Assembly (NCBI GenBank): GCA_030834695.1
Contig: JAUQXK010000101.1
Location: forward strand, 1 to 64,000
Direction of reading: 5' to 3'
Origin: Desulfobacterales bacterium
GTDB lineage: Bacteria; Desulfobacterota; Desulfobacteria; Desulfobacterales; SpSt-501
DNA: 64,000 bases
The position numbers and the translations under genes were made by a program. Of this stretch, positions 1 through 64,000 are shown piece after piece; position 1 is the stretch's first letter; each line of letters opens with the position of its first letter. The notes below the pieces were generated by a model. It did not search any database, was not told the origin of the DNA, and saw nothing but the letters and a program-made list of their open reading frames with translations.

Positions 1-453
1 CCGCTGGATTCGTCGCGCGAGCCGGAAAAGCCGGCCTTCAAACCGGTTCCGCCGGGATCCTATCCGTCCGCCGCCATCATTCTGCTCACCGACGGCCAGT
101 CGAACGTCGGCCCCAACCCCATCGAGGCCGCCCGAATGGCATCCGAGCGCGGCGTGCGGGTCTTCACCGTCGGATTCGGTACGGCCGAAGGCGAGATCCT
201 GCGGTTTGAGGGCTGGTCCATGCGCGTGCGGTTGGACGAAGAGACCCTCAAAAGCATAGCCGACCTTACCCGGGGAGAGTATTTTTATGCGGGCAGCGCG
301 TCGGACCTGAAAAAGGTCTATCAGACCTTGAGCTCCCGGCTGGTCCTGGAAACCAAGGAAACCGAGATCACCGCGTTGTTCTGCGCGGCGGCGGCCGTGA
401 TGGTGCTTTGCGCGGGCCTGCTGTCCATCCTTTGGTTTAATCGGATTTTTTGA
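1..453 (+). CDS. VWA-domain membrane protein, C-terminal part
   Basis: The reading frame is open from the left edge, so the true start lies outside the window. The visible part is the second half of a von Willebrand factor A domain: the stretch IILLTDGQSNVGPNP near the start is a typical beta-strand/metal-site loop (TDG), followed by VRVFTVGFGT. A hydrophobic segment (ALFCAAAAVMVLCAGLLSIL) lies at the extreme C-terminus with only a few residues after it, which gives a C-terminal membrane anchor as in BatA/BatB-type Bat operon proteins. A VWA domain facing the periplasm is inferred. The protein substrate or complex is unknown because the N-terminus is missing. Confidence 0.85.
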   Translation, partial: PLDSSREPEKPAFKPVPPGSYPSAAIILLTDGQSNVGPNPIEAARMASERGVRVFTVGFGTAEGEILRFEGWSMRVRLDEETLKSIADLTRGEYFYAGSASDLKKVYQTLSSRLVLETKETEITALFCAAAAVMVLCAGLLSILWFNRIF

Positions 454-505
454 CCGCACGCCGGAGCCGTGCGGGCGCAATGAACCCTTCAATGGAGAAA
501 CCATC

Positions 506-976
506 ATGAGCCGGAAAATTCTAGTTGCGTTCGACGACTCGGAAAACGCCATGCGGGCCGTCGAGTACGTTGCCGGGCTGTTGAGCAAGGACTGTCGGAT
601 CACGCTGTTCTCCGTGGTTCAGGACACCGCCTCCATCTGCGACATGCAGAGCCCGGAACTGACGCCCTATTTCAAATCCCAACAGGATTCGTTCTGCGTG
701 CTGGAGGAAAAGAAGAAGCAGATTCTCAGCGCCGCTCAGGTGAAAGCCAAAGCGATTCTGACGGCCGGCGGATTCCCGGACGATCGGATTCGCCTCAAAT
801 CCGAGCCGAAGAAGAAGGGCATTGCGCGGGATATCGTGACCGAGGCGCAGACGGGCTACGACCTGGTCGTCTTGGGCCGCCGCGGGCTGGCGGGGATCCG
901 GGAATTCTTCATGGGCAGCGTTTCCCAGAAGGTTCTGAGTCTGGCTCAGGAACTTCCGATTCTGATCGTCAGCTGA
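506..976 (+). CDS. Universal stress protein, UspA family
   Basis: This 156-residue single-domain protein has the usual Usp length. The N-terminus KILVAFDDSENAMRAVEY is the first strand of the fold. Near the C-terminus LGRRGLAGIREFFMGS fits the G-2x-G-9x-G(S/T) ATP-binding motif of ATP-binding Usp proteins. It is expected to be cytoplasmic and to act in stress or energy-state responses. The ATG is preceded by a GGAGAA Shine-Dalgarno at about 492. It converges on the next gene with an 17-base gap and no clear terminator. The specific physiological role cannot be read from the sequence. Confidence 0.93.
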   Translation: MSRKILVAFDDSENAMRAVEYVAGLLSKDCRITLFSVVQDTASICDMQSPELTPYFKSQQDSFCVLEEKKKQILSAAQVKAKAILTAGGFPDDRIRLKSEPKKKGIARDIVTEAQTGYDLVVLGRRGLAGIREFFMGSVSQKVLSLAQELPILIVS

Positions 977-993
977 TCCTCCCATACCGTCTA

Positions 994-3900
994 TCAACGG
1001 TTTTGGGCCGCCAGCATCCGGTAGAGGATCACGGCAAGGAGAACCAACCAGACGATCAGCCATCCGACCGGGACGGCGGCGTGCGGCTGCAGTGCTTTCT
1101 CGAGATTGAGGCGAAAGGGTGAATCGCCGATTAAAAAGGTCAGGTCCACAGCACCAGCCCTGGTCGCTGACGGCAGTTTCAGCCGGCGGCTGTAAGTACC
1201 GTCCAGGTGGTCGATGGCCGGCTGCGTGAACTCACCGGCCGTTGCTTCCCAGAGAATGAGGTGCTGCCGGCCCGGCCCCAAGAGGTTGCCGTAGTCGTCG
1301 GTCGGGCGCAAGGTGATCTCAAACGTATCAAACCCCTTTTCCCCGGCGGGCAGCCGGATCACGCCGGCATGGACGGCATCGGCCTTCATCGGGATGTGCC
1401 GTTCGAGGCGTTGATTCCGATCGAAGGGGAGCCCTCTCGCGGTTCTGCCCGAAGCGTTGAACTCGAAAGCATAAGTGCCAGCCACCGTCGCCCCCTCGTA
1501 CCGGCCGGTGTAGACCCCGTCTCCCGCTGCCGAATCTCCGTGGGTGCCGTCGTCGTAGAGCCGCACGGTATCCAGAACGGTGCCTCCGGCAAACGGCTGC
1601 TTCCTGAACTCCGTCAGGTATATGATTTTGCGCAACAACGGTGAGAGCGCCTCGCCGTTGCGCGTTTCCGCCACTTGACCGAGTTCCTCCATGCCGACCC
1701 GCGACTCCCCCAGCCAGTTTCCAAGCGCCAGCTGCGGCCGGGCCACGCGGGCCCAGACCGTTGCCGGCAGGGCCGGCGGCCGCCCGTTTTGAGTGAGTTG
1801 GGCCGTCAGGGTGAGGGTCGCGCCGGTGCGGGCCGCCTGCACGGCAACGCTGCCCCTGAGGGCGAGTGCCGAGTCGGTCACCACGCTCCACTGATAGGGC
1901 ACCGCCTTTTTGGAAGGCCCCTCCGGTTCCAAGGCCAGCTCCAGCGACCATGGTTGACCGGAAACCCGGCCGGGCAGGTTCAAGAAGGCTGAATCGATTT
2001 TGACCAGCGCAAAGGTCGGCCCGTCGCGGAAACTGACGCCGGGAAGGGTTTGGCGGAAGGCGACTTCACGGCCGTCGGAGGCCCGGATGACGAGGTCGGG
2101 CCGCTGTTTCAGGGGGCCGGCCCAGCTTACGAACACGGCCACCTTGCGGTCCAGATCCGAGACGAAGAATTCGTGGCGGTTGCGCTCGCCGGGAAGAATC
2201 CGACCGGCCGGGTCGGCGGCGGCTTCCAGCTGCAAAGCATCCACCAGGATCGATTTATAGGCGGCCTGCAACGCCGTGGCCGGATCCCAGGCCAGCGGGT
2301 CGAACCCCGCTGCGGCGGTTACATCGTAATATCCTCCCTGGGTTTGCGCAGCCAGCTGCCCCAGCGCATCGTTTGGGACTTCACCGGCCTGGCCGAAGCC
2401 GATCGCATAGGTCCGGACGGCGTTCGCCGCGAGGGTGTCGATCGCATGATCGATGTCATCGAGATCGGAATCGATCGGGCAATTATGGAACCCGTCGCTC
2501 AAAAGCACGAGCGCTTTGCGGTCTTCGGAGCCGAACATGCCGGCGGCGGTGCCGAGCGCCGCCAGCAGAGGGGTGTTGCCGGCGGCCGTCAATCCGGGGA
2601 TGGTGCTTTCGATCGCGGCTGAGATGGAGTCCTCTCGCACGGGGGCCATCGGGGTGATGACCTCGCCGGCGCAGCCCTGGTAGAGTTGGCGCGGGAACCG
2701 AGCGATCCCGAAGACCGCCCGGCACGGATTGAAAAACTGCAGCATGTCCAGGAACGGTACGGCCGCCTGGCGCGCCAGCGTCAAGCGCTGCTGGGCGGCA
2801 TCCACGCCGGGAACTCCCTCGTGGTTCCAGGTCATGCTGCCGGACGTGTCGAACAGCAGGGCGACGGCGGTGTCGGGCGGTTGGGTGACGGGCGGCGGGA
2901 TCACGGGCACGCCGCCGACCAGGCTGAAGCCGGTGCCGGGTGCCGGGGCCTGATGATGAGCCGCGGTAAAGAGCGCCCTGAAAATCACCTCCGGGTGGTG
3001 AACCGTGTTTTGGTGCCGGGCGAATTTATCGCGGGTCTCCTGACCGATGAGAGGTTCGAGCCAGTCGGGGATGGAGAGGGCGGCCGGCTGGGTGGGAATC
3101 ACGATATCGTCCAGGTTGACGGCATCCGGTGCCAGATTCTTAGCCAGCACCCGTCCCTGGCAATCACCGGACGGGCCGCTGCCCCCGACAAAATCTCCGT
3201 TCTCGGCGGCATAGATGGTCGTATAAAGAACCCCTTGATCCGCTGCGGTTCCATTCGAGCGGCTGCCGGGCGCTTCGCTGGGGTAAAATCCGGGCAGGGA
3301 ATCGCTGTCTTCGATGGGATGGCCGTTGAGGTTCGCGATGTAATTCAAGGTCGCGTCCCCGAACGGAGTGCACAGGGAGCTGTAGCCGTTGTTGAGCTGG
3401 CGTGCCGACGGGTAGCCTGACGACCCGCTCAGCCCCGGCCAGTTGAGACCGTGGTTGGGGGGCGCGATCGCGATGAACTCCGAAACCGGGATCGGTTCTC
3501 CCGCATCGTGGAGCTGCTTCAGATAGCGGCGCGTGCTGATGGTGCCCTTGCTGTAGGCGATGATGGCCAATTTGAGGTCGGGGTTGTTGGGGTCTTTCAG
3601 CCGCTGCCGGGCGCGGATCAGATCCACCGCTTCCTGGATCTGGGCTGCGTCCTCGTCGACAGAGCGCTCATGGTCGGCCTCCGCATCGCCGAAGTGCAGG
3701 TAGTAGGGCTCGATGCCCAGGCAGAGGTTTTCCGGCAGATCCAAGGCGCTCTTGAACGAGGTCAGACCGTCGATGCTGTCGTGGAAATTCTTCCGGTAGT
3801 TGGGATGCTGGGGGTCCGGGCTCGGATCATGGCCGTGCACGAAGAGAACCGCGAGGCGATGGCGGGGCGGTGTCAGATCGCTCTCGATCAGTTCGGTGCC

Positions 3901-4005
3901 GTCGGCCGAAAAAACCGTCACGGCACCCGCCCAAAAGGGAAGTGCCAGGCCGACGGTCAACCCAGCAACCAACATCAACGAAACTCTCCGTGCATGGTTC
4001 GTCAT
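994..4005 (-). CDS. Large exported lipase-like/VWA fusion protein
   Basis: I start at the ATG at 4005, not the upstream one at 4068, because GGAGG lies six bases upstream and the product then begins with a clean signal peptide (MTNHARRVSLMLVAGLTVGL). The protein has 1003 residues. Residues about 45-330 look like an alpha/beta hydrolase: LFVHGHDP, then a nucleophile-elbow-like AYSKGT with Ser152, then APPNHG. Residues about 380-570 form a VWA domain with MIDAS-like DTSGSM at Asp386 and LLSDG around 503-505. The rest is a beta-rich ectodomain ending in a single membrane helix (VPVGWLIVWLVLLAVILY). An envelope role is inferred. Substrate and catalytic activity are unknown. Confidence 0.85.
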   Translation of the reverse strand: MTNHARRVSLMLVAGLTVGLALPFWAGAVTVFSADGTELIESDLTPPRHRLAVLFVHGHDPSPDPQHPNYRKNFHDSIDGLTSFKSALDLPENLCLGIEPYYLHFGDAEADHERSVDEDAAQIQEAVDLIRARQRLKDPNNPDLKLAIIAYSKGTISTRRYLKQLHDAGEPIPVSEFIAIAPPNHGLNWPGLSGSSGYPSARQLNNGYSSLCTPFGDATLNYIANLNGHPIEDSDSLPGFYPSEAPGSRSNGTAADQGVLYTTIYAAENGDFVGGSGPSGDCQGRVLAKNLAPDAVNLDDIVIPTQPAALSIPDWLEPLIGQETRDKFARHQNTVHHPEVIFRALFTAAHHQAPAPGTGFSLVGGVPVIPPPVTQPPDTAVALLFDTSGSMTWNHEGVPGVDAAQQRLTLARQAAVPFLDMLQFFNPCRAVFGIARFPRQLYQGCAGEVITPMAPVREDSISAAIESTIPGLTAAGNTPLLAALGTAAGMFGSEDRKALVLLSDGFHNCPIDSDLDDIDHAIDTLAANAVRTYAIGFGQAGEVPNDALGQLAAQTQGGYYDVTAAAGFDPLAWDPATALQAAYKSILVDALQLEAAADPAGRILPGERNRHEFFVSDLDRKVAVFVSWAGPLKQRPDLVIRASDGREVAFRQTLPGVSFRDGPTFALVKIDSAFLNLPGRVSGQPWSLELALEPEGPSKKAVPYQWSVVTDSALALRGSVAVQAARTGATLTLTAQLTQNGRPPALPATVWARVARPQLALGNWLGESRVGMEELGQVAETRNGEALSPLLRKIIYLTEFRKQPFAGGTVLDTVRLYDDGTHGDSAAGDGVYTGRYEGATVAGTYAFEFNASGRTARGLPFDRNQRLERHIPMKADAVHAGVIRLPAGEKGFDTFEITLRPTDDYGNLLGPGRQHLILWEATAGEFTQPAIDHLDGTYSRRLKLPSATRAGAVDLTFLIGDSPFRLNLEKALQPHAAVPVGWLIVWLVLLAVILYRMLAAQNR

Positions 4006-4321
4006 GGCATGCCTCCGCGGAGGAGTTGTGAATGAAGGCCGAAAAGGATCTCTCGCATTCATAACCAAATTTGACTGAATTTGCTACATTGGGATTGCGC
4101 GCCGGCTGGCGGTCATGGCCGGGTGTTGAAAAAAGGCGTTTCAGGCCGTGGTCCCTATTTAGGACAGCGGCCCGATCAAGGGTGAGGCGGGGTAAAATTT
4201 CAGGGGCTTCAAAGGGCCGCCCCCCATGTCGGCAAAACGGCCGGTCGGGCGGATCATGCGGGGAAAAGCGCTGGGATCGGACGCACGTCGGGCGTTCGGT
4301 CCCAACGCTTTTTTTCGGCCT
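4006..4321. other. Intergenic region between two minus-strand genes
   Basis: No convincing gene is present in this 316-base stretch. It holds a bidirectional hairpin terminator (listed separately) and, at 4066-4083, a short inverted repeat CAAATT-N6-AATTTG that could be part of the promoter region of the minus-strand gene starting at 4005. The repeat is too short to assign. Confidence 0.5.
4267..4315 (-). terminator. Bidirectional Rho-independent terminator
   Basis: The arms AGCGCTGGGA (4267-4276) and TCCCAACGCT (4300-4309) form a ten-pair stem with one G-U pair. The hairpin is followed on the plus strand by a run of seven T and on the minus strand by TTTT. It lies just past the stop codon at 4322 of the minus-strand gene, so ending the GntR operon is its likely role. 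Confidence 0.75.
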
Positions 4322-4708
4322 TCACGGACAAAGGGCGGGGGAATTGAATCTGCGGGTTGCGGTCAAGGTCCAGGCGGACCTCAACCGTCCGTCACGGATG
4401 CCGTTGACCTCCACCCGGACATGGGGCGGCAGCTTTGCCGACAGTTTCTCCATCACATCCCATGCCTGCTCGCGCGAGCCGTCCAAGAGGTCGATCGCCA
4501 CCGAGCCCTTGCCCATGGATCGACTCGCGACGTTTATGGAATACAAACCCCGCAATTCCGGAGTGTTCAACTCCCGCAGAACGGCCAAGGTCAGCGCGGC
4601 TTCACGGCGATCACGTACGCGTCGGAGCGCCATAACAAAGACGATCGGGCCAAGCATGCAAAGAAACCCGAGCGCCAATTTGGCCATATTCAACAGCAAC
4701 GCATCCAT
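4322..4708 (-). CDS. Small membrane-anchored hypothetical protein
   Basis: This 128-residue protein is not recognised. Residues about 5-27 form one membrane helix (LNMAKLALGFLCMLGPIVFVMAL). A soluble domain follows with the pattern LNTPELRGLYSINVASR...VAIDLLDG...LSAKLPPHVRVEVNGIRDGRLRSAWTL. AAAGGAG lies seven bases before the ATG. It is the second gene of a two-gene operon with the GntR regulator, 21 bases apart, and a terminator follows it. Being the only co-transcribed partner, it is probably a target or effector of that regulator, but nothing shows its biochemical role. Confidence 0.7.
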   Translation of the reverse strand: MDALLLNMAKLALGFLCMLGPIVFVMALRRVRDRREAALTLAVLRELNTPELRGLYSINVASRSMGKGSVAIDLLDGSREQAWDVMEKLSAKLPPHVRVEVNGIRDGRLRSAWTLTATRRFNSPALCP

Positions 4709-4729
4709 TCCATGTCTCCTTTCGCAGGA

Positions 4730-5749
4730 TCAAGGAATCCGAACCGGCTCCGGAGCGCTTTCCCGGCTGTCGCCGCCGGAATTCATCTCCAGCAAGCGCG
4801 ATCGGAGCATGGCGATCCCCGCCTGGTCGATTCGTTTGTTGTCAACGACGAGCTCTTTGTTTTTTGGAACGAGGGTCCGGAGTCGGCTTTCAACCAGGCT
4901 CGAGCAGACAATCACGGACGCTTCGGCGATCATTTTCTCTATGCTGCCCTTCTTTTCAGCGCACCCGGTCATCACCTGCAGGTGCTTCAAACCCGCCCGC
5001 TGGATCGAAAGCTTCATGTTTTCCGACCCCGGCTTCGTGGTGCAGGCAACCCCGACCTTGGTACCATCGGGCAGCGCCGTCAGCCGCATCAGCGTGTCGA
5101 GGCTGGTATCCACCATGAGAGCGACCACTTCCATCCCGGACCCTTCCAGAAGGCTCTGGACCTCCCGAATATGGTAGAAGGTGGTGATGATCAGGCCATA
5201 GCGTTTCAGACTGGCCGGATCTTTTTTGACGGTCTTCTCGAAATCTTCAACCAGAATGGAATCCACCTGGATGGAGAGCTCTTTGGAAAGCTCGGAGCTG
5301 AAGAGATCAAGCTCGGGCCGACTGCATTCGATAAAAAGGGCGCTGACCCGTCGGGCCGGGCTGGTTCGCGAGGGGGCAGCCTGGGTTCGGGCATAAAGCG
5401 TGAGAAACACTTCCTCGGCGCTGAAGCCTAGCCTTTCGGCTTTTTCGAGGGCGTCGTCCACCACTTCCAGCAGCTTGTTCATGTGTTCCACCTTCGTTTT
5501 GGACTTCAGGGGCGTCGACGACACGAAAGTTCCCCGCCCCGGTTCGCAGGAAAGCAGCCCTTCCCGCTGCATGTCCGCAAACACCTTGGCCACCGTGTTC
5601 CGGTTGACCCGCAGAAAGCCGGCCAGCTGCCGTACGGTGGGCAGCTGGGTGCCGGAAGCCAATTGCCCCGACTGAATCAGATAAACCAGCTGTGCCTTGA
5701 GCTGGGTGTGGACGGGGAGCTGATTTTTTCGGTTGAGTTTGAGATCCAT
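4730..5749 (-). CDS. GntR-family transcriptional regulator
   Basis: I chose the ATG at 5749 (MDLKLNRKNQLPVHTQ); the alternative TTG at 5776 falls inside the operator. Residues about 1-80 are a GntR winged helix: LPVHTQLKAQLVYLIQSGQL, LPTVRQLAGFLRVNRNTVAKVF, then the wing EGLLSCEPGRGTFV. The remaining 250 residues are not a clear FCD, UTRA or aminotransferase domain. They have a Rossmann-like feel (LIITTFYHIREVQSLL, KVGVACTTKPGSENM, ASVIVCSSLVESRLR) and may be a periplasmic-binding-like sensor domain. The effector is unknown. A promoter with overlapping inverted repeats lies directly upstream, which implies autoregulation. Confidence 0.88.
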   Translation of the reverse strand: MDLKLNRKNQLPVHTQLKAQLVYLIQSGQLASGTQLPTVRQLAGFLRVNRNTVAKVFADMQREGLLSCEPGRGTFVSSTPLKSKTKVEHMNKLLEVVDDALEKAERLGFSAEEVFLTLYARTQAAPSRTSPARRVSALFIECSRPELDLFSSELSKELSIQVDSILVEDFEKTVKKDPASLKRYGLIITTFYHIREVQSLLEGSGMEVVALMVDTSLDTLMRLTALPDGTKVGVACTTKPGSENMKLSIQRAGLKHLQVMTGCAEKKGSIEKMIAEASVIVCSSLVESRLRTLVPKNKELVVDNKRIDQAGIAMLRSRLLEMNSGGDSRESAPEPVRIP

Positions 5750-5753
5750 CCGT

Positions 5754-5801
5754 ATTGTCCTAATGACATAGGACAATAGGACAATGCGGACGAGATGTCA
5801 A
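5754..5801 (-). promoter_or_regulatory. Autoregulated promoter and operator of the GntR gene
   Basis: Reading the minus strand, a perfect TTGACA -35 box (5801-5796) is separated by 17 bases from TATTGT (5778-5773). Over the -10 box lies the inverted repeat ATTGTCCTA (5754-5762) with TAGGACAAT (5769-5777), and TAGGACAAT is repeated directly at 5777-5785. A further TGTCCTATTG half-site is at 5819-5828. Overlap of promoter and repeats is what is expected for repression by the adjacent GntR protein. Binding itself is inferred. Confidence 0.7.
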
Positions 5802-5978
5802 GATGTCGTTCGAAGCGCTGTCCTATTGCAATCATCCGAACTGAAATTATTGTGGCATATACCCCCAGCCCTGAGGCCGGGCCTGATCGGATCATACGAT
5901 TGAAGACGGGCCTTCATGGGGACAATGTCATTGCTATGGTACCCGACGTTGACACGCGCGAAGAGGAGGTCCATCGCC

Positions 5979-6383
5979 ATGAAAAAATGGGCGATCATCA
6001 TTGCGGTTGCGTTAATGGCGTCCAGCGGCCTGGTGGCAGCCGGGGCGCTCGCTGCCGAGGCGGCGCGCATGGACAAGGATGAACTGCGGGCGAAACTCGG
6101 AGATCTGGATGTGGTGATCATCGACGTGAGATCCCACACGGACTGGCTTTTCAGCGGGGACAAGATCAAGGGCGCCCTGAGGGAAAACTACCGCGACTTC
6201 GAGGGATGGTACGCCAAATACCCCAAGGACAAGACCATCGCCCTGTACTGTGCCTGAAAGAACGAAGGCTCAAGCGCAAGTCTTGCGCTCAAATTCATCG
6301 AGAAGGGCTATCCCGCCGTCTTCGCGCTCAAGGGCGGCTGGGATGAATGGAAGAGAAGCGGGTATCCGATTGAACCCAAGTAG
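5979..6383 (+). CDS. Exported rhodanese-domain selenoprotein (UGA-encoded Sec93)
   Basis: The start ATG follows GAGGAGG by nine bases and encodes a signal peptide (MKKWAIIIAVALMASSGLVAAGALAA). A single rhodanese domain follows: DVVIIDVRS, then TIALYCA, then a TGA codon at 6255-6257. After it the same frame continues for 41 codons with rhodanese sequence (KNEGSSASLALKFIEKGY, then FALKGGWDEW) up to TAG at 6383. The TGA falls where periplasmic rhodaneses have the second Cys of a Cys-x-Cys active site, giving Cys91-Ala-Sec93, and a bSECIS-like hairpin follows. Total length is 134 residues. A thiol/selenol redox or sulfur-transfer role in the periplasm is inferred. Standard gene callers would truncate it at 6257. 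A plain nonsense mutation is the alternative. Confidence 0.82.
6255..6289 (+). promoter_or_regulatory. Candidate bacterial SECIS element
   Basis: Directly after the TGA, AGCGCAA (6273-6279) pairs perfectly with TTGCGCT (6283-6289) around the three-base loop GTC. The loop begins with G, 22 bases after the UGA. The known bSECIS model asks for a small apical loop with G among its first two bases, 16-37 bases downstream of the UGA, and all of these are met. Function depends on SelB, which is not in this window. Confidence 0.72.
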
Positions 6384-6384
6384 C

Positions 6385-7839
6385 TCATGAATTTTGGCGG
6401 GCGGCCTCGAGCCGGACCAGGTACGGCGGATCGATATCGCCGGTCACATACTTCCCGTCGAACATGGAACAATCGAATCCGGTCAAAGCCGGGTTCTCCG
6501 CGGTGACGCTGGCGATCAGATCCTCCAGGGACTGGTAGATCAGGCCATCGGCGCCGACGATCGCTTCCACTTCTCTTTCGCTGCGGGAGGACGCTATCAG
6601 CTCCTTCGACGACGGCATGTCAATGCCGTAAACGTTGGGATAACGCACCGGCGGGGCGGCGGAGGCAAAGTAGACCCTGCGCGCCCCGGCGCGGCGGGCC
6701 ATTCGGATGATTTGCCTCGCGGTCGTCCCGCGCACGATGGAATCATCCACCAGGAGCACATTCTTGCCCCTAAGCTCCATGCTGATGGGGTTAAGCTTCA
6801 TTTTCACGGCGGTTTCACGCGTCGTTTGGCCGCTCATGATGAAGGTGCGCCCGACAAAGCGGTTCTTCATGAATCCTTCATGGTAATCCACTCCCAGTCG
6901 CGAAGCCAACTGCAACGCCGACGTGCGGCTGGTGTCTGGGATGGGGATCACCACTTCGATATCGTGGTCCGGCCGCTCCCTCAGGATTTTGCGGGCCAAA
7001 CGATCGCCCATGCGCGAACGGGCCCGGTAGATCGATACCCCGTTCATGATCGAGTCCGGCCGGGCGAAGTAGACGTACTCGAAAATGCAGGGGGCCATCC
7101 GGGCACTGTCGCTGCAGGCCTGGGCTTTCCAGCTCCCGGCGGCATCAACGAATATCGCCTCCCCCGGGGCGAGGTCGCGAATCAGAGTGAACCCGAGAAC
7201 ATCCAGCGCCGCGCTTTCCGAGGCAATCATATAGTCCGCGCCGGCGGACGAACGGCGTTCGCCGAGCACCGCCGGCCGAATGCCGTGCGGATCGCGGAAC
7301 CCCAGCAGTCCGTAGCCGTTGATCAGGGCCACCACGGCGTACCCGCCGCGACATCGCCGGTGGAGGGCTTGAACCGCTGCGAAGACGTCCCCCGGCTCGG
7401 GCCTCCGCCGGGCGATTTTCTGCAGCTCGTTTGCCAAGACGTTCAACACCACCTCGGAGTCCGAGTCCGTGTTGATGTGGCGCAGATCGGTCTCGAACAA
7501 CTCGCGTTTCAACATTTCGGAGTTGGTCAGGTTTCCGTTGTGGGCGAGTGCGATCCCGTAGGGCGAGTTCACGTAGAACGGCTGGGCTTCCGCCGCCGAT
7601 GAGGACCCCGCCGTGGGGTAGCGCACGTGGCCGATGCCGACATTGCCGGACATTTGCTCCATGTGGCGCGCCTGGAACACGTCGCGCACCAGGCCCCTGG
7701 CTTTTCGCAGACGAAACTTTCCGTTGCGGCACGTGGCCATGCCAGCGGCGTCCTGTCCGCGGTGCTGAAGCACCAGCAAGGCGTTGTAGATATCCTGGCT
7801 GACATCCGTCTGGGAGACGATGCCGACAATGCCGCACAT
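6385..7839 (-). CDS. purF: Amidophosphoribosyltransferase
   Basis: This enzyme makes 5-phosphoribosylamine from PRPP and glutamine, the first committed step of purine synthesis. I start at the ATG at 7839, whose product begins MCGIVGIV. This places the glutaminase nucleophile at Cys2 with no propeptide, and GGAGG lies upstream. The N-terminal Ntn glutaminase domain covers about residues 2-235 ([15 protein letters not shown]). The PRTase domain follows with the PRPP loop [13 protein letters not shown]. The C-terminus [16 protein letters not shown] resembles proteobacterial PurF. At 484 residues the length is normal. It converges on the selenoprotein gene with a one-base gap. A longer start at 7914 is less likely. 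Confidence 0.96.
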
Positions 7840-7961
7840 CGGGGTCCTCCCGCATTTCGGCGCGGTCGAAAAAATCGTGGCGGTATCCGTCCACACAGAT
7901 ACCGCCAGCGCCAAAACAACTCTGATTGTATTGGCGAGTCGGCCTCAGCCTTTCGCCCGAC

Positions 7962-8498
7962 CTAATTCGCGTGCGGGCTGGAGGATGATTCCGGCATCGC
8001 CTCCATCGGCGTTTCCGTCATCGGCATTGCCCGGTGCATTTCGGAGGCGGGTTCTTCACCGTAGTAGGCCCGGACCCTTTCCTCGTATTCGCCTTCCCTG
8101 AAATCCGCCCAACTCTCAAACGACGGCGCCGACGCGAACCGCTCCTGGCTGATGTTCACCACGAGCGCATCCTCCCGGAGCCGCGGGCTGGACTCTCGCC
8201 AGGGAATTGCGCAGAGCCTTTCGCCGAATCCAAGAACCCCGCCACTGGCAATAACGAGATAAGCAACCCGCCCGTCGCCGCTGAGGATGAGGTCGCTCAC
8301 TTTGCCCAAGAACTGATTCTGGTCGTTTGTCACCGAGCGGCCGATGATAACGCTGGCGCGGGGTATCGCCAGGCTAGTGCCGGCCCCCTGCATCGCTCCT
8401 TCGCCGCTCTTTTTTCCCATTTCCCCGGCGAGGAGCTCGGAACCGAACCCACCAAGAATCAGCATCATGACTGCCATCAAAGCGAACAGTCTCTTCAT
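7962..8498 (-). CDS. Exported PRC-barrel domain protein
   Basis: The 178-residue product starts with a signal peptide (MKRLFALMAVMMLILGGFGSELLAG), with GGAGG before the ATG. Residues about 45-115 form a PRC-barrel: ASVIIGRSVTNDQNQFLGKVSDLILSGDGRVAYLVIASGG, then LCAIPW. The tail is rich in Glu, Met, Pro and Ser (MHRAMPMTETPMEAMPESSSS). Stand-alone exported PRC-barrel proteins of this shape are common in sulfate reducers and other anaerobes, but their function is not established. No operon partner is evident. Confidence 0.85.
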   Translation of the reverse strand: MKRLFALMAVMMLILGGFGSELLAGEMGKKSGEGAMQGAGTSLAIPRASVIIGRSVTNDQNQFLGKVSDLILSGDGRVAYLVIASGGVLGFGERLCAIPWRESSPRLREDALVVNISQERFASAPSFESWADFREGEYEERVRAYYGEEPASEMHRAMPMTETPMEAMPESSSSPHAN

Positions 8499-8691
8499 GG
8501 CCCATTCCTCCGGTTACCATGTGAATACGCTCCCCCTGCAGATCGGGAAGCAAGATCGGGCGGATGCGGGCATCCGCCCGAGACAAAAGGATAAGATGAG
8601 GCGCAGGGGTTGGCAATGGGGGGCGTGTTTTCCGGGCCCGGCGCTCCGCGCCGCGTCATCGGCCGGGTGGCTGGGTTTTCGCGCCGGCAGG

Positions 8692-10131
8692 CTACCGGCT
8701 ATCGGTGGATAACACCGCACGGGTCTGGGCCAACCGCAAAGCCAATTGCGCAGCCGCTTCGGCCCCGGAAAAGCCGTTGCGCCGCGCCTCGTTGAGGCTG
8801 CCCGCCATCGCGTCAATGGTGAGGGTGTAGTGGGTCTTGAGCGCTTGGCGGCCCCCCTCGGTCAGGTCCCGCGATCGAGAGGACCCGAGGTTGAGCGGTC
8901 GCCGGAGCGCTTCTTCCAACCGGTCGCTATGCATCAGCGAGTGCAGGAAGGAGGTGCAAAACTCCTCCAGATCCGCATCGGCGTGGCCGCCTCGGGCGCC
9001 TTCGAGAAAATTCTTTTCGCTGATGAAGGCCAGCAGCGGGCTGGGCGAGGTTTGGCCGGCGCCCGACCGAGCCCTCGCCACCCGTCCGAAGGTGAGCAGC
9101 TCCAGACGTTCCAGCGACAAGTCGTCATAGCCCTTCAGGTCGGCAAACAGTTCTCGCAGGGCCGTGCTTTGGGTCAGCTGCAGCAGGTCGACCAGAATAT
9201 GCAGGCTCTCATGCTCCGCAATGACGACCAGCTCATCCAGCGGTTCTCCAAGCAAGGCGGCGCTGTAAAACCAGATCCGGCGCGACCCGCTGCACGTGAC
9301 CGCGTTGTGCCGCCCGGGACTTTCGATGATCGTCACGCCGTCGATCAATGTGCCGGAAAAAGCCGATTCGACGGCTTCGATGCCCTTGGCCACCGCCTTC
9401 AAGCGCGCGTCGAGGTCGGCCGCGGTGCGGCCGCCAAACCGGTCGGTCGGTTCCCCGGCGTAGAAAAACGGGATCGGCTCGCGCGCCAGGAGCTTTTCAG
9501 GCGCGATCGAACAGATGAGGCTGTAGCCCTGCTGCTGCACGGCCAGATTCAATTGCTGCGTGCCGGCCCGGAATCGGATGGTGAACCGCTCGGCGGTTGC
9601 AACGGCATCTCCGGCAACCGCCGGGAAGTAGGCGTAGCCTCCATCCAGAACGGCAGAGCGGCGAGCCGCGGCGAGATTTCCCGCCTCGGCCCGTTCGAGC
9701 GGCTGCTCCCGATTCGGAGCGAGAAGTTCGCCTTCCGCCACCCGGCCGAAATTTTTCAGCCACAGAGCTCCGTCGGCTCCGACCCTTATCGGCGCCATCG
9801 GCCGGCCGTCGACGCTGACCGCCATTTCATCCGCGCACAGGGCCACGACGCCCGATACATATCCGTCGATCGTCAGATGCGATCGGGTCTGCAGATCAGA
9901 GGATGACAGTACGGTCTTTCCCGGCTTGCCCCGGTCCACGAAGTTCAGTTGCAAGAGGTTGACACGCGATGCCACCCGGCGATGCTCCGTAGTCGGCGTG
10001 TCGGGCGACGAGGAATCGGAATTTTCCAGCCTGATGCCTTCAACCGGACCGGCGCGGGCAGGGCCGAGGGGCTGTAAACCCGCCAGAAGGCCTGCAACCA
10101 ACATCAGAAGGGACCAAATCATTTGCGACAT
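8692..10131 (-). CDS. Exported protein with HExxH motif (putative metallopeptidase)
   Basis: I do not recognise a named family for this 479-residue protein. The N-terminus has a signal-like segment (MIWSLLMLVAGLLAGLQPLG); an alternative ATG three codons downstream would do as well. At residues 307-311 it has His-Glu-Ser-Leu-His inside a helix (IAEHESLHILVDLLQL), followed about a dozen residues later by LRELFADLKG, whose acidic residue could be the third zinc ligand of a gluzincin. This makes a periplasmic zinc peptidase plausible. The N-terminal half is beta-rich with no recognisable motif. The gene is monocistronic. Confidence 0.7.
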   Translation of the reverse strand: MSQMIWSLLMLVAGLLAGLQPLGPARAGPVEGIRLENSDSSSPDTPTTEHRRVASRVNLLQLNFVDRGKPGKTVLSSSDLQTRSHLTIDGYVSGVVALCADEMAVSVDGRPMAPIRVGADGALWLKNFGRVAEGELLAPNREQPLERAEAGNLAAARRSAVLDGGYAYFPAVAGDAVATAERFTIRFRAGTQQLNLAVQQQGYSLICSIAPEKLLAREPIPFFYAGEPTDRFGGRTAADLDARLKAVAKGIEAVESAFSGTLIDGVTIIESPGRHNAVTCSGSRRIWFYSAALLGEPLDELVVIAEHESLHILVDLLQLTQSTALRELFADLKGYDDLSLERLELLTFGRVARARSGAGQTSPSPLLAFISEKNFLEGARGGHADADLEEFCTSFLHSLMHSDRLEEALRRPLNLGSSRSRDLTEGGRQALKTHYTLTIDAMAGSLNEARRNGFSGAEAAAQLALRLAQTRAVLSTDSR

Positions 10132-10621
10132 GTTCCAACGCTGCTGCGTGCCGCGCCTTGACCCCTTTCCTGCGTCATGGAAACCGATAGAAAAGAGCGC
10201 AGGCAGGAGTCAACTTCGGTTCACTGAAAAGCGGATTTGACTCTGGAAAAACCGGAAGTCGGAAGGAAAGCAGGGAAATTGCCGACCCGTCCATTCTCCA
10301 GTGCTTCAAGGCCGGGGCACGGTTGAATCCGCGAGCTCCGTCAAATTACCGGATGGGGGCGGGCCTGTCAATCGATTTCGGCCGCAGGCGACGCGCGATT
10401 AGGAGCATCCGGGAGTGGCTGGCAGCTACAGGATGCTCTTCGACCCGATTTCAAACACCTTTCGGTGGCAACGGGTGCAGACTTTCAGTTATAGACTCGG
10501 CCCGCGCACGATGGCCCTGCAGCACGAAACCATGTCCTTCACAAAGGCAGCGCCCGATTCCTTTTCGGTTGACGGCATCAGCGGTCTTCTTTATAGTCGC
10601 GCCTGAACCGGACCGGTATCC
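10132..10621. other. Intergenic region upstream of the opp operon
   Basis: This divergent gap of 490 bases contains the promoter listed at 10569-10597. Short overlapping open frames on the plus strand (10323-10625, 10415-10606) have no start signal or recognisable protein features. Nothing else is visible. Confidence 0.5.
10569..10597 (+). promoter_or_regulatory. Sigma-70-type promoter of the opp operon
   Basis: TTGACG (10569-10574) and TATAGT (10592-10597) are separated by exactly 17 bases, each matching the consensus at five of six positions. The predicted transcription start near 10604 leaves a short leader of about 20 bases before the GTG start of the first transporter gene. Confidence 0.65.
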
Positions 10622-11632
10622 GTGACGTGCGCAATCCATTCAGGCAATGACAATCCCTTGACTTTGCTGCAAATCGACAACTTGAAAACGTTCTTTCACT
10701 CCCGCCGGGGGCTCGCCAAGGCCGTGGATGGCGTCTCCCTCCAGGTGGATGAGGGCGAGGTGGTGGGCATCGTCGGGGAGTCGGGGTGCGGCAAGAGCGT
10801 TCTGGCGCTGTCCATCCTGAAGCTGCTGCCGATGCCCCCGGCGTTCTTCGAAGACGGCCGGATCCTGTTCATGGGACAGGACCTGCTCGCTTCCAGCCGC
10901 GAAGCGCTCATGGGAATTCGCGGCAACCGCATCAGCATGATCTTTCAGGAGCCCATGACGGCCCTCAATCCGGTCTTTACGGTGGGCAACCAGCTGGCGG
11001 AAGTCTTTCGGGTCCATCGCGGCCTGGAGCGGACCGAAGCGCTGCGGAAAGCCGTCGACATGCTGGCCCGGGTGGGGGTGCCGGCTCCGGAACGACGGGT
11101 CAAGGAGTATCCCTACCAGCTCTCCGGCGGCATGCGCCAGCGGGTCATGATCGCCATGGCCCTGGCCTGCCGGCCGGCCCTGCTGCTGGCCGACGAACCC
11201 ACCACGGCCCTGGACGTCAGCATCCAGGCCCAGATCCTCGAACTCATGATGGAGCTGAAAGCGGAGCTGAACACCGCCATTTTGCTCATCACCCACGATC
11301 TCGGCGTGGTGGCCGAAGCCACGCGCCGCGTGGCCGTCATGTACACCGGCCGGATCATGGAGGAGGCGTTGACGGTCGATCTCTTCGACCGGCCCCTGCA
11401 CCCTTACACGCGCGGCTTGATGGCATCCATCCCGCGCGCCGACGCCGGCTTCGAATCCGGCAGCCTGAATGAGATCAAGGGGGGCGTGCCGAGCGTGGCC
11501 GCGCTTCCGGCGGGCTGCCATTTCGAGCCGCGCTGCCCGGAGGCGATGGACATCTGCCGCACCCGCCCGCCGCGCCTGGAAACCGTGGACGACGGGCATC
11601 GGGTGGCCTGCTGGCGGGTGGGCCATGCCTGA
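10622..11632 (+). CDS. oppD: Peptide ABC transporter ATP-binding protein, OppD type
   Basis: This cytoplasmic ATPase energises the peptide importer encoded by the next four genes. The 336-residue product has Walker A GESGCGKS, signature LSGGMRQR, Walker [13 protein letters not shown] and the oligopeptide-ATPase C-terminal domain with the cysteine-rich stretch [15 protein letters not shown] that binds Fe-S in some members. The GTG at 10622 is the furthest upstream start and has a poor Shine-Dalgarno; TTG codons about 12-14 codons downstream, just before [11 protein letters not shown], are possible alternatives. It overlaps the next gene by eight bases. Confidence 0.93.
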
Positions 11633-12668
11633 GTTGCTCGAGGTGCGCCGCCTGGTCAAGCACTTTCCCGTGCGCCGGGGCCTCCTGGGCCGGCGCAGCG
11701 CCAAGGTGCACGCCGTGGACGACGTCTCGTTCAGCCTGGCGGAGAACGAAACCCTCGGGCTGGTCGGGGAGTCCGGCTGCGGCAAGTCCACCACAGGCTT
11801 CAGCATTTTGCGGCTGATCGAGCCGACCGGCGGCGAAGTCCGGTTCCAGGGCGAAAACATTCTGACGCTCGCCCCGGAGCCGCTGCGCCGGCTGCGGCGC
11901 AAGATGCAGATTGTTTTCCAGGACCCCTTCGGTTCGCTCAACCCCCGGATGACCGTGGAGCGGGTCGTCGAGGAACCGCTGCTCAACCACGAGGCGCTCA
12001 GCGGGGCCGCGCGCCGGGCGCGGGTGAAGGAAACCCTCGAGATGGTCGGTCTGTTGCCGGAGCACCTGACGCGCTTCCCGCACGAATTCTCCGGCGGCCA
12101 GCGCCAGCGCGTCTGTGTGGCCCGGGCGCTCGTGCTGCGGCCGAAGCTCGTGGTGGGCGACGAACCCGTATCAGCCCTGGACGTTTCGGTGCGCGCCCAG
12201 GTGCTGAACCTCCTGGTCGAGCTGCAGCGCCGGCTCAATCTGTCCTATCTCTTCATCTCCCACGATCTGGCCGTGATCCGCTACGTGAGCCATCGCGTGG
12301 GGGTGATGTACCTGGGCCAGATCGTGGAGCTCGCCGATGTGAAGGCAATCTATGCGCGGCCCCTGCATCCCTACACCCGGGCCCTGCTTTCCGCCGTGCC
12401 CGTGCCCGACCCGCGGCGGTCCCGTCAGCGCATTCTCATCAAGGGCGACGTGCCCTCACCGATCGACCCGCCGCCGGGATGCCGCTTCCATCCGCGCTGC
12501 CCGGAGGTGATGCCGGTCTGCCGGGAGCAGGCCCCGCTCACGCGGGCGGCGGAGCCGAACCATCTGGTGCGGTGCCATCTCTATGACCACCATGACGTCT
12601 GGGACCCATCCTTTCAGGCATCGGCAAGCGATGCCCTCAACCGCTCAACCCAAGGAGGCAGTGCATGA
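11625..12668 (+). CDS. oppF: Peptide ABC transporter ATP-binding protein, OppF type
   Basis: This is the second ATPase of the importer, 347 residues from the ATG at 11625 ([19 protein letters not shown]). It has Walker [10 protein letters not shown], signature FSGGQRQR, Walker [13 protein letters not shown] and the Opp C-terminal region with [15 protein letters not shown]. In Walker B the usual Cys or Ala before Asp is Gly, which is tolerated in the family. It overlaps oppD at its start and the binding-protein gene at its end (ATGA), so the three are translationally coupled. Confidence 0.95.
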
Positions 12669-14161
12669 AAACGAGAATCGCAGCAGTCGTTCTGGGAATC
12701 GTCCTGGCGGCGGTCCTGGCCGCCGCGCCGGCCCAGGCCAAGGACAAGGACACCCTGGTGGTGGTGCAGGAGGCCGAACCGGTCGGCCTGGACATCATGC
12801 AGAGCTCGATCCAGACCACCATGAGCGTGGGTTACAACCTGCACGACACCATTCTCAAGCCGCAGGAAGACGCCACCGTCAAGCCCGGCATGGTGGAGAA
12901 ATGGGAAAAGGTCGACGATCTCACCTGGAAGTTCACCCTCGTCAAGGGGGCGACCTTCCACAACGGCGAGCCGATCAACTCGGCGGCCGTCAAGTTTTCC
13001 TTCGAGCGCCTGATGAGCGACGCGCTCAAGAGCCCCCACAAGGGCAAGCTGACCCTTTTCAAGGGCGTCGAAGTCGTGGACGACCTGAACTTCAAGATCG
13101 CGACCTCCCAGCCTTACGCGCCCGGGCTTTACATGCTGGCCCAGTACCTGTTCGTGGTCCCGCCCGAGTACGTCAAGAAGGTGGGCGACGCCGAGTACAA
13201 CCTCAACCCGGTGGGCTCCGGCCCCTACAAGCTGGACAAGTGGGTCAAGGGCCAGGAAATCATCATGTCGGCCTACGACAAGTACTACGGGCCCAAGCCG
13301 GCCTACAAGAAGCTGGTCTTCAAGGGCGTGCCCGAGGAGGCCTCGCGTATCGCGTCGCTGTTGACCGGCGAGGCGGACGTGATCAGCGGGGTGCCGGTGC
13401 ACCAGCGCAAGAAGATCCTGGATTCCGGCAAGGCCTATCTCACCGACCAGATGGGCTCCATGAACTACCTGGGCCTCAACACCTATGAGAAACCCTTCAG
13501 CGACGTGAAGGTGCGGCAGGCGGTCAACCATGCCGTCAACCGGCCGCTGATCAACAAGGCTCTGTTCAACGACAAGGCCATCCTGTGCGCCGGCCCGATC
13601 AGCCCGCGCACTTTCGGCGCCGACCCGGGCCTGAAGCCCTACGCCTACGACCCGGCCAAGGCCAAGCAGCTGCTGGCCGAGGCGGGCTACCCGAACGGCT
13701 TCGAGATGCGGCTGGCTTTCGGCACGTACATGCCCCAAGTCCAGGAGCAGGCCGAGGCCATCGCCGCGGACCTCGCCAAGGTGGGCATCAAGGTCACCCT
13801 GGAGCCCTGGGAGCGAGCCGTCCAATGGGACCGCTACAAGAACAAGCTGCACCAGACTTACATCTACTTCTGGGACGACGCGCCCGAGCCCGACCGCTAC
13901 GTTTACTCGCTCTTCCATTCCAAGAGCCGGGACTACTACTACAAGAACGAGCAGGTGGACGCGCTGCTGGACAAGGGGCGCATCACCATGGATCCGGCCG
14001 CCCGGGCCAAGGTCTACAACGAGATCGACCGCTTCCTTTACCAGGACGCGCCGTGGCTTTACCTTTACGTGATTCCGGAGGTGTTCGGCGTGGCCAACTC
14101 CGTGGACTACAAGGGCCTGCGGGACGGGTATCTGATCATGAATACGGCGAAACCGAAGTGA
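12665..14161 (+). CDS. Peptide ABC transporter substrate-binding protein (SBP_bac_5)
   Basis: This 498-residue periplasmic binding protein has a Sec signal peptide ([25 protein letters not shown]) and the family-5 solute-binding fold: [52 protein letters not shown] and the C-terminal [31 protein letters not shown] lies seven bases before the ATG. Family members bind di- or oligopeptides, nickel or other ligands. The neighbouring lysine-type catabolic enzymes suggest an amino-acid-derived ligand, but specificity cannot be read. Placing this gene between the ATPases and the permeases departs from the common A-B-C-D-F order. Confidence 0.94.
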
Positions 14162-14179
14162 ACTAAAGGGAAGGGTGCG

Positions 14180-14373
14180 AGGGTTCAAGGGGTCGAGGGG
14201 TCGAGTGAAAAAAGCACCGATGTGCATTTTTTTCCACTCGACCCCCCTGTCCCGCAAACCTTCAACCCCCTTGGTTGTACGAACTTATTGACCGGGGGAT
14301 CGATATGGCTTAAGGGCCGGGGGAGACGCCTTCTTCTCCCTCGGACCCTTGACCCCTCGACCCCTTGAACCCT
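14180..14373. repeat. Intergenic palindromic element, family A (copy 1)
   Basis: The bases 14180-14202 and 14351-14373 are perfect inverted copies of 23 bases, built from alternating units of the type GGGTTCAAGG and GGTCGAGG. Further partial copies in reverse lie at 14237-14270. The element fills most of the gap between the binding-protein and permease genes inside one operon. A related copy lies at 46417-46510. Confidence 0.7.
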
Positions 14374-14381
14374 GTTTCTTT

Positions 14382-15308
14382 ATGGCCCGTTATATTCTAA
14401 AGCGACTCTGGCACACGGTCTACGTGGTCGTGGGCATCTCGATCATCAGCTTTTTCTTCATCCACCTGTCCGGGGACCCGGTGATGCTCATGCTGCCGCC
14501 GGACGCCACCAAGGCCGAGGTCGAGGCCCTGCGGGAGCAGCTCGGGTTCAACGACCCGCTGTACGTTCAGTACTGGCGCTTCGCCAGCCGGGCGGCAATG
14601 GGTGACCTGGGGTCATCCCTTTACCATCGTGTGCCCGCGATCGATCTCATCCTGGAGCGACTGCCGGCGAGCCTGGAGCTCGCCGGTGCGGCCATGCTCA
14701 TCGCCCTGGTGGTTTCCATCCCCCTTGGGGTTGTTTCGGCGGTCAAGCGCGGTTCGATTTGGGACATCGGCTCGATGCTGGGGGCGCTCTTCGGGCTGTC
14801 CATGCCCCATTTCTGGCTGGGGATCATGTTGATCCTGCTGTTTTCCGTAACCTTGGGCTGGCTGCCCACCTCGGGCCGCGGGACCCTGGCGCAGCTCGTC
14901 ATGCCTTCTCTGGCGCTCGGCCTGAGCCTGATGGCCATGTTCGCGCGTCTGACCCGTTCGGTGATGCTCGAAGTCCTCAGCCAGGACTACGTGCGGACGG
15001 CCCGCTCCAAGGGGTTGCGCGAAAAGATCGTCATCGGCAAGCACGCCCTCAAGAACGCCTTGATCCCGCTGGTGACCGTGGCGGGCATGCAGTTCGGCTT
15101 CCTGATCGGGGGGACCGTCATCATCGAAACGGTGTTCGCCTGGCCGGGCGTGGGCCGCCTGGTGGTGCAGGCCATTTTCAGCCGGGACTATCCGCTGGTG
15201 CAGGCGGCTGTGCTGGTCCTGGCCGTGATCTTCGTTGCGGTCAACCTTCTGGTGGATCTCATCTATCTTTATCTCGATCCCCAGATCAGTTATCTGGAGC
15301 AGACATGA
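14382..15308 (+). CDS. oppB: Peptide ABC transporter permease, OppB type
   Basis: This inner-membrane permease has 308 residues from the ATG at 14382 (MARYILKRLWHTVYVVVGIS). It has the hallmark first helix, the DPLYVQYWRF segment before the second helix, and the EAA-like cytoplasmic loop DYVRTARSKGLREKIVIGKHALKNALIPLV typical of OppB/DppB. Six membrane segments are evident. The last A of its stop region starts the next gene (ATGA). The preceding 220-base gap holds a long palindromic repeat and no evident Shine-Dalgarno, which may set its expression apart from the genes upstream. Confidence 0.95.
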   Translation: MARYILKRLWHTVYVVVGISIISFFFIHLSGDPVMLMLPPDATKAEVEALREQLGFNDPLYVQYWRFASRAAMGDLGSSLYHRVPAIDLILERLPASLELAGAAMLIALVVSIPLGVVSAVKRGSIWDIGSMLGALFGLSMPHFWLGIMLILLFSVTLGWLPTSGRGTLAQLVMPSLALGLSLMAMFARLTRSVMLEVLSQDYVRTARSKGLREKIVIGKHALKNALIPLVTVAGMQFGFLIGGTVIIETVFAWPGVGRLVVQAIFSRDYPLVQAAVLVLAVIFVAVNLLVDLIYLYLDPQISYLEQT

Positions 15309-16225
15309 GCGCGCCGGCGCGACCGGGCGAATCTCCGGAACGGTTCCGGAATCTGCGGGCCACCCTGCGGCTGTGGGGGGAAACCCTGAAAGCGTTGGGC
15401 CGCTCGCCCGGCGGCGTGGCCGGAGGGATCCTGCTGGCGCTCATCCTCGCCACCAGCCTGGGCTTTCACGTCGTTTATCCGGTGGACCCCCTGGCCCAGG
15501 ACCTTCTGGCGCGGTTGACCCCGCCGTTCTGGGAGGAGGGCGGCAGCCTGGCCCATCCCCTGGGCACCGACAACCTCGGCCGGGATGTGCTGGTGCGCAT
15601 CCTTTACGGCAGCCGCGTCAGCCTGGCGGTGGGGTTCGCCGCCGTGCTCGTGGCCTGCGGGGCGGGGATTCTGCTGGGGCTGATCTCCGGCTACTACGGC
15701 GGCCGGACCGACAGCGTGATCATGCGGGTCGCCGACATCTTCATGGCCTACCCCTTCATGCTGCTGACCATTTCGGTCATCGCCGTGCTGGGCAATTCCA
15801 TCTTCAACCTGATTCTGGTGCTGGGCCTCTCGGACTGGGTGACCTACGCCCGCACCATCCGCGGCAGCGTGCTCAGCATCAAGGAGAAGGAGTTCGTGCT
15901 GGCGGCGCGCAGCGTGGGCACCCGGCACCGCGTCATTCTCCTGCGGCACATCTTCCCCAACGTGCTGTCGCCCATTTTGGTGCTCGCCACCGTGCGGGTG
16001 GCCAACATCATCATCTGGGAAAGCGGGCTGTCGTTCCTCGGCATGGGGGTGCCGCCGCCGATGCCGACCTGGGGACGGATGCTGGCGGAGGGCCGGGTCT
16101 ACATCACCGATGCCTGGTGGCTGGTGACCCTGCCAGGGCTGGCCATCATGCTCACCATTCTTTCAATCAATCTTCTGGGGGACGGGCTGCGGGACGCGCT
16201 GGACCCCCGGTTGCGCAACATCTGA
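15305..16225 (+). CDS. oppC: Peptide ABC transporter permease, OppC type
   Basis: This second permease subunit has 306 residues. It shows the OppC-type N-terminal extension and helix, then HPLGTDNLGRDVLVRILYGSR, which is diagnostic, and the ATPase-contacting loop EFVLAARSVGTRHRVILLRHIFPNVLSPI. The start overlaps oppB by four bases. A strong GAGGGAGG at its 3-prime end serves the next gene, so the transporter and dehydrogenase genes are one transcription unit. Confidence 0.95.
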   Translation: MSAPARPGESPERFRNLRATLRLWGETLKALGRSPGGVAGGILLALILATSLGFHVVYPVDPLAQDLLARLTPPFWEEGGSLAHPLGTDNLGRDVLVRILYGSRVSLAVGFAAVLVACGAGILLGLISGYYGGRTDSVIMRVADIFMAYPFMLLTISVIAVLGNSIFNLILVLGLSDWVTYARTIRGSVLSIKEKEFVLAARSVGTRHRVILLRHIFPNVLSPILVLATVRVANIIIWESGLSFLGMGVPPPMPTWGRMLAEGRVYITDAWWLVTLPGLAIMLTILSINLLGDGLRDALDPRLRNI

Positions 16226-16235
16226 GGGAGGCGTC

Positions 16236-17414
16236 GTGAAAGCGCTGGTTCTGGGGATGGGGCTGCAGGGCAAGGCCGTGGTGCACGATCTGGAGCAGAG
16301 CGAGATGATCACCGCGGTCATCGCCGCCGACATCGAAGCCGAGCAGGCCAAGGCCTACATCGGCCGAAAGGGCTATCGCAAGGTCCAGGCGGTCGCTCTG
16401 GATGCCGTGCGGCCGGAGGGGGTCGAACAACTGCTGCGGGACACAAAACCCCAGGTGCTGATCTGTATGCTGCCGCCGGATTTCCAGCCGACGATGGCCC
16501 GGGCCGCGATCCGCGCAGGGGTGCACTATGCCAGCTCGAGCTATACCGGCGCGTTGACCGAACTCGACCAGCCCGCCCGGGAAGCGGGCGTGACCCTTCT
16601 GCCGGAGATGGGCATGGACCCCGGGATCGACCTGATCCTGGGCCGGTTGGCCGTGGACGAACTCGACGTGGTGCACGGCCTGCGATCCTACGGCGCGGGT
16701 CTGCCCGAACCCGCCTGCGCCGGCGACAACCCCATTCACTACAAGATCACCTGGACCTTCGAAGGGGTGCTCAAAGCCTACATGCGGCCGGCCCGGCTGC
16801 TTCTGGACGGAAAAGAAATCGCGATCCCCGGCGGGCGGATCTTCCGTCCGGAGTACGGCCACTCTTTCGACGTGCCGGGGGTCGGCGTGATGGACGCCTA
16901 TCCCAACGGCGACGCCCTGCGCTACATCGATGTCTTCGGCCTCGGTCCGGAGCTGCGCGAGATGGGGCGGTACGCCATGCGCTGGCCCGGCCACAACCCG
17001 TTCTGGAACGCGATGGCCGAGCTGGGGTTTCTGGACGAGACGCCCGAGCGGATCGACGGGATCGATCTGCCGCCGCGACGTTTCGTCGTCGAGCACCTGT
17101 CGCCGCGGCTTCAGTTCGCGGACGGCGAGCGCGACATGGTCGTCATCCGGGTCGAGGCCTGGGGCCTCAAGGACCAAAAATCGCTGCGGGTGACCTACGA
17201 GCTGGTCGACTACCGGGATCTGACGACCGACCTCTTCGCCATGAACCGCACCGTCGGCTTCACCACGAGCATCGCGGCCCAGTTGATTCTTTCCGGCCGG
17301 GTCCGGAACACCGGCCTGCTCAATCCGGCGGCCGACCTGCCGGCGGCGGCGGTGGCCGATGAGTTGAAGAAGCGGGGGATGAACATCGAGCGTCGGGTGG
17401 TGATGGCTTCGTAA
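16236..17414 (+). CDS. Saccharopine dehydrogenase family protein (glutamate-forming type)
   Basis: This 392-residue NAD(P)-dependent oxidoreductase starts at a GTG with GAGGGAGG six bases upstream. The N-terminus KALVLGMGLQGKAVVHDL is a Rossmann dinucleotide-binding motif. PEMGMDPGIDLILGRLAVDEL and the C-terminal saccharopine-dehydrogenase-like domain match enzymes that oxidise saccharopine to 2-aminoadipate semialdehyde and glutamate, or the related carboxynorspermidine dehydrogenases. The next gene resembles the other half of the lysine-degradation bifunctional enzyme. Its stop codon lies inside the left arm of a 127-base palindromic repeat, so its last residues (MAS) may be repeat-derived. 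Confidence 0.88.
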   Translation: MKALVLGMGLQGKAVVHDLEQSEMITAVIAADIEAEQAKAYIGRKGYRKVQAVALDAVRPEGVEQLLRDTKPQVLICMLPPDFQPTMARAAIRAGVHYASSSYTGALTELDQPAREAGVTLLPEMGMDPGIDLILGRLAVDELDVVHGLRSYGAGLPEPACAGDNPIHYKITWTFEGVLKAYMRPARLLLDGKEIAIPGGRIFRPEYGHSFDVPGVGVMDAYPNGDALRYIDVFGLGPELREMGRYAMRWPGHNPFWNAMAELGFLDETPERIDGIDLPPRRFVVEHLSPRLQFADGERDMVVIRVEAWGLKDQKSLRVTYELVDYRDLTTDLFAMNRTVGFTTSIAAQLILSGRVRNTGLLNPAADLPAAAVADELKKRGMNIERRVVMAS

Positions 17415-17527
17415 AAGGGCCAATCTCTGCGTTGCGCTTCACCCCGCGCTCACTGCGGCGTACGCAAAGTACGCCTCGTTCGGCGGGGTTCGCGCGCCTT
17501 GACCTTGGCCCTTTTACGAAGCCATCA
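17401..17527. repeat. Intergenic palindromic element, family F (copy 1)
   Basis: The bases 17401-17422 and 17506-17527 are perfect 22-base inverted copies, and the centre carries GCGTACGCAAAGTACGC. The left arm contains the stop codon of the upstream dehydrogenase gene. A second element with the same architecture and the shared core GTACG-N4-GTACG lies at 49453-49573. Its size and layout suggest a non-autonomous palindromic repeat. Confidence 0.8.
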
Positions 17528-17570
17528 GGGTGGAAGTTTCTTCAGAGTCCAAAATCAGGAGCGGAAAGCG

Positions 17571-18890
17571 ATGAAGTTCGGAATTCGAAGCGAGGACAAG
17601 AGCCAATGGGAGCGCCGCGTGCCGCTGGTTCCCGCCGACCTGAAAGACCTGCGGGATACCGGCATCCCCGCAGTGGTTCAAGCCAGCCCCCGGCGCGCCT
17701 TCGCCGATGCGGAGTTTACCTCGGCCGGCGTCCCGGTTCAGGAGGACCTGTCCGACTGCGACGTCATCATCGGCATCAAGGAGATCCCGCCCGCCAAACT
17801 CGATGCCGGCAAGGTCTATCTCTTCTTCCCCCATGTGATCAAGGGCCAGCCGGCCAACATGCCCATGCTGCGTCGCCTGATGGAACTGAAGGCCACCCTG
17901 ATCGACTACGAACGCATCGTGGACGAGAAGAACCGGCGCCTGATTTTTTTCGGCCGGCATGCCGGGCTGGCGGGCATGATCAACACGCTCTGGGCGCTGG
18001 GCAAGCGCCTGGACGCCGAAGGGGTTCCGTCGCCCTTCAGCCGACTGAAGCAGGCCCGCAGCTATGCCGACCTGTCCGGGGCCCGCGAGGACCTGCAGCG
18101 GATCGCCGCGGCCGTCCAAAAGGACGGGGTGCCGGAGGCGGTCCATCCGCTGGTGGTGGGCTTAACCGGCACCGGCAACGTCTCCCGCGGCGCCCAGGAA
18201 ATCCTGGGCCTGCTGCCGCTGGAGACGGTTTCCCCGGCGGCGCTGGGGGCGGTTGCGCATGGCCGCTCGCGATCCCGCAAGATGGTTTATCAGGTGGTAT
18301 TTGCGGAGAGCGATCTGGCGGAATCCCTGACGGAGGGGGCCGCGTTCGATCTCGACGATTATTACCGCCGCGGCAAGGACGGCTACCGCGGCGTCTTCGA
18401 GCGCTATGTCGACCATCTGACCGTGCTGGTCAACGGCATCTACTGGGATTATCGCTATCCGCGGCTCCTCACCATCGATCAATGCCGCCGGCTCTGGGCC
18501 GCCGGCCGGCACCCCCGCCTCAAGATCATCGGCGATATCAGCTGCGACGTCAACGGGTCGATCGAATGCACGGTCAAGGCCACCGAGCCGGGCAATCCGG
18601 TGTATGTGTACGACCCGGCCACCGGCCGGGCAACGGACGGGTTCGAGGGCCATGGTCCCGTGATGATGGCGGTCGACATTCTGCCGGCCGAGATCCCGCG
18701 GGATGCTTCGGTCGATTTCAGCCGGGTCTTGAAGCGCTTCCTGCCGGAATTGGACCAGGCTGATTTTTCGAGGGGCTTCGAAACGCTTTCACTGCCGGCC
18801 GAGCTCAAGCGAGCCGTGATCGTCTACCGGGGCGAGCTGACGCCGGACTATGCCTACCTTCAATCTTTCCTTGAACCAGAGGCGGGTTGA
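17571..18890 (+). CDS. Lysine-ketoglutarate reductase-like protein (AlaDH/PNT N-terminal domain)
   Basis: I start at the ATG at 17571 (MKFGIRSEDKSQWERRVPLVP), which has AGGAG upstream. The 439-residue product begins with the alanine-dehydrogenase/transhydrogenase N-terminal domain: ERRVPLVPADL, then IIGIKEIPPAKL, YLFFPHVIKGQ and RLIFFGRHAGLAGMI. It goes on with a Rossmann region (VVGLTGTGNVSRGAQEIL) and a C-terminal part with ISCDVNGSIE. This is the arrangement of the LKR half of lysine-ketoglutarate reductase/saccharopine dehydrogenase, which condenses lysine with 2-oxoglutarate. Next to the saccharopine-dehydrogenase-like gene, a split LKR/SDH pair for lysine or a related amino acid is the likely reading. 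Confidence 0.85.
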   Translation: MKFGIRSEDKSQWERRVPLVPADLKDLRDTGIPAVVQASPRRAFADAEFTSAGVPVQEDLSDCDVIIGIKEIPPAKLDAGKVYLFFPHVIKGQPANMPMLRRLMELKATLIDYERIVDEKNRRLIFFGRHAGLAGMINTLWALGKRLDAEGVPSPFSRLKQARSYADLSGAREDLQRIAAAVQKDGVPEAVHPLVVGLTGTGNVSRGAQEILGLLPLETVSPAALGAVAHGRSRSRKMVYQVVFAESDLAESLTEGAAFDLDDYYRRGKDGYRGVFERYVDHLTVLVNGIYWDYRYPRLLTIDQCRRLWAAGRHPRLKIIGDISCDVNGSIECTVKATEPGNPVYVYDPATGRATDGFEGHGPVMMAVDILPAEIPRDASVDFSRVLKRFLPELDQADFSRGFETLSLPAELKRAVIVYRGELTPDYAYLQSFLEPEAG

Positions 18891-18909
18891 TCCGGGAAGG
18901 GATGGAAGA

Positions 18910-18943
18910 CCGGGCGACGGCGCCAAACGGATCCGTCGCCCGG
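18910..18943. terminator. Hairpin between convergent genes
   Basis: CCGGGCGACGG (18910-18920) and CCGTCGCCCGG (18933-18943) form a perfect 11-pair stem with a 12-base loop, midway between convergent stop codons at 18890 and 18955. There is no real T-run on either side, so termination is inferred from position and stem strength. Confidence 0.55.
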
Positions 18944-18954
18944 CGGGGTCAATC

Positions 18955-20964
18955 TTAAAAATCGCTTAATTCCGAATCGTTCAAGGGAATGATCTGCTCC
19001 GGAGAGGCGCCGGCCGTCCCCGGGCGGGCCGATCGCCGCTTGGGCTGCGGCGACGGTCCGGACGGCGCGGTGCGGCGCGAGGGCTTGCGGACCGGCTCCG
19101 GCGCGGCTTCCACGGACGGATGAGCTTCGGCGGCCGCTTCTTTCCGCTTGCCGCCCTCGACCAGCACGACGAGCTCCTGCACCATGGCTTTCATCTGTTC
19201 CGCCTGAGCGCTCATCTCCTCGGCGGCCGAGGCGGACTCCTCGGCGGTGGCGGCATTGTGCTGGGTGACCTTGTCGATGTCGGTCACCGCCGTGTTCACC
19301 TGGGTGATGCCCTGGGATTGTTCGCCGGAGGCGGCGGCGATCTCGGCCACCAGTTCCGACACCTTGGCGGTCTGACCCGATACCGTTGAAAAGGCGCCCG
19401 ATGTCTCTGCGACCGTCTGCGATCCGGCCTTGATTTTTTTCACCGTTCCGTCGATCAGGTCAGCCGTGTTCTTGGCGGCGTCCGCAGCGCGTTTGGCCAG
19501 GTTGCGAACTTCTTCGGCGACCACGGCAAATCCGGCTCCGACCTCACCGGCGCGGGCCGCTTCGACGGCGGCGTTGAGCGCCAGCAAGTTGGTCTGGAAG
19601 GCGATCTCGTCGATGGTCTTGATGATCTTGGAGGTCTCTTCGCTCGCCGAGGAGATCTCCTGCATGGAGGTGGTGAGCGCCTGCACGGAATGATCGGCCT
19701 TATCCACGACGGCCAGCGTTTCCTTCATCAGCCGGTCGGCCTGACCGGCGTTGTCCGCATTTTGGCGGGTCATGCTGGACATCTCCTCCAGCGACGAGGA
19801 GGTCTCCTCGATCCCGGCGGCTTGCTGCGATGAGCCGGCAGCCAGCGACTGGCTCGCGGCCGAAACTTGTCCGGCGGCCGAGGCAACCTGCTCGGCGCCC
19901 TCAGCCAAGCCGGTGATGATGTGTCGCAGGGAACGGCTAATGGAGAAGCTGAGCAGAATCCCGAAAGATAGGGCGATGCCGAAGCCTGCCAGCGCTCCGG
20001 CCAGTGCGATGATTTTGGCCCAACCGGCCATGCCTTCGGCTGCCTTGGCCGACTCCGCCGCGAGGTCCTTGTTGATCTTGACGACCTTGCTCAAAAGCCC
20101 CAGGGCGAAGCGCTGTTTCTCGACGCAGGGGCCCATGGCCTGCCGGTTCATTTGATCATAGATGGCTTCCGCCCGCCGCGCTTCGTCGCTCACGATTTGG
20201 AACTGAGCAAATACCTGGCCCGCCATCGGGTGAACATCCGAGGAAAAAGTGATGAGGGAGCTGTCTTGTTCGCCCTTGGCCATCAAGGATTTGATTTGGC
20301 TCACTCCCGAATGGAACCTGTTGTGCATGCTGCTCGTGCGCTCGAGGGCCTCCTGGATCTTGGGGTTTTTGATGGAGGCCGTCACAAGCCATTTTCCGAA
20401 CGCGCAGCTATTTGCGTCGTCTCCGCCCTCGAAAGGCGTGCCCGCGGCGATCAGGTCCTGGGTTTCGGACATCAGTTTGTAATGATCCGCACGGTATCTT
20501 TCCAGGTCTTTCAGAAGGTCTTTCGGGTTGGTGACCCCTGTCGCTTCCAGCTCTTTGGCCAGGCGCAAGAATTCATTATTTTCCTTGGCCCAGGCATCGA
20601 CGGCCTGCGTGAACTGCTTCCAAAGTTCGGCTTCCTCCGGGGTCTGCGGCAGCGGTTCATAGATGTCCCAGGCGGCGCGATACTCCCTGCGGGCGGTCTC
20701 GATGTTGCTGAACTGGCGGGCGCGGTCCTCCGCTTTCAGGTCGGGATTGAGCAAGGTGCGTATGGCCACCCGCAGCGACTCCATGCTCTTCTCGATCACT
20801 ATCAGGTTGGCGACGCTCGGCAGCCGCACGTCGGCGATTTCGTGAATGTGGCCGGAAAGGCCGGTGACGCCGAACCATCCTGAAAAGCCGACTCCCAGGG
20901 TGATCAGGGCCACCATCACGAACCCGGCAATCAACTTGTAACTAAGCTTGGTCTTTCTGAACAT
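18955..20964 (-). CDS. Methyl-accepting chemotaxis protein with extracytoplasmic CZB domain
   Basis: I start at the ATG at 20964 ([15 protein letters not shown]); longer frames lack a proper N-terminus. The product has 669 residues: membrane helix 1 at about 10-30, an extracytoplasmic helical region of about 285 residues, helix 2 at about 315-340, then a cytoplasmic signalling hairpin with the conserved tip [22 protein letters not shown]. The sensor region has His161, Cys187, His214 and His218 in exact agreement with the CZB zinc motif. The tail ends [12 protein letters not shown] after a basic, Pro-rich linker. Methylation-type glutamine/glutamate pairs are visible. A sigma-28-like promoter lies upstream. 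Confidence 0.95.
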
Positions 20965-21292
20965 GGATCTTTTCCCCTTCCACATGGGTTTTTCGGGGTC
21001 GGCAGACGGAGGCATCGCCCCCGCGAAGCATTCAGGATCTTTCGAATAACCAGTTGCGCCAGAGAGATTGGATGCCGAGTCCCCGGGCCAATGCAATTTT
21101 GCCCGTCATACGCCTTATCGGCCGCCGAGGTCCGATACTTTACCTAAAGATGGGCTGACTCCCAGCGGTCGTCGGATTTTGCCAGAAAAGGTCATGCATC
21201 CCGGCGGGTGGGGCGCAAACGACGGCGGGCAGGCAGAATGGGGTGATACGGTGCGCCACGCCGGATTTCGTCTGGCGGTGCACCGGGGTCTA
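20965..21292. other. Intergenic region between two minus-strand genes
   Basis: This 328-base stretch holds the sigma-28-like promoter listed at 21115-21142 and the leader of the chemoreceptor transcript, about 145 bases. No coding frame with a recognisable product is present. Confidence 0.5.
21115..21142 (-). promoter_or_regulatory. Sigma-28 (FliA)-type promoter of the chemoreceptor
   Basis: Read on the minus strand, TAAAGTAT (21142-21135) is followed after 12 bases by GCCGATAA (21122-21115). The -10 element matches the FliA consensus at all eight positions and the -35 at seven of eight. The spacer is one base longer than the E. coli optimum. Coupling to flagellar gene control is the expected consequence. 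Confidence 0.7.
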
Positions 21293-22117
21293 CTATCGCG
21301 TGGCTGCTTCCAGTCGTGCGACGGGGTTGCCGAAGCTGCAAGGCATCATAGCGGCGCACTTGCCGCAGACATGGGTGGTCTCGGGCAGATCGGCAAAATA
21401 ATCCAGCCCGGCCCGGTTGTCCTTGAGGCGCTGCCAGCAGTTCCGTCGCTCGAAGCCGTTGGTTTTGATCGCTTTCACCGGGCAAACCTCGATGCACAGG
21501 CCGCAGGCCTTGCCGGCCTTGAGCAGGCAGGCTTCGCGGGTTCCGATCAGCGGATGGGCGCCGAGTTCCGCCTCGGTTACCAAGCTCCCCAGCCGGCCGG
21601 TGCAGCCGGCCGGTGTGATCAGCATGTGGTGCGTGCCGAAGCGCCCCAAATTTACCAGGTGACCCAGGTGCTTGTGGGACCAGCGGGCCATGAGCTTGGT
21701 TTCGTTGAAGTTGTGGGTCGCCGGCGTCAGTCCGCAGCGAAAGCCCCGTTCGCCCAGACGATCGCCCAAAAACTGGCTGAGGCGGTTGATCAGGTCGTTG
21801 GTCTGCACGTAGGCCAGTCCCCAGTCGCGGCAGGGAAGCTCGCCCTCACGGTTTTCGCGGACCAGGTCTTTGCGGAAGGGAATGAAGAAGACGATCACCG
21901 ATCGGGCGTTCGGCAGCAGGTCGCGAGGGTGCAGGTGGTCGTCGGCGGCGATCTGCGGGAGCATTTCAAAGCGTTCATCCACCGGCGCCGTTGCCAACAG
22001 CGGCGGACGCCACCATCCCTCGGCACCCAACCGAGCAGGCTCGTCCGCCACGAAGGTTTCAGCCATTCGCCGCAGATCCTCCACACCGATAGGTTGCATG
22101 GGTTTCTCCGATTTCAT
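21293..22117 (-). CDS. Epoxyqueuosine reductase-like 4Fe-4S protein
   Basis: I start at the ATG at 22117 (MKSEKPMQPIGVEDL), with GGAGG ten bases upstream. The 274-residue protein has a QueG-like N-terminal region (LLPNARSVIVFFIPFRKDL; WSHKHLGHLVNLGRFGTHHMLITPAGCTGRLGSLVTEAEL) and then ferredoxin-like cysteines (CLLKAGKACGLCIEVCPVKAIK) and a last HVCGKCAAMMPC. It is shorter than QueG (about 380 residues) and lacks its C-terminal HEAT-like extension. It belongs to the broader family of corrinoid/Fe-S reductase-like proteins. Whether it acts on tRNA is doubtful; queA and tgt are 30 kb away. Confidence 0.75.
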   Translation of the reverse strand: MKSEKPMQPIGVEDLRRMAETFVADEPARLGAEGWWRPPLLATAPVDERFEMLPQIAADDHLHPRDLLPNARSVIVFFIPFRKDLVRENREGELPCRDWGLAYVQTNDLINRLSQFLGDRLGERGFRCGLTPATHNFNETKLMARWSHKHLGHLVNLGRFGTHHMLITPAGCTGRLGSLVTEAELGAHPLIGTREACLLKAGKACGLCIEVCPVKAIKTNGFERRNCWQRLKDNRAGLDYFADLPETTHVCGKCAAMMPCSFGNPVARLEAATR

Positions 22118-22518
22118 TTCCAATTTTCCTCCGGCCAGGCCCGACATGCGCCCAAGGCGCACCCCATATCCTTACTCCCAAGTAAGTTAGGTCTTTTTCT
22201 GTGGGAGCGGCTTTCCAGCCGCGATGATCGAGGCTGAAAGCCTCTCCCATAAACAAAAACTTTTTTGCCGATAAAGTGGTCCCGCCGGACCCTGGCTCAA
22301 GTTGCTCTTATTCACTGGTCGGAGTAATAAATGAACGGCAGCGGCTCGTCAACGTTTCTTCGATGCCATCCGGGCTGCAGAGGGAGGGCGGCAGTCGAAA
22401 GGGGAGCGAAAGCGGCCGGCCTCCCGATCGGATCAATAACGCTTGGCGAATCCAAGAGAATGGTTTAAAGTGGCTGCAGTCGTTATTCGGCCGGCAAATG
22501 ATGAAGAGGTGGATCGCC
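22118..22518. other. Divergent intergenic region with a REP-like palindrome
   Basis: The gap of 401 bases holds a REP-like hairpin at 22202-22249. The plus-strand frame running through 22276-22518 ahead of the lipoprotein gene has no start signal and no protein-like features, so I read it as untranslated. No promoter can be assigned with confidence. Confidence 0.5.
22202..22249. repeat. REP-like palindrome
   Basis: TGGGAGCGGCTTTCCAGCC (22202-22220) pairs with GGCTGAAAGCCTCTCCCA (22232-22249), giving a long imperfect hairpin around a short loop. Sequences of the type GTGGGAGCGGCTTTCAGCCGCGA are known as scattered repetitive extragenic palindromes in many proteobacteria. Confidence 0.7.
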
Positions 22519-22926
22519 ATGAGACGAACCTATCTGATCGTTTTAACGGCGGCGCTGCTCTCGGCCGCCTGCGCAGCGACCTTCGACTTCAGGAGGGAGG
22601 AGCTCTTCGAGGACATGTCCAAGCGATACGGCAGGCTCATCCGCTGGTCCGAGTTCGACACGGCCCGGCCTTACCTGGCCGCCGACGCCCCTGCCGAAAG
22701 GGCGTCCGTGCCCGCCAGCGTGCGCGTTGCCGATTATGAAGTCAAGCAGGTCGCTTATGCCGATGACATGCGACGGACTTTGCAAACCGTCAGGATCACC
22801 TATTTCAAGCTGGACAACCCCAGGCTGCGGACGTTGGATGACCTGCAGGTCTGGGAATTCAGCGCGGACAAGGGCGCGTGGTTCTTGAAGAGCGGGTTTC
22901 CGGATTTCCAGCAACCAAGCGAATGA
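22519..22926 (+). CDS. Putative lipoprotein of unknown function
   Basis: I chose the ATG at 22519 (MRRTYLIVLTAALLSAAC), which has an AAGAGGTGG Shine-Dalgarno; in-frame ATGs at 22498 and 22501 are less well placed. The 135-residue product has a hydrophobic leader ending in Cys (LSAAC), an acceptable though not ideal lipobox. The mature part has RREELFEDMSKRYGRLIRW, then a beta-rich region VADYEVKQVAYADDMRRTLQTVRITYF and VWEFSADKGAWFLKSGF. I do not recognise the family. It overlaps the next gene by four bases, so it probably belongs to the glycan-type cluster. Confidence 0.75.
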   Translation: MRRTYLIVLTAALLSAACAATFDFRREELFEDMSKRYGRLIRWSEFDTARPYLAADAPAERASVPASVRVADYEVKQVAYADDMRRTLQTVRITYFKLDNPRLRTLDDLQVWEFSADKGAWFLKSGFPDFQQPSE

Positions 22927-24035
22927 AGATCTGTTTCTACGCGCCCTTCAAGCCCCTTGACCATCCTCAGCCCTCCGGGGATGTGGTGACGGCCCGCGGC
23001 ATCGTCGATTTTTTAAGGTCCCGCGGACATGAAGTCGTTCCGGCCAGCTCGCTGCGCTGCCGCTGGATCTATTGGAGGCCTTGGCTTTGGCCGCGGCTTC
23101 TGCAGGAGCGGCGGCGAGTGGTCCGACGGCTGAGCGGAAGGGGCTTTGACATCTGGTTCAGCTACCACTCCTATTACAAGGCTCCGGATTTGCTGGGCCC
23201 ATACGCCGCCGGCCGCATGGGCCTTCCCTTTGTCCTGTTTCAGGGCGTCTTTTCCACCAAGCGCCGGCGCGACTGGAAGACGCTGCCCGGGTTCCATCTC
23301 AACCGCAGAATCCTGCTGGCTGCGCGACAGGTTTTTACCAACAAGCAGGTCGATCGACGCAACCTGGAGCGGCTGCTGCCGGCGAGCCGCATCCGTTACG
23401 TGGCGCCCGGGATTCATCCGGGCGACTTCCGCTTTGACTCCGAAGCCCGCCAGCGGCTGCGGGGCGCCTGGCCGGCCGGCGACGAGCCCGTGGTGCTGGC
23501 GGTCGCCATGTTTCGGCCGGGCGTCAAGACCGAGGGGCTTGCCTGGGTCATCCGCGCCTGCGGGGAACTGCGGCGGCGCGGGCAGCGGCTGCGCCTGGTC
23601 ATCGTCGGCGACGGTCGGGAGCGGGCGCGGCTCATGCGCCTCGCCCAAGCCGAGCTTCCGGGCCGGGCGCTGTTCGCCGGGCGGATCGACCGCAGTGAAC
23701 TGTACCGGTACTACAGCGCCGCCGACCTTTTCGTCTTTCCGGGCATTCAGGAATCCCTGGGCATGGTCTACCTGGAGGCCCAATCCTGCGGGCTGCCGGT
23801 GGTCGCGTTTGAAAACGCGGGGGTCCCGGAAGCCGTTCAAAACGGCGCAACCGGCCTGCTGGTACCGATGTACGACGGCCGGCAGTTCGTCGCGGCCATC
23901 GAGCGGCTGCTACAGGACCAAGATCTGCGGCGGCGGATGGGTGCAAACGCCAAGGCCCATGTGCGTCAGTTCCACGATATCCGCAAGAACTACCGCGACA
24001 TGGAATCGGTGCTTCAGGAAATGGTCCGGCGATGA
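22923..24035 (+). CDS. Glycosyltransferase, GT4 type
   Basis: This 370-residue GT-B fold enzyme starts at the ATG overlapping the lipoprotein stop (MKICFYAPFKPLDHPQPSGD). The N-terminal half has an acceptor-side loop after PSGDVVTARGI. The C-terminal nucleotide-sugar domain has VVLAVAMFRPGVKTEGL, LRLVIVGDGRERARL and the retaining-GT4 motif Glu277-x7-Glu285 in ESLGMVYLEAQSCGLPVVAF. It transfers a sugar from an NDP-sugar to an unknown acceptor in the cytoplasm. It is coupled by ATGA to the phosphatase gene downstream. Confidence 0.92.
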   Translation: MKICFYAPFKPLDHPQPSGDVVTARGIVDFLRSRGHEVVPASSLRCRWIYWRPWLWPRLLQERRRVVRRLSGRGFDIWFSYHSYYKAPDLLGPYAAGRMGLPFVLFQGVFSTKRRRDWKTLPGFHLNRRILLAARQVFTNKQVDRRNLERLLPASRIRYVAPGIHPGDFRFDSEARQRLRGAWPAGDEPVVLAVAMFRPGVKTEGLAWVIRACGELRRRGQRLRLVIVGDGRERARLMRLAQAELPGRALFAGRIDRSELYRYYSAADLFVFPGIQESLGMVYLEAQSCGLPVVAFENAGVPEAVQNGATGLLVPMYDGRQFVAAIERLLQDQDLRRRMGANAKAHVRQFHDIRKNYRDMESVLQEMVRR

Positions 24036-24706
24036 AACGACCTTCCGCCCCACACCCGAACCCGATCGACCGCAGCCGGGAGCCGATGCAGCCGGAACCG
24101 GCCGCTACCCGCTTCGGGCTCATTCGACATGCCGAGACGGTCTGGAACCGCGAACGGCGGGTCCAGGGGCAGATGGACTCCCCCCTGACCCCAGATGGCG
24201 AGCAGCAGGCCGGGCGCTGGGGCCGAGCGCTCCAATCATTTTCCTGGAACCGCATCCTGGCGAGCGACACCGGACGGGCCGTCGCCACCGCCGCGATCAT
24301 CAACGCGCATTTGAACCTCCCGATCGAAACCGACCCCCGCCTGCGGGAGTTGGACTGGGGCCGTTGGACCACCCGGACGATCGCCCGGATCCGGGCCGAG
24401 GACCTGGATGCCGTGGCGGCCCAGGAGGCGGCCGGATGGGAGTTCCGTCCGCCGGGAGGGGAGTCGCGCCGCCAGCAACTGGAGCGCAGCCGGCAGGCGC
24501 TCATCGATGCCGCCGGCCGCCGGCCGGGCGATAGCATTCTGGTCGTTACCCACGAGGGGGTGATCAAAGGCCTGGCCCATCACCTCTGCGGGCAGGCGTA
24601 CACCGCCGGCGAATCGGTCTGCCTGCGGCCCTATCACCTGCACTGGCTGACGGTCGCGGGCGGGCATATCGCGCTCACGGGGCTGAACGCCTTATCGCTG
24701 GGTTGA
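24032..24706 (+). CDS. Histidine phosphatase family protein
   Basis: This 224-residue protein starts in an ATGA overlap with the glycosyltransferase. It has the phosphoglycerate-mutase-like catalytic motif LIRHAETVWNRERRVQGQMDSPLT with phospho-accepting His33, RILASDTGRAVATA, and the second active-site segment VVTHEGVIKGLAHHL. The first 25 residues are a Pro-rich tail, and a start at MQPEPAATRFGLIRH is possible. Family members remove phosphate from sugar phosphates and nucleotides. In this cluster a glycan or sugar-phosphate precursor is a reasonable guess, not shown. Confidence 0.9.
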   Translation: MKRPSAPHPNPIDRSREPMQPEPAATRFGLIRHAETVWNRERRVQGQMDSPLTPDGEQQAGRWGRALQSFSWNRILASDTGRAVATAAIINAHLNLPIETDPRLRELDWGRWTTRTIARIRAEDLDAVAAQEAAGWEFRPPGGESRRQQLERSRQALIDAAGRRPGDSILVVTHEGVIKGLAHHLCGQAYTAGESVCLRPYHLHWLTVAGGHIALTGLNALSLG

Positions 24707-24737
24707 TGCGGTCCCAACGGTGTAAGGAGGCCTTCGG

Positions 24738-25484
24738 ATGGATGTGGTGATGTTTCACGATCTGCGTCGGGAGCACTTCGAGCTTCCCCTCGATCGGTAC
24801 CGCTTGACATTCGACGACGGGCTTTTTTCCCACTATTACTACCTCGACCTTTTTGAAAGCCACCCGAACGCCCTGACGTTTTTCATCACGACCTCTTTTA
24901 TCCGGGACGGAAAGGCCCGGCCGGTTTTCGACGGCGGCTACCTCGAGTACCGGGAGGCATCTTTCCATACCCAGCGGGCCATGATCGATGGGGACCTCAG
25001 CGGGTTTATGACCGTTGAGGAAGTCCAGCATCTGGCTGTGCGTCCGAACGTGCGAATCGGCGCCCACAGCCACTTTCACGATGTGACCCTGACCGACGTG
25101 CATCCGAAAAGAAGCCGGCCGGCCAGCTCCTGGCGTTTCAAACGTTTTCCGCAGGTGCCCGCCGGCCAGCTCCGGACCATGAGCATCCGCTCGCGGCTGG
25201 CCTTCCAGGGCTTTGAGTTCAGGGACGGCCGGCTTAAGACGCGGCCCGAGGCCGACTGGGAGGATTTCATCCGGCGCGACACCGAGCTCTGTCTGGAATG
25301 GTTCGCCCGGCATATAAACCGTCAGCCGGACCTCTACGGGTTTCCCTTCAATGAATATTCGCCCAAGCTGATCGCGATTCTCAAGAGTTACGGTTTCAAG
25401 GAATTTTATGCTGGGTCCTCCGTGAAGCATGCGGAGGTGATTGGGCGAAAGGACGTGGAGGGGCTTTCGCCCGCGCCGCCATGA
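24738..25484 (+). CDS. Polysaccharide deacetylase-like (NodB family) protein
   Basis: This 248-residue protein has AAGGAGG ahead of its ATG. It shows RLTFDDG with catalytic/metal Asp26-Asp27 and GAHSHFHD with His110, His112 and His114, the first two motifs of carbohydrate esterase family 4. Between them lies FFITTSFI. The later part (YGFPFNEYSPKLIAILKSYGFKEFY) corresponds to the fold's C-terminal strands. It has no signal peptide, so it should act in the cytoplasm on a precursor, unlike exported CE4 enzymes. It is coupled to the next gene by ATGA. Confidence 0.88.
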   Translation: MDVVMFHDLRREHFELPLDRYRLTFDDGLFSHYYYLDLFESHPNALTFFITTSFIRDGKARPVFDGGYLEYREASFHTQRAMIDGDLSGFMTVEEVQHLAVRPNVRIGAHSHFHDVTLTDVHPKRSRPASSWRFKRFPQVPAGQLRTMSIRSRLAFQGFEFRDGRLKTRPEADWEDFIRRDTELCLEWFARHINRQPDLYGFPFNEYSPKLIAILKSYGFKEFYAGSSVKHAEVIGRKDVEGLSPAPP

Positions 25485-26656
25485 AAATTCTATTCTACTG
25501 CCAGCATGTGCTCGGGATCGGGCATTTCTTTCGCAGCCTGGAGATCTGCCGGGCGCTTTGCCGCCACCGGGTGGTCCTGGTGACGGGAGGGCCGAGCGTT
25601 GCGGCCGAATTGCCCGCCCACGTACGGGAGTTCCGGCTGCCGACGCTGGAAATGGACCATGAGTTCAAGGAATTGCGCACGGCCGCCGGAGGCGATATCG
25701 ACACGATCCGGAACGTTCGCCGGAAGCAGTTAAGGGAGTTGTTCGAAGCGGAAGAACCGGACCTGCTTCTGGTCGAGCTCTATCCCTTCGGCCGCAAGGC
25801 ATTCCGGTTCGAGATCGACCCGCTGCTCGAAGACATGGCCAACGGCCGCCTGCACCGCTGCCGCGTGGCATGCAGCGTGCGCGACATCCTGGTGGAGAAG
25901 GATCGCCCCCAGAAACACGAAACCCGGGCCGTCGAATTGCTGAACCGGCACTTCGAGGCCGTGTTAGTGCATGCGGACCCGAATATCGTGCGGCTGGAGG
26001 AGACGTTCAGCCGCTGCCATGAAATCACCATTCCGCTGATCTACACCGGTTTCGTCACGCCGGGCCCGGTGCCGGGAGCGCGACAGCGGCTGCGCGCGGA
26101 GCTGGGCTTGGCCGAAGAAGACCGGCTGATCGTGGCCAGCGCCGGAGGCGGCAGCGTCGGCGCCCCTCTGATGGAGGCCGTCATCGGCGCTTTCCGCCTC
26201 CTGCCGCGCCGGTGCGCAGCCAGGTTGCAGGTCTTCACGGGCCCGTTTCTGCCGACCGAAGATTTCGCAAGACTGCAGAGCGCCGCCGGGGAAGAAAGTC
26301 GTGTCACCCGGTTCACGGCGGACTTCCTGTCCTATCTGGCAGCGGCCGATCTGTCGATCAGCATGGGCGGCTACAACACCACCATGAACCTGCTGGCGGC
26401 CCGCGCGCCGGCCCTGGTATGGCCCTTCGGCCAAAACAGCGAGCAGCGGTTGCGCACGCAACGTCTCCAGGCGCTGGGGGCGCTGCGGTTGCTGGAAGAC
26501 AGCGAATTGGAGCCGTCGCGGCTGGCCGCTTTGGCAGAGCCGATGCTGAAGGCCGGCAGACGCCCTGTTCCCGGGGTCGACCTTGCGGGGGCGGCCGCCA
26601 CCGCGGCCTGGGTTGATGCCGGCCCGCCGCCAACCGAGGGAGAGCGCATGCCGTGA
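25481..26656 (+). CDS. COG4671-type predicted glycosyltransferase, copy 1
   Basis: This 391-residue GT-B-like protein begins MKILFYCQHVLGIGHFFRSLEICRAL, the signature of the COG4671/MurG-like glycosyltransferases. Further marks are LVELYPFGRKAFRFEI, CSVRDILVEK, VASAGGGSVGAPLMEAVI and the donor-site segment DLSISMGGYNTTMNLLAARAPALVWPF. It overlaps genes on both sides. The adjacent downstream gene is a paralogue (same motifs in the same order), so a tandem duplication is evident. Donor and acceptor are unknown. Confidence 0.88.
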   Translation: MKILFYCQHVLGIGHFFRSLEICRALCRHRVVLVTGGPSVAAELPAHVREFRLPTLEMDHEFKELRTAAGGDIDTIRNVRRKQLRELFEAEEPDLLLVELYPFGRKAFRFEIDPLLEDMANGRLHRCRVACSVRDILVEKDRPQKHETRAVELLNRHFEAVLVHADPNIVRLEETFSRCHEITIPLIYTGFVTPGPVPGARQRLRAELGLAEEDRLIVASAGGGSVGAPLMEAVIGAFRLLPRRCAARLQVFTGPFLPTEDFARLQSAAGEESRVTRFTADFLSYLAAADLSISMGGYNTTMNLLAARAPALVWPFGQNSEQRLRTQRLQALGALRLLEDSELEPSRLAALAEPMLKAGRRPVPGVDLAGAAATAAWVDAGPPPTEGERMP

Positions 26657-27801
26657 CGATCGTGCTCTACTGCCAGTACGTGTGGGGGATGGGGCATCTG
26701 TTCCGCAGCCTCGAGCTGGCTCGCGCGATGGCTGGCCATCGCGTCATCCTTGTCGCCGGCGGGCAAGAGGTCTCAGTGGACCTGCCCGCCCACGTCGAAC
26801 GGGTCCGCCTTCCCGAGCTGCACATGGACGAGCATTTCACGACCCTGATGACCGAGAACCCGGAGGCATCGGTGACGGCGGTTCAGCGCGAGCGAGCAAA
26901 TGTCCTCGCAGCACTTTTCGATCGCGTCCGTCCGCAGGTCTTCATCGTCGAACTGTTCCCCTTCGGCCGCACGGCCTTCGGATTCGAGCTCGAACCGATC
27001 TTGGACGGGATCCGGCGGGGAGACTACGGCCGGGTCCGCACGGTGTGCAGCCTGCGGGACGTCCTGGTTGAAAAGCGCGACCCCGCCGCCTATGAGACCC
27101 GGGTGCTGGATGCCCTCCACCGCTATTTCGACCTGCTTCTGATCCATTCCGACGAGCGTTTACTGCCGCTGCGTGACACCTTCGGTCGGTTCGAAGACAT
27201 TCGGATACCGAAGATCCACACCGGGTTCGTGGCTTCCCGCCCGGATTTGGAAAACGGCCGCCTGCTGCGCCGTGATCTGGGATTGAGTCCCGGCGAAAAA
27301 CTGGTGGTCGCCAGCTGCGGCGGGGGGCGCTCGGGATATCGACTGATCAAGGCGGTGTTGGAGGCCTGCGGCCGGCCCGCCGGGCTGCCGCTGCGCCTGG
27401 AGGCCTTCTGCGGCCCATTCATGAGCGCTGCGGAATTCGGCGAGCTGGAAGCCATGCGCGCGGCCGGCTTGCGCGTTCACCGGTTCACGCCGCGGCTGAT
27501 CGACTATCTGGCGGTCGCCGATCTTTCGATCAGCCTGGCCGGCTACAATACGTGCATGAACCTGCTGGCGACGGGCGTTCCGGCGCTGGTGCTGCCGTAC
27601 TCCCGCCAGCGGGAGCAACCGTGGCGGGTGCAAAAGCTCTTGGGCTGCCTGCCAATGATCGTGCTGAGCGAGGATGACCTCGAAGCGGAGCGGATGGCTG
27701 CGTTCATCCAGAAGGGGTTGGCGCTTCCCCGCCACATAGACCCCTGCGCCGTCAACTTGGATGGTGCGGCCGCCACCGCCCGTCTCCTGGCCGATCCATG
27801 A
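26653..27801 (+). CDS. COG4671-type predicted glycosyltransferase, copy 2
   Basis: This 382-residue paralogue of the preceding protein starts at a GTG that overlaps the previous stop. The N-terminus TIVLYCQYVWGMGHLFRSLELARAMAGHRVILVAGG, then VELFPFGRTAFGFEL, CSLRDVLVEKRD, VASCGGGRSGYRLIKAV and DLSISLAGYNTCMNLLATGVPALVLP follow copy 1 closely. The changes are scattered over the protein, so the two are old duplicates that may add consecutive residues to one glycan. It overlaps the radical SAM gene by four bases. Confidence 0.88.
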   Translation: MTIVLYCQYVWGMGHLFRSLELARAMAGHRVILVAGGQEVSVDLPAHVERVRLPELHMDEHFTTLMTENPEASVTAVQRERANVLAALFDRVRPQVFIVELFPFGRTAFGFELEPILDGIRRGDYGRVRTVCSLRDVLVEKRDPAAYETRVLDALHRYFDLLLIHSDERLLPLRDTFGRFEDIRIPKIHTGFVASRPDLENGRLLRRDLGLSPGEKLVVASCGGGRSGYRLIKAVLEACGRPAGLPLRLEAFCGPFMSAAEFGELEAMRAAGLRVHRFTPRLIDYLAVADLSISLAGYNTCMNLLATGVPALVLPYSRQREQPWRVQKLLGCLPMIVLSEDDLEAERMAAFIQKGLALPRHIDPCAVNLDGAAATARLLADP

Positions 27802-28694
27802 AATCCATTGGTTCTCCCTCCCCGCCCGTCTCGCGGACCGCGCTAGGCCCCGATCACGTGATGATCCAGACGGTAACGGGATGCAACGCGAACTGCATCT
27901 TTTGCCCGAACCGGAAGACCGCGCTGCATATTCCGCTGGGGCTCCGAATGAGTTGGGACCTCTATCGATCCTTGGTTGACCAGTGCCTGGAACTGGGCGT
28001 CCGGCGCTACACCCTTTATTTGATGAACGAACCGATGTTGGATCGCGAACTCCCTCAGCGGGTCGCTTGCATCAGCCGGCGCATCCGCAAACCCCAATCC
28101 GTCAAAACGACCAGCCACGGTGGGCTTTTGACCGCGCGAATGGCGCAAGGCCTATTGGACTCCGGCCTCGACAAACTTAAAATTTCGGTTCAAAGCCTGG
28201 CCCCTGACCGGTATTGGGACATCATGCACCTTCGGCTCGAGAAGACCCTGCGGAACATCGATCGCTTTCTCGATCTCAAAGCGCGGGGAGGGTACCGGCG
28301 GCCCAAGGTGGAAATCGTCGTGGTCGACTCCGTTCACAACCATGACGAAATTCCGGCTCTTCGAAACTACTGGGAGGCAAGGGATGTCAAGCTGGTGGTT
28401 GCCACCATGGAAAATCGCGCCGATCATGGCACCATTCGCGAGACCGCTCTGGCCGTCCAGGAACTCCGACCGTTTGGATGGTGTCGGCGACTGCTGGACC
28501 AACTGCATGTCCTTTACGATGGGCGGACGCTCAGCTGTTGTGTGGACTGGGAGCAAAAGGAGGTGATGGGAGATTTGAGGACCACTGCTCTGGCCGATAT
28601 CTGGTATGGCCCGGATTACCTGGAATTGAGGCGTCGCTTTGCCGCAGGGGATGTAGCGGGTACGCTCTGCCAAAGCTGCCGTAAGCAGAGCTGA
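27798..28694 (+). CDS. Radical SAM protein with SPASM-like C-terminus
   Basis: This 298-residue protein has the radical SAM cluster motif CNANCIFC (Cys29, Cys33, Cys36), preceded by MIQTVTGC. The TIM-barrel part includes LYLMNEPMLDRELPQRV and LKISVQSLAPDRY. The C-terminus has extra cysteines in a shortened SPASM/twitch arrangement (LSCCVDWEQKEVMGDL, then LCQSC), which suggests a second Fe-S cluster. It is the last gene of the coupled glycan cluster. SPASM enzymes often modify peptides, but sugar-modifying members also exist, so the substrate is open. Confidence 0.9.
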   Translation: MKSIGSPSPPVSRTALGPDHVMIQTVTGCNANCIFCPNRKTALHIPLGLRMSWDLYRSLVDQCLELGVRRYTLYLMNEPMLDRELPQRVACISRRIRKPQSVKTTSHGGLLTARMAQGLLDSGLDKLKISVQSLAPDRYWDIMHLRLEKTLRNIDRFLDLKARGGYRRPKVEIVVVDSVHNHDEIPALRNYWEARDVKLVVATMENRADHGTIRETALAVQELRPFGWCRRLLDQLHVLYDGRTLSCCVDWEQKEVMGDLRTTALADIWYGPDYLELRRRFAAGDVAGTLCQSCRKQS

Positions 28695-28882
28695 TACACA
28701 GAGGCCGGGCCGGCCAAATGCCTCGTGCAACACCATGGCTCCAGGTCGAAGCCGGTCCGCGCGGGCGGATCCCATTAAAGCGCACCCGGTCGGATATCCA
28801 AGGCTTATTAAGAACCGCTATTATTTACTTCTCAAAACCGTTGTGTTATCGGATTTGAAACCGGAGGCCGGGTTTTTCAATC

Positions 28883-29578
28883 ATGCCAGATCGCATCTTT
28901 TCAGATCGGACTGCGGCGTCTGCGCCGAGCAACCGCTTAGTGGTTTTGCCGTTCGGCAAGTCCGTGGAAATCGCCTACAAGAGCATCCGGGTGCGTTTTT
29001 TCCGATCCCTGATCACCACCCTGAGCCTGGTCCTGGCCGTGTCCTTTTTAAGCTTTACCGATGTCAGCAACGATGTCGCCAACGGCATGCTGGCGAGCGA
29101 TTCGGCCGGGCTGCGCCAGGCGCTCGTGCGCGCCGGCTACGATCTCGGCCCGGAGGCGAAGAACGTGGCTTCCAGTCCGAAGCAGCGCTGGATCCTTATT
29201 TTATCGCTGCTCGTCTGCACGGTGGGGATCGTCAATGCGCAGCTGATGGCGGTCACCGAGCGGTTTCGTGAAATCGGCACCATGAAATGTCTGGGGGCGC
29301 TCGACCGCTTCGTATTGAGGCTGTTCATCCTGGAAGCCGGGATGCAGGGCCTGGTCGGATCCGTCGCCGGGGCGCTGCTCGGAGCCGTCTTCGCCCTCTT
29401 GGCCGGCGGGCTCCGTTTCGGGGGTGCGGCCCTCCAGCAGGTGGCGATGGCGCACGTGGGGGCGTCGATAGCGGCCGCCACGGGAATCGGCGTCGCTTTA
29501 AGCCTCCTGGGAGTTCTGTACCCGGCCCTGGTGGCGGCGCGGATGCAGCCCGTGGAGGCCATGCGGGTGGAGACATGA
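28883..29578 (+). CDS. Short FtsX/MacB-type ABC permease
   Basis: This permease has 231 residues and the C-terminal FtsX core: SKQRWILILSLLVCTVGIVNAQLMAV-like helix, TERFREIGTMKCLGALDRFVLRLF cytoplasmic loop, two further helices and YPALVAARMQPVEAMR. An N-terminal helix follows KSIRVRFFRSLITTLSLVLAVSFLSF. The extracytoplasmic loop between helices 1 and 2 is only about 50 residues, much shorter than the roughly 200 of MacB/LolC. The ATG has a distant GGAGG (16 bases), and a GTG near 28940 is an alternative. It overlaps the ATPase gene by four bases. Confidence 0.85.
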   Translation: MPDRIFSDRTAASAPSNRLVVLPFGKSVEIAYKSIRVRFFRSLITTLSLVLAVSFLSFTDVSNDVANGMLASDSAGLRQALVRAGYDLGPEAKNVASSPKQRWILILSLLVCTVGIVNAQLMAVTERFREIGTMKCLGALDRFVLRLFILEAGMQGLVGSVAGALLGAVFALLAGGLRFGGAALQQVAMAHVGASIAAATGIGVALSLLGVLYPALVAARMQPVEAMRVET

Positions 29579-30303
29579 GCAACGTCGTACGGGTATCCGG
29601 CGTCACCAAAAGCTTCAAGCTCGGCAAGATCGAGGTCCAGGCGCTGAAGGGCGTCGATCTGCGGATCGACCGGGGCGAATACCTTTCCATCATGGGGCCT
29701 TCGGGCTCCGGCAAGAGCACGCTCTTCAATATGATCGGCGGGCTGGACAAGCCCAGCACCGGCAAAGTCTTTATCGACGAGGTCGACATCGCCCAGCTCG
29801 ACGCCTACGAGCTGGCCTGGCTGCGTTGCCGTAAGATCGGCTACATTTTCCAGACCTTCAACATCATCCAGGTCATGACGGCCCTGGAGAACGTCACCCT
29901 GCCGATGATCTTCGCCGGATTGGCCAACGATGCCGCCGTGCAAAAGGGCATGAAGCTGCTGGAGCAGGTGGGGCTCGGCGACCGCCACAGCCACAAGCCC
30001 TTCGAGATGTCCGGCGGCCAGCAGCAGCGCGTGGCCATTGCGCGTGCGCTGGCGAACGACCCCGCCATTATCCTGGCCGACGAGCCCACGGGCAACCTGG
30101 ATCTGACCACCGGCGAAGAAATCATCGCCCTGTTGAAGCGTATGAGCCAGGAGCGCGGCGTTACGGTCATCTCCGCCACCCACGACTTCAAGATGCTCAA
30201 CGTATCCGACCGGGTGGTCTGGATTCGGGACGGACGGATCGACAAGATCGAAAACCGCGAGGAGCTTTCGATTTCCATCGGGCGGATCGGGGCGCGCGAG
30301 TGA
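29575..30303 (+). CDS. ABC transporter ATP-binding protein, LolD/MacB type
   Basis: This 242-residue ATPase of the MacB/LolD/FtsE class has Walker [10 protein letters not shown], the class motif GYIFQTFNIIQVMTALENVTLPM, signature [15 protein letters not shown] and Walker B IILADEPTGNLD, with H-loop VISATHD. Class members work as mechanotransmitters with FtsX-fold permeases rather than classical importers. It sits between, and overlaps, the short and the giant FtsX-type permease genes, so both are probably its partners. Confidence 0.95.
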   Translation: MSNVVRVSGVTKSFKLGKIEVQALKGVDLRIDRGEYLSIMGPSGSGKSTLFNMIGGLDKPSTGKVFIDEVDIAQLDAYELAWLRCRKIGYIFQTFNIIQVMTALENVTLPMIFAGLANDAAVQKGMKLLEQVGLGDRHSHKPFEMSGGQQQRVAIARALANDPAIILADEPTGNLDLTTGEEIIALLKRMSQERGVTVISATHDFKMLNVSDRVVWIRDGRIDKIENREELSISIGRIGARE

Positions 30304-33300
30304 GCACAGGAATCGAACCGGTGAAGCCGCATCCGCCAGCCCCTGCTGTACGATGGGCCCGATGGGTCGTGTGGGCGCTCGTGAGCGGGGTCCTTTTCCC
30401 GGTGGCCTCCCGCACGGCGACGGCCCAGGATACCGGCTCCTTCATGCAGGCGCTGCACGCCTTTGCGTCCGTCGGGGACCGGAGTACGGGGACACCGGGA
30501 AACACCCGGGTTGCGGACATCATCAAGAACGAGCTCGAACGGCTGGCGCTGGGGCCGGTGGCCTCCCAGCCATTTGCCGTGCCGGTCGTCCGCCACGGGG
30601 CCAGTGAGCTCGATGTCCCGGCGCGCGGAATTTCGCTGCCGCTGCATCCGCTGTCCGGCAATGCCGTCAGCCCCCCGGCCATCGCCCCGCCCGGGTTGGC
30701 GGGTCCGCTGATCTATGTCGGCAACGGCGAGTTCGGTTGGTTGAACGGCAAACGCATCGAGGGCGCCGTTCTGCTGATGGAGATCGATTCGGCCCGAAAC
30801 TGGCTGAAGGCCGCGGATTTAGGTGCCCAGGCCCTGATCTACGTGGACCGGGGGCCGTCGCCGCGGTCCTTCTTTGAAGACAAGTTCGAGCTTTCCCCTG
30901 TACAGTTTCCGCGTTTTTGGATATCGGCGGAGACCCTGCGCCGGGCCTTCGGCGATTTCGAGTCGGCCCCGGCCGGTCGGGTGGCCGATGACGTGCGGCT
31001 GCGCTCGGCGGCGCGGTGGGAAAACGTTCTCACCGAGAACGTTTACTGCCTGATCCCCGGGACCTCTCCCGAACGCAAAAAGGAACTCCTGCTGGTTGAA
31101 GCCTTTTACGACAGCACCGCCCGGGTGGCGGGTCGTTCTCCCGGAGCGGACGAGGCTCTCGGCGCGGCCACGCTGCTTCAACTGGCCCGGTTTTTCCAGG
31201 AGCATCCGCCCGAACGGTCCGTTCTGCTGGCGGCAACTTCCGGTCATGCCCAGGCCCTGGCCGGTATGCGCGAGATGACCTGGACGTTTTCGACACGATC
31301 CAGGGACCTGCGCGATGAAAGAAACCAGCTGCGCCGGTTCGTTCAACAGGCCCGGCTGGCCCTGCGGGCACTTAAAGACGCCCGCTTCGGCGATGCCGAC
31401 TCCGCCGAAAAAGCGGCGGTGGGGGTCGACTCGCCCGAGGATGCGGTCGAGACGGACAGCGGCAGCGGTGCCCCGGAGGATCTGCTCCGGGCGGCGCTGC
31501 AAGAGCGCCTCAAAACCGACACGGACCTGGTGTCCCGGCGGTTGATGCAGCTGCGCATGATCGAACACGGCCGCGACGCGAACCTCATTCAGGAACTCAC
31601 CGCGGAGCGACAGGTCCTGCGGCGCCTGACGTGGCGCACCTCCTTCGAGCGTTTGGGCGCCGACGAGGAGCGCCTGCTGCGGCAGGTGGCCGAGCGCGCC
31701 CGGAAAGATCAGGAGTTCATATTATCCGACGCGCGGACGCAACTGCGCCTCGTGGAGGGCGCCTACGCCCTGCGCAACGCCGTCCAGGATTACGAAATCG
31801 TGACCGCCGTGTCTCTGCACCTCTCCAGCCACGGCGACGGGTTCGGCGCCTTCAATGCCGGCTGGCTGTATCCGCTGCGGCCGCGAATCAACCGGGTTCC
31901 GGCCTACGCCGCGTTGGCGGAAGCGCTGAAGGAAGGCGCCCAACGAATGGAACCCGCGCTCGGCGCACCCGGGATGTTCAAGGACACCCTGCGGCCGAGC
32001 CGGCTGCGGTCCTGGCAGAGTTATTTCATCGACCGGCCGGCGCTCGGCGGCGAGGTCGCGGCGTTGGCGGGCTATCATGGCATCACCTTCGCCACGACGG
32101 GCGACGCCCGTTCGGCGTGGGGAACCCCGGGAGACACTCCGGAGCGGGTCGACGTCGAATTCGCCGTGAGGCAAAGCCATGCGGTCTGCGGTCTCATCGG
32201 CCATTTGACGCGGGCGCCGAGGCTGCGCGAGGAAAACGCACCGCTCAACGGATTTTCGACCATCACCGGTCGGGCCGCGTTCCTGCGCCACGGCGAGCTT
32301 TTTGCCGACAAGCCGGCTCCCGGCACGGTTCTGCTCTGCTATCAGGGGGCTTCGCGGTTCTATGCCATGGTGGACGCCAAGGGCCGCTTTCGGCTGAAAG
32401 GAGTGGCGGACAAGACCCACAGCCTGTTCAAGGTCGTGATTGAGGGCTACCGGTTCGACGACCGGACCGGTCAGGCAATCTGGGCCATCGACAAAAAGCT
32501 CACCGGCAAGGACGCCTACCGCGTGAAAATGAACCGCCGCTTCATGGAGACCGATCTGGTCATGTTCGCCGCCAGCGGGACCACGGTGTTCAACCTGCTG
32601 GAGCCTCGCACCTTTCGCCACTTGACCAAAGCCGATGTGCTCGACGGCCGCCGGGAGGCGGAGCCGGCGCATTGGTATATGAGCCGGCTGGATACCTGGT
32701 CGTCGATCATCACCACCGTTTTTCTGGAGCCGGGGACGCCGTTTAAGATGATGCTGTCGGATACCGTGCTGCGGCGCAAGTTGATTCTGCTTAACGCTTC
32801 CGAGCAGCGGCCGACCGGCAGCGGTTATGAGGTGGAGGACGTCCCCCGGCTGCTGCGCTCCGAATATCAGGTGGCGCGCGACATGTGGGCGCTGCTGGCT
32901 CCGCGCATCGACCATCTCGAGCAGCGCGGCGTTTACAACGAGCGCATCCGCGCGCTCGAACAGGAAGGACGGGCCGCATTGAAGACGGCCGAAGCGGCGC
33001 TCGGCGCTCACGCCTACGACCGGTTCGCCGCGGCCAGCTCCCGTGCCTGGGCACTGGCTGCGCGGGTTTACGAAGACGTGGAACGAACGCAGAAGGACAT
33101 TCTCTACGGCGTGCTCTTCTATATCGCGCTGTTTGTGCCGTTCGCCTTCTGCCTGGAGCGGCTCCTGTTCGCGTATGCGAACATCTACAAACGCATCCTC
33201 GCCTTCAGCCTCATTCTCGCCGTGCTCGTCGCCGTTATTTACAACGTCCACCCGGCGTTTCAACTGGCCTACAGCCCCATGGTGGTCATTCTGGCCTTTT

Positions 33301-35294
33301 TTATCATGGGGCTGTCGCTGGTCGTAACCCTGATCATTTTCTTCCGATTCGAACAGGAAATGGCCGGACTGCAGTCCCGCGCGCGCCTGTCGCAGGCCGG
33401 AGAGATCAGCCGGTGGCGGGCCTTCGTGGCGGCCTTTCTGCTCGGCGTGAGCAACCTGCGCCGCCGCCCGGTGCGCACGGCGCTCACGTGCGTCACCCTG
33501 GTGCTGCTGACATTTACCATCATGAGCTTCACGTCGGCCAAGTCCATGCGCCGGCACGCCCGCATCCTCTACAGCCCGCAGGCCACCTACCAGGGTTTCC
33601 TGCTCAAGAACACGAATTGGACGACCCTGCCGGCCGAGGCGTTTGAGGCCATCGCCAACGCCTTCTCCGGCACCGGCCTGGCCGTGCCGCGGGCCTGGCT
33701 GGAGGAGGAAGACGCGACCCGCACCGGCGTGGTGCCGCTGCGGACCGGCGGCCGCAACGCCGAGGCCCAGGGCTTGATGGGATTGAGTTATGCGGAGCCG
33801 CAGGTTTCGGGGCTGGATGCGATCCTGATCGGCGGCCGGTGGTTTGCCGAAACGGAGCGATTCGCCGCGCTGCTTCCCGAGCGTCTGGCGGTCAGCCTCG
33901 GCATCGATCCGCGGCGGCCGGACGGGCAGCGCGTCAGCTTATGGGGGATGGACTTCGCCGTAGCGGGGGTGTTTTCCGGCAAGCGCCTGCAGGAACGGCT
34001 GGACCTCGACGGCGAGCCGCTGACTCCGGTCAGTTTTTCGCGGGAAGTCTCCGGGGAAATGACCGAGGAGGAAGTCGAGGCGCTCGAAACCGGCGAGGAC
34101 GTGCGCGAGTTTCAAAGCCGCTACCAGCACGCCACCGGGGATCAGACCGTCATTGTCCCGTACCCGACCCTGATGGCCGCCGGCGGCAGCCTCAAGGCGG
34201 TGGCGGTACGCAACGACGCACCGCAGTCCGTCCGCATGGCCGCGCAGGATCTCATCGACCGCTTCGGGCTGGCGCTGCTCAGCGGCGAGCCGGAGGGGAC
34301 GTTTCTCTACCACGCCAGCGACACCATGAGCTACAGCGGCGTGCCCAACATCATCATCCCGCTGGGCATCTCGATTTTCATCGTGCTGAACACCATGATC
34401 AGCAGCGTCTACGAACGCAAACGCGAGATCGCCGTTTACACGTCCGTGGGCCTGGCCCCGTCCCACGTGTCCTTTCTCTTTATCGCCGAGGCCCTGGCCT
34501 TCGGTGTCCTCAGCGTGGTGTTCGGCTATCTTCTGGCTCAGACCACGGCCAAGTTGTTTGCCGAAACGGCGCTCTGGTCGGGGATTACCGTAAACTATTC
34601 GTCGTTGTCCGGCGTGGCGGCCATGGGGCTCGTCATCGCCGTGGTGCTGCTGTCCGCGATTTATCCGTCAAAGGTCGCCGGAGACATCGCCATTCCGGAT
34701 GTGAATCGATCCTGGACGCTGCCGGAGGCGCGCGGCAACACGCTGGCGCTCGTCCTGCCCTTCCTGATGACCTACCGGGAGCAGGCCAGCGTCGGCGGCT
34801 TTCTTTTCGATTATTTCGAAGGGCATTTCGATGTCTCCCACGGAACGTTTTCGACCTCGCACATCGACCTGGAATTTGTCTGCGAAACCCTTCCGGGCAT
34901 GGCCGGGGGCGACCCGGACTGCCCGCAGGCGGCGTGCGAGCTCCCCGAGTGCCTGCATCTCACCTGCCGCGTCTGGCTGGCGCCGTTTGATTTCGGCATC
35001 ATGCAGCGAGTGGAGTTGCGCTTCACCCCGGCACGGGAGGAGCCGGGCTTTCTGGAAATTCACGTGCGGCTGACCCGGGAATCCGGCGAATCCAACGCCT
35101 GGCGGCGGATCAACCACGGTTTTCTGCTGGCTGTCCGGCGCCAGCTTCTGATCTGGCGCTCTCTGGACCCGACGGCCAAGCGGCACTACGAGCAACCGTT
35201 GACGACGGCGCGCGCACGGCGGATGGGAACCGACGAACCGGAGCGGCCGGCGGGGGCCGAAGCGCCGCCGCCGGCGCGCGGTCGGGAGGGGTGA
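30300..35294 (+). CDS. Giant FtsX-family permease with degenerate M28-like ectodomain
   Basis: The 1664-residue product starts in an ATGA overlap. After an N-terminal helix (about 21-40), residues about 45-330 resemble an M28 aminopeptidase with a PA-like insert. At positions expected for metal ligands and catalytic Glu it has EAFYDS (267-272), PGADEALG (281-288) and TSGHAQALAG (313-322). His of the first ligand is replaced and the catalytic Glu-Glu is absent, so this part is probably inactive. Helices follow near 935-1030, then FtsX segments (RRRPVRTALTCVTLVLL; ISIFIVLNTMISSVYERKRE; YLLAQ). The last 200 residues form a soluble, cysteine-containing domain (CPQAACELPECLHLTC). Transport substrate unknown. 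Confidence 0.85.
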   Translation: MSTGIEPVKPHPPAPAVRWARWVVWALVSGVLFPVASRTATAQDTGSFMQALHAFASVGDRSTGTPGNTRVADIIKNELERLALGPVASQPFAVPVVRHGASELDVPARGISLPLHPLSGNAVSPPAIAPPGLAGPLIYVGNGEFGWLNGKRIEGAVLLMEIDSARNWLKAADLGAQALIYVDRGPSPRSFFEDKFELSPVQFPRFWISAETLRRAFGDFESAPAGRVADDVRLRSAARWENVLTENVYCLIPGTSPERKKELLLVEAFYDSTARVAGRSPGADEALGAATLLQLARFFQEHPPERSVLLAATSGHAQALAGMREMTWTFSTRSRDLRDERNQLRRFVQQARLALRALKDARFGDADSAEKAAVGVDSPEDAVETDSGSGAPEDLLRAALQERLKTDTDLVSRRLMQLRMIEHGRDANLIQELTAERQVLRRLTWRTSFERLGADEERLLRQVAERARKDQEFILSDARTQLRLVEGAYALRNAVQDYEIVTAVSLHLSSHGDGFGAFNAGWLYPLRPRINRVPAYAALAEALKEGAQRMEPALGAPGMFKDTLRPSRLRSWQSYFIDRPALGGEVAALAGYHGITFATTGDARSAWGTPGDTPERVDVEFAVRQSHAVCGLIGHLTRAPRLREENAPLNGFSTITGRAAFLRHGELFADKPAPGTVLLCYQGASRFYAMVDAKGRFRLKGVADKTHSLFKVVIEGYRFDDRTGQAIWAIDKKLTGKDAYRVKMNRRFMETDLVMFAASGTTVFNLLEPRTFRHLTKADVLDGRREAEPAHWYMSRLDTWSSIITTVFLEPGTPFKMMLSDTVLRRKLILLNASEQRPTGSGYEVEDVPRLLRSEYQVARDMWALLAPRIDHLEQRGVYNERIRALEQEGRAALKTAEAALGAHAYDRFAAASSRAWALAARVYEDVERTQKDILYGVLFYIALFVPFAFCLERLLFAYANIYKRILAFSLILAVLVAVIYNVHPAFQLAYSPMVVILAFFIMGLSLVVTLIIFFRFEQEMAGLQSRARLSQAGEISRWRAFVAAFLLGVSNLRRRPVRTALTCVTLVLLTFTIMSFTSAKSMRRHARILYSPQATYQGFLLKNTNWTTLPAEAFEAIANAFSGTGLAVPRAWLEEEDATRTGVVPLRTGGRNAEAQGLMGLSYAEPQVSGLDAILIGGRWFAETERFAALLPERLAVSLGIDPRRPDGQRVSLWGMDFAVAGVFSGKRLQERLDLDGEPLTPVSFSREVSGEMTEEEVEALETGEDVREFQSRYQHATGDQTVIVPYPTLMAAGGSLKAVAVRNDAPQSVRMAAQDLIDRFGLALLSGEPEGTFLYHASDTMSYSGVPNIIIPLGISIFIVLNTMISSVYERKREIAVYTSVGLAPSHVSFLFIAEALAFGVLSVVFGYLLAQTTAKLFAETALWSGITVNYSSLSGVAAMGLVIAVVLLSAIYPSKVAGDIAIPDVNRSWTLPEARGNTLALVLPFLMTYREQASVGGFLFDYFEGHFDVSHGTFSTSHIDLEFVCETLPGMAGGDPDCPQAACELPECLHLTCRVWLAPFDFGIMQRVELRFTPAREEPGFLEIHVRLTRESGESNAWRRINHGFLLAVRRQLLIWRSLDPTAKRHYEQPLTTARARRMGTDEPERPAGAEAPPPARGREG

Positions 35295-35298
35295 AGCG

Positions 35299-37338
35299 AT
35301 GACCGACACACCCCGGCACAGCGTCCGTCCGGTCCCGGCCGCGGGAACGGGCGAACCCGAACGCGGCGATCGAGTCCGCCTGCGGGCCGTGCTCATCGGC
35401 GCGCTGTTGGCCCTCGCGATCTGCCTGATCACCCCCTTCAACAACGCTTACCTCAAAGGAACGCCGCTGGGCGGAGGCCAGTTCCCGCTGGCACCGTTCT
35501 ACCTCCTCATCTGGATGATGATCCTGACGGCCGCGCTGCGCGCGGTTTTCCGGACCCGGCGCTTTTTGAGCGGCCGGGAGCTGCTGGTCGTGTGGGCGCT
35601 CATGGTGCTGCTTTCGGGGGTTGCGTGGACGGGGCTGGCGCGCACCTTTTTCATCAACCTGACCGCTCCCTACCACTTCGCCACCATGGAAAACCGCTGG
35701 GAGGAAGTCCTGCAGCCCCTGTTGCCGAAGGGCTGGTACCCGGCCGACCGCGCCGCCGTGGACAGCTTCTACAACGGGATTTCCGGCGCCCGACAGATGG
35801 ACTGGCTCGAGGTGGTGAAGCGGGTCCCCTGGTCCGCCTGGGCCGGGCCGCTGCTGGAGTGGACCGGGTTCATCCTGCTCTGCTATTTCCTGATGATCTG
35901 CATCGTCAGCCTGTTGAGCCGGCAGCCGCTTTACAACGAACGCATGAATTTTCCCTTGTTGCGCGTGCCGATTCTGATGCAGGAAGCACTCGACGAGGAC
36001 CGGCTCGGGGCGTTCCTGACGCACCGCTATCTGCTGGCCGGCCTGCTCGTGCCGGTCGTCCTGCACCTGATCAACGGGCTGAGTTTCTATAACCCGTCCA
36101 TTCCCTCGATCCCCACCCTGGTTCTCGCTGGGAAGTTTTTCCCTAAAACCGGCCTGTTTTCCGGTTTCTACAAGCTGAAGATTTACATTTATCCGGCTTT
36201 CATCGGCTTTGCGTTTATGACCGCCAAACCGGTTTCGTTTTCGCTCTGGTTCTTTTTCCTCGCGGGGGCGCTGCTGACCGGCCTGCTGAGCATCCTGGGG
36301 ATCAACATCCCGGCGGCGGCCCTGGGGGTGACCTTCGGTTCGACGCTCGCACGCCCCGAGGAAATGCAGACCGTCGGCGCCTATCTGGTGTTTTTTCTTT
36401 TTCTCGCCTGGCTGGCGCGGTTTCACTTTCTGGACATCTTCCTGAAAGCCTTCGGCCGTCGCCAGGACGAGGACCCGCAAACCGAGTGGATCACCAGCCA
36501 GCCCGCGTTTTGGGGATTCGTGGCCGGCAGCGTCGGGCTCGTCGGCTGGTGCCATCATTACGGACTTTCCATCGCCGCGGCGGTCCTGGTGCTGGTCGCT
36601 TTTTTCGTGTTCACCCTGGTGGCCGTCCGGATCATCTGCCAGGGCGGAATCACGTATTTTACGCTCACCGCCGCCCCCCTGGACGCCCTGACCGCGTTTT
36701 TTGGCTCGCGCTTTTTGACCCCGGTCGGGCTGGTGGTCGCCGCCGTGACCCAGAAAGTGCTTTTTCTGGATCTGCGCGAGGCGCTGATGCCCGCGTTGCT
36801 GCACGCGCGCAAGGTGACGGACGGTGTGCGCAACAACCGGCGGATTGCGCTCGCCATCGCGCTCACCCTGGTGGCCGGAGTCGGCGTGTCCTTAGCGGCG
36901 ATGCTGACGGTTGCTTATAAATTCGGCCTGCGCGAGCTGGAAATGGAATGGGCGACGCGCACCTCCGTCGCGGTCTACGAGAACATCTTCGACCTGGTGG
37001 AATCCCCGGCGGAGGCCCGGAACTGGGTGCTGATTTTCATGGCCTGCGGCGCGGCCGTCATGCTGGCCCTGGTGGTGTGTTACCATCGCTTCTACTGGTG
37101 GCCGATCCACCCCATCGGATACTTGACGACGTACAGCTCCGCCATGTGGACGCTGTGGTTCAGCTTCTTCCTGGGCTGGGGCTGCAATGCCCTGTGCATG
37201 CGCTACGGCGGGACGGCGCTGTTCAAGAACCTGCGGTTTTTCTTCATCGGCTTGATCATCGGCGATTTCTTCATGGCCGGCAGCTGGGCCATCTACGGGC
37301 TGTTCAGCTATGCGAGCTACGCGGTGTTGCCGGATTAG
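35299..37338 (+). CDS. Polytopic membrane protein, OPT-like (DUF6785-type)
   Basis: This 679-residue protein has a short cytoplasmic N-terminus and about 14 membrane segments (for example VLIGALLALAICLITPF, ELLVVWALMVLLSGVAW, FSLWFFFLAGALLTGLLSIL). Conserved-looking loops are ITPFNNAYLKGTPLGGGQFPLA and HPIGYLTTYSSAMWTLWFSF. I recall this as the DUF6785/6784 type of membrane protein, related to oligopeptide-transporter-like permeases, but did not verify it. GGGAGGGG lies before the ATG, five bases after the giant permease gene, and the next gene follows three bases later. Confidence 0.75.
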   Translation: MTDTPRHSVRPVPAAGTGEPERGDRVRLRAVLIGALLALAICLITPFNNAYLKGTPLGGGQFPLAPFYLLIWMMILTAALRAVFRTRRFLSGRELLVVWALMVLLSGVAWTGLARTFFINLTAPYHFATMENRWEEVLQPLLPKGWYPADRAAVDSFYNGISGARQMDWLEVVKRVPWSAWAGPLLEWTGFILLCYFLMICIVSLLSRQPLYNERMNFPLLRVPILMQEALDEDRLGAFLTHRYLLAGLLVPVVLHLINGLSFYNPSIPSIPTLVLAGKFFPKTGLFSGFYKLKIYIYPAFIGFAFMTAKPVSFSLWFFFLAGALLTGLLSILGINIPAAALGVTFGSTLARPEEMQTVGAYLVFFLFLAWLARFHFLDIFLKAFGRRQDEDPQTEWITSQPAFWGFVAGSVGLVGWCHHYGLSIAAAVLVLVAFFVFTLVAVRIICQGGITYFTLTAAPLDALTAFFGSRFLTPVGLVVAAVTQKVLFLDLREALMPALLHARKVTDGVRNNRRIALAIALTLVAGVGVSLAAMLTVAYKFGLRELEMEWATRTSVAVYENIFDLVESPAEARNWVLIFMACGAAVMLALVVCYHRFYWWPIHPIGYLTTYSSAMWTLWFSFFLGWGCNALCMRYGGTALFKNLRFFFIGLIIGDFFMAGSWAIYGLFSYASYAVLPD

Positions 37339-37341
37339 AAT

Positions 37342-39303
37342 ATGAAAGAAGATCGTGAGCTCCAAGAATACCGGGACCTGCTGAAGACCCCGACGCACTT
37401 CGAGGAAGGCTTCGACTGGAAGACGGTCGTCGGGGCGATCTTCATCGGCTTCCTGATGATGCCCGGCAGCATGTACCTGCAGCTGGTGATCGGTACCGGC
37501 ATCGGGCCGGCGGCGCGCTGGGTGACCATCATCCTCTTCGCCGAGTTGGCCAAGCGTTCCTACAGCGACCTGAAACAACAGGAGATCTTTCTGCTTTATT
37601 ACATGGCCGGTGCGGCGCTGCACACGCCGTTCCAGGGCCTTTTGTGGAACCAGTATCTGGTGCAGTCCGATGCGGCGCGCATGCTGGGGGTGGCCGAATT
37701 CATTCCGGCCTGGGTGGCGCCCCCGCTGGAATCCTCCGCCCTGGTCGAGCGCACGCTCTTTCACCGCGACTGGCTGATTCCGATCCTGCTGCTGATCGGC
37801 ACCCAGATCATCACCCGCGTGGACCAGTTCGGCCTGGGGTATGCACTCTACCGGATCACCTCCGACGTCGAGAAACTGCCGTTTCCCATGGCACCGGTGG
37901 CCGCCCTGGGGACCATGGCGCTGGCCGAGTCGGCCGAAGAGCGCGAAAAGAGCTGGAAGTGGCGGGTGTTTTCCATCGGGGGCGTCATCGGCCTGGTGTT
38001 CGGCGCGGTCTATGTGCTGCTGCCGGCGCTGTCCGGCCTGGTTTTGATGGAGCCGATCCGCCCGATTCCAATTCCGTGGGTCGAGCTCACCGTGCACACC
38101 GAGGACTGGCTTCCGGCCGTGGCCACGGGCATCCAGCTCGACCTCGGCCTGGTGTTCATCGGCATGGTCCTGCCCTTTTGGGCGGTGATGGGCGGCCTGG
38201 GGGGGCTCATCATCACCCTCATCGCCAACCCCATCCTTTACCGGCACGGGATTCTCCACCGCTGGCACCCCGGGATGCGGACCGTGGAAACGGTTTTCGC
38301 CAACAACTTCGATTTTTACTTGAGCTTCAGCATCGGCCTGGGGCTGGCCATCGGCTTGGTCGGCATCTGGCATGTGGCCCGATCCTTCGGTGGCGGGCGG
38401 GCGGACGAACGCGGCCGTCTGCGCGACCTTTTCCGGCCGCCGCCGGGCCGGGGCGACATCAACTTCTGGCTGTCGATCGGCATCTACGTTTTTTCGACGG
38501 TTTCCTATGTGCTGCTCTGCGTCTGGCTGGTGCCCAATTTCCCGGTGGTCTTCTTCCTGATCTACGGCTTCCTCTACACCCCGGTCATTTCCTACATCAC
38601 CGCGCGGATGGAGGGCATCGCCGGCCAGTTCGTGAGCCTGCCGCTCGTGCGCGAGGCGAGTTTCATCGCCGGGGCGAAATACTTCGGCTACCAGGGGATC
38701 GAAATCTGGTACGCTCCCATTCCCATCCACAACTACGGCAGCGCCACGGTGAGCTTCCGGGAAATCGAACTGACCGGCACCAGCATCCGGGGCATCATCA
38801 AGTCCGAAATCGTGGTCTTCCCGGTGGTGATGATCGCCAGCCTGCTGTTCTCGCAATTCATCTGGCAGCTGGCGCCGATCCCCTCCAGCGCCTATCCGTT
38901 CGCCCAGGAGTTGTGGCACCTGCAGGCCTTGAACACCCTGCTGATGCAGACCTCCACCCTGGAGGGCAACTCGCTGTTCTTCCAGGCGCTGAACTGGATT
39001 TACGTGGGGTCCGGGACCCTGCTCGGGGTCGTCACCTACATCCTGCTCACCCTGTTCGGGCTGCCGGTGATGCTGGTCTACGGCCTGGTGCGCGGCCTGG
39101 GCCAGAGCACGCCCCACGGGCTCCTGCTGGAGGTGATCGGAGCGCTGCTCGGCCGCTATATTTTCCGACGGCGGTACGGCGCCATGTGGGGGCAGTACAG
39201 CCCGGTGCTGCTGGCCGGATTTTCCTGCGGCATGGGATTGATGGGCATGTTCGCCATGGGGTTGACGCTCATCCTGAAGTCGCTCGCCCGACTGCCGTAT
39301 TGA
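37342..39303 (+). CDS. Polytopic membrane protein, putative peptide (OPT-like) transporter
   Basis: This 653-residue protein begins with about 30 cytoplasmic residues (KEDRELQEYRDLLKTPTHFEEG) and then has about 13 membrane segments. Blocks such as GAIFIGFLMMPGSMYLQLVIG, DQFGLGYALYRITSDVEKLPFPMAPVAA, PVISYITARMEGIAGQFVSLP and QALNWIYVGSGTLLGVVTYILL recall OPT-family permeases. It differs in sequence from the preceding membrane protein, yet the two are similar in size and adjacent, so a heteromeric pair is plausible. It lacks any nucleotide-binding domain, and how it depends on the neighbouring ATPase is unknown. Confidence 0.78.
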   Translation: MKEDRELQEYRDLLKTPTHFEEGFDWKTVVGAIFIGFLMMPGSMYLQLVIGTGIGPAARWVTIILFAELAKRSYSDLKQQEIFLLYYMAGAALHTPFQGLLWNQYLVQSDAARMLGVAEFIPAWVAPPLESSALVERTLFHRDWLIPILLLIGTQIITRVDQFGLGYALYRITSDVEKLPFPMAPVAALGTMALAESAEEREKSWKWRVFSIGGVIGLVFGAVYVLLPALSGLVLMEPIRPIPIPWVELTVHTEDWLPAVATGIQLDLGLVFIGMVLPFWAVMGGLGGLIITLIANPILYRHGILHRWHPGMRTVETVFANNFDFYLSFSIGLGLAIGLVGIWHVARSFGGGRADERGRLRDLFRPPPGRGDINFWLSIGIYVFSTVSYVLLCVWLVPNFPVVFFLIYGFLYTPVISYITARMEGIAGQFVSLPLVREASFIAGAKYFGYQGIEIWYAPIPIHNYGSATVSFREIELTGTSIRGIIKSEIVVFPVVMIASLLFSQFIWQLAPIPSSAYPFAQELWHLQALNTLLMQTSTLEGNSLFFQALNWIYVGSGTLLGVVTYILLTLFGLPVMLVYGLVRGLGQSTPHGLLLEVIGALLGRYIFRRRYGAMWGQYSPVLLAGFSCGMGLMGMFAMGLTLILKSLARLPY

Positions 39304-39384
39304 TGGGATTGCATTGGCACGGTTTACGCTTTAGTTTGGAGGCAGACCACTCACCTTTCTCGGCACACGCCACGAGGGACGGAT

Positions 39385-40008
39385 ATGCACAAGCTGATAT
39401 TGGCAGCGGTATTGGCGGCCGCCGTGGCGGCGGCGGCCCCCGGCCCGGCCGCGGAGGTTCCGCTGTCGGTCGCCGGTTTCACCCTGGGGCGGCCGATCGA
39501 ATCGGTCGCAGACCGCGTGATCATGGAAACCGCTCTGCCGGTGCGCTACATGGAAAACCTGCACGAGGTGGAAATTCTGCCGACGCAGGGCTTCAAGAGC
39601 GGACTGGTCGCCTTCGGCACCTGCCGTGAGCCCCGCCCCATCGTCCGCATCAAACTCAAATACGAGGACGGCCGCATCGAGTTTTTCGAGGAACTGCTGC
39701 AGCGGTTCAAGATTCGTTTCGGCGATCCGGCCGAATACCAGGGCGATCCCTTCCGCGTCTTTATCAGCTGGAAGTGGTCCTTCTCCGACGCCCACGCGAA
39801 TCGCATCAGCCTCACCCTGCAGCATAACGCCCAGGATGAGGAGGAGAAGATCGGCAACGCCGTCAAGCTCACCTTGCACAATCGACTGGAGGAGGATGCG
39901 CGTTGCTTCAAGGAGAATCGGCCGGAGGGGCGCGAGGCCCTGCGGCAAGGCCGGACCCCGGCCGATCGGTCCGGAGCGCCGGCATGGGATCTGTTCGTTC
40001 CGAAGTAA
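39385..40008 (+). CDS. Exported hypothetical protein
   Basis: This 207-residue protein has a signal peptide ([24 protein letters not shown]) and a small soluble domain: VAGFTLGRPIESVADRVI at the start of the mature part, then HEVEILPTQGFKSGLVAFGTC, IVRIKLKYEDGRIEFFEELLQRFKIRFG and a C-terminal charged tail. I do not recognise the family. The pattern of a strand, EFFEELLQRFKIRFGDPAEY and a WKWSF strand recalls small periplasmic accessory domains. It lies 81 bases after the transporter genes in the same direction, so it may be a periplasmic partner. Confidence 0.75.
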   Translation: MHKLILAAVLAAAVAAAAPGPAAEVPLSVAGFTLGRPIESVADRVIMETALPVRYMENLHEVEILPTQGFKSGLVAFGTCREPRPIVRIKLKYEDGRIEFFEELLQRFKIRFGDPAEYQGDPFRVFISWKWSFSDAHANRISLTLQHNAQDEEEKIGNAVKLTLHNRLEEDARCFKENRPEGREALRQGRTPADRSGAPAWDLFVPK

Positions 40009-40025
40009 ATCCGGGCCGGTGCGCG

Positions 40026-40949
40026 GTGAGTGCGCGGAACTGGAAAACCATTGCATGGAACGGCGTGCGTTTCACGGTTCCCGGCGATTGGGATCCGGCT
40101 CGGGTGGGTCGGCGGCATCTGCTGCTGGAGTCCGCGCCGGGGCCGGTGATGGAAGTCAAATGGGCGGCGGTGAAGGGGCGATTTTCGGGAGGCCGCCACC
40201 TGCGGAAGCTGGCCCGCCGAGTGGGGCGAAACGGCGGGGTGTTCCGGGAAACGGCGCTGCCCGCTAAATGGCGAACGTCCGTGGCGGGGTTTGAAGCCGA
40301 AGGCTTTCAGTGGGATGCCGGCACCGAACGGTCGTCGGGGGTTCTGCTCTATTGTCCGGCCTGCCGTATCGCCAGCATGATCCAGTTCCTGGAGCGGCCC
40401 GGAGCGGACATCACCACCTCCAACGCCGCCCGCGTCCTTGCGTCGTTCCAGGACCACCGCAGCGACGATCGGACTGCCTGGGCGCTGTACGACATGGTTG
40501 CGCTCTTGCCCGATTCTTTTGCTCTCGAACGCTGCCGCTTCGAGGCCGGCCGATTCGTCCTGGAGTTCAACGGGCCGGTAGGGCGGCTGACCCTCTACCG
40601 ATGGGCGCCCGCCGAGGTGCTGCTTCAGAACCGGAACCTCGCCGATTTTGCGCAGACGGTCGCGGGCGGAAAAGGACTATCCTTCCGGTCGTTCACGGTC
40701 CACGGCCATCCGGCCGTCGACGGGGGCGATCCGCTGCCGGTCGGGCCGGGAGGGCGGTTGCGGGCGCGGCTGGGGTTGGGGCGTTTCCGTCGGCTGCGCC
40801 TGTGGCGCGTGGCGGGGCGCAACCGCATCCTCGGCGTTCGGCTGGAGGGCCGCCGGCCGATCGAAGATCCGGAAATGCAGGTCGTGAGCGACGCCTATGG
40901 GATGGCTGACGAAAGACCGTGCGACACCGCTTCCGCCGACCCGCGGTGA
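40026..40949 (+). CDS. Hypothetical protein upstream of the PqqD-like gene
   Basis: I start at the GTG at 40026 (VSARNWKTIAWNGVRFTVPGDW); an ATG at 39984 would overlap the previous gene and lacks support. The 307-residue product is cytoplasmic by composition, with WNGVRFTVPGDWDPARVGRRHLLLES and VMEVKWAAVKG at the start and LPDSFALERCRFEAGRFVLEF midway, which suggest two beta-rich repeats of a domain reading protein properties or binding a partner. No catalytic motif is visible. Its end overlaps the PqqD-like gene by 53 bases, so the two are tightly coupled. Confidence 0.65.
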   Translation: MSARNWKTIAWNGVRFTVPGDWDPARVGRRHLLLESAPGPVMEVKWAAVKGRFSGGRHLRKLARRVGRNGGVFRETALPAKWRTSVAGFEAEGFQWDAGTERSSGVLLYCPACRIASMIQFLERPGADITTSNAARVLASFQDHRSDDRTAWALYDMVALLPDSFALERCRFEAGRFVLEFNGPVGRLTLYRWAPAEVLLQNRNLADFAQTVAGGKGLSFRSFTVHGHPAVDGGDPLPVGPGGRLRARLGLGRFRRLRLWRVAGRNRILGVRLEGRRPIEDPEMQVVSDAYGMADERPCDTASADPR

Positions 40950-41379
40950 GGCGCTCGACTGCATCCCGGTCAAGAACCGGTATGTGCGGGAGGAGCGCCT
41001 GGAAAACGGCGATGTGCTGGTCCGATACCCCGTGACGGTGCGACCCTGGATGGGAGTATTGGCGCGCTGGCTCGGCGCCGGTGCCGCGCCGCCGCGGACG
41101 GCCAAACTGCAGCTCGACCGGCTGGGATCCGGCGTCTGGGCCATGTTGGACGGGCAGACCTCCCTGCGACGGATTGCGGCCGCCTTCGCCGAAACTCACC
41201 GGCTGGAACGGAAAGAAGCCGAAGTTGCGGTGACGCAGTTTGTCCGCCAATTGGGCCGGAGAGGCTTAATCGGATTGCGGAGGGATTCGACGCCCGGATG
41301 CCGCCGCGACGGTTCGCCGCCGGGCGGCCGGCAGCACACCAGCCGCGAAGAGCGGCGCCCGCCGGTCAAAAGGCCTTGA
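40897..41379 (+). CDS. PqqD-family protein (RRE-like)
   Basis: The 160-residue product has a PqqD-like core at about residues 65-130: LDRLGSGVWAMLDGQTSLRRIAAAFAE, then EAEVAVTQFVRQLGRRGLIGL. In PqqD and related RiPP recognition elements this winged-helix fold binds a leader peptide and presents it to a radical SAM enzyme. About 60 extra N-terminal residues (PVKNRYVREERLENGDVLVRYPVTV) precede it, and the C-terminus is a basic tail. No precursor peptide or dedicated maturase is adjacent; the nearest radical SAM gene ends at 28694. The stop overlaps the convergent STAS gene by 14 bases. Confidence 0.8.
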   Translation: MGWLTKDRATPLPPTRGEALDCIPVKNRYVREERLENGDVLVRYPVTVRPWMGVLARWLGAGAAPPRTAKLQLDRLGSGVWAMLDGQTSLRRIAAAFAETHRLERKEAEVAVTQFVRQLGRRGLIGLRRDSTPGCRRDGSPPGGRQHTSREERRPPVKRP

Positions 41380-41698
41380 AGGCGTCGTCCAGGCTGGCGA
41401 CGATCGGAAGGAAGGAATCAAAGCCCGCAATCTCGAAGACCTCTTTGACGTAATCCTGCATCGCGCAGAGCATGATCTTGCCGTCCTGTCTTTTCAGGGT
41501 CTTGGTGGCCTTCAGGATCACGCGCAGCCCGGCACTGGATATGTAGTCGAGCTCCTTGAAGTCGATGATCACGTTCTTGGTGCCGTCGGAAATAGCGTCC
41601 AGAAGCCGTTTTTCAAAAGACTGGGATGTATTGGAATCCAGCCGTCCCTGAAGTTTAAAGGTGCTGACCCCGCCTTGTTTTACTTCGACGATGTCCAT
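41366..41698 (-). CDS. STAS-domain anti-sigma factor antagonist
   Basis: This 110-residue single STAS domain is of the SpoIIAA/RsbV type. It has NVIIDFKELDYISSAGLRVILKA, where Ser54/Ser55 in the ISSAG loop lie at the usual phosphorylation site. It should be phosphorylated by a HPK-type kinase such as the product of the gene just upstream, and dephosphorylated by a PP2C such as the one encoded at 50764-52224. It is the last gene of a four-gene minus-strand operon. Confidence 0.93.
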   Translation of the reverse strand: MDIVEVKQGGVSTFKLQGRLDSNTSQSFEKRLLDAISDGTKNVIIDFKELDYISSAGLRVILKATKTLKRQDGKIMLCAMQDYVKEVFEIAGFDSFLPIVASLDDAFKAF

Positions 41699-41735
41699 GC
41701 CAATCCTCCCGTTTCACTTTCGCAAACCAAACCGT

Positions 41736-42164
41736 TCAGCTCTTTTCAATGGATTTCTTCAGCGTTAGAACGTTCGTGCCCGCACGGCGTTCGTAACTGA
41801 CTTCATCCATGAGGTTTTTGACCAAATGAATCCCCAGCCCTCCCACTTTGCATTCGTCCAGCGTGCAGGGCACCTCCGGAGGAATGCGGTCGATCGGGTT
41901 GAAGGCAATGCCGTCGTCTTCCAGCACCACGGTCAACACGTCGTGGTCCGCGGATATATGCACCCGGATGAAATGCTCGGACTGATCCCGAAACCCGTAG
42001 GAGATGATGTTGGTGAAGAGCTCATCCAGCGCCAAGTTCATCTCGAACAAGCATCTTCGCGACAGGCTCAACGTCTGGCCGACGCCCTCCATTTTTTCGC
42101 AGAGGGTCGCCAGTTCGGACAGATTGTTCCGCAGCTCGAACGAAACCGAACCTGTCGTGCTCAT
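41736..42164 (-). CDS. RsbW-like serine kinase/anti-sigma factor (HATPase_c)
   Basis: This 142-residue protein has the GHKL ATP-binding boxes of SpoIIAB/RsbW: N-box FEMNLALDELFTNIISYGF, G1 box VLEDDGIAFNP and G2 box VGGLGIHLVKNLMDEVSY. Such proteins phosphorylate a STAS partner and otherwise sequester a sigma factor or another target. The STAS gene lies 37 bases downstream, an obvious pair. No sigma factor gene is nearby, so the output target is unknown. Confidence 0.93.
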   Translation of the reverse strand: MSTTGSVSFELRNNLSELATLCEKMEGVGQTLSLSRRCLFEMNLALDELFTNIISYGFRDQSEHFIRVHISADHDVLTVVLEDDGIAFNPIDRIPPEVPCTLDECKVGGLGIHLVKNLMDEVSYERRAGTNVLTLKKSIEKS

Positions 42165-42201
42165 GACCCTTGCGTCCTTGGCGGCTCGAACCGCGGAATG
42201 T

Positions 42202-42726
42202 TCACAGCAGGCTGACTCCCAATTTCGACGCGCATTCTCCGCACGCCTCGGTCATGCCTTCCAGAAAGCGCTCTTCCCAGTCGTTGATGGCAGCGACCAC
42301 CGCTCTGAAGATTCGATGCCGTTGCTCCGGGAATTGATCCAGTGTCTTGGCGAACTTGTCGCGGCCCAGAACGAGGCAGGTCGTTTCCTGCAACGCCCTC
42401 AACGAATACAATCGGCGGGTTTGGCCGATCAAGGTCAGGCCGCCGACGAATTCGCCCGCTCCCACCGTGCGGATCGGCAGGGTTGCGCCCTCCACGGTTC
42501 GTTCCAACCGGGCCGAGCCGGAGAGGATGCAGAGCGCATCGCCGTCATCTTCGCCCTGTTGGAAAAGAAAATCACCTTCCCTGAATTTTTCCCGAGTGCA
42601 AAGATAGGCGAAAATTTTTAGCGATTCAAGGGGAAGCCCAGAAAAAAAATAGGTCTGGCGCAGAATGTCCAGGTTCTCCTGGTATTCGCACGAGGGAGTC
42701 GGGCTACTTTCGTCCAACGAGCTCAT
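42202..42726 (-). CDS. Cyclic nucleotide-binding domain protein
   Basis: This 174-residue protein has one cNMP-binding-like beta-barrel at about residues 25-145: FFSGLPLESLKIFAYLCTREKFREGDFLFQQGEDDGD, then ILSGSARLERT and GAGEFVGGLTLIGQTRRLYSLRAL. The usual phosphate-binding cassette (GE-x5-Leu with an Arg-Thr-Ala) is altered, so the ligand may not be cAMP. There is no DNA-binding helix-turn-helix; the tail is WEERFLEGMTEACGECASKLG. The start overlaps the upstream ABC exporter gene by 23 bases. It probably regulates the exporter or the switch proteins. Confidence 0.88.
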   Translation of the reverse strand: MSSLDESSPTPSCEYQENLDILRQTYFFSGLPLESLKIFAYLCTREKFREGDFLFQQGEDDGDALCILSGSARLERTVEGATLPIRTVGAGEFVGGLTLIGQTRRLYSLRALQETTCLVLGRDKFAKTLDQFPEQRHRIFRAVVAAINDWEERFLEGMTEACGECASKLGVSLL

Positions 42727-45202
42727 ACAAAGCTCCTTTCCGGGCGATCAGCTCATCGTAGCTGCCCATTTCGACGACTTTTCCAGCTTTCATGACCGCA
42801 ATGCGGTCGAACTTGCGGATGGTGTCCAGGCGGTGAACGACGGCCACCAGGGTGCTCTTGCGCTTCCAGCGGGTCTCGAGCAGGTTTTGAATGCGCGCCT
42901 GGGAGGTGTTGTCCAGGGCCGAGGTCGCTTCGTCCATGATCAGCAGTCGCGGCGATTTCAGGAAAACGCGCGCGATGGCCAGCTTCTGACGCTGGCCGCC
43001 GGAGAGTTTTTCGCCCTTGCTGCCGACATTGTAATGCATGCCGATGTCGACGATGGTCTCCAGCAGGTCCCTTTCAATCAGCACCTGGATGATGTTCTGG
43101 GCAATGACCTCTTGGGCTTGGGGGGTCGTGGTTTTGGCTTTTCCGAAAAAGATGTTGTTCAGGATGGTCTGGGAGAAAATATAATCGTTCTTGCTGTAGA
43201 ACGTGAAAGCGCCGGGCCGGTCGCGGGAGACGCGCTCCCGGAAGCTGGCGCGGGCTGCAAGCAGCAGGCGCTGCATCTCGGCCGGCAGCGCCGCCATTTT
43301 GTGCAGGCCCGGCGTGAAGCGCAGGCCCAGAGTGAGCAGGCGGTGGCGATCCGGCTGATCGAGATCGTCGAGTCGGCGACGGCGAAGATGCTCCGCCACG
43401 GCCTTGTAGTCGGGCAGCTCGTCGGCGTTCATGGGGCTTTGTTCGAAGAAGACCGCTTCCGGCGGCAGGTTGCCCAGAATGTCCACCGTCTGCCGCGTGA
43501 GTTGAGCCCCCAGGCGAAGCAGCAGCCGGTGCAATCCCGACTGCTCCAGGAAGGCCAGGAAGTAGTCGTTGCGGGACAGTTCGGCTTGGGTGAAGTCGTC
43601 CCGGTTGGCGGCCCCGAACGTCAGGTTTTCGGCGATGCTGGAGTGGGAGAGATAGGCGTTCTCGTCGAAGAACTCGACGTAGTCGGCCAGTTTTTCACCG
43701 TGCTTTTCCTGGAACTTCCGGCGGATGCGGATGATGTCTTTCACCAGGTCTGCATGCATTTCCGCCGTGAGCATCGTATTTAATCCGAAGCGCAGCACGT
43801 CCACGAACAGACCGGTCTGGTGCAGGACGGCGATGACGTCGTCCAGCGAGGGTCGTCGGCCGTCTTCGCCGGCCACGGCGTCGCAGGCGTAAAGCAGGTT
43901 TTCCGCGATGGAGCCCTCGAAGATGAAGGGACTTTGGGCCACGATGCCGACGTTGGCGGCCAAATCCTGCTTGGTCAGCTGCGAGACTTCCTGACCGCCG
44001 ATGAGGACGCTGCCGTTGCTGTATTTGTTGAGCTGGCCGATGCAAAGCGCGAGCGTGCTCTTGCCGCTGCCCGAGAAGCCTACCAGGGCCAGATGCTCGC
44101 CGGGTTCCAGGTGCAGGTTGATATCGTCGAGCAGGCGGATCCCGCCGTCGGTGAAGAACGAAAGGCTCTTGACCTCCAGGCGGGGCTCTAGGTCGAAGGC
44201 GGGCCGGTCCGTGGGGGCCAGAGGGTAATCCGGCTCGATGTCGAAGAATTCCATGGTGCGGTCATACGTCACGCGACCGTCCTGGTAGACCTGATAGAAC
44301 TCGATCAACTCCTTCCACGGGTCGTAGAGCTTTTCCTGGGCCGAAAGGAAGGCCACCAGGGACCCCAGCTCCAGCTGGCCCTTGATGGTCATATAGCCGC
44401 CGAGGATGAATACCAGAAAAGGCCCGAGGCTGGTGAAAAAATTGTTCGTGGATTTGACGGCAAACCGATAAAGGCTCCAGACCACCCGGACCTTGCGCAG
44501 CTGTTCCACCAGCCGGTTGAACTTGCCCGTTTCGATCCGGTAGGCGCCGTTGCCGTGAATTTCGTGGACGCCGCCGATGGATTCGGCGATCCGGCCCGCA
44601 AACGTGCGCGCCAGGTCGACCCGCTGCTGGTTGGCCTTATTGGCACGCCTCTGCAGGAACGGCAGCACGATCATGGCGGCCGGGTAGATGCTGAGGGACA
44701 CCACGGCCAGCAGAGGGTTCAACCAGAGCAGGAAGCCGGCGAAGGCGAGCAGGGTCAACACGTTCGATACCGGCGTGGACACGGCCGAGCCCACGAAGTT
44801 GGACGGCACGGCCAGCTCGTTGGCGATGGCGTTGACGACGGTGCCGGGCTGGGTGTTGCGGAAAAAACTCAGCGGCAAGGTGATGATGTGATCGTAGAGT
44901 GCGATGCGCATGCGCGCGAGCGACTGCTGCGCGATGTGCGTTTCCAGAACGTTGATCAGGTACTTGCAGGCGCTGGACAGCAGAACGGCGGCGAGGTAGT
45001 AGGCGCAGTACGTCAAGAGCAGGTCCACCTTGCGCAGGCTGACGGCCTGGTTGACGATGCGCTTCTGCATCTCCAGGGGCAACACCCGGGTGAACACCGC
45101 AACCGCGATGATGGCCAACAGCAGAACCTGCCAGCGCAGGTTGCCGTCGAACACCCATGAAAACAGGGACCGTTTGACGATCGGTCGATCCACCCTATGC
45201 AT
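42704..45202 (-). CDS. ABC exporter (permease-ATPase) with unusually long NBD insertion
   Basis: This 832-residue half-transporter has a six-helix type IV exporter domain at about residues 20-300, then an ATPase domain: Walker A GFSGSGKST (375-383), Q-loop Gln423, signature LSGGQ (733-737), Walker B LLIMDE (753-758), H-loop His790. The Q-loop and signature are 310 residues apart; about 55-60 is normal. The extra part carries two further segments similar to the Q-loop region (512-530 and 671-687) with SIAENL/ILNNIFFG-type helices, which looks like internal duplication. The substrate is unknown. It heads an operon with cNMP-binding, RsbW-like and STAS genes. Confidence 0.9.
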   Translation of the reverse strand: MHRVDRPIVKRSLFSWVFDGNLRWQVLLLAIIAVAVFTRVLPLEMQKRIVNQAVSLRKVDLLLTYCAYYLAAVLLSSACKYLINVLETHIAQQSLARMRIALYDHIITLPLSFFRNTQPGTVVNAIANELAVPSNFVGSAVSTPVSNVLTLLAFAGFLLWLNPLLAVVSLSIYPAAMIVLPFLQRRANKANQQRVDLARTFAGRIAESIGGVHEIHGNGAYRIETGKFNRLVEQLRKVRVVWSLYRFAVKSTNNFFTSLGPFLVFILGGYMTIKGQLELGSLVAFLSAQEKLYDPWKELIEFYQVYQDGRVTYDRTMEFFDIEPDYPLAPTDRPAFDLEPRLEVKSLSFFTDGGIRLLDDINLHLEPGEHLALVGFSGSGKSTLALCIGQLNKYSNGSVLIGGQEVSQLTKQDLAANVGIVAQSPFIFEGSIAENLLYACDAVAGEDGRRPSLDDVIAVLHQTGLFVDVLRFGLNTMLTAEMHADLVKDIIRIRRKFQEKHGEKLADYVEFFDENAYLSHSSIAENLTFGAANRDDFTQAELSRNDYFLAFLEQSGLHRLLLRLGAQLTRQTVDILGNLPPEAVFFEQSPMNADELPDYKAVAEHLRRRRLDDLDQPDRHRLLTLGLRFTPGLHKMAALPAEMQRLLLAARASFRERVSRDRPGAFTFYSKNDYIFSQTILNNIFFGKAKTTTPQAQEVIAQNIIQVLIERDLLETIVDIGMHYNVGSKGEKLSGGQRQKLAIARVFLKSPRLLIMDEATSALDNTSQARIQNLLETRWKRKSTLVAVVHRLDTIRKFDRIAVMKAGKVVEMGSYDELIARKGALYELVGRK

Positions 45203-45512
45203 ACGGCTCTCCCCGCCCTCGGCAGGTTGGCGTTTGGGAGCAGGCTCCCTGCCGATTCCCCGCTGAACATGAAGAATGCCCCATTCGGGTCAACCTGTCA
45301 AACCCGCGACAGCGACCGGGAATGGTTCCGCCGCCAGCGCTGCCGGGCGCAAGTTGCAGCTTGACTCCAAGCTGCAGACATTCTATGGGATACCAGTATT
45401 TTCAGGCGTTGCGGGCCGCTTCCTATCCGTCTCAGCTTCGAGGCGTGTGCCTCGAGGCTGCGTTGCATGCACTTTTTCCCAACAATCGTTCAGCCGAGAG
45501 GAGGATTCGACC
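45203..45512. other. Divergent intergenic region
   Basis: The 310-base gap between the ABC exporter and the amino-acid importer contains the inverted repeat at 45355-45376 and a weak TTGACT-N17-TATGGG promoter candidate at 45361-45389. I see no gene in it. Confidence 0.5.
45355..45376. promoter_or_regulatory. Perfect inverted repeat upstream of the amino-acid importer
   Basis: TGCAGCTTG (45355-45363) and CAAGCTGCA (45368-45376) are perfect inverted copies with a four-base gap. The repeat overlaps a TTGACT -35-like hexamer, so a repressor operator is possible, as is a mere hairpin. The downstream gene starts 136 bases later. Confidence 0.4.
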
Positions 45513-46418
45513 ATGAAAAGATGGAGCGTGCTGGGTATCCTTGCCGTGGGGTTGTGCGCGTGGGCGTTCCTGGCTCCGGCCGTTCAGGCCGGAGAGACCA
45601 TGGACAAGATTGAGAAGACCGGCAAGATCAAGGTCGGTTTCCGCGAGGACTCCACTCCGTTTGCCTTCATCGACCCTAAGGTGGGCAAGCAGGTCGGGTT
45701 TTCGGTGGACATGACCGCCCTGCTCGCGGAAAATCTATCCAAGTATTTTGGCAAGAAAATCGAGATCGAGCCCGTGACCATCACCACCAAGACCCGCATC
45801 CCGATGCTCTTGAACGGGACGACCGATGCCGAGATGGGCTCCACCACTTACACCCAGGAGCGGGAGGATGTGGTCGACTTCAGTCTGACGTTCTTTTTTT
45901 CGGAGACCAGCTTCCTGGTGGCCAAGGACAGCCCCATTAAAACCAAAGCGGACCTGAACGGCAAGCGCCTCGGCGGCGCGCGCGGGACCACCAACCTGAA
46001 GGCCATCGAAGACCAGGCCGCCGCCGGTGAATACAAACCGAAAGAAATCGTCACCATTGAAGGCCATGCTCAGGGTTTTTTAGCGCTCAAGACCGGCAAG
46101 ATCGACGCCTATGCCACCGACCGCAGCCTGCTCGAAGGCTTGCGCATGAAGGACGAGAAACCGGACGCCTGGCGGACGGTGGATTTTGCCATTGCCTATG
46201 AACCTTATGGCTACATGATGCGCGAAAACGATTCCGATTTCCGTGACTTCGTCAACAATACCATCTTGTGGGCGATCAAGACCGGAAAGTTTTATGAGCT
46301 TTACGACAAGTGGATGGGGCCGAAAGGCATGGTGCCCATCCCCATGTCGCAGGCTTACAAGGATTACCTCCAGCTGATCGTCTATCCCATGGACGAGGGG
46401 TGGCTGAAGAAGAAATAG
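45513..46418 (+). CDS. Polar amino-acid ABC transporter substrate-binding protein
   Basis: This 301-residue periplasmic protein of solute-binding family 3 starts at the ATG after GAGAGGAGG. It has a signal peptide (MKRWSVLGILAVGLCAWAFLAPAVQA) and family marks: GKIKVGFREDSTPFAFID, VGFSVDMTALLAENL, NGTTDAEMGSTTYTQERE, DLNGKRLGGARGTTNLKAI and DAYATDRSLLEG. It resembles GltI-type glutamate/aspartate-binding proteins. The racemase and D-cysteine desulfhydrase genes downstream support acidic or sulfur amino acids as ligands. Ligand identity is inferred. Confidence 0.92.
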   Translation: MKRWSVLGILAVGLCAWAFLAPAVQAGETMDKIEKTGKIKVGFREDSTPFAFIDPKVGKQVGFSVDMTALLAENLSKYFGKKIEIEPVTITTKTRIPMLLNGTTDAEMGSTTYTQEREDVVDFSLTFFFSETSFLVAKDSPIKTKADLNGKRLGGARGTTNLKAIEDQAAAGEYKPKEIVTIEGHAQGFLALKTGKIDAYATDRSLLEGLRMKDEKPDAWRTVDFAIAYEPYGYMMRENDSDFRDFVNNTILWAIKTGKFYELYDKWMGPKGMVPIPMSQAYKDYLQLIVYPMDEGWLKKK

Positions 46419-46510
46419 GGTTCAAGGTTTCGAGGGTTCAAGGGAAAAACAAACGACACTTCCTGTTCCTCCTATTGAACCCTCGTCCCCTGGACACTCT
46501 GAACCCTCGA
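46417..46510. repeat. Intergenic palindromic element, family A (copy 2)
   Basis: CGAGGGTTCA (46431-46440) is inverted at 46476-46485, and TGAACCCTCGA recurs at 46500-46510. The units match the GGGTTCAAGG/TCGAGGG motif of the element at 14180-14373. Here too it separates a binding-protein gene from its permease gene within an ABC operon. Confidence 0.65.
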
Positions 46511-46523
46511 TGAGCGATTGCGA

Positions 46524-47237
46524 ATGCTAACTTATAAATTCGACTGGGGCGTGCTGTGGCGCCAGCCATACGGGGAGTGGTTGCTGCAGGGCCTGTGGCT
46601 GACGATCCAACTGGGGGCTCTGGCGTGGGTCATCGCTCTCTCCCTGGGCATCCTCTTCGGCACGCTCCGTTCGGTCCGGTTCTGGCCCCTGCGGATTATA
46701 GGTGCGCTATACGTCGAGATTTTCCGCAACATCCCTTTCCTGGTCCAGTTGTTTTTCTGGTTCTACGCCGGCCCCATGCTGCTGGGAAAGACCCTGCAGT
46801 TCAAGATCAACCAGATTTCCGGGCTCAATTACTACATCGCCATTTTCGGGTTGGGGCTCTACACCGCTTCGCGCGTGGCCGAGCATGTCCGTGCCGGTTT
46901 CGCCTCCATCGGGCACGGGCAGTACGACGCGGTCCTGTCCACGGGCATGACCCGCCTGCAGATGTACTGGTACGTCATGATCCCGCATGCCCTGCGGCTG
47001 ATCATCCCGCCGCTCACCACCGAATTCCTGACCATCTTCAAAAACTCCGCGGTGGCCATGACCATCGGCGTGGCCGAGACCACCTTTATGAGCTACAAGA
47101 TCGACGAGCAGACCTTTCATGGTCTTGAGGCCACCACCGGCGCCATGGCCATCTACCTGGTGCTGGGGATGACCGTGGTCAAGCTGATGGATAGGATTGA
47201 ATCCCGGTTCCGGATTCCCGGGTTGATGAGCCGATAG
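46524..47237 (+). CDS. Amino-acid ABC transporter permease, GltJ type
   Basis: This 237-residue HisMQ-type inner-membrane permease starts at the ATG at 46524 (MLTYKFDWGVLWRQPYGEWLLQG); a TTG two codons earlier is possible. Characteristic segments are GLWLTIQLGALAWVIALSLGI, EIFRNIPFLVQLFFWF and the ATPase-docking loop HVRAGFASIGHGQYDAVLSTGMTRLQMYWYVMIPHALRLIIPPL. It should pair with the next permease as a heterodimer. Confidence 0.94.
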   Translation: MLTYKFDWGVLWRQPYGEWLLQGLWLTIQLGALAWVIALSLGILFGTLRSVRFWPLRIIGALYVEIFRNIPFLVQLFFWFYAGPMLLGKTLQFKINQISGLNYYIAIFGLGLYTASRVAEHVRAGFASIGHGQYDAVLSTGMTRLQMYWYVMIPHALRLIIPPLTTEFLTIFKNSAVAMTIGVAETTFMSYKIDEQTFHGLEATTGAMAIYLVLGMTVVKLMDRIESRFRIPGLMSR

Positions 47238-47239
47238 CC

Positions 47240-47893
47240 ATGGATGCCGTTCTGGAAAACCTGCCCTACCTGCTCGGCGGGTTTCTCACCAATCTGCAAC
47301 TGGCGGCATTCGCGCTGGCGGGGGGAATTTTCCTGGGGACCCTGGTTGGACTCGGCCGGATTTCCAAGAGGCCCTGGGTGTACTACCCCGTTACCCTGTA
47401 CGTGAATTTTCTGCGCAACATCCCTCTGATCCTGGTCATCTTCTGGTTCTTCTTCGTGATGCCCATCCTGATCGGCAAGACCCTGGACCCGTTCGTATCC
47501 GCCGCGGTTTCCTTCGTCGTTTTCGAGGCCACCTATTTCGGGGAAATATTCCGCGCCGGTTTTCAATCCATCAGCAAGGACCTGGTGAGCGCGGCTTATT
47601 CCACCGGGCTCACCTACCGCCAGACGGCGGCCTACATCCTGGTGCCCATCGCGGTCAGGCGCATGCTGCCCAGCCTGATCACGCAGAGCATCATCACCTT
47701 CCAGGACACGAGCCTGGCATACGTTATCGGGCTTCAGGAAATGGTCCGCCGCACCACGATCGTAGACGGCCTGGAGGTGCGCTCCGTACAGCTTTACACC
47801 TTCGTGGCGATTCTCTTTTTCGTCATCTGTTTCGTCGGCTCGCGCATCAGCCTGCATTACGAGGAGAAGAGCCGGAAAGCCAAGGTCTTGTGA
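47240..47893 (+). CDS. Amino-acid ABC transporter permease, GltK type
   Basis: This second HisMQ permease has 217 residues and starts two bases after the previous stop. It has [49 protein letters not shown] and the EAA loop [45 protein letters not shown]. The ATPase gene follows four bases later. Together with the binding protein and ATPase it makes a complete four-component importer. Confidence 0.94.
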
Positions 47894-47897
47894 TGCC

Positions 47898-48623
47898 ATG
47901 ATCGAGATCAAGAATGTCAGCAAGTGGTTCGGCGAGTTCCAGGTTCTGGCCGATGTCAACGAGGTGGTCCAGCGGGGGCAGAAGGTCGTCATCTGCGGCC
48001 CGAGCGGCTCCGGCAAAAGCACACTCCTGCGCTGCATCAACGGACTGGAGCCCTATCAAAAAGGAGAGATCGTCGTCGACGGCGTCTCGCTCAGCGACCC
48101 CAAGACCAATTTATACAAGCTGCGGGAGAAGCTCGGCATGGTCTTCCAGCGTTTCGAGCTCTACCCGCACATGACGGTCCTGCGCAACATCACGCTCGCG
48201 CCCATGAAGGTCCGGAAAAAATCCCGGCCGGAGGCCGAGAAAAAGGCCATGGAGCTGCTCGAACGCGTGGGGATTCCGGACAAGGCCGGCGCCTACCCCG
48301 CCAATCTTTCGGGCGGCCAACAGCAGCGGGTGGCCATCGCGCGGGCGCTGGCCATGGAACCGGCCTGCATGATGTTCGACGAGCCCACGTCGGCCCTGGA
48401 CCCGGAGATGATCCAAGAGGTTCTGGAGGTCATGATCGGCCTGGCCAAAGAGGGTATGACCATGCTGGTGGTGACCCACGAGATGGGCTTCGCGCGCGAA
48501 GTTGCCGACGAGATCATCTTCATGGACGCCGGGCGCATCGTGGAACGCGGCCGCGGTGACGACTTCTTCAAGAACCCGAAGAGCCAGCGGACGAAAGACT
48601 TCCTGGGGCAGATTTTAAAGTAG
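47898..48623 (+). CDS. Amino-acid ABC transporter ATP-binding protein, GlnQ/GltL type
   Basis: This 241-residue ATPase has Walker [10 protein letters not shown], the polar-amino-acid class motif [23 protein letters not shown], signature [15 protein letters not shown], Walker [16 protein letters not shown] and H-loop [14 protein letters not shown]. It drives the importer with the two preceding permeases. Confidence 0.95.
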
Positions 48624-48624
48624 C

Positions 48625-48704
48625 GATACTGGATACGGGATGCTTGATGCTCGGACGAGACTCGCTTCCAGCGGGTATCGAGCATCCAGAATCGAGCATC
48701 GCCC
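48625..48704. repeat. Intergenic palindromic element, family B (copy 1)
   Basis: GATGCTCG (48646-48653) is inverted as CGAGCATC at 48679-48686 and again at 48693-48700. The surrounding units GATACTGGATACGGGATGC and TCGAGCATCCAGAATC recur at 50659-50760, 55073-55160 and 55914-56012. Confidence 0.65.
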
Positions 48705-48752
48705 TCCAATTCCTTCTTGAGCCCTAGAAACCTTGTATCCTGCGAAGAGGTT

Positions 48753-49466
48753 ATGGCGGAAAAAACAATCGGCATCCTCGGCGGCATGGGACCGGAGGCC
48801 ACCCTGGATCTTTTCGGCAAGATCATCGCCAATACTCCGGCTGCCCGGGACCAGGACCACCTGCGCGTGGTGATCGATTCCAACCCCCAGGTGCCGGACC
48901 GCACGGCTGCCATCTTTAAGGAGGGGGAGTCGCCGGTGCCGGCGATGAAGGCGGGCATCGCGGCCTTGAAAAGGGCCGGCGCGGACTTCGTGGTCATCCC
49001 CTGCGTGTCGGCGCATTTCTTTCTGGACGAGCTCCAGCGCGAAGCCGGGCTGCCCATCCTGTCCATGTTCGACGTCACGGCCGAACACATCCGGCAGCAC
49101 CATGCGCACATCCGCACGGTCGCCATGCTGGCCACCACCGGAACCATAAAGGGCGGGCGCTTCCGCGCCAAGCTGGAGCAATCGGGAATTGCCACCCTGA
49201 CACCGGAGGGGCCGGACCAGGAACGCGTCATGGCGGCCATTTACGCGATCAAAGGGGCTGCGGGCGCCCGGGACCGGGAGGCGATCGGAGCCGAGATCCG
49301 GGCCATCGCCGGCCGGCTGGTCCGGCGCGGCGCGCAGGGAGTGGTGGCCGGGTGCACCGAGATTCCATTGGTGCTGCAACCCGGAGACCTCGATGTTCCC
49401 GTGTTCGATACGCTGCTGCTCCTGGCCAGGGCGGCCATCGCCGCCGCCGGCAAAGGCCTCGTCTAA
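48753..49466 (+). CDS. Aspartate/glutamate racemase family protein
   Basis: I start at the ATG at 48753 (MAEKTIGILGGMGPEATLDLF), which has GAAGAGG upstream. The 237-residue product has the two-cysteine racemase site: Cys84 in VIPCVSAHFF and Cys201 in AGCTEIPL, plus GILGGMGPEAT at the N-terminus. The family interconverts D- and L-aspartate or glutamate without cofactor. The first motif usually reads CNTAH and is CVSAH here, a mild departure. Placed after an amino-acid importer, it probably converts an imported isomer. Confidence 0.92.
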   Translation: MAEKTIGILGGMGPEATLDLFGKIIANTPAARDQDHLRVVIDSNPQVPDRTAAIFKEGESPVPAMKAGIAALKRAGADFVVIPCVSAHFFLDELQREAGLPILSMFDVTAEHIRQHHAHIRTVAMLATTGTIKGGRFRAKLEQSGIATLTPEGPDQERVMAAIYAIKGAAGARDREAIGAEIRAIAGRLVRRGAQGVVAGCTEIPLVLQPGDLDVPVFDTLLLLARAAIAAAGKGLV

Positions 49467-49573
49467 GACCCAAGGGCGGAGTTGTCCCTTCGGTTTGAAA
49501 TGCTCACGTACGATTTGTACGCTGCGCTTTCAAGCCTTGGGACGCCTTGCCCTTGGGCCTGATCCGAGGCTTT
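49453..49573. repeat. Intergenic palindromic element, family F (copy 2)
   Basis: CCCAAGGGC (49469-49477) is inverted at 49549-49557, with weaker pairing outside that reaches into the racemase 3-prime end. The centre has CGTACGATTTGTACGC, matching the GTACG-N4-GTACG core of the element at 17401-17527. Overall length is about 120 bases in both. Confidence 0.65.
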
Positions 49574-49612
49574 AACATGATCTTGTCATAGACTTATCAA
49601 GGAGGGTGAAAA

Positions 49613-50611
49613 ATGAATCTGGCACGATTTCCACGACGGCGGTATGCCGACGGCCCGACGCCGCTTCAGCCTATGACACGGCTTTCCAAGGTGCTCAACG
49701 GGCCGAATCTCTTCATCAAACGCGACGACCAGCTCGGTTTCGCCGCCGGCGGCAACAAGGTCCGCAAGCTGGAGTTCGTGATGGCCGACGCCCTTGAAAA
49801 AGGGGCGGATTTTATCATTACCTGCGGGGCCGTGCAGTCCAATCACTGCCGTCTGGCCCTGGCCGCTGCGGTCCGCGAAGGGCTCAAGTGCGGTCTGGTG
49901 CTGGAGGAACGCGTGCCGGGCAGCTACAAGCCCCGGGCGAGCGGCAACAACTTTCTCTACCGCCTCATGGGCGTGGACCGGATTCAGGTGGTTCCAGGGG
50001 GCTCCGACATGGTGGGTGCCATGAACATCATGGCGGATGAGGTTCGGTCGCAGGGCGGCCGCCCCTACCTGATCCCCGGTGGCGCTTCGAACCCCTTGGG
50101 CGCGCTGGGGTATGCGGCCTGCGCCCAGGAACTCCTCTCCCAGGCGTTCGACATGGGACTGCGGATCGACCGGGTGGTTTGCGCCAGCGGCAGCGCCGGA
50201 ACCCACGCGGGGCTGCTCACCGGGTTCTGGGGGACCCGCAGCGGCATCCCGGTCGTCGGGATGAACGTGAGCCGGACCAAGGCCCAGCAGGAAGAGATCG
50301 TCTTTAAACTGGCCAGGGAAACGGCAGCCCTGGCGGCCATCGACGGCGAGCTGCCGCGGGATGCGGTGGTGTGCTTCGGGGATTATGTCGGGCCGGGCTA
50401 TTCGCTGCCGACGCCCGGCATGGTCGAGGCCGTCAAGCTGCTCGCGCGCACCGAGGCGGTGCTGCTCGACCCGGTCTATACCGGCAAAGCCATGGCCGGC
50501 CTCATCGATCAGGCGCGCAAAGGCTTTTTCAAAAAAGATGAGAACGTTCTCTTTGTGCACACCGGCGGCTCGCCGGCGCTGTATGCCTATCTGGAGAGTT
50601 TTTGGGAATAG
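49613..50611 (+). CDS. dcyD: D-cysteine desulfhydrase/ACC deaminase family PLP enzyme
   Basis: This 332-residue fold-type II PLP enzyme has AAGGAGGGTG before its ATG. It has FIKRDDQLGFAAGGNKVRKLEF with the PLP lysine Lys49, TCGAVQSNHCRLALAAA, and the phosphate loop region CASGSAGTHAGLLTGF. The family includes D-cysteine desulfhydrase (to pyruvate, sulfide and ammonia) and ACC deaminase; the sequence and context favour the first. With the racemase and the importer it suggests use of D- or acidic amino acids as carbon, nitrogen or sulfur source. Confidence 0.88.
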   Translation: MNLARFPRRRYADGPTPLQPMTRLSKVLNGPNLFIKRDDQLGFAAGGNKVRKLEFVMADALEKGADFIITCGAVQSNHCRLALAAAVREGLKCGLVLEERVPGSYKPRASGNNFLYRLMGVDRIQVVPGGSDMVGAMNIMADEVRSQGGRPYLIPGGASNPLGALGYAACAQELLSQAFDMGLRIDRVVCASGSAGTHAGLLTGFWGTRSGIPVVGMNVSRTKAQQEEIVFKLARETAALAAIDGELPRDAVVCFGDYVGPGYSLPTPGMVEAVKLLARTEAVLLDPVYTGKAMAGLIDQARKGFFKKDENVLFVHTGGSPALYAYLESFWE

Positions 50612-50658
50612 GGCGGGCTGCTGTTGCGGAGATCGCCGACGGCGTCAAAGCGAAAGGG

Positions 50659-50760
50659 ATACTGGATGGGCGCTTCGCGCGATACCGGATACTCGACAAA
50701 AACCCAAGCCTGCCGCCTCGCCTTTCATCGAGCATCCAGTACCCAGCATCCAGAATCGAG
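50659..50760. repeat. Intergenic palindromic element, family B (copy 2)
   Basis: The left part (50659-50696) has GATACTGGAT...GATACCGGATACTCGA and the right part (50727-50760) has CATCGAGCATCCAGTACCCAGCATCCAG in inverted orientation. It also contains GCGCTTCGCGCGATAC, shared in inverted form with the copies near 55140 and 56000. It fills the gap between convergent genes. Confidence 0.65.
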
Positions 50761-50763
50761 CTG

Positions 50764-52224
50764 TCACATCAGCTTCGCCACCACCAGCGTGACGTCATCC
50801 TCCTGGGACGCTTCCCCGCGAAAGTTTTGAACCGCTTCGATGACGGCGGACTGGATGCCGGCGGCCGACCGGGACGCGTTGGCGCGGACGACCTGGCGGA
50901 CGCGCTCGGCCCCGAAAAATTCGTCGGCTGTGTTGCGGGTCTCGGTGATCCCGTCGGTGCCGATGACGACCACCGAACCAGGCTCCCAGCCCTGCTGGGT
51001 GTAGTCCCGGTATTCGGCCGTGTCCACCACGCCCATCGCCATTCCCTCGCCGCCCAGTTCGCGGAAGGCCGCACGGACCGGGTCGTAAACCATGGCCGGC
51101 TCGTGTCCGGCGCGGACCCAGCGCAGCGTTTTCGCCCGTGCGTCGATTTCGAGGAAGAACATGCTCATGAAGCGGCCCGTGGGGGCGCTGTCGCGCGTCA
51201 GGTAGCGGTTGACGTCCCGTGCCAGCAGGGCCGGTGTTTTGAAGCTCTGGGCCTCCGCGAGCAGATAGGCCCTTGCGGAGGCCATGAAGAGCGCCGCGTC
51301 GATCCCGTGGCCGGAAACATCGGCCACCACCACCCCCAGCCGGTTTTCGGGCAGCACGACGTAATCATAATAATCCCCGCCGGTTTCCTGACAGTAAATG
51401 CTCGTGCCGGAAAGGTCCAGCCCAGGGACCACGGGGGGGTGGGACGGAAGCAACGTGCGTTGCACTTCTTCGGCCAGCTGGAGCGCCGTAAGGAGTTCGA
51501 TGCGGTGGCGCAGGCCTTCGATCATGGTGTTGGTGTGTCCGGCAATCAGGCCGAACTCGTCGCGGGTGGCGACCGGCACCATCCGGCTCAAATCCCCGTT
51601 GGTTACGCGCTCCAGCACCACGGTCTCGTTTTTGAATAGAAGCTTCAGGTTGCGGGAATAGGAAATGATCAGGTTGATGGCCAGCCCCAGCAGCACGGCC
51701 ATGATAAAAAGGACTTCGTAGGCAATTGACAGGACGGCCATTTGGATGGCGCCCGGATCGGTCCCGACCGTGGTCAGCCACGCCATGTCGCGGGCCAGGA
51801 CCATCAGGTTGACAACCGTGACACAGAGAGCGGTTGCGACGGCCACCAAGGTGAATCGTCGCGTCATGGAGTAGAGGCGTTTGGGCGGTGCACGGAAGGA
51901 ATCCCGGGCGAGGGCTTTCTGGATGACCGATCGCTCGCGGGATAGGGACATATCCAGCGCGATGAAGAAGCCGTAAATAAAAGCACCGGCGATCAGACTG
52001 AGCAAGCTTCCCGTTGGGAATTCGAAGAAGATGCGGTTCAGCATGGCTGCTAGCAAGCCGGCACTCAGCCCCGCTGTCAGGTCGAAGAAGAATTGCCGCA
52101 CCGGTTGCGAGACATTTTCGGCGGACGTCACCCAGCGGGCTTCCAACGGCCGGCGTAGAACCAGAACGGCCCCGTACGCTAAGAAGATGTGCACCCCCAG
52201 CCTCACGGGGGGTAGCTCGGCCAT
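50764..52224 (-). CDS. Membrane PP2C-type phosphatase, RsbU/SpoIIE family
   Basis: The 486-residue product has about five membrane helices in its first 200 residues, a HAMP-like linker (NETVVLERVTNGDLSRMVPVATRDEFGLIAGHTNTMIEGL), and a SpoIIE-type PP2C domain: LDLSGTSIYCQETGGDYYDYVVL, VVVADVSGHGIDAALFMA and IGTDGITETRN supply the metal-binding acidic residues. It should dephosphorylate a STAS protein, possibly the one at 41366-41698. It has no periplasmic sensor domain of known type, so the input may be sensed in the membrane. A 21-codon frame ends seven bases upstream. Confidence 0.93.
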   Translation of the reverse strand: MAELPPVRLGVHIFLAYGAVLVLRRPLEARWVTSAENVSQPVRQFFFDLTAGLSAGLLAAMLNRIFFEFPTGSLLSLIAGAFIYGFFIALDMSLSRERSVIQKALARDSFRAPPKRLYSMTRRFTLVAVATALCVTVVNLMVLARDMAWLTTVGTDPGAIQMAVLSIAYEVLFIMAVLLGLAINLIISYSRNLKLLFKNETVVLERVTNGDLSRMVPVATRDEFGLIAGHTNTMIEGLRHRIELLTALQLAEEVQRTLLPSHPPVVPGLDLSGTSIYCQETGGDYYDYVVLPENRLGVVVADVSGHGIDAALFMASARAYLLAEAQSFKTPALLARDVNRYLTRDSAPTGRFMSMFFLEIDARAKTLRWVRAGHEPAMVYDPVRAAFRELGGEGMAMGVVDTAEYRDYTQQGWEPGSVVVIGTDGITETRNTADEFFGAERVRQVVRANASRSAAGIQSAVIEAVQNFRGEASQEDDVTLVVAKLM

Positions 52225-52535
52225 GAAGGGTCAGACCTGGCCCCCATAGACGGTCAGGATGACGACAGCCAAGATATAGTGAATGACAATTCGCATGACG
52301 GCAGCCTTTGTATACGGTTTCAGCTTGCGACAGGTGATGGCCGGTGTTTGGATGAGTATTAAGACACGAACCTTCCGTGTCAACCAGGGCGCCCGACTGA
52401 CGGCAAATGCGCTCAGCGGCCCACTGGAATGTTTTTGACAAACAATCTCCGCGAACGGTATATACAACGACTCTCGCCGGCAGCGTACCTTCGGCGACCC
52501 GGCCGCCTGGGATGAGCCGGGAGCGGGATCGGAAC
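52225..52535. other. Divergent intergenic region
   Basis: Apart from the small minus-strand reading frame at 52231-52296, this 311-base gap between the PP2C gene and the DUF2065 gene contains no recognisable feature. It must hold both promoters. Confidence 0.45.
52231..52296 (-). CDS. Possible 21-residue membrane peptide ahead of the PP2C gene
   Basis: An ATG-initiated frame encodes 21 residues (MRIVIHYILAVVILTVYGGQ plus Val), almost one membrane helix. It ends in TGA, and six bases later the ATG of the PP2C gene begins, a spacing suited to translational coupling. No strong Shine-Dalgarno precedes it, and it may be chance. Confidence 0.3.
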   Translation of the reverse strand: MRIVIHYILAVVILTVYGGQV

Positions 52536-52721
52536 ATGAAATATTTCCTGTGCGTTCTCGGAATGGTCTTGATTGTCGAAGGGCTTCCGTATTTTGCTTT
52601 TCCCGCCCGGATGAAGAGCTGGATCGCCCATATTGCCGCGACGTCTGAAAGGCATCTGCGGCGGGTCGGGCTGGCTCTCATGGCGGTCGGGCTTTGGCTG
52701 GTCTACCTGGGGCGATCCTGA
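52536..52721 (+). CDS. DUF2065 (YjeT-like) small membrane protein
   Basis: This 61-residue protein from the ATG at 52536 has two membrane helices, MKYFLCVLGMVLIVEGLPYF and LRRVGLALMAVGLWLVYLG, joined by a short loop with FAFPARMKSWI. That is the DUF2065 pattern (EGLPYFAFP and a second Gly-rich helix). The function of the family is not established; it is often encoded near membrane protease or tRNA-modification genes. queA follows 54 bases downstream. Confidence 0.88.
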   Translation: MKYFLCVLGMVLIVEGLPYFAFPARMKSWIAHIAATSERHLRRVGLALMAVGLWLVYLGRS

Positions 52722-52775
52722 GTGACGGCCGTGGATGCGATGGCAGAAAAGAGGTAGAAACGGGCGGGCAGGGGC

Positions 52776-53825
52776 ATGTACTCCCTCGGGGATTACGACT
52801 ACGAGCTTCCACCGGATCTGATCGCCCAGCAGCCGGCCGAGCGCCGGGATCATTCGCGCCTGCTGAAGCTCGATCGCGTCACGGGTGCGGTGTCCCATCA
52901 CCGGTTCGACGCCCTGTCGCGCTTTCTGTCCGCCGGGGATGTCCTGGTGGTGAATGACACCGCCGTGATCAAGGCGCGGTTGCTGGGCAGGAAGGCGAGC
53001 GGCGGGCGGGTCGAGGTGTTTCTGCTGGATTTTGCAGGAGGCCGTCGTTCGGGCGACTCCGGCCGGTTCACCTGTGAATGTCTGGTTAAATCTTCGAAGC
53101 CCTCGAGGGTGGGAACCCGGTTTGTTTTCGGTGAGGGCTTGGCCGGTCGGGTGACCGCCGTGAGCGACAGGACCTGCCAGGTCGAATTCTCGGGAGACGA
53201 GGATTTCGACGCGGCCCTCGATCGGGTCGGGCACGTGCCGCTTCCGCCCTACATCCGGCGAGCCGATGAACCGGAGGACCGAACCGCGTATCAGACCGTG
53301 TACGCTTCCGTGCGAGGGGCGGTGGCCGCCCCCACGGCCGGCCTGCACTTTACCCCTGAGCTTTTGCGCGGGCTGCAGGCTATTGGAGTTGTGATGGCGC
53401 CCATCACGCTCCACGTCGGTTATGGAACGTTTGCGCCGGTGCGGGCCGTGGACATCCGCGAACACCGGATGCACGCCGAGCGCTTCTCAGTCCCGGCGGA
53501 AACGGCCGCCGCCGGTCAGGCCGCCCGTAACAACGGCCAGCGGGTGGTGGCCGTCGGCACCACGGCGGTGCGCACCTTGGAGTTCGCAGCCGATGCGCAG
53601 GGGCGGCTGGCAGCCGATAGCGGGACTTGCGACCTCTTCATCTACCCCGGCTTCCGGTTTAAAGCGGTCGATGCCATGATCACCAACTTCCACTTGCCGA
53701 AATCGACCCTGCTGATGCTGGTCTCGGCCTTTGCCGGCCGCGAGCATGTCCTGAATGCCTACCGAGAAGCGGTGGCCGAGCGCTACCGGTTTTACAGCTA
53801 CGGGGACGCGATGCTGATTCTGTAA
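52776..53825 (+). CDS. queA: S-adenosylmethionine:tRNA ribosyltransferase-isomerase
   Basis: QueA transfers the ribosyl group of SAM to 7-aminomethyl-7-deazaguanine in tRNA, giving epoxyqueuosine. The 349-residue product has the diagnostic N-terminus DYDYELPPDLIAQQPAERRDHSRLL, DVLVVNDTAVIKARL, VAAPTAGLHFTPELL, ITLHVGYGTFAPVR and the C-terminal TNFHLPKSTLLMLVSAFAG. Length is normal. tgt follows at about 100 bases in the same direction, separated by a palindromic repeat, the classical queA-tgt pairing. Confidence 0.97.
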   Translation: MYSLGDYDYELPPDLIAQQPAERRDHSRLLKLDRVTGAVSHHRFDALSRFLSAGDVLVVNDTAVIKARLLGRKASGGRVEVFLLDFAGGRRSGDSGRFTCECLVKSSKPSRVGTRFVFGEGLAGRVTAVSDRTCQVEFSGDEDFDAALDRVGHVPLPPYIRRADEPEDRTAYQTVYASVRGAVAAPTAGLHFTPELLRGLQAIGVVMAPITLHVGYGTFAPVRAVDIREHRMHAERFSVPAETAAAGQAARNNGQRVVAVGTTAVRTLEFAADAQGRLAADSGTCDLFIYPGFRFKAVDAMITNFHLPKSTLLMLVSAFAGREHVLNAYREAVAERYRFYSYGDAMLIL

Positions 53826-55052
<1,227 letters not shown>

Positions 55053-55072
55053 TATAGCCTGATAAGCCGTAA

Positions 55073-55160
55073 GATACCGGATGCGGGATGAGGCCCCCGC
55101 GCACCAGAGGTTTTCTTCCTCATCCAGGATCGAGTATCGCGCGAAGCGCCTATCCAGCAT
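55073..55160. repeat. Intergenic palindromic element, family B (copy 3)
   Basis: GATACCGGATGCGGGATGAG (55073-55092) is answered by CTCATCCAGGATCGAGTATC (from 55119), then GCGCGAAGCGCC and TATCCAGCAT. The units are those of the copies at 48625, 50659 and 55914. Confidence 0.6.
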
Positions 55161-55219
55161 CGTTCGGCATCCACGAGAATACGTGTCGTTCGAATGTCTC
55201 TGGATGAAAGGAGATACCC

Positions 55220-55441
55220 ATGAAAGAAAAGGTACAGGCCGCCATCGACAAGATTCGGCCGATGCTCCAGCGGGACGGAGGGGATGTGGAGCTGGTGGAC
55301 GTGCAGGACGGCGTTGTCACCGTGCGCCTGCGGGGAGCGTGTGCGGGCTGTCCCATGTCCCAGATGACCCTCAAGAACGGGATCGAGAAGTTACTGAAGA
55401 GAGAGATTCCGGAGGTCGTTGCGGTTCAGGCGGCGGAGTAG
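55220..55441 (+). CDS. NifU-like C-terminal domain protein
   Basis: This 73-residue protein is a stand-alone NifU C-terminal (Nfu-type) domain: KIRPMLQRDGGDVELVDVQDGVVTVRLRGACAGCPMS carries the Cys-x2-Cys that binds a transferable 4Fe-4S cluster between two subunits. AAAGGAG precedes the ATG. It probably acts in Fe-S cluster assembly or delivery in the cytoplasm. It stands alone between repeat elements. Confidence 0.95.
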   Translation: MKEKVQAAIDKIRPMLQRDGGDVELVDVQDGVVTVRLRGACAGCPMSQMTLKNGIEKLLKREIPEVVAVQAAE

Positions 55442-55458
55442 GAAGATGTAAAATCGGA

Positions 55459-55490
55459 GATTCGAAATTTCAAATCTGAAATTTGAAATC
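55459..55490. repeat. Short AT-rich palindrome, family E
   Basis: GATTCGAAATTT (55459-55470) and AAATTTGAAATC (55479-55490) are inverted copies with one mismatch around CAAATCTG. AT-rich elements of this type stand out sharply from the GC-rich surroundings. It lies 10 bases before the Shine-Dalgarno of the epimerase gene. Confidence 0.6.
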
Positions 55491-55505
55491 CTAAGGGAGG
55501 CGGGC

Positions 55506-55907
55506 ATGAAGATTTTGAAGATCGACCATCTGGGGATTGCCGTAAAGAGCATCGAGGGCGGGAAGAATTTCTGGACGGACGCGCTGGGCCTCAAATTCGA
55601 AGGGACCGAGACCGTGGCCGAGCAGAAGGTGACGACCGCGTTCCTGCCGGTCGGGGAGAGCGAGGTCGAACTGCTGGAGTCCACCGCACCCGACGGCCCC
55701 ATTGCCAAGTATCTGGAAAAAAAAGGCGAGGGGATCCAACACATCGCCTTCCGCGTGGAGAACATCGAAGAAGCCCTGGCCGAGCTCAAGGCCAAGGGAA
55801 TCCAGCTGATCGACGAGAAGCCGCGCAAGGGCGCCGGCGGGGCGCGGATCGCGTTCCTGCACCCCAGGGCGACCAGCGGCGTGCTGGTCGAGCTGTGCGA
55901 GCGTTGA
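55506..55907 (+). CDS. mce: Methylmalonyl-CoA epimerase
   Basis: Mce converts (S)- to (R)-methylmalonyl-CoA. The 133-residue product has the glyoxalase/VOC fold with the metal ligands in [15 protein letters not shown] (His), [31 protein letters not shown] (His) and GVLVELCE (Glu). AAGGGAGG lies six bases before the ATG. It starts the propionate module, the other steps of which are encoded directly downstream. Confidence 0.96.
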
Positions 55908-55913
55908 AAGACG

Positions 55914-56012
55914 GATGCTGGATACGGGATACTCGAAACTGGAAACTGGATGCTCGATAGTGGAAAGGGATTTTGCTTTTATCGAGCATCCAGTATCACG
56001 CGAAGCGCTGAT
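55914..56012. repeat. Intergenic palindromic element, family B (copy 4)
   Basis: ACTGGATGCTCGATA (55946-55960) and TATCGAGCATCCAGT (55981-55995) are perfect 15-base inverted copies with a 20-base loop, the best hairpin of the family. GGATACGGGATACTCG flanks on the left and CACGCGAAGCGCT on the right, as in the other copies. Confidence 0.75.
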
Positions 56013-56085
56013 CGGGTATCGCCCGATAATTAAACTTGGCGTCTGAACAGCCTGAACGATTCGACCATCACCAACGGAGGAGACC

Positions 56086-58212
<2,127 letters not shown>

Positions 58213-58290
58213 CCCGTCAGCCCGTTGGCCCGTTGCAGGGAAAACCGCGTTCTTTAACGGGTCAACGGGCGCACAGGCCAACCCGTCGCC
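58213..58290. repeat. Intergenic palindromic element, family C (copy 1)
   Basis: CCCGTTGGCCCGTT (near 58221) and AACGGGTCAACGGG (58256-58269) are inverted copies with one mismatch. The units (CCCGTTGGCC, AACCCGTCAGCCCGTT) recur at 60893-60985. It separates mcm and meaB. Confidence 0.65.
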
Positions 58291-58298
58291 CTGTATAA

Positions 58299-59291
58299 AT
58301 GAAACCGGTTGACCCGCAAACATACATCGCCGGTGTGCTGTCCGGCGACCGCCGCATGCTGTCCAAGGCCATCACGCTGATCGAAAGCGCGCTGACCACC
58401 CATCAGGAAGCGGCGCGCCGGATGTTGAGCGCGCTCCTGCCCAAGACCGGTGCGGCCGTGCGACTGGGGATCACCGGGGTCCCGGGCGTGGGCAAGAGCA
58501 CCTTCATCGAGAGCTTCGGAACGATGCTCGTCCGCGAAGGCCACCGGGTGGCCGTGCTGGCCGTCGATCCCAGCAGCGCCCGCAGCGGGGGCAGCGTCAT
58601 GGCCGACAAGACCCGCATGGAGAAGCTTTCGATCGAGCCTCGGGCCTTCATCCGGCCGTCGCCCTCCGGGGGTACCCTGGGCGGGGTGGCGCGCAAGACC
58701 CGGGAGACCATGCTGCTCTGCGAGGCGGCGGGCTACGATGTAATCATCGTGGAAACCGTGGGGGTCGGCCAGTCCGAGACCGCCGTGGCATCGATGGTGG
58801 ATTTCTTTTTGGTGCTTCTTCTGGCGGGGGCCGGCGACGAACTGCAGGGGCTCAAGAAGGGCATCCTCGAGCTGGCCGACGCGCTGGCGATCAATAAGGC
58901 GGACGGCGAAAACATCGACCCGGCTCGGAAGGCCGCCAACGTCTTCGAGCTGGCGCTGCACCTGGTGCAGCCCGCCTCTCCGCGCTGGACGCCGCCGGTG
59001 CTCACCTGCAGCGCCCGCGAAATGACCGGCATCGATACGATCTGGAAAACCGTCCTCCGGCACCGCGAGGTCTTCTCCGCGTCGCATGAGCTGGAGGAGA
59101 AGCGCCGGCGTCAGGCCGTGGACTGGATGTGGTCGCTGATCGATGAGGGCCTCAAGGAGCGCTTTGTCCACCAGCCGGAGATCAAGAAACAGTTGCCGCG
59201 CATCCTGCGCGAGGTCGACCGGGGCACCCTTGCTCCCACCGCCGCCGCCGACAAGCTGCTTTTTTTGCTTGACAACGAAAGCTATCAATAG
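58299..59291 (+). CDS. meaB: Methylmalonyl-CoA mutase-associated G-protein chaperone MeaB
   Basis: MeaB is a GTPase that gates cobalamin loading and protects the mutase. The 330-residue product has the P-loop GVPGVGKST (60-68), the switch region LAVDPSSARSGGSVMADKTRM, the Walker-B-like DVIIVETVGVGQSE, and the base-recognition motif AINKADG. The C-terminal dimerisation arm follows. It lies directly after mcm. It would be expected to be conserved only if a functional mutase is made, which bears on the TAA in mcm. Confidence 0.95.
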   Translation: MKPVDPQTYIAGVLSGDRRMLSKAITLIESALTTHQEAARRMLSALLPKTGAAVRLGITGVPGVGKSTFIESFGTMLVREGHRVAVLAVDPSSARSGGSVMADKTRMEKLSIEPRAFIRPSPSGGTLGGVARKTRETMLLCEAAGYDVIIVETVGVGQSETAVASMVDFFLVLLLAGAGDELQGLKKGILELADALAINKADGENIDPARKAANVFELALHLVQPASPRWTPPVLTCSAREMTGIDTIWKTVLRHREVFSASHELEEKRRRQAVDWMWSLIDEGLKERFVHQPEIKKQLPRILREVDRGTLAPTAAADKLLFLLDNESYQ

Positions 59292-59337
59292 GATTTAATT
59301 AAACTTTTAAACAGCCTGCAGGAAAGGAACAACGAGT

Positions 59338-60888
59338 ATGGGCACCACCGAGGACAAAATCAAGGACCTGAAGGCCCGCGAGGCTGAGCTGCTCAAGATG
59401 GGCGGCGACAAGGCCGTGGCCCAGCATAAGGAAAAAGGCAAGCTCACCGCCCGCGAGCGACTGAACCTGCTCTTCGACACTGGCACCTTCCGCGAACTCG
59501 ACATGTTCGTCAGTCACCGTTGCGCCAATTTCGGTATGGAAAAAGTTCAAATCCCCTCCGACGGGGTCATCACCGGCCACGGACGGGTCGACGGCCGGCC
59601 GGTGTTCGCCTTCTCCCAGGATTTCACCGCGCGCGCCGGCAGCCTCGGCGAGATGCATTCCAAAAAGATCTGCAAGGCCATGGACCTGGCGCTCAAGGCC
59701 GGTGTGCCTTTCGTCGGCATGAACGACTCCGGCGGGGCCCGCATCCAGGAGGGGGTCGACGCCCTGTCCGGTTACGGCCAGATTTTTTTCCGCAACTCGG
59801 CATGCTCCGGCGTCATCCCGCAGATCTCGGCCATCATGGGACCGACGGCGGGCGGAGCGGTCTACTCGCCGGCCATGACCGACTACGTCTTCATGGTCAA
59901 GAACACGAGCTACATGTTCATCACCGGTCCCGAAGTCATCAAGGCGGTAACGGGCGAAGAGATCAGCTTCGAGGCCCTGGGCGGCGCCAAGACCCACAAC
60001 GAAAAGAGCGGGGTGGCGCACTTCGCCTGCGAGAGCGATGCCGACTGCATCGCGCAGATCCAGCGGCTGCTCTCCTTCCTGCCATCGAACAACATGGAGG
60101 ACCCGCCCGTTGTCGCCGGCGACGACCCGCACCGCACGGCGCCGGCCCTGGACCGCATCATCCCCGATCAGCCCGGCAAGGCCTACGACATGAAAGAGGT
60201 GATCAGGGCCATCGTGGACAACGGCGACTTCTTCGAGCCGCATCAGTTTTTCGCCCCGAACATCATCGTATGCTTTGCGCGGCTGAACGGCCGTACCATC
60301 GGGATCATCGCCAACCAGCCCAAGAATCTGGCCGGGTGCCTGGACATCAACGCCTCGGACAAGGCGACCCGTTTCATCCGCTTCTGCGACGCCTTTAACA
60401 TTCCGATGCTCACCATCGCCGATGTCCCCGGCTACCTGCCCGGCAGCAACCAGGAGTGGGGCGGCATCATCCGCCACGGCGCCAAGCTGCTGTGGTGCTA
60501 TTCCGAGGCCACGGTGCCCAAGCTCCTGCTGGTGACGCGCAAGGACTACGGCGGCTCCTACCTCGCCATGTGCTCCAGAGACCTGGGCGCGGACATGGCG
60601 TTCGCCTGGCCGACGGCGGAGATCGCCGTCATGGGGGCCGAGGGAGCGGCCAACATCATCCACCGCAAGGAGATCACCGAGGCCGTCGATCCGGGCGCCA
60701 AGCGCAAGGAGAAAATTCAGGAATACGAGAAGCTGTTCTCCAACCCGTATGTCGCCGCCAGCCGCGGCTATATCGATGCCGTCATCGTGCCGAGCGAAAC
60801 CCGGCCGCGGTTGATCGATGCGCTGGAAACGATGTGCGCCAAACGCGAGCTGCGGCCGCCCAAGAAGCACGGCAACATTCCCATGTGA
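59338..60888 (+). CDS. Acyl-CoA carboxyltransferase (methylmalonyl-CoA carboxyltransferase 12S/PccB type)
   Basis: This 516-residue crotonase-fold carboxyltransferase moves the carboxyl group between biotin and propionyl-CoA/methylmalonyl-CoA. It has KGKLTARERLNLLFD at the N-terminus, FSQDFTARAGSLGEMHSKKICKAMDLA, GMNDSGGARIQEGVDALSGYG, GPTAGGAVYSPAMTDYVFMV and the second oxyanion region NLAGCLDINASDKATRFIRF, with the acyl-CoA site in DVPGYLPGSNQEWGGIIRHGAKLL. With no biotin carboxylase subunit nearby but a 5S-biotin fusion downstream, a transcarboxylase function with pyruvate/oxaloacetate is the likely one. Confidence 0.95.
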   Translation: MGTTEDKIKDLKAREAELLKMGGDKAVAQHKEKGKLTARERLNLLFDTGTFRELDMFVSHRCANFGMEKVQIPSDGVITGHGRVDGRPVFAFSQDFTARAGSLGEMHSKKICKAMDLALKAGVPFVGMNDSGGARIQEGVDALSGYGQIFFRNSACSGVIPQISAIMGPTAGGAVYSPAMTDYVFMVKNTSYMFITGPEVIKAVTGEEISFEALGGAKTHNEKSGVAHFACESDADCIAQIQRLLSFLPSNNMEDPPVVAGDDPHRTAPALDRIIPDQPGKAYDMKEVIRAIVDNGDFFEPHQFFAPNIIVCFARLNGRTIGIIANQPKNLAGCLDINASDKATRFIRFCDAFNIPMLTIADVPGYLPGSNQEWGGIIRHGAKLLWCYSEATVPKLLLVTRKDYGGSYLAMCSRDLGADMAFAWPTAEIAVMGAEGAANIIHRKEITEAVDPGAKRKEKIQEYEKLFSNPYVAASRGYIDAVIVPSETRPRLIDALETMCAKRELRPPKKHGNIPM

Positions 60889-60892
60889 AGAC

Positions 60893-60985
60893 GGTTGGCC
60901 CGTGGACCCGTTAACCCGTCAGCCCGTTGAAAGCGAAAAGCGTTTTTTCCGGGCCAACGGACGCACGGGCCAACGGGTAAACGGA
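60893..60985. repeat. Intergenic palindromic element, family C (copy 2)
   Basis: GTTGGCCCGTG (60894-60904) and CACGGGCCAAC (60964-60974) are perfect inverted copies; ACCCGTTAACCCGTC and GGGTAAACGG pair in part inside and outside. The same units make up the copy at 58213-58290. Confidence 0.65.
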
Positions 60986-60998
60986 TAGAGAGGAACGT

Positions 60999-61208
60999 AT
61001 GACCGACACCCAGAAAAAATTCGCCGCCGCCATCGCTGCGGTGATGCAGGTTTTGCAGGAGGAAGAGCTGGCGGCGTCGCAGGTTGCGACGATGGACGCG
61101 GCGCCGGCAGCGCCCGCCGGGCCGAAGCTGTGGGCCCTGAACGGGCGCCAGGCCCAGATGCAGCTGCGCAACCTGATGCAGCTGCGCACCTTCACCCGCA
61201 TGGCATGA
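60999..61208 (+). CDS. Small carboxyltransferase-associated protein
   Basis: The 69-residue product has an N-terminal helix (QKKFAAAIAAVMQVLQEEELAA), an Ala/Pro linker (DAAPAAPAGPKLW) and a C-terminal helix (LNGRQAQMQLRNLMQLRTFTR). The layout, a WxxxGRQ-x-M ending after an Ala/Pro stretch, recalls the tail of OadG/MmdD-type small subunits, but no membrane helix is present. AGAGAGGAA precedes the ATG. Lying between the 12S and 5S-biotin genes, it is probably an assembly or linker subunit of the transcarboxylase. I cannot name it with certainty. Confidence 0.75.
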   Translation: MTDTQKKFAAAIAAVMQVLQEEELAASQVATMDAAPAAPAGPKLWALNGRQAQMQLRNLMQLRTFTRMA

Positions 61209-61249
61209 ACCGACCGCTTTATGCGAAATCATAAAAGGAGACCCTGGAA

Positions 61250-63247
61250 ATGAATAAAGAGACCGCCGTGAAAATGACCAAGATGAACTACGACCCCAAG
61301 CGCCCCAAGGCGGAGAACCCCGTCAAGATCGAAGACCTCTCTCTGCGGGACGGCCACCAGTCGCTTTTTGCCACACGCGGCCGCACCGAGGACATGCTGC
61401 CGGTGGCCGAGATGATGGACCAGGTGGGATTCTGGGCCATGGAGGTCTGGGGCGGGGCGACGTTCGACACCATGCACCGCTTCCTGAACGAGGACCCCTG
61501 GGAGCGCATTCGGACCCTGAAAAAGTACATCAAGAAGACCCCTTTTTCGATGCTGCTGCGCGGCCAGAACCTGGTCGGCTACCGCAATTACGCCGATGAC
61601 GTGGCCAAGGTTTTCGTCGAGCGTGCGGCCGCCAACGGGATGGATATCTTCCGGACCTTCGACGCGCTGAACGACTACCGCAACTTCGAAATCGTCGTAC
61701 CGGCCATCAAGGCCGCGGGCAAGCACTTCCAGGGCTGCATCTGCTACACCCTGACCGAGCCGCGCCTGGGCGGGGAGGTCTACAACATCGACTACTACGT
61801 GAAGAAGGCCAAGGATCTGGAGGCCATGGGGGCTGATACGATCTGCATCAAGGACATGGCCGGTCTGATCGCGCCCTACGACGCCTTCGAGCTGGTCGCG
61901 GCCCTGAAGAAAGCCGTCAAGCCGCCGATCCATCTCCACAGCCACTTCACCTCGGGCATGTCGGCCCTGTCCATGCTCAAAGCGGTCGAGGCCGGGGTCG
62001 ATATCATCGACACGGTGATGGCGCCCTACGCTTACCGCACGGCCCACGCCGCCATCGAGCCGCTGGTCATGGCGCTGCTCGGCACCAACCGCGACACCGG
62101 CTTCGATATCAAGCTGCTGGCCAAGATCAACGACGTGCTCGAGAAGGAAGTCATGCCCAAGTACAAGCACCTGCTCGACGACACCAAGGTGTCCATCATC
62201 GACATCAACGTTCTGCTGCACCAGACTCCGGGCGGCATGCTCTCCAACTTGGTCAACCAGCTCAAGGAGATGGACGCCGTGGAGCGCATCGACGACGTGT
62301 TCGCCGAGCTGCCGAAGGTGCGCAAGGACCTCGGCCAGATCCCGCTCGTCACCCCCACCAGCCAGATCGTGGGGGTCCAGACCGTCATGAACGTGCTCTT
62401 CGACACCAAGGAGGAGCGCTACAAGCGGATCACCGACCAGGTCAAGGACCTGTGCTACGGCCTGTACGGCAAGACGGCCGTTCCCATCAACTCGGACGTT
62501 CAGAAGAAGGCCCTCAAGGGCTATGCGCGCGGGGAGAAGCCCATTACGGCTCGCGCGGCCTCGGTGCTCGATCCCGAGCTGGAGAAGGCCAAGGAGGCCA
62601 CCAAGGGCCTTGCCAAGGACATCGACGACGTTCTGATTTACGCGTTGTATCCGGTCACCGGCCTGAAGTTTCTCAAGTGGAAGTACGGCAAGGAGGCCCC
62701 GCCGGTCGAGACCAAGGCGCGCACGATGGAAGAGGTCCGCGCCGAGGACGACCTCGTCCGCAAGGCCAAGGCGGGCCTGCTGGCGGAAAAGCCTCAGAAG
62801 AAGGCGCCGGCGCCGAGCGACCTTCTGCGCAAGTTCAATGTGTTCGTGGACGGCGAGTATTTCGAAGTCGGGGTGGACGCCATCGGCGGCGCCCCCATGG
62901 TGAACTATGCGCGTCCGATGGCGGCGCCGGTGGCTGCGCCGACGGCCGCCCAGACTCCCGCTCCGGCCCCCGCGCCCGCCGCGGCCCCGGAGGCCCCCAA
63001 GGCCGAGGCGCCCAAAGCGGCAGCCGACACCAAGGGGACTCCTCTGACAGCGCCCATGCCGGGCATGATCGTCAAATACCTGAAGAATGTCGGCGATTCG
63101 GTGAAGGAGGGCGAGACCCTGCTGGTCCTGGAAGCCATGAAGATGGAAAACGCGCTGCCGGCGCCGGCGACCGGCACCGTCAAAGCCCTGGGCTTCAGCA
63201 GCGGCGATTCGGTGAAGAAGGGTGACGTTCTGGCGGTGGTGGGATAG
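61250..63247 (+). CDS. Transcarboxylase 5S-biotin fusion (OadA/PycB type)
   Basis: This 665-residue protein joins a carboxyltransferase TIM barrel to a biotin carrier. Residues about 25-300 have [25 protein letters not shown] and [23 protein letters not shown] with metal-binding Asp and His residues. The conserved PYC domain follows ([24 protein letters not shown]). After an Ala/Pro-rich linker at about 560-600, the biotinyl domain carries EAMKMEN with biotin Lys631. It decarboxylates oxaloacetate or carboxylates pyruvate on biotin. With the 12S-type subunit it forms methylmalonyl-CoA:pyruvate transcarboxylase, in which 5S and 1.3S are separate in Propionibacterium. Confidence 0.94.
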
Positions 63248-63251
63248 AAAA

Positions 63252-64000
63252 ATGAAAATCCACGAATACCAGGCAAAGGAGCTGTTCAAGAAATACCGCA
63301 TCCCCGTGCCCAGGGGCGGGGTTGCCTTCAGCGTCGACGAGGCCCAAAAGGCCGCGGCCGGGCTGGACGGTTGGCCGGTGGTCGTCAAGGCCCAAATCCA
63401 TGCCGGCGGGCGTGGCAAGGGCGGCGGAGTTAAACTGGCACGCTCGGCAGAGGAAGTGAAGCAGACGGCCGGCCAGATCCTCGGCATGACCCTCGTCACC
63501 CACCAGACCGGCCCCGATGGGCGCCTGGTGCGCAAGCTGCTGGTGGAGCAGGGGTTGGACATCGCCAAGGAACTTTACCTCAGCATCATTCCCGACCGAT
63601 CGACGGCCAAAATCGTGATCATGGCCAGCGAGGCCGGCGGCATGGACATCGAGGAAGTGGCCGCCAAGACCCCGGAGAAGATCATCAAGGTTTTCGTCAA
63701 TCCGCTGCTCGGACTTCAAGGCTACCACTGCCGGCAGCTCGCCTTCGGCCTCAATCTGCCGCCGGCAGCCATCAAGGGCTTCACGCCCATGATCCAGAAC
63801 CTCTATCGGCTGTTCGTGGAATACGATTGTTCGCTCGTGGAGATCAACCCGCTCGTCATCACCGCCGAAGAGGCGGTCATCGCTCTCGACGCCAAGGTCA
63901 ACTTTGACGACAACGCGCTCTTCCGGCACAAGGACATCCTCGAGTTCCGCGATCTTGACGAGGAGGACCCGCTGGAGGTCGAAGCATCCAAGTTCAATCT
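63252..64000 (+). CDS. sucC: Succinyl-CoA synthetase beta subunit (partial, runs off the window)
   Basis: The ATG at 63252, four bases after the previous stop, begins [20 protein letters not shown], which is diagnostic. The frame is open to the window end (249 codons). The ATP-grasp domain shows [21 protein letters not shown] with the nucleotide-binding Gly-rich loop, and the C-side has VEINPLVIT with the metal-binding residues. The subunit makes ATP (or GTP) from succinyl-CoA together with SucD, which should follow outside the window. It links the propionate module to succinate. Confidence 0.95.

Follow-up and report, generated by a model that had tools for sequence, protein, structure and literature searches.

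Within the analysed window, a stretch of 64,000 nucleotides, an ATG at 5979-5981 opens a reading frame whose codon 93 is an in-frame TGA (6255-6257), and 41 further codons lead from there to a TAG at 6381-6383. Under translation table 11 the frame ends at 6257, leaving a truncated product of 92 residues, whereas the read-through product has 134 residues and contains the stretch LYCAUKNEG, in which LYCAU corresponds to residues 89-93. The following features, all on the plus strand, were assigned.

5979..6383, +: predicted rhodanese_LYCAU selenoprotein gene, 134 aa, Sec at residue 93 (NF041203, E 3.6e-48; Pfam; sequence)
5964..5969, +: AGGAGG, likely Shine-Dalgarno sequence, separated from the ATG by 9 nt (by eye)
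5979..6056, +: hydrophobic N-terminus (residues 1-26), probably a signal peptide (cleavage site placed tentatively by eye; helix 2-21 in the structure model)
6249..6251, +: TGT encoding Cys91, presumed to be the canonical catalytic Cys of rhodaneses (follows strand 86-90 of the model; aligned to a Cys of 3tp9)
6255..6257, +: in-frame TGA, predicted Sec93 (TGA in 71 of 73 copies over the family cut-off; Sec machinery present)
6273..6289, +: bSECIS-like hairpin, 7-bp stem, GTC loop at 6280-6282 (complementarity; covariation)
6258..6380, +: 41 codons past the TGA that encode the latter part of the rhodanese domain (Pfam and NF041203 scores; alignment)

A preliminary description of this DNA had placed 41 rhodanese codons beyond the TGA, and the sequence bears this out: plain annotation would cut the gene at residue 92, and the reading of the recoded gene from raw sequence was correct. 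The same description put the TGA where a rhodanese would carry a second Cys. The codon does stand two residues after Cys91, but a second Cys at this place is not known to be a general feature of rhodaneses.

The gene is flanked by a divergent GntR-type regulator (4730-5776, minus strand) and a convergent purF (6385-7914, minus strand). The neighbours scanned at the locus, namely these two, a 128-aa frame without a match and a large frame of exported type, were not informative. A 1024-aa open frame at 994-4068 (minus strand), with a von Willebrand A match below threshold and a match to a choice-of-anchor X domain, perhaps encodes a large surface or exported protein. In nine of 21 loci (the window and 20 chosen relatives), the rhodanese gene is directly preceded on its own strand by an APC-type permease-like frame (L109, L111, L112, L113, L116, L117, L119, L122 and L123). 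Scans of three of these frames gave PF13520 in two and no match in the third. The window locus has no such permease, and one relative's permease, searched against the genome, gave no match, a weak result as the search had no positive control. The upstream permease is a possible clue to the substrate of the rhodanese.

Family membership, fold and probable export

The read-through protein scored 162.4 bits (E 3.6e-48) against NCBIfam NF041203.1, an equivalog model named 'rhodanese_LYCAU, rhodanese-related (seleno)protein' with a cut-off of 115 bits. The match covers profile positions 3-126 of 126 and residues 11-134, part of the N-terminal hydrophobic segment included. The truncated form reached 87 bits, which is under the cut-off. 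Likewise, the score for the Pfam rhodanese domain (PF00581, gathering score 22.2) rose from 26.2 bits in the truncated form to 54.8 bits in the read-through form. Judged by these profile scores, the window gene is an ordinary member of the already known NF041203 selenoprotein family.

An AlphaFold2 model, built on 40 of the 79 rows read with L094 and L095 left out, had a mean pLDDT of 91.3. A Foldseek search against the PDB returned many named rhodaneses, including those at ranks 1 to 3. Among the matches are GlpE (1gmx), a persulfide dioxygenase-rhodanese fusion (5ve3) and an NADH-dependent persulfide reductase (4ocg); these share a domain with the window protein, which is not evidence for any one reaction. 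The catalytic Cys of rhodaneses sits directly after a strand, and in the model Cys91 directly follows strand 86-90 and aligns with a Cys of 3tp9. We thus infer that Cys91 is the canonical catalytic residue; Sec93 belongs to the same loop, two residues further on. When Sec is treated as Cys, the positions invariant in the 40 rows were Y90, C91, position 93, E96, S99, G110, G119, G120, W124 and P130, position 93 being so only because the copies with Thr and Ser were excluded.

Residues 1-26 have, by eye, the look of a cleavable signal peptide. A simple hydropathy rule found a hydrophobic N-terminal segment in 70 of 75 distinct copies, so that export appears to be a trait of the family and not peculiar to the window copy. 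The segment is a common trait of the copies and is not stated by the NF041203 model. The five copies without it are L080, which lies near a contig end, L092, L094, L095 and L096. A lipobox-like pattern occurs in six copies, in some perhaps by chance.

Conservation of the TGA codon and the hairpin

Sixty-seven of 389 genomes sampled from the class carry at least one copy over the NF041203 cut-off, and these copies number 73 with the window included. The 73 rows are complete, as the sorted list runs on below the cut-off. The 79 copies read comprise the 73, L049 and L050, and four below the cut-off (L095-L098). L049 and L050 were counted as duplicates of copies already among the 73 (the score of L049 equals that of L057, and that of L050 falls in the same range as L067), and L051 was left out. 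One UAU copy, L071, was missed by the motif pattern, and its motif was read by eye; it is absent from the 78 parsed rows, the 75 distinct copies, the 72 distinct TGA copies and the tree. Copies over the cut-off were found in five of seven genomes of the genus (none in G020 or G113), and those with TGA span many families of the order. In the protein tree (75 rows, 107 columns, many forks open), the window copy groups with L049 and L050 from Desulfobacterales MAGs, L033 from the same genus and L045 from the same order. Plasmid records gave 18 distant matches, each spanning less than 80% of the query.

At the position of residue 93, 71 of the 73 copies over the cut-off have TGA, whereas L034 has Cys (LYCAC) and L094 has Thr; L095, below the cut-off, has Ser. 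Both L094 and L095 keep Cys91 and the rhodanese core. The commonest active-site motif among the copies is CAU, and CTU, CSU and CDU are also present.

These data bear on an alternative in which translation really ends at the TGA and the frame beyond it is a pseudogene remnant or a chance read-through. The frame does end at 6257 under table 11, and the hairpin taken alone is unexceptional, as detailed below. Nevertheless, the downstream part is conserved as rhodanese, and the TGA stands at the same place in nearly all copies. Differences also concentrate at third codon positions downstream of the TGA as they do upstream: over all pairs of the 72 copies, the counts at positions 1/2/3 were 21768/17168/36846 downstream and 22298/17154/31846 upstream, and between the window and its four nearest relatives the downstream counts were 1/2/5, 3/4/7, 5/4/11 and 4/1/13. 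The pseudogene reading was rejected on this conservation, and with a covarying hairpin and a full Sec machinery also standing against it, we consider a genuine stop highly improbable.

The hairpin (AGCGCAA-GTC-TTGCGCT) has arms at 6273-6279 and 6283-6289 that are perfectly complementary over seven pairs. According to a passage of a recent review (PMC13188914), a bSECIS element has its apical loop 16-37 nt past the UGA and a G within the first two positions of that loop. The window hairpin agrees with this rule, its GTC loop lying 22 nt past the TGA. The preliminary description had the stem, the loop and the agreement with the rule right, but its figure of 22 bases is the distance to the loop and not to the stem, which begins 15 nt after the TGA.

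Taken singly, such a hairpin is not exceptional. When the same 19 codons were recoded synonymously at random 20000 times, a bSECIS-like hairpin of at least 7 bp arose in 3.6% of cases and one of at least 5 bp in 28%, and the folding z-score of the single sequence was only -0.83. Moreover, L034, with Cys at the site, still has a 6-bp hairpin, so that the hairpin alone is no proof of recoding. Thus, the hairpin by itself is weak evidence, and it is the comparative evidence that carries the case. Pairs were counted with L034, L094 and L095 left out. In the 72 distinct TGA copies, the five core pairs were all standard in 68, a rule-conforming hairpin of at least 5 bp was found in 70, and the first loop base was G in all 72; hairpins were sought with loops of 3-8 nt, the range given in the review being 3-9 nt (PMC13188914). 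The fraction of standard pairs over the inner six was 0.94, and it fell to 0.26-0.54 when the partner was slid by 1-3 nt. None of 2000 synonymous within-column codon permutations reached the observed pairing (mean 0.863, sd 0.6%), a significance somewhat overstated as the permutation ignores relatedness. The nearest relative, L049, displays a compensatory change from C-G to T-A in the stem (GTGC/GCAC against GCGC/GCGC in the window). Rfam gave no match over the window at the gathering score; this is not telling, because many bSECIS elements are unlike one another and unlike their E. coli counterparts, as the review remarks (PMC13188914).

The genome, an assembly of 149 contigs and 5.65 Mb with completeness 100 and contamination 4.96, was searched for the selenocysteine machinery. 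We found selA (615 bits), two selB over the cut-off, two tRNA-Sec(UCA) and two selD, so that decoding of UGA as Sec is available to the cell. The preliminary description had held that a genome devoid of selB or selC, or homologues with an unrelated residue at position 93 and lost hairpin pairing, would speak against a selenoprotein. Neither was encountered: selA, selB, selC and selD are all in the genome, the TGA is kept, and the pairing is conserved.

The two SelB are only 34% identical. One is encoded on contig C54 (L100) and the other on contig C11 (L099), where the frame is cut by the contig end and begins shortly after a tRNA-Sec(UCA); the second tRNA-Sec(UCA) is on C140 (L101). In three other genomes of the genus (G020, G113 and G229), two matches likewise exceed the tRNA-Sec gathering score, some of them narrowly, so that contamination (4.96%) is not the obvious answer. 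The two selD genes, L103 on C65 and L104 on C5, were over the cut-off with an in-frame TGA in each, and both probably encode Sec-containing selenophosphate synthetases.

As the protein passes the family cut-off, the TGA is conserved in 71 of 73 copies, the hairpin covaries and the Sec machinery is present, we regard it as nearly certain that the gene encodes a selenoprotein with UGA decoded as Sec93. The comparison likewise supported the other elements of the preliminary description, i.e., a rhodanese with a CxU site, a bSECIS-type hairpin and probable export.

Putative function of the CxU site

The mechanism we favour can be outlined as follows. The mRNA of an exported, single-domain rhodanese would carry the bSECIS hairpin just past the in-frame UGA, which SelB and tRNA-Sec would decode as selenocysteine. 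In the modelled domain, Cys91 would occupy the sulfur-accepting position, with Sec93 two residues on in the same loop. Cys91 would take sulfane sulfur from thiosulfate, polysulfide or persulfide in the periplasm of this bacterium of Desulfobacterales type, and Sec93 would then attack Cys91, releasing sulfide and leaving a sulfur-selenium bond between the two residues. If a periplasmic thiol reduces this bond, the net role would be that of a persulfide or sulfane-sulfur reductase rather than a plain sulfurtransferase. We give this chemistry about an even chance, and the same holds for the whole statement that an exported NF041203 selenoprotein carries it out with Cys91 and Sec93. Alternatively, Sec93 could serve to tune the persulfide, or it could bind a metal or metalloid.

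The copies with two TGA codons are relevant to this question. In 14 of the 73 copies over the cut-off, the presumed catalytic Cys is also replaced by TGA (UAU, UDU or UTU), which would fit a dithiol-like redox pair. The count combines 13 of the 78 parsed rows with L071, all 14 being over the cut-off (L054, L062, L064, L071, L072, L075, L080, L083, L084 and L087-L091). On the tree, which holds 13 of these rows, the UxU label has to change seven times, and well-supported branches force at least three of those changes. Cys and Sec thus seem to have replaced each other repeatedly at the catalytic position, and two-Sec sites to have been gained or lost more than once. It is attractive to speculate that the CxU rhodanese reduces persulfides in the periplasm in a selenium-dependent manner, by way of a sulfur-selenium bond, and that the family has repeatedly shifted to a diselenide-type UxU site with two Sec within three residues, possibly served by one hairpin; we put this forward tentatively, as a proposal that is rather more apt to fail than to hold. 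The term 'UxU' is absent from the main text of PMC13188914, the UxU form does not appear in the passages cited here, and a literature search on 'UxU' with 'rhodanese' gave no joint mention among the matches listed, which is weak evidence of absence.

If Sec93 is merely a tuner of the Cys91 persulfide, the protein would be a plain but faster thiosulfate:acceptor sulfurtransferase. The rhodanese fold and the conserved position of Cys91 agree with such an enzyme; nevertheless, the Cys at the Sec site in L034 and the TGA at the first position in the 14 copies would suit a redox pair better, and we regard plain sulfurtransfer as unlikely, if a serious contender. A role outside sulfur metabolism, in periplasmic handling of selenium or metalloids (e.g., reduction of Se, Te or As oxyanions), may also be envisaged, since some rhodanese-like families are tied to oxyanion resistance and the protein has a weak match to ChrE (NF033833). 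The ChrE match, however, reached 27.5 bits, far under the cut-off of 120, placing the protein outside that family, and the neighbours scanned at the locus are those listed above; we consider this role quite improbable. What could matter is the biochemistry of the CxU form, and the relatives with CxC, CxU and UxU sites make up a natural series for asking why selenium sits at one or both positions.

Comparison with known rhodaneses

E. coli GlpE (1gmx) and other Cys rhodaneses share the fold of the window protein, but they lack Sec. GlpE is cytoplasmic.

Several rhodanese selenoproteins have been listed. The review passage names, besides the entry discussed below, form 1 (UxxS), form 2 (UxxG), form 4 (UxxG) and TsoB (UxxxxU) (PMC13188914). 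These combine a rhodanese with Sec as the window protein does; however, the window Sec lies two residues after the presumed catalytic Cys, whereas the UxxS and UxxG motifs suggest Sec at the catalytic position itself. COG0607 sulfurtransferase selenoproteins appear in a passage on ocean metagenomes (PMC2398784), and in the text available from PMC1794560 rhodanese is mentioned only in the reference list.

The preliminary description had seen novelty in the exported form and the CxU site. This did not hold up, as reviews list the CxU site, the NF041203 model exists, and the export-type N-terminus is widespread among the copies. A 2022 entry reads 'COG0607 form 2, CxU' (PMC9312934), and a 2026 entry reads 'Rhodanese-like domain-containing protein form 3, NF041203, CxU, 1' (PMC13188914), the '1' being taken as the number of Sec residues; in the passages concerned, both credit Zhang and Gladyshev 2005 (Bioinformatics 21:2580) for the CxU rhodanese. 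The cited review passages give no activity for the CxU form, the search not having been aimed at enzymology. Literature searches for the literal 'LYCAU' gave unrelated matches only, and one for 'periplasmic rhodanese' with 'selenoprotein' gave no match.

An exported CxU rhodanese of identical motif and architecture is thus already known, and the window gene adds one more member to a listed family. The NF041203 rhodanese_LYCAU proteins share with the window protein their length, N-terminal segment, LYCAU motif and Sec position. In the window copy Sec is followed by K (CAUKNEG), in most of the copies read by P; no other difference of note was found.
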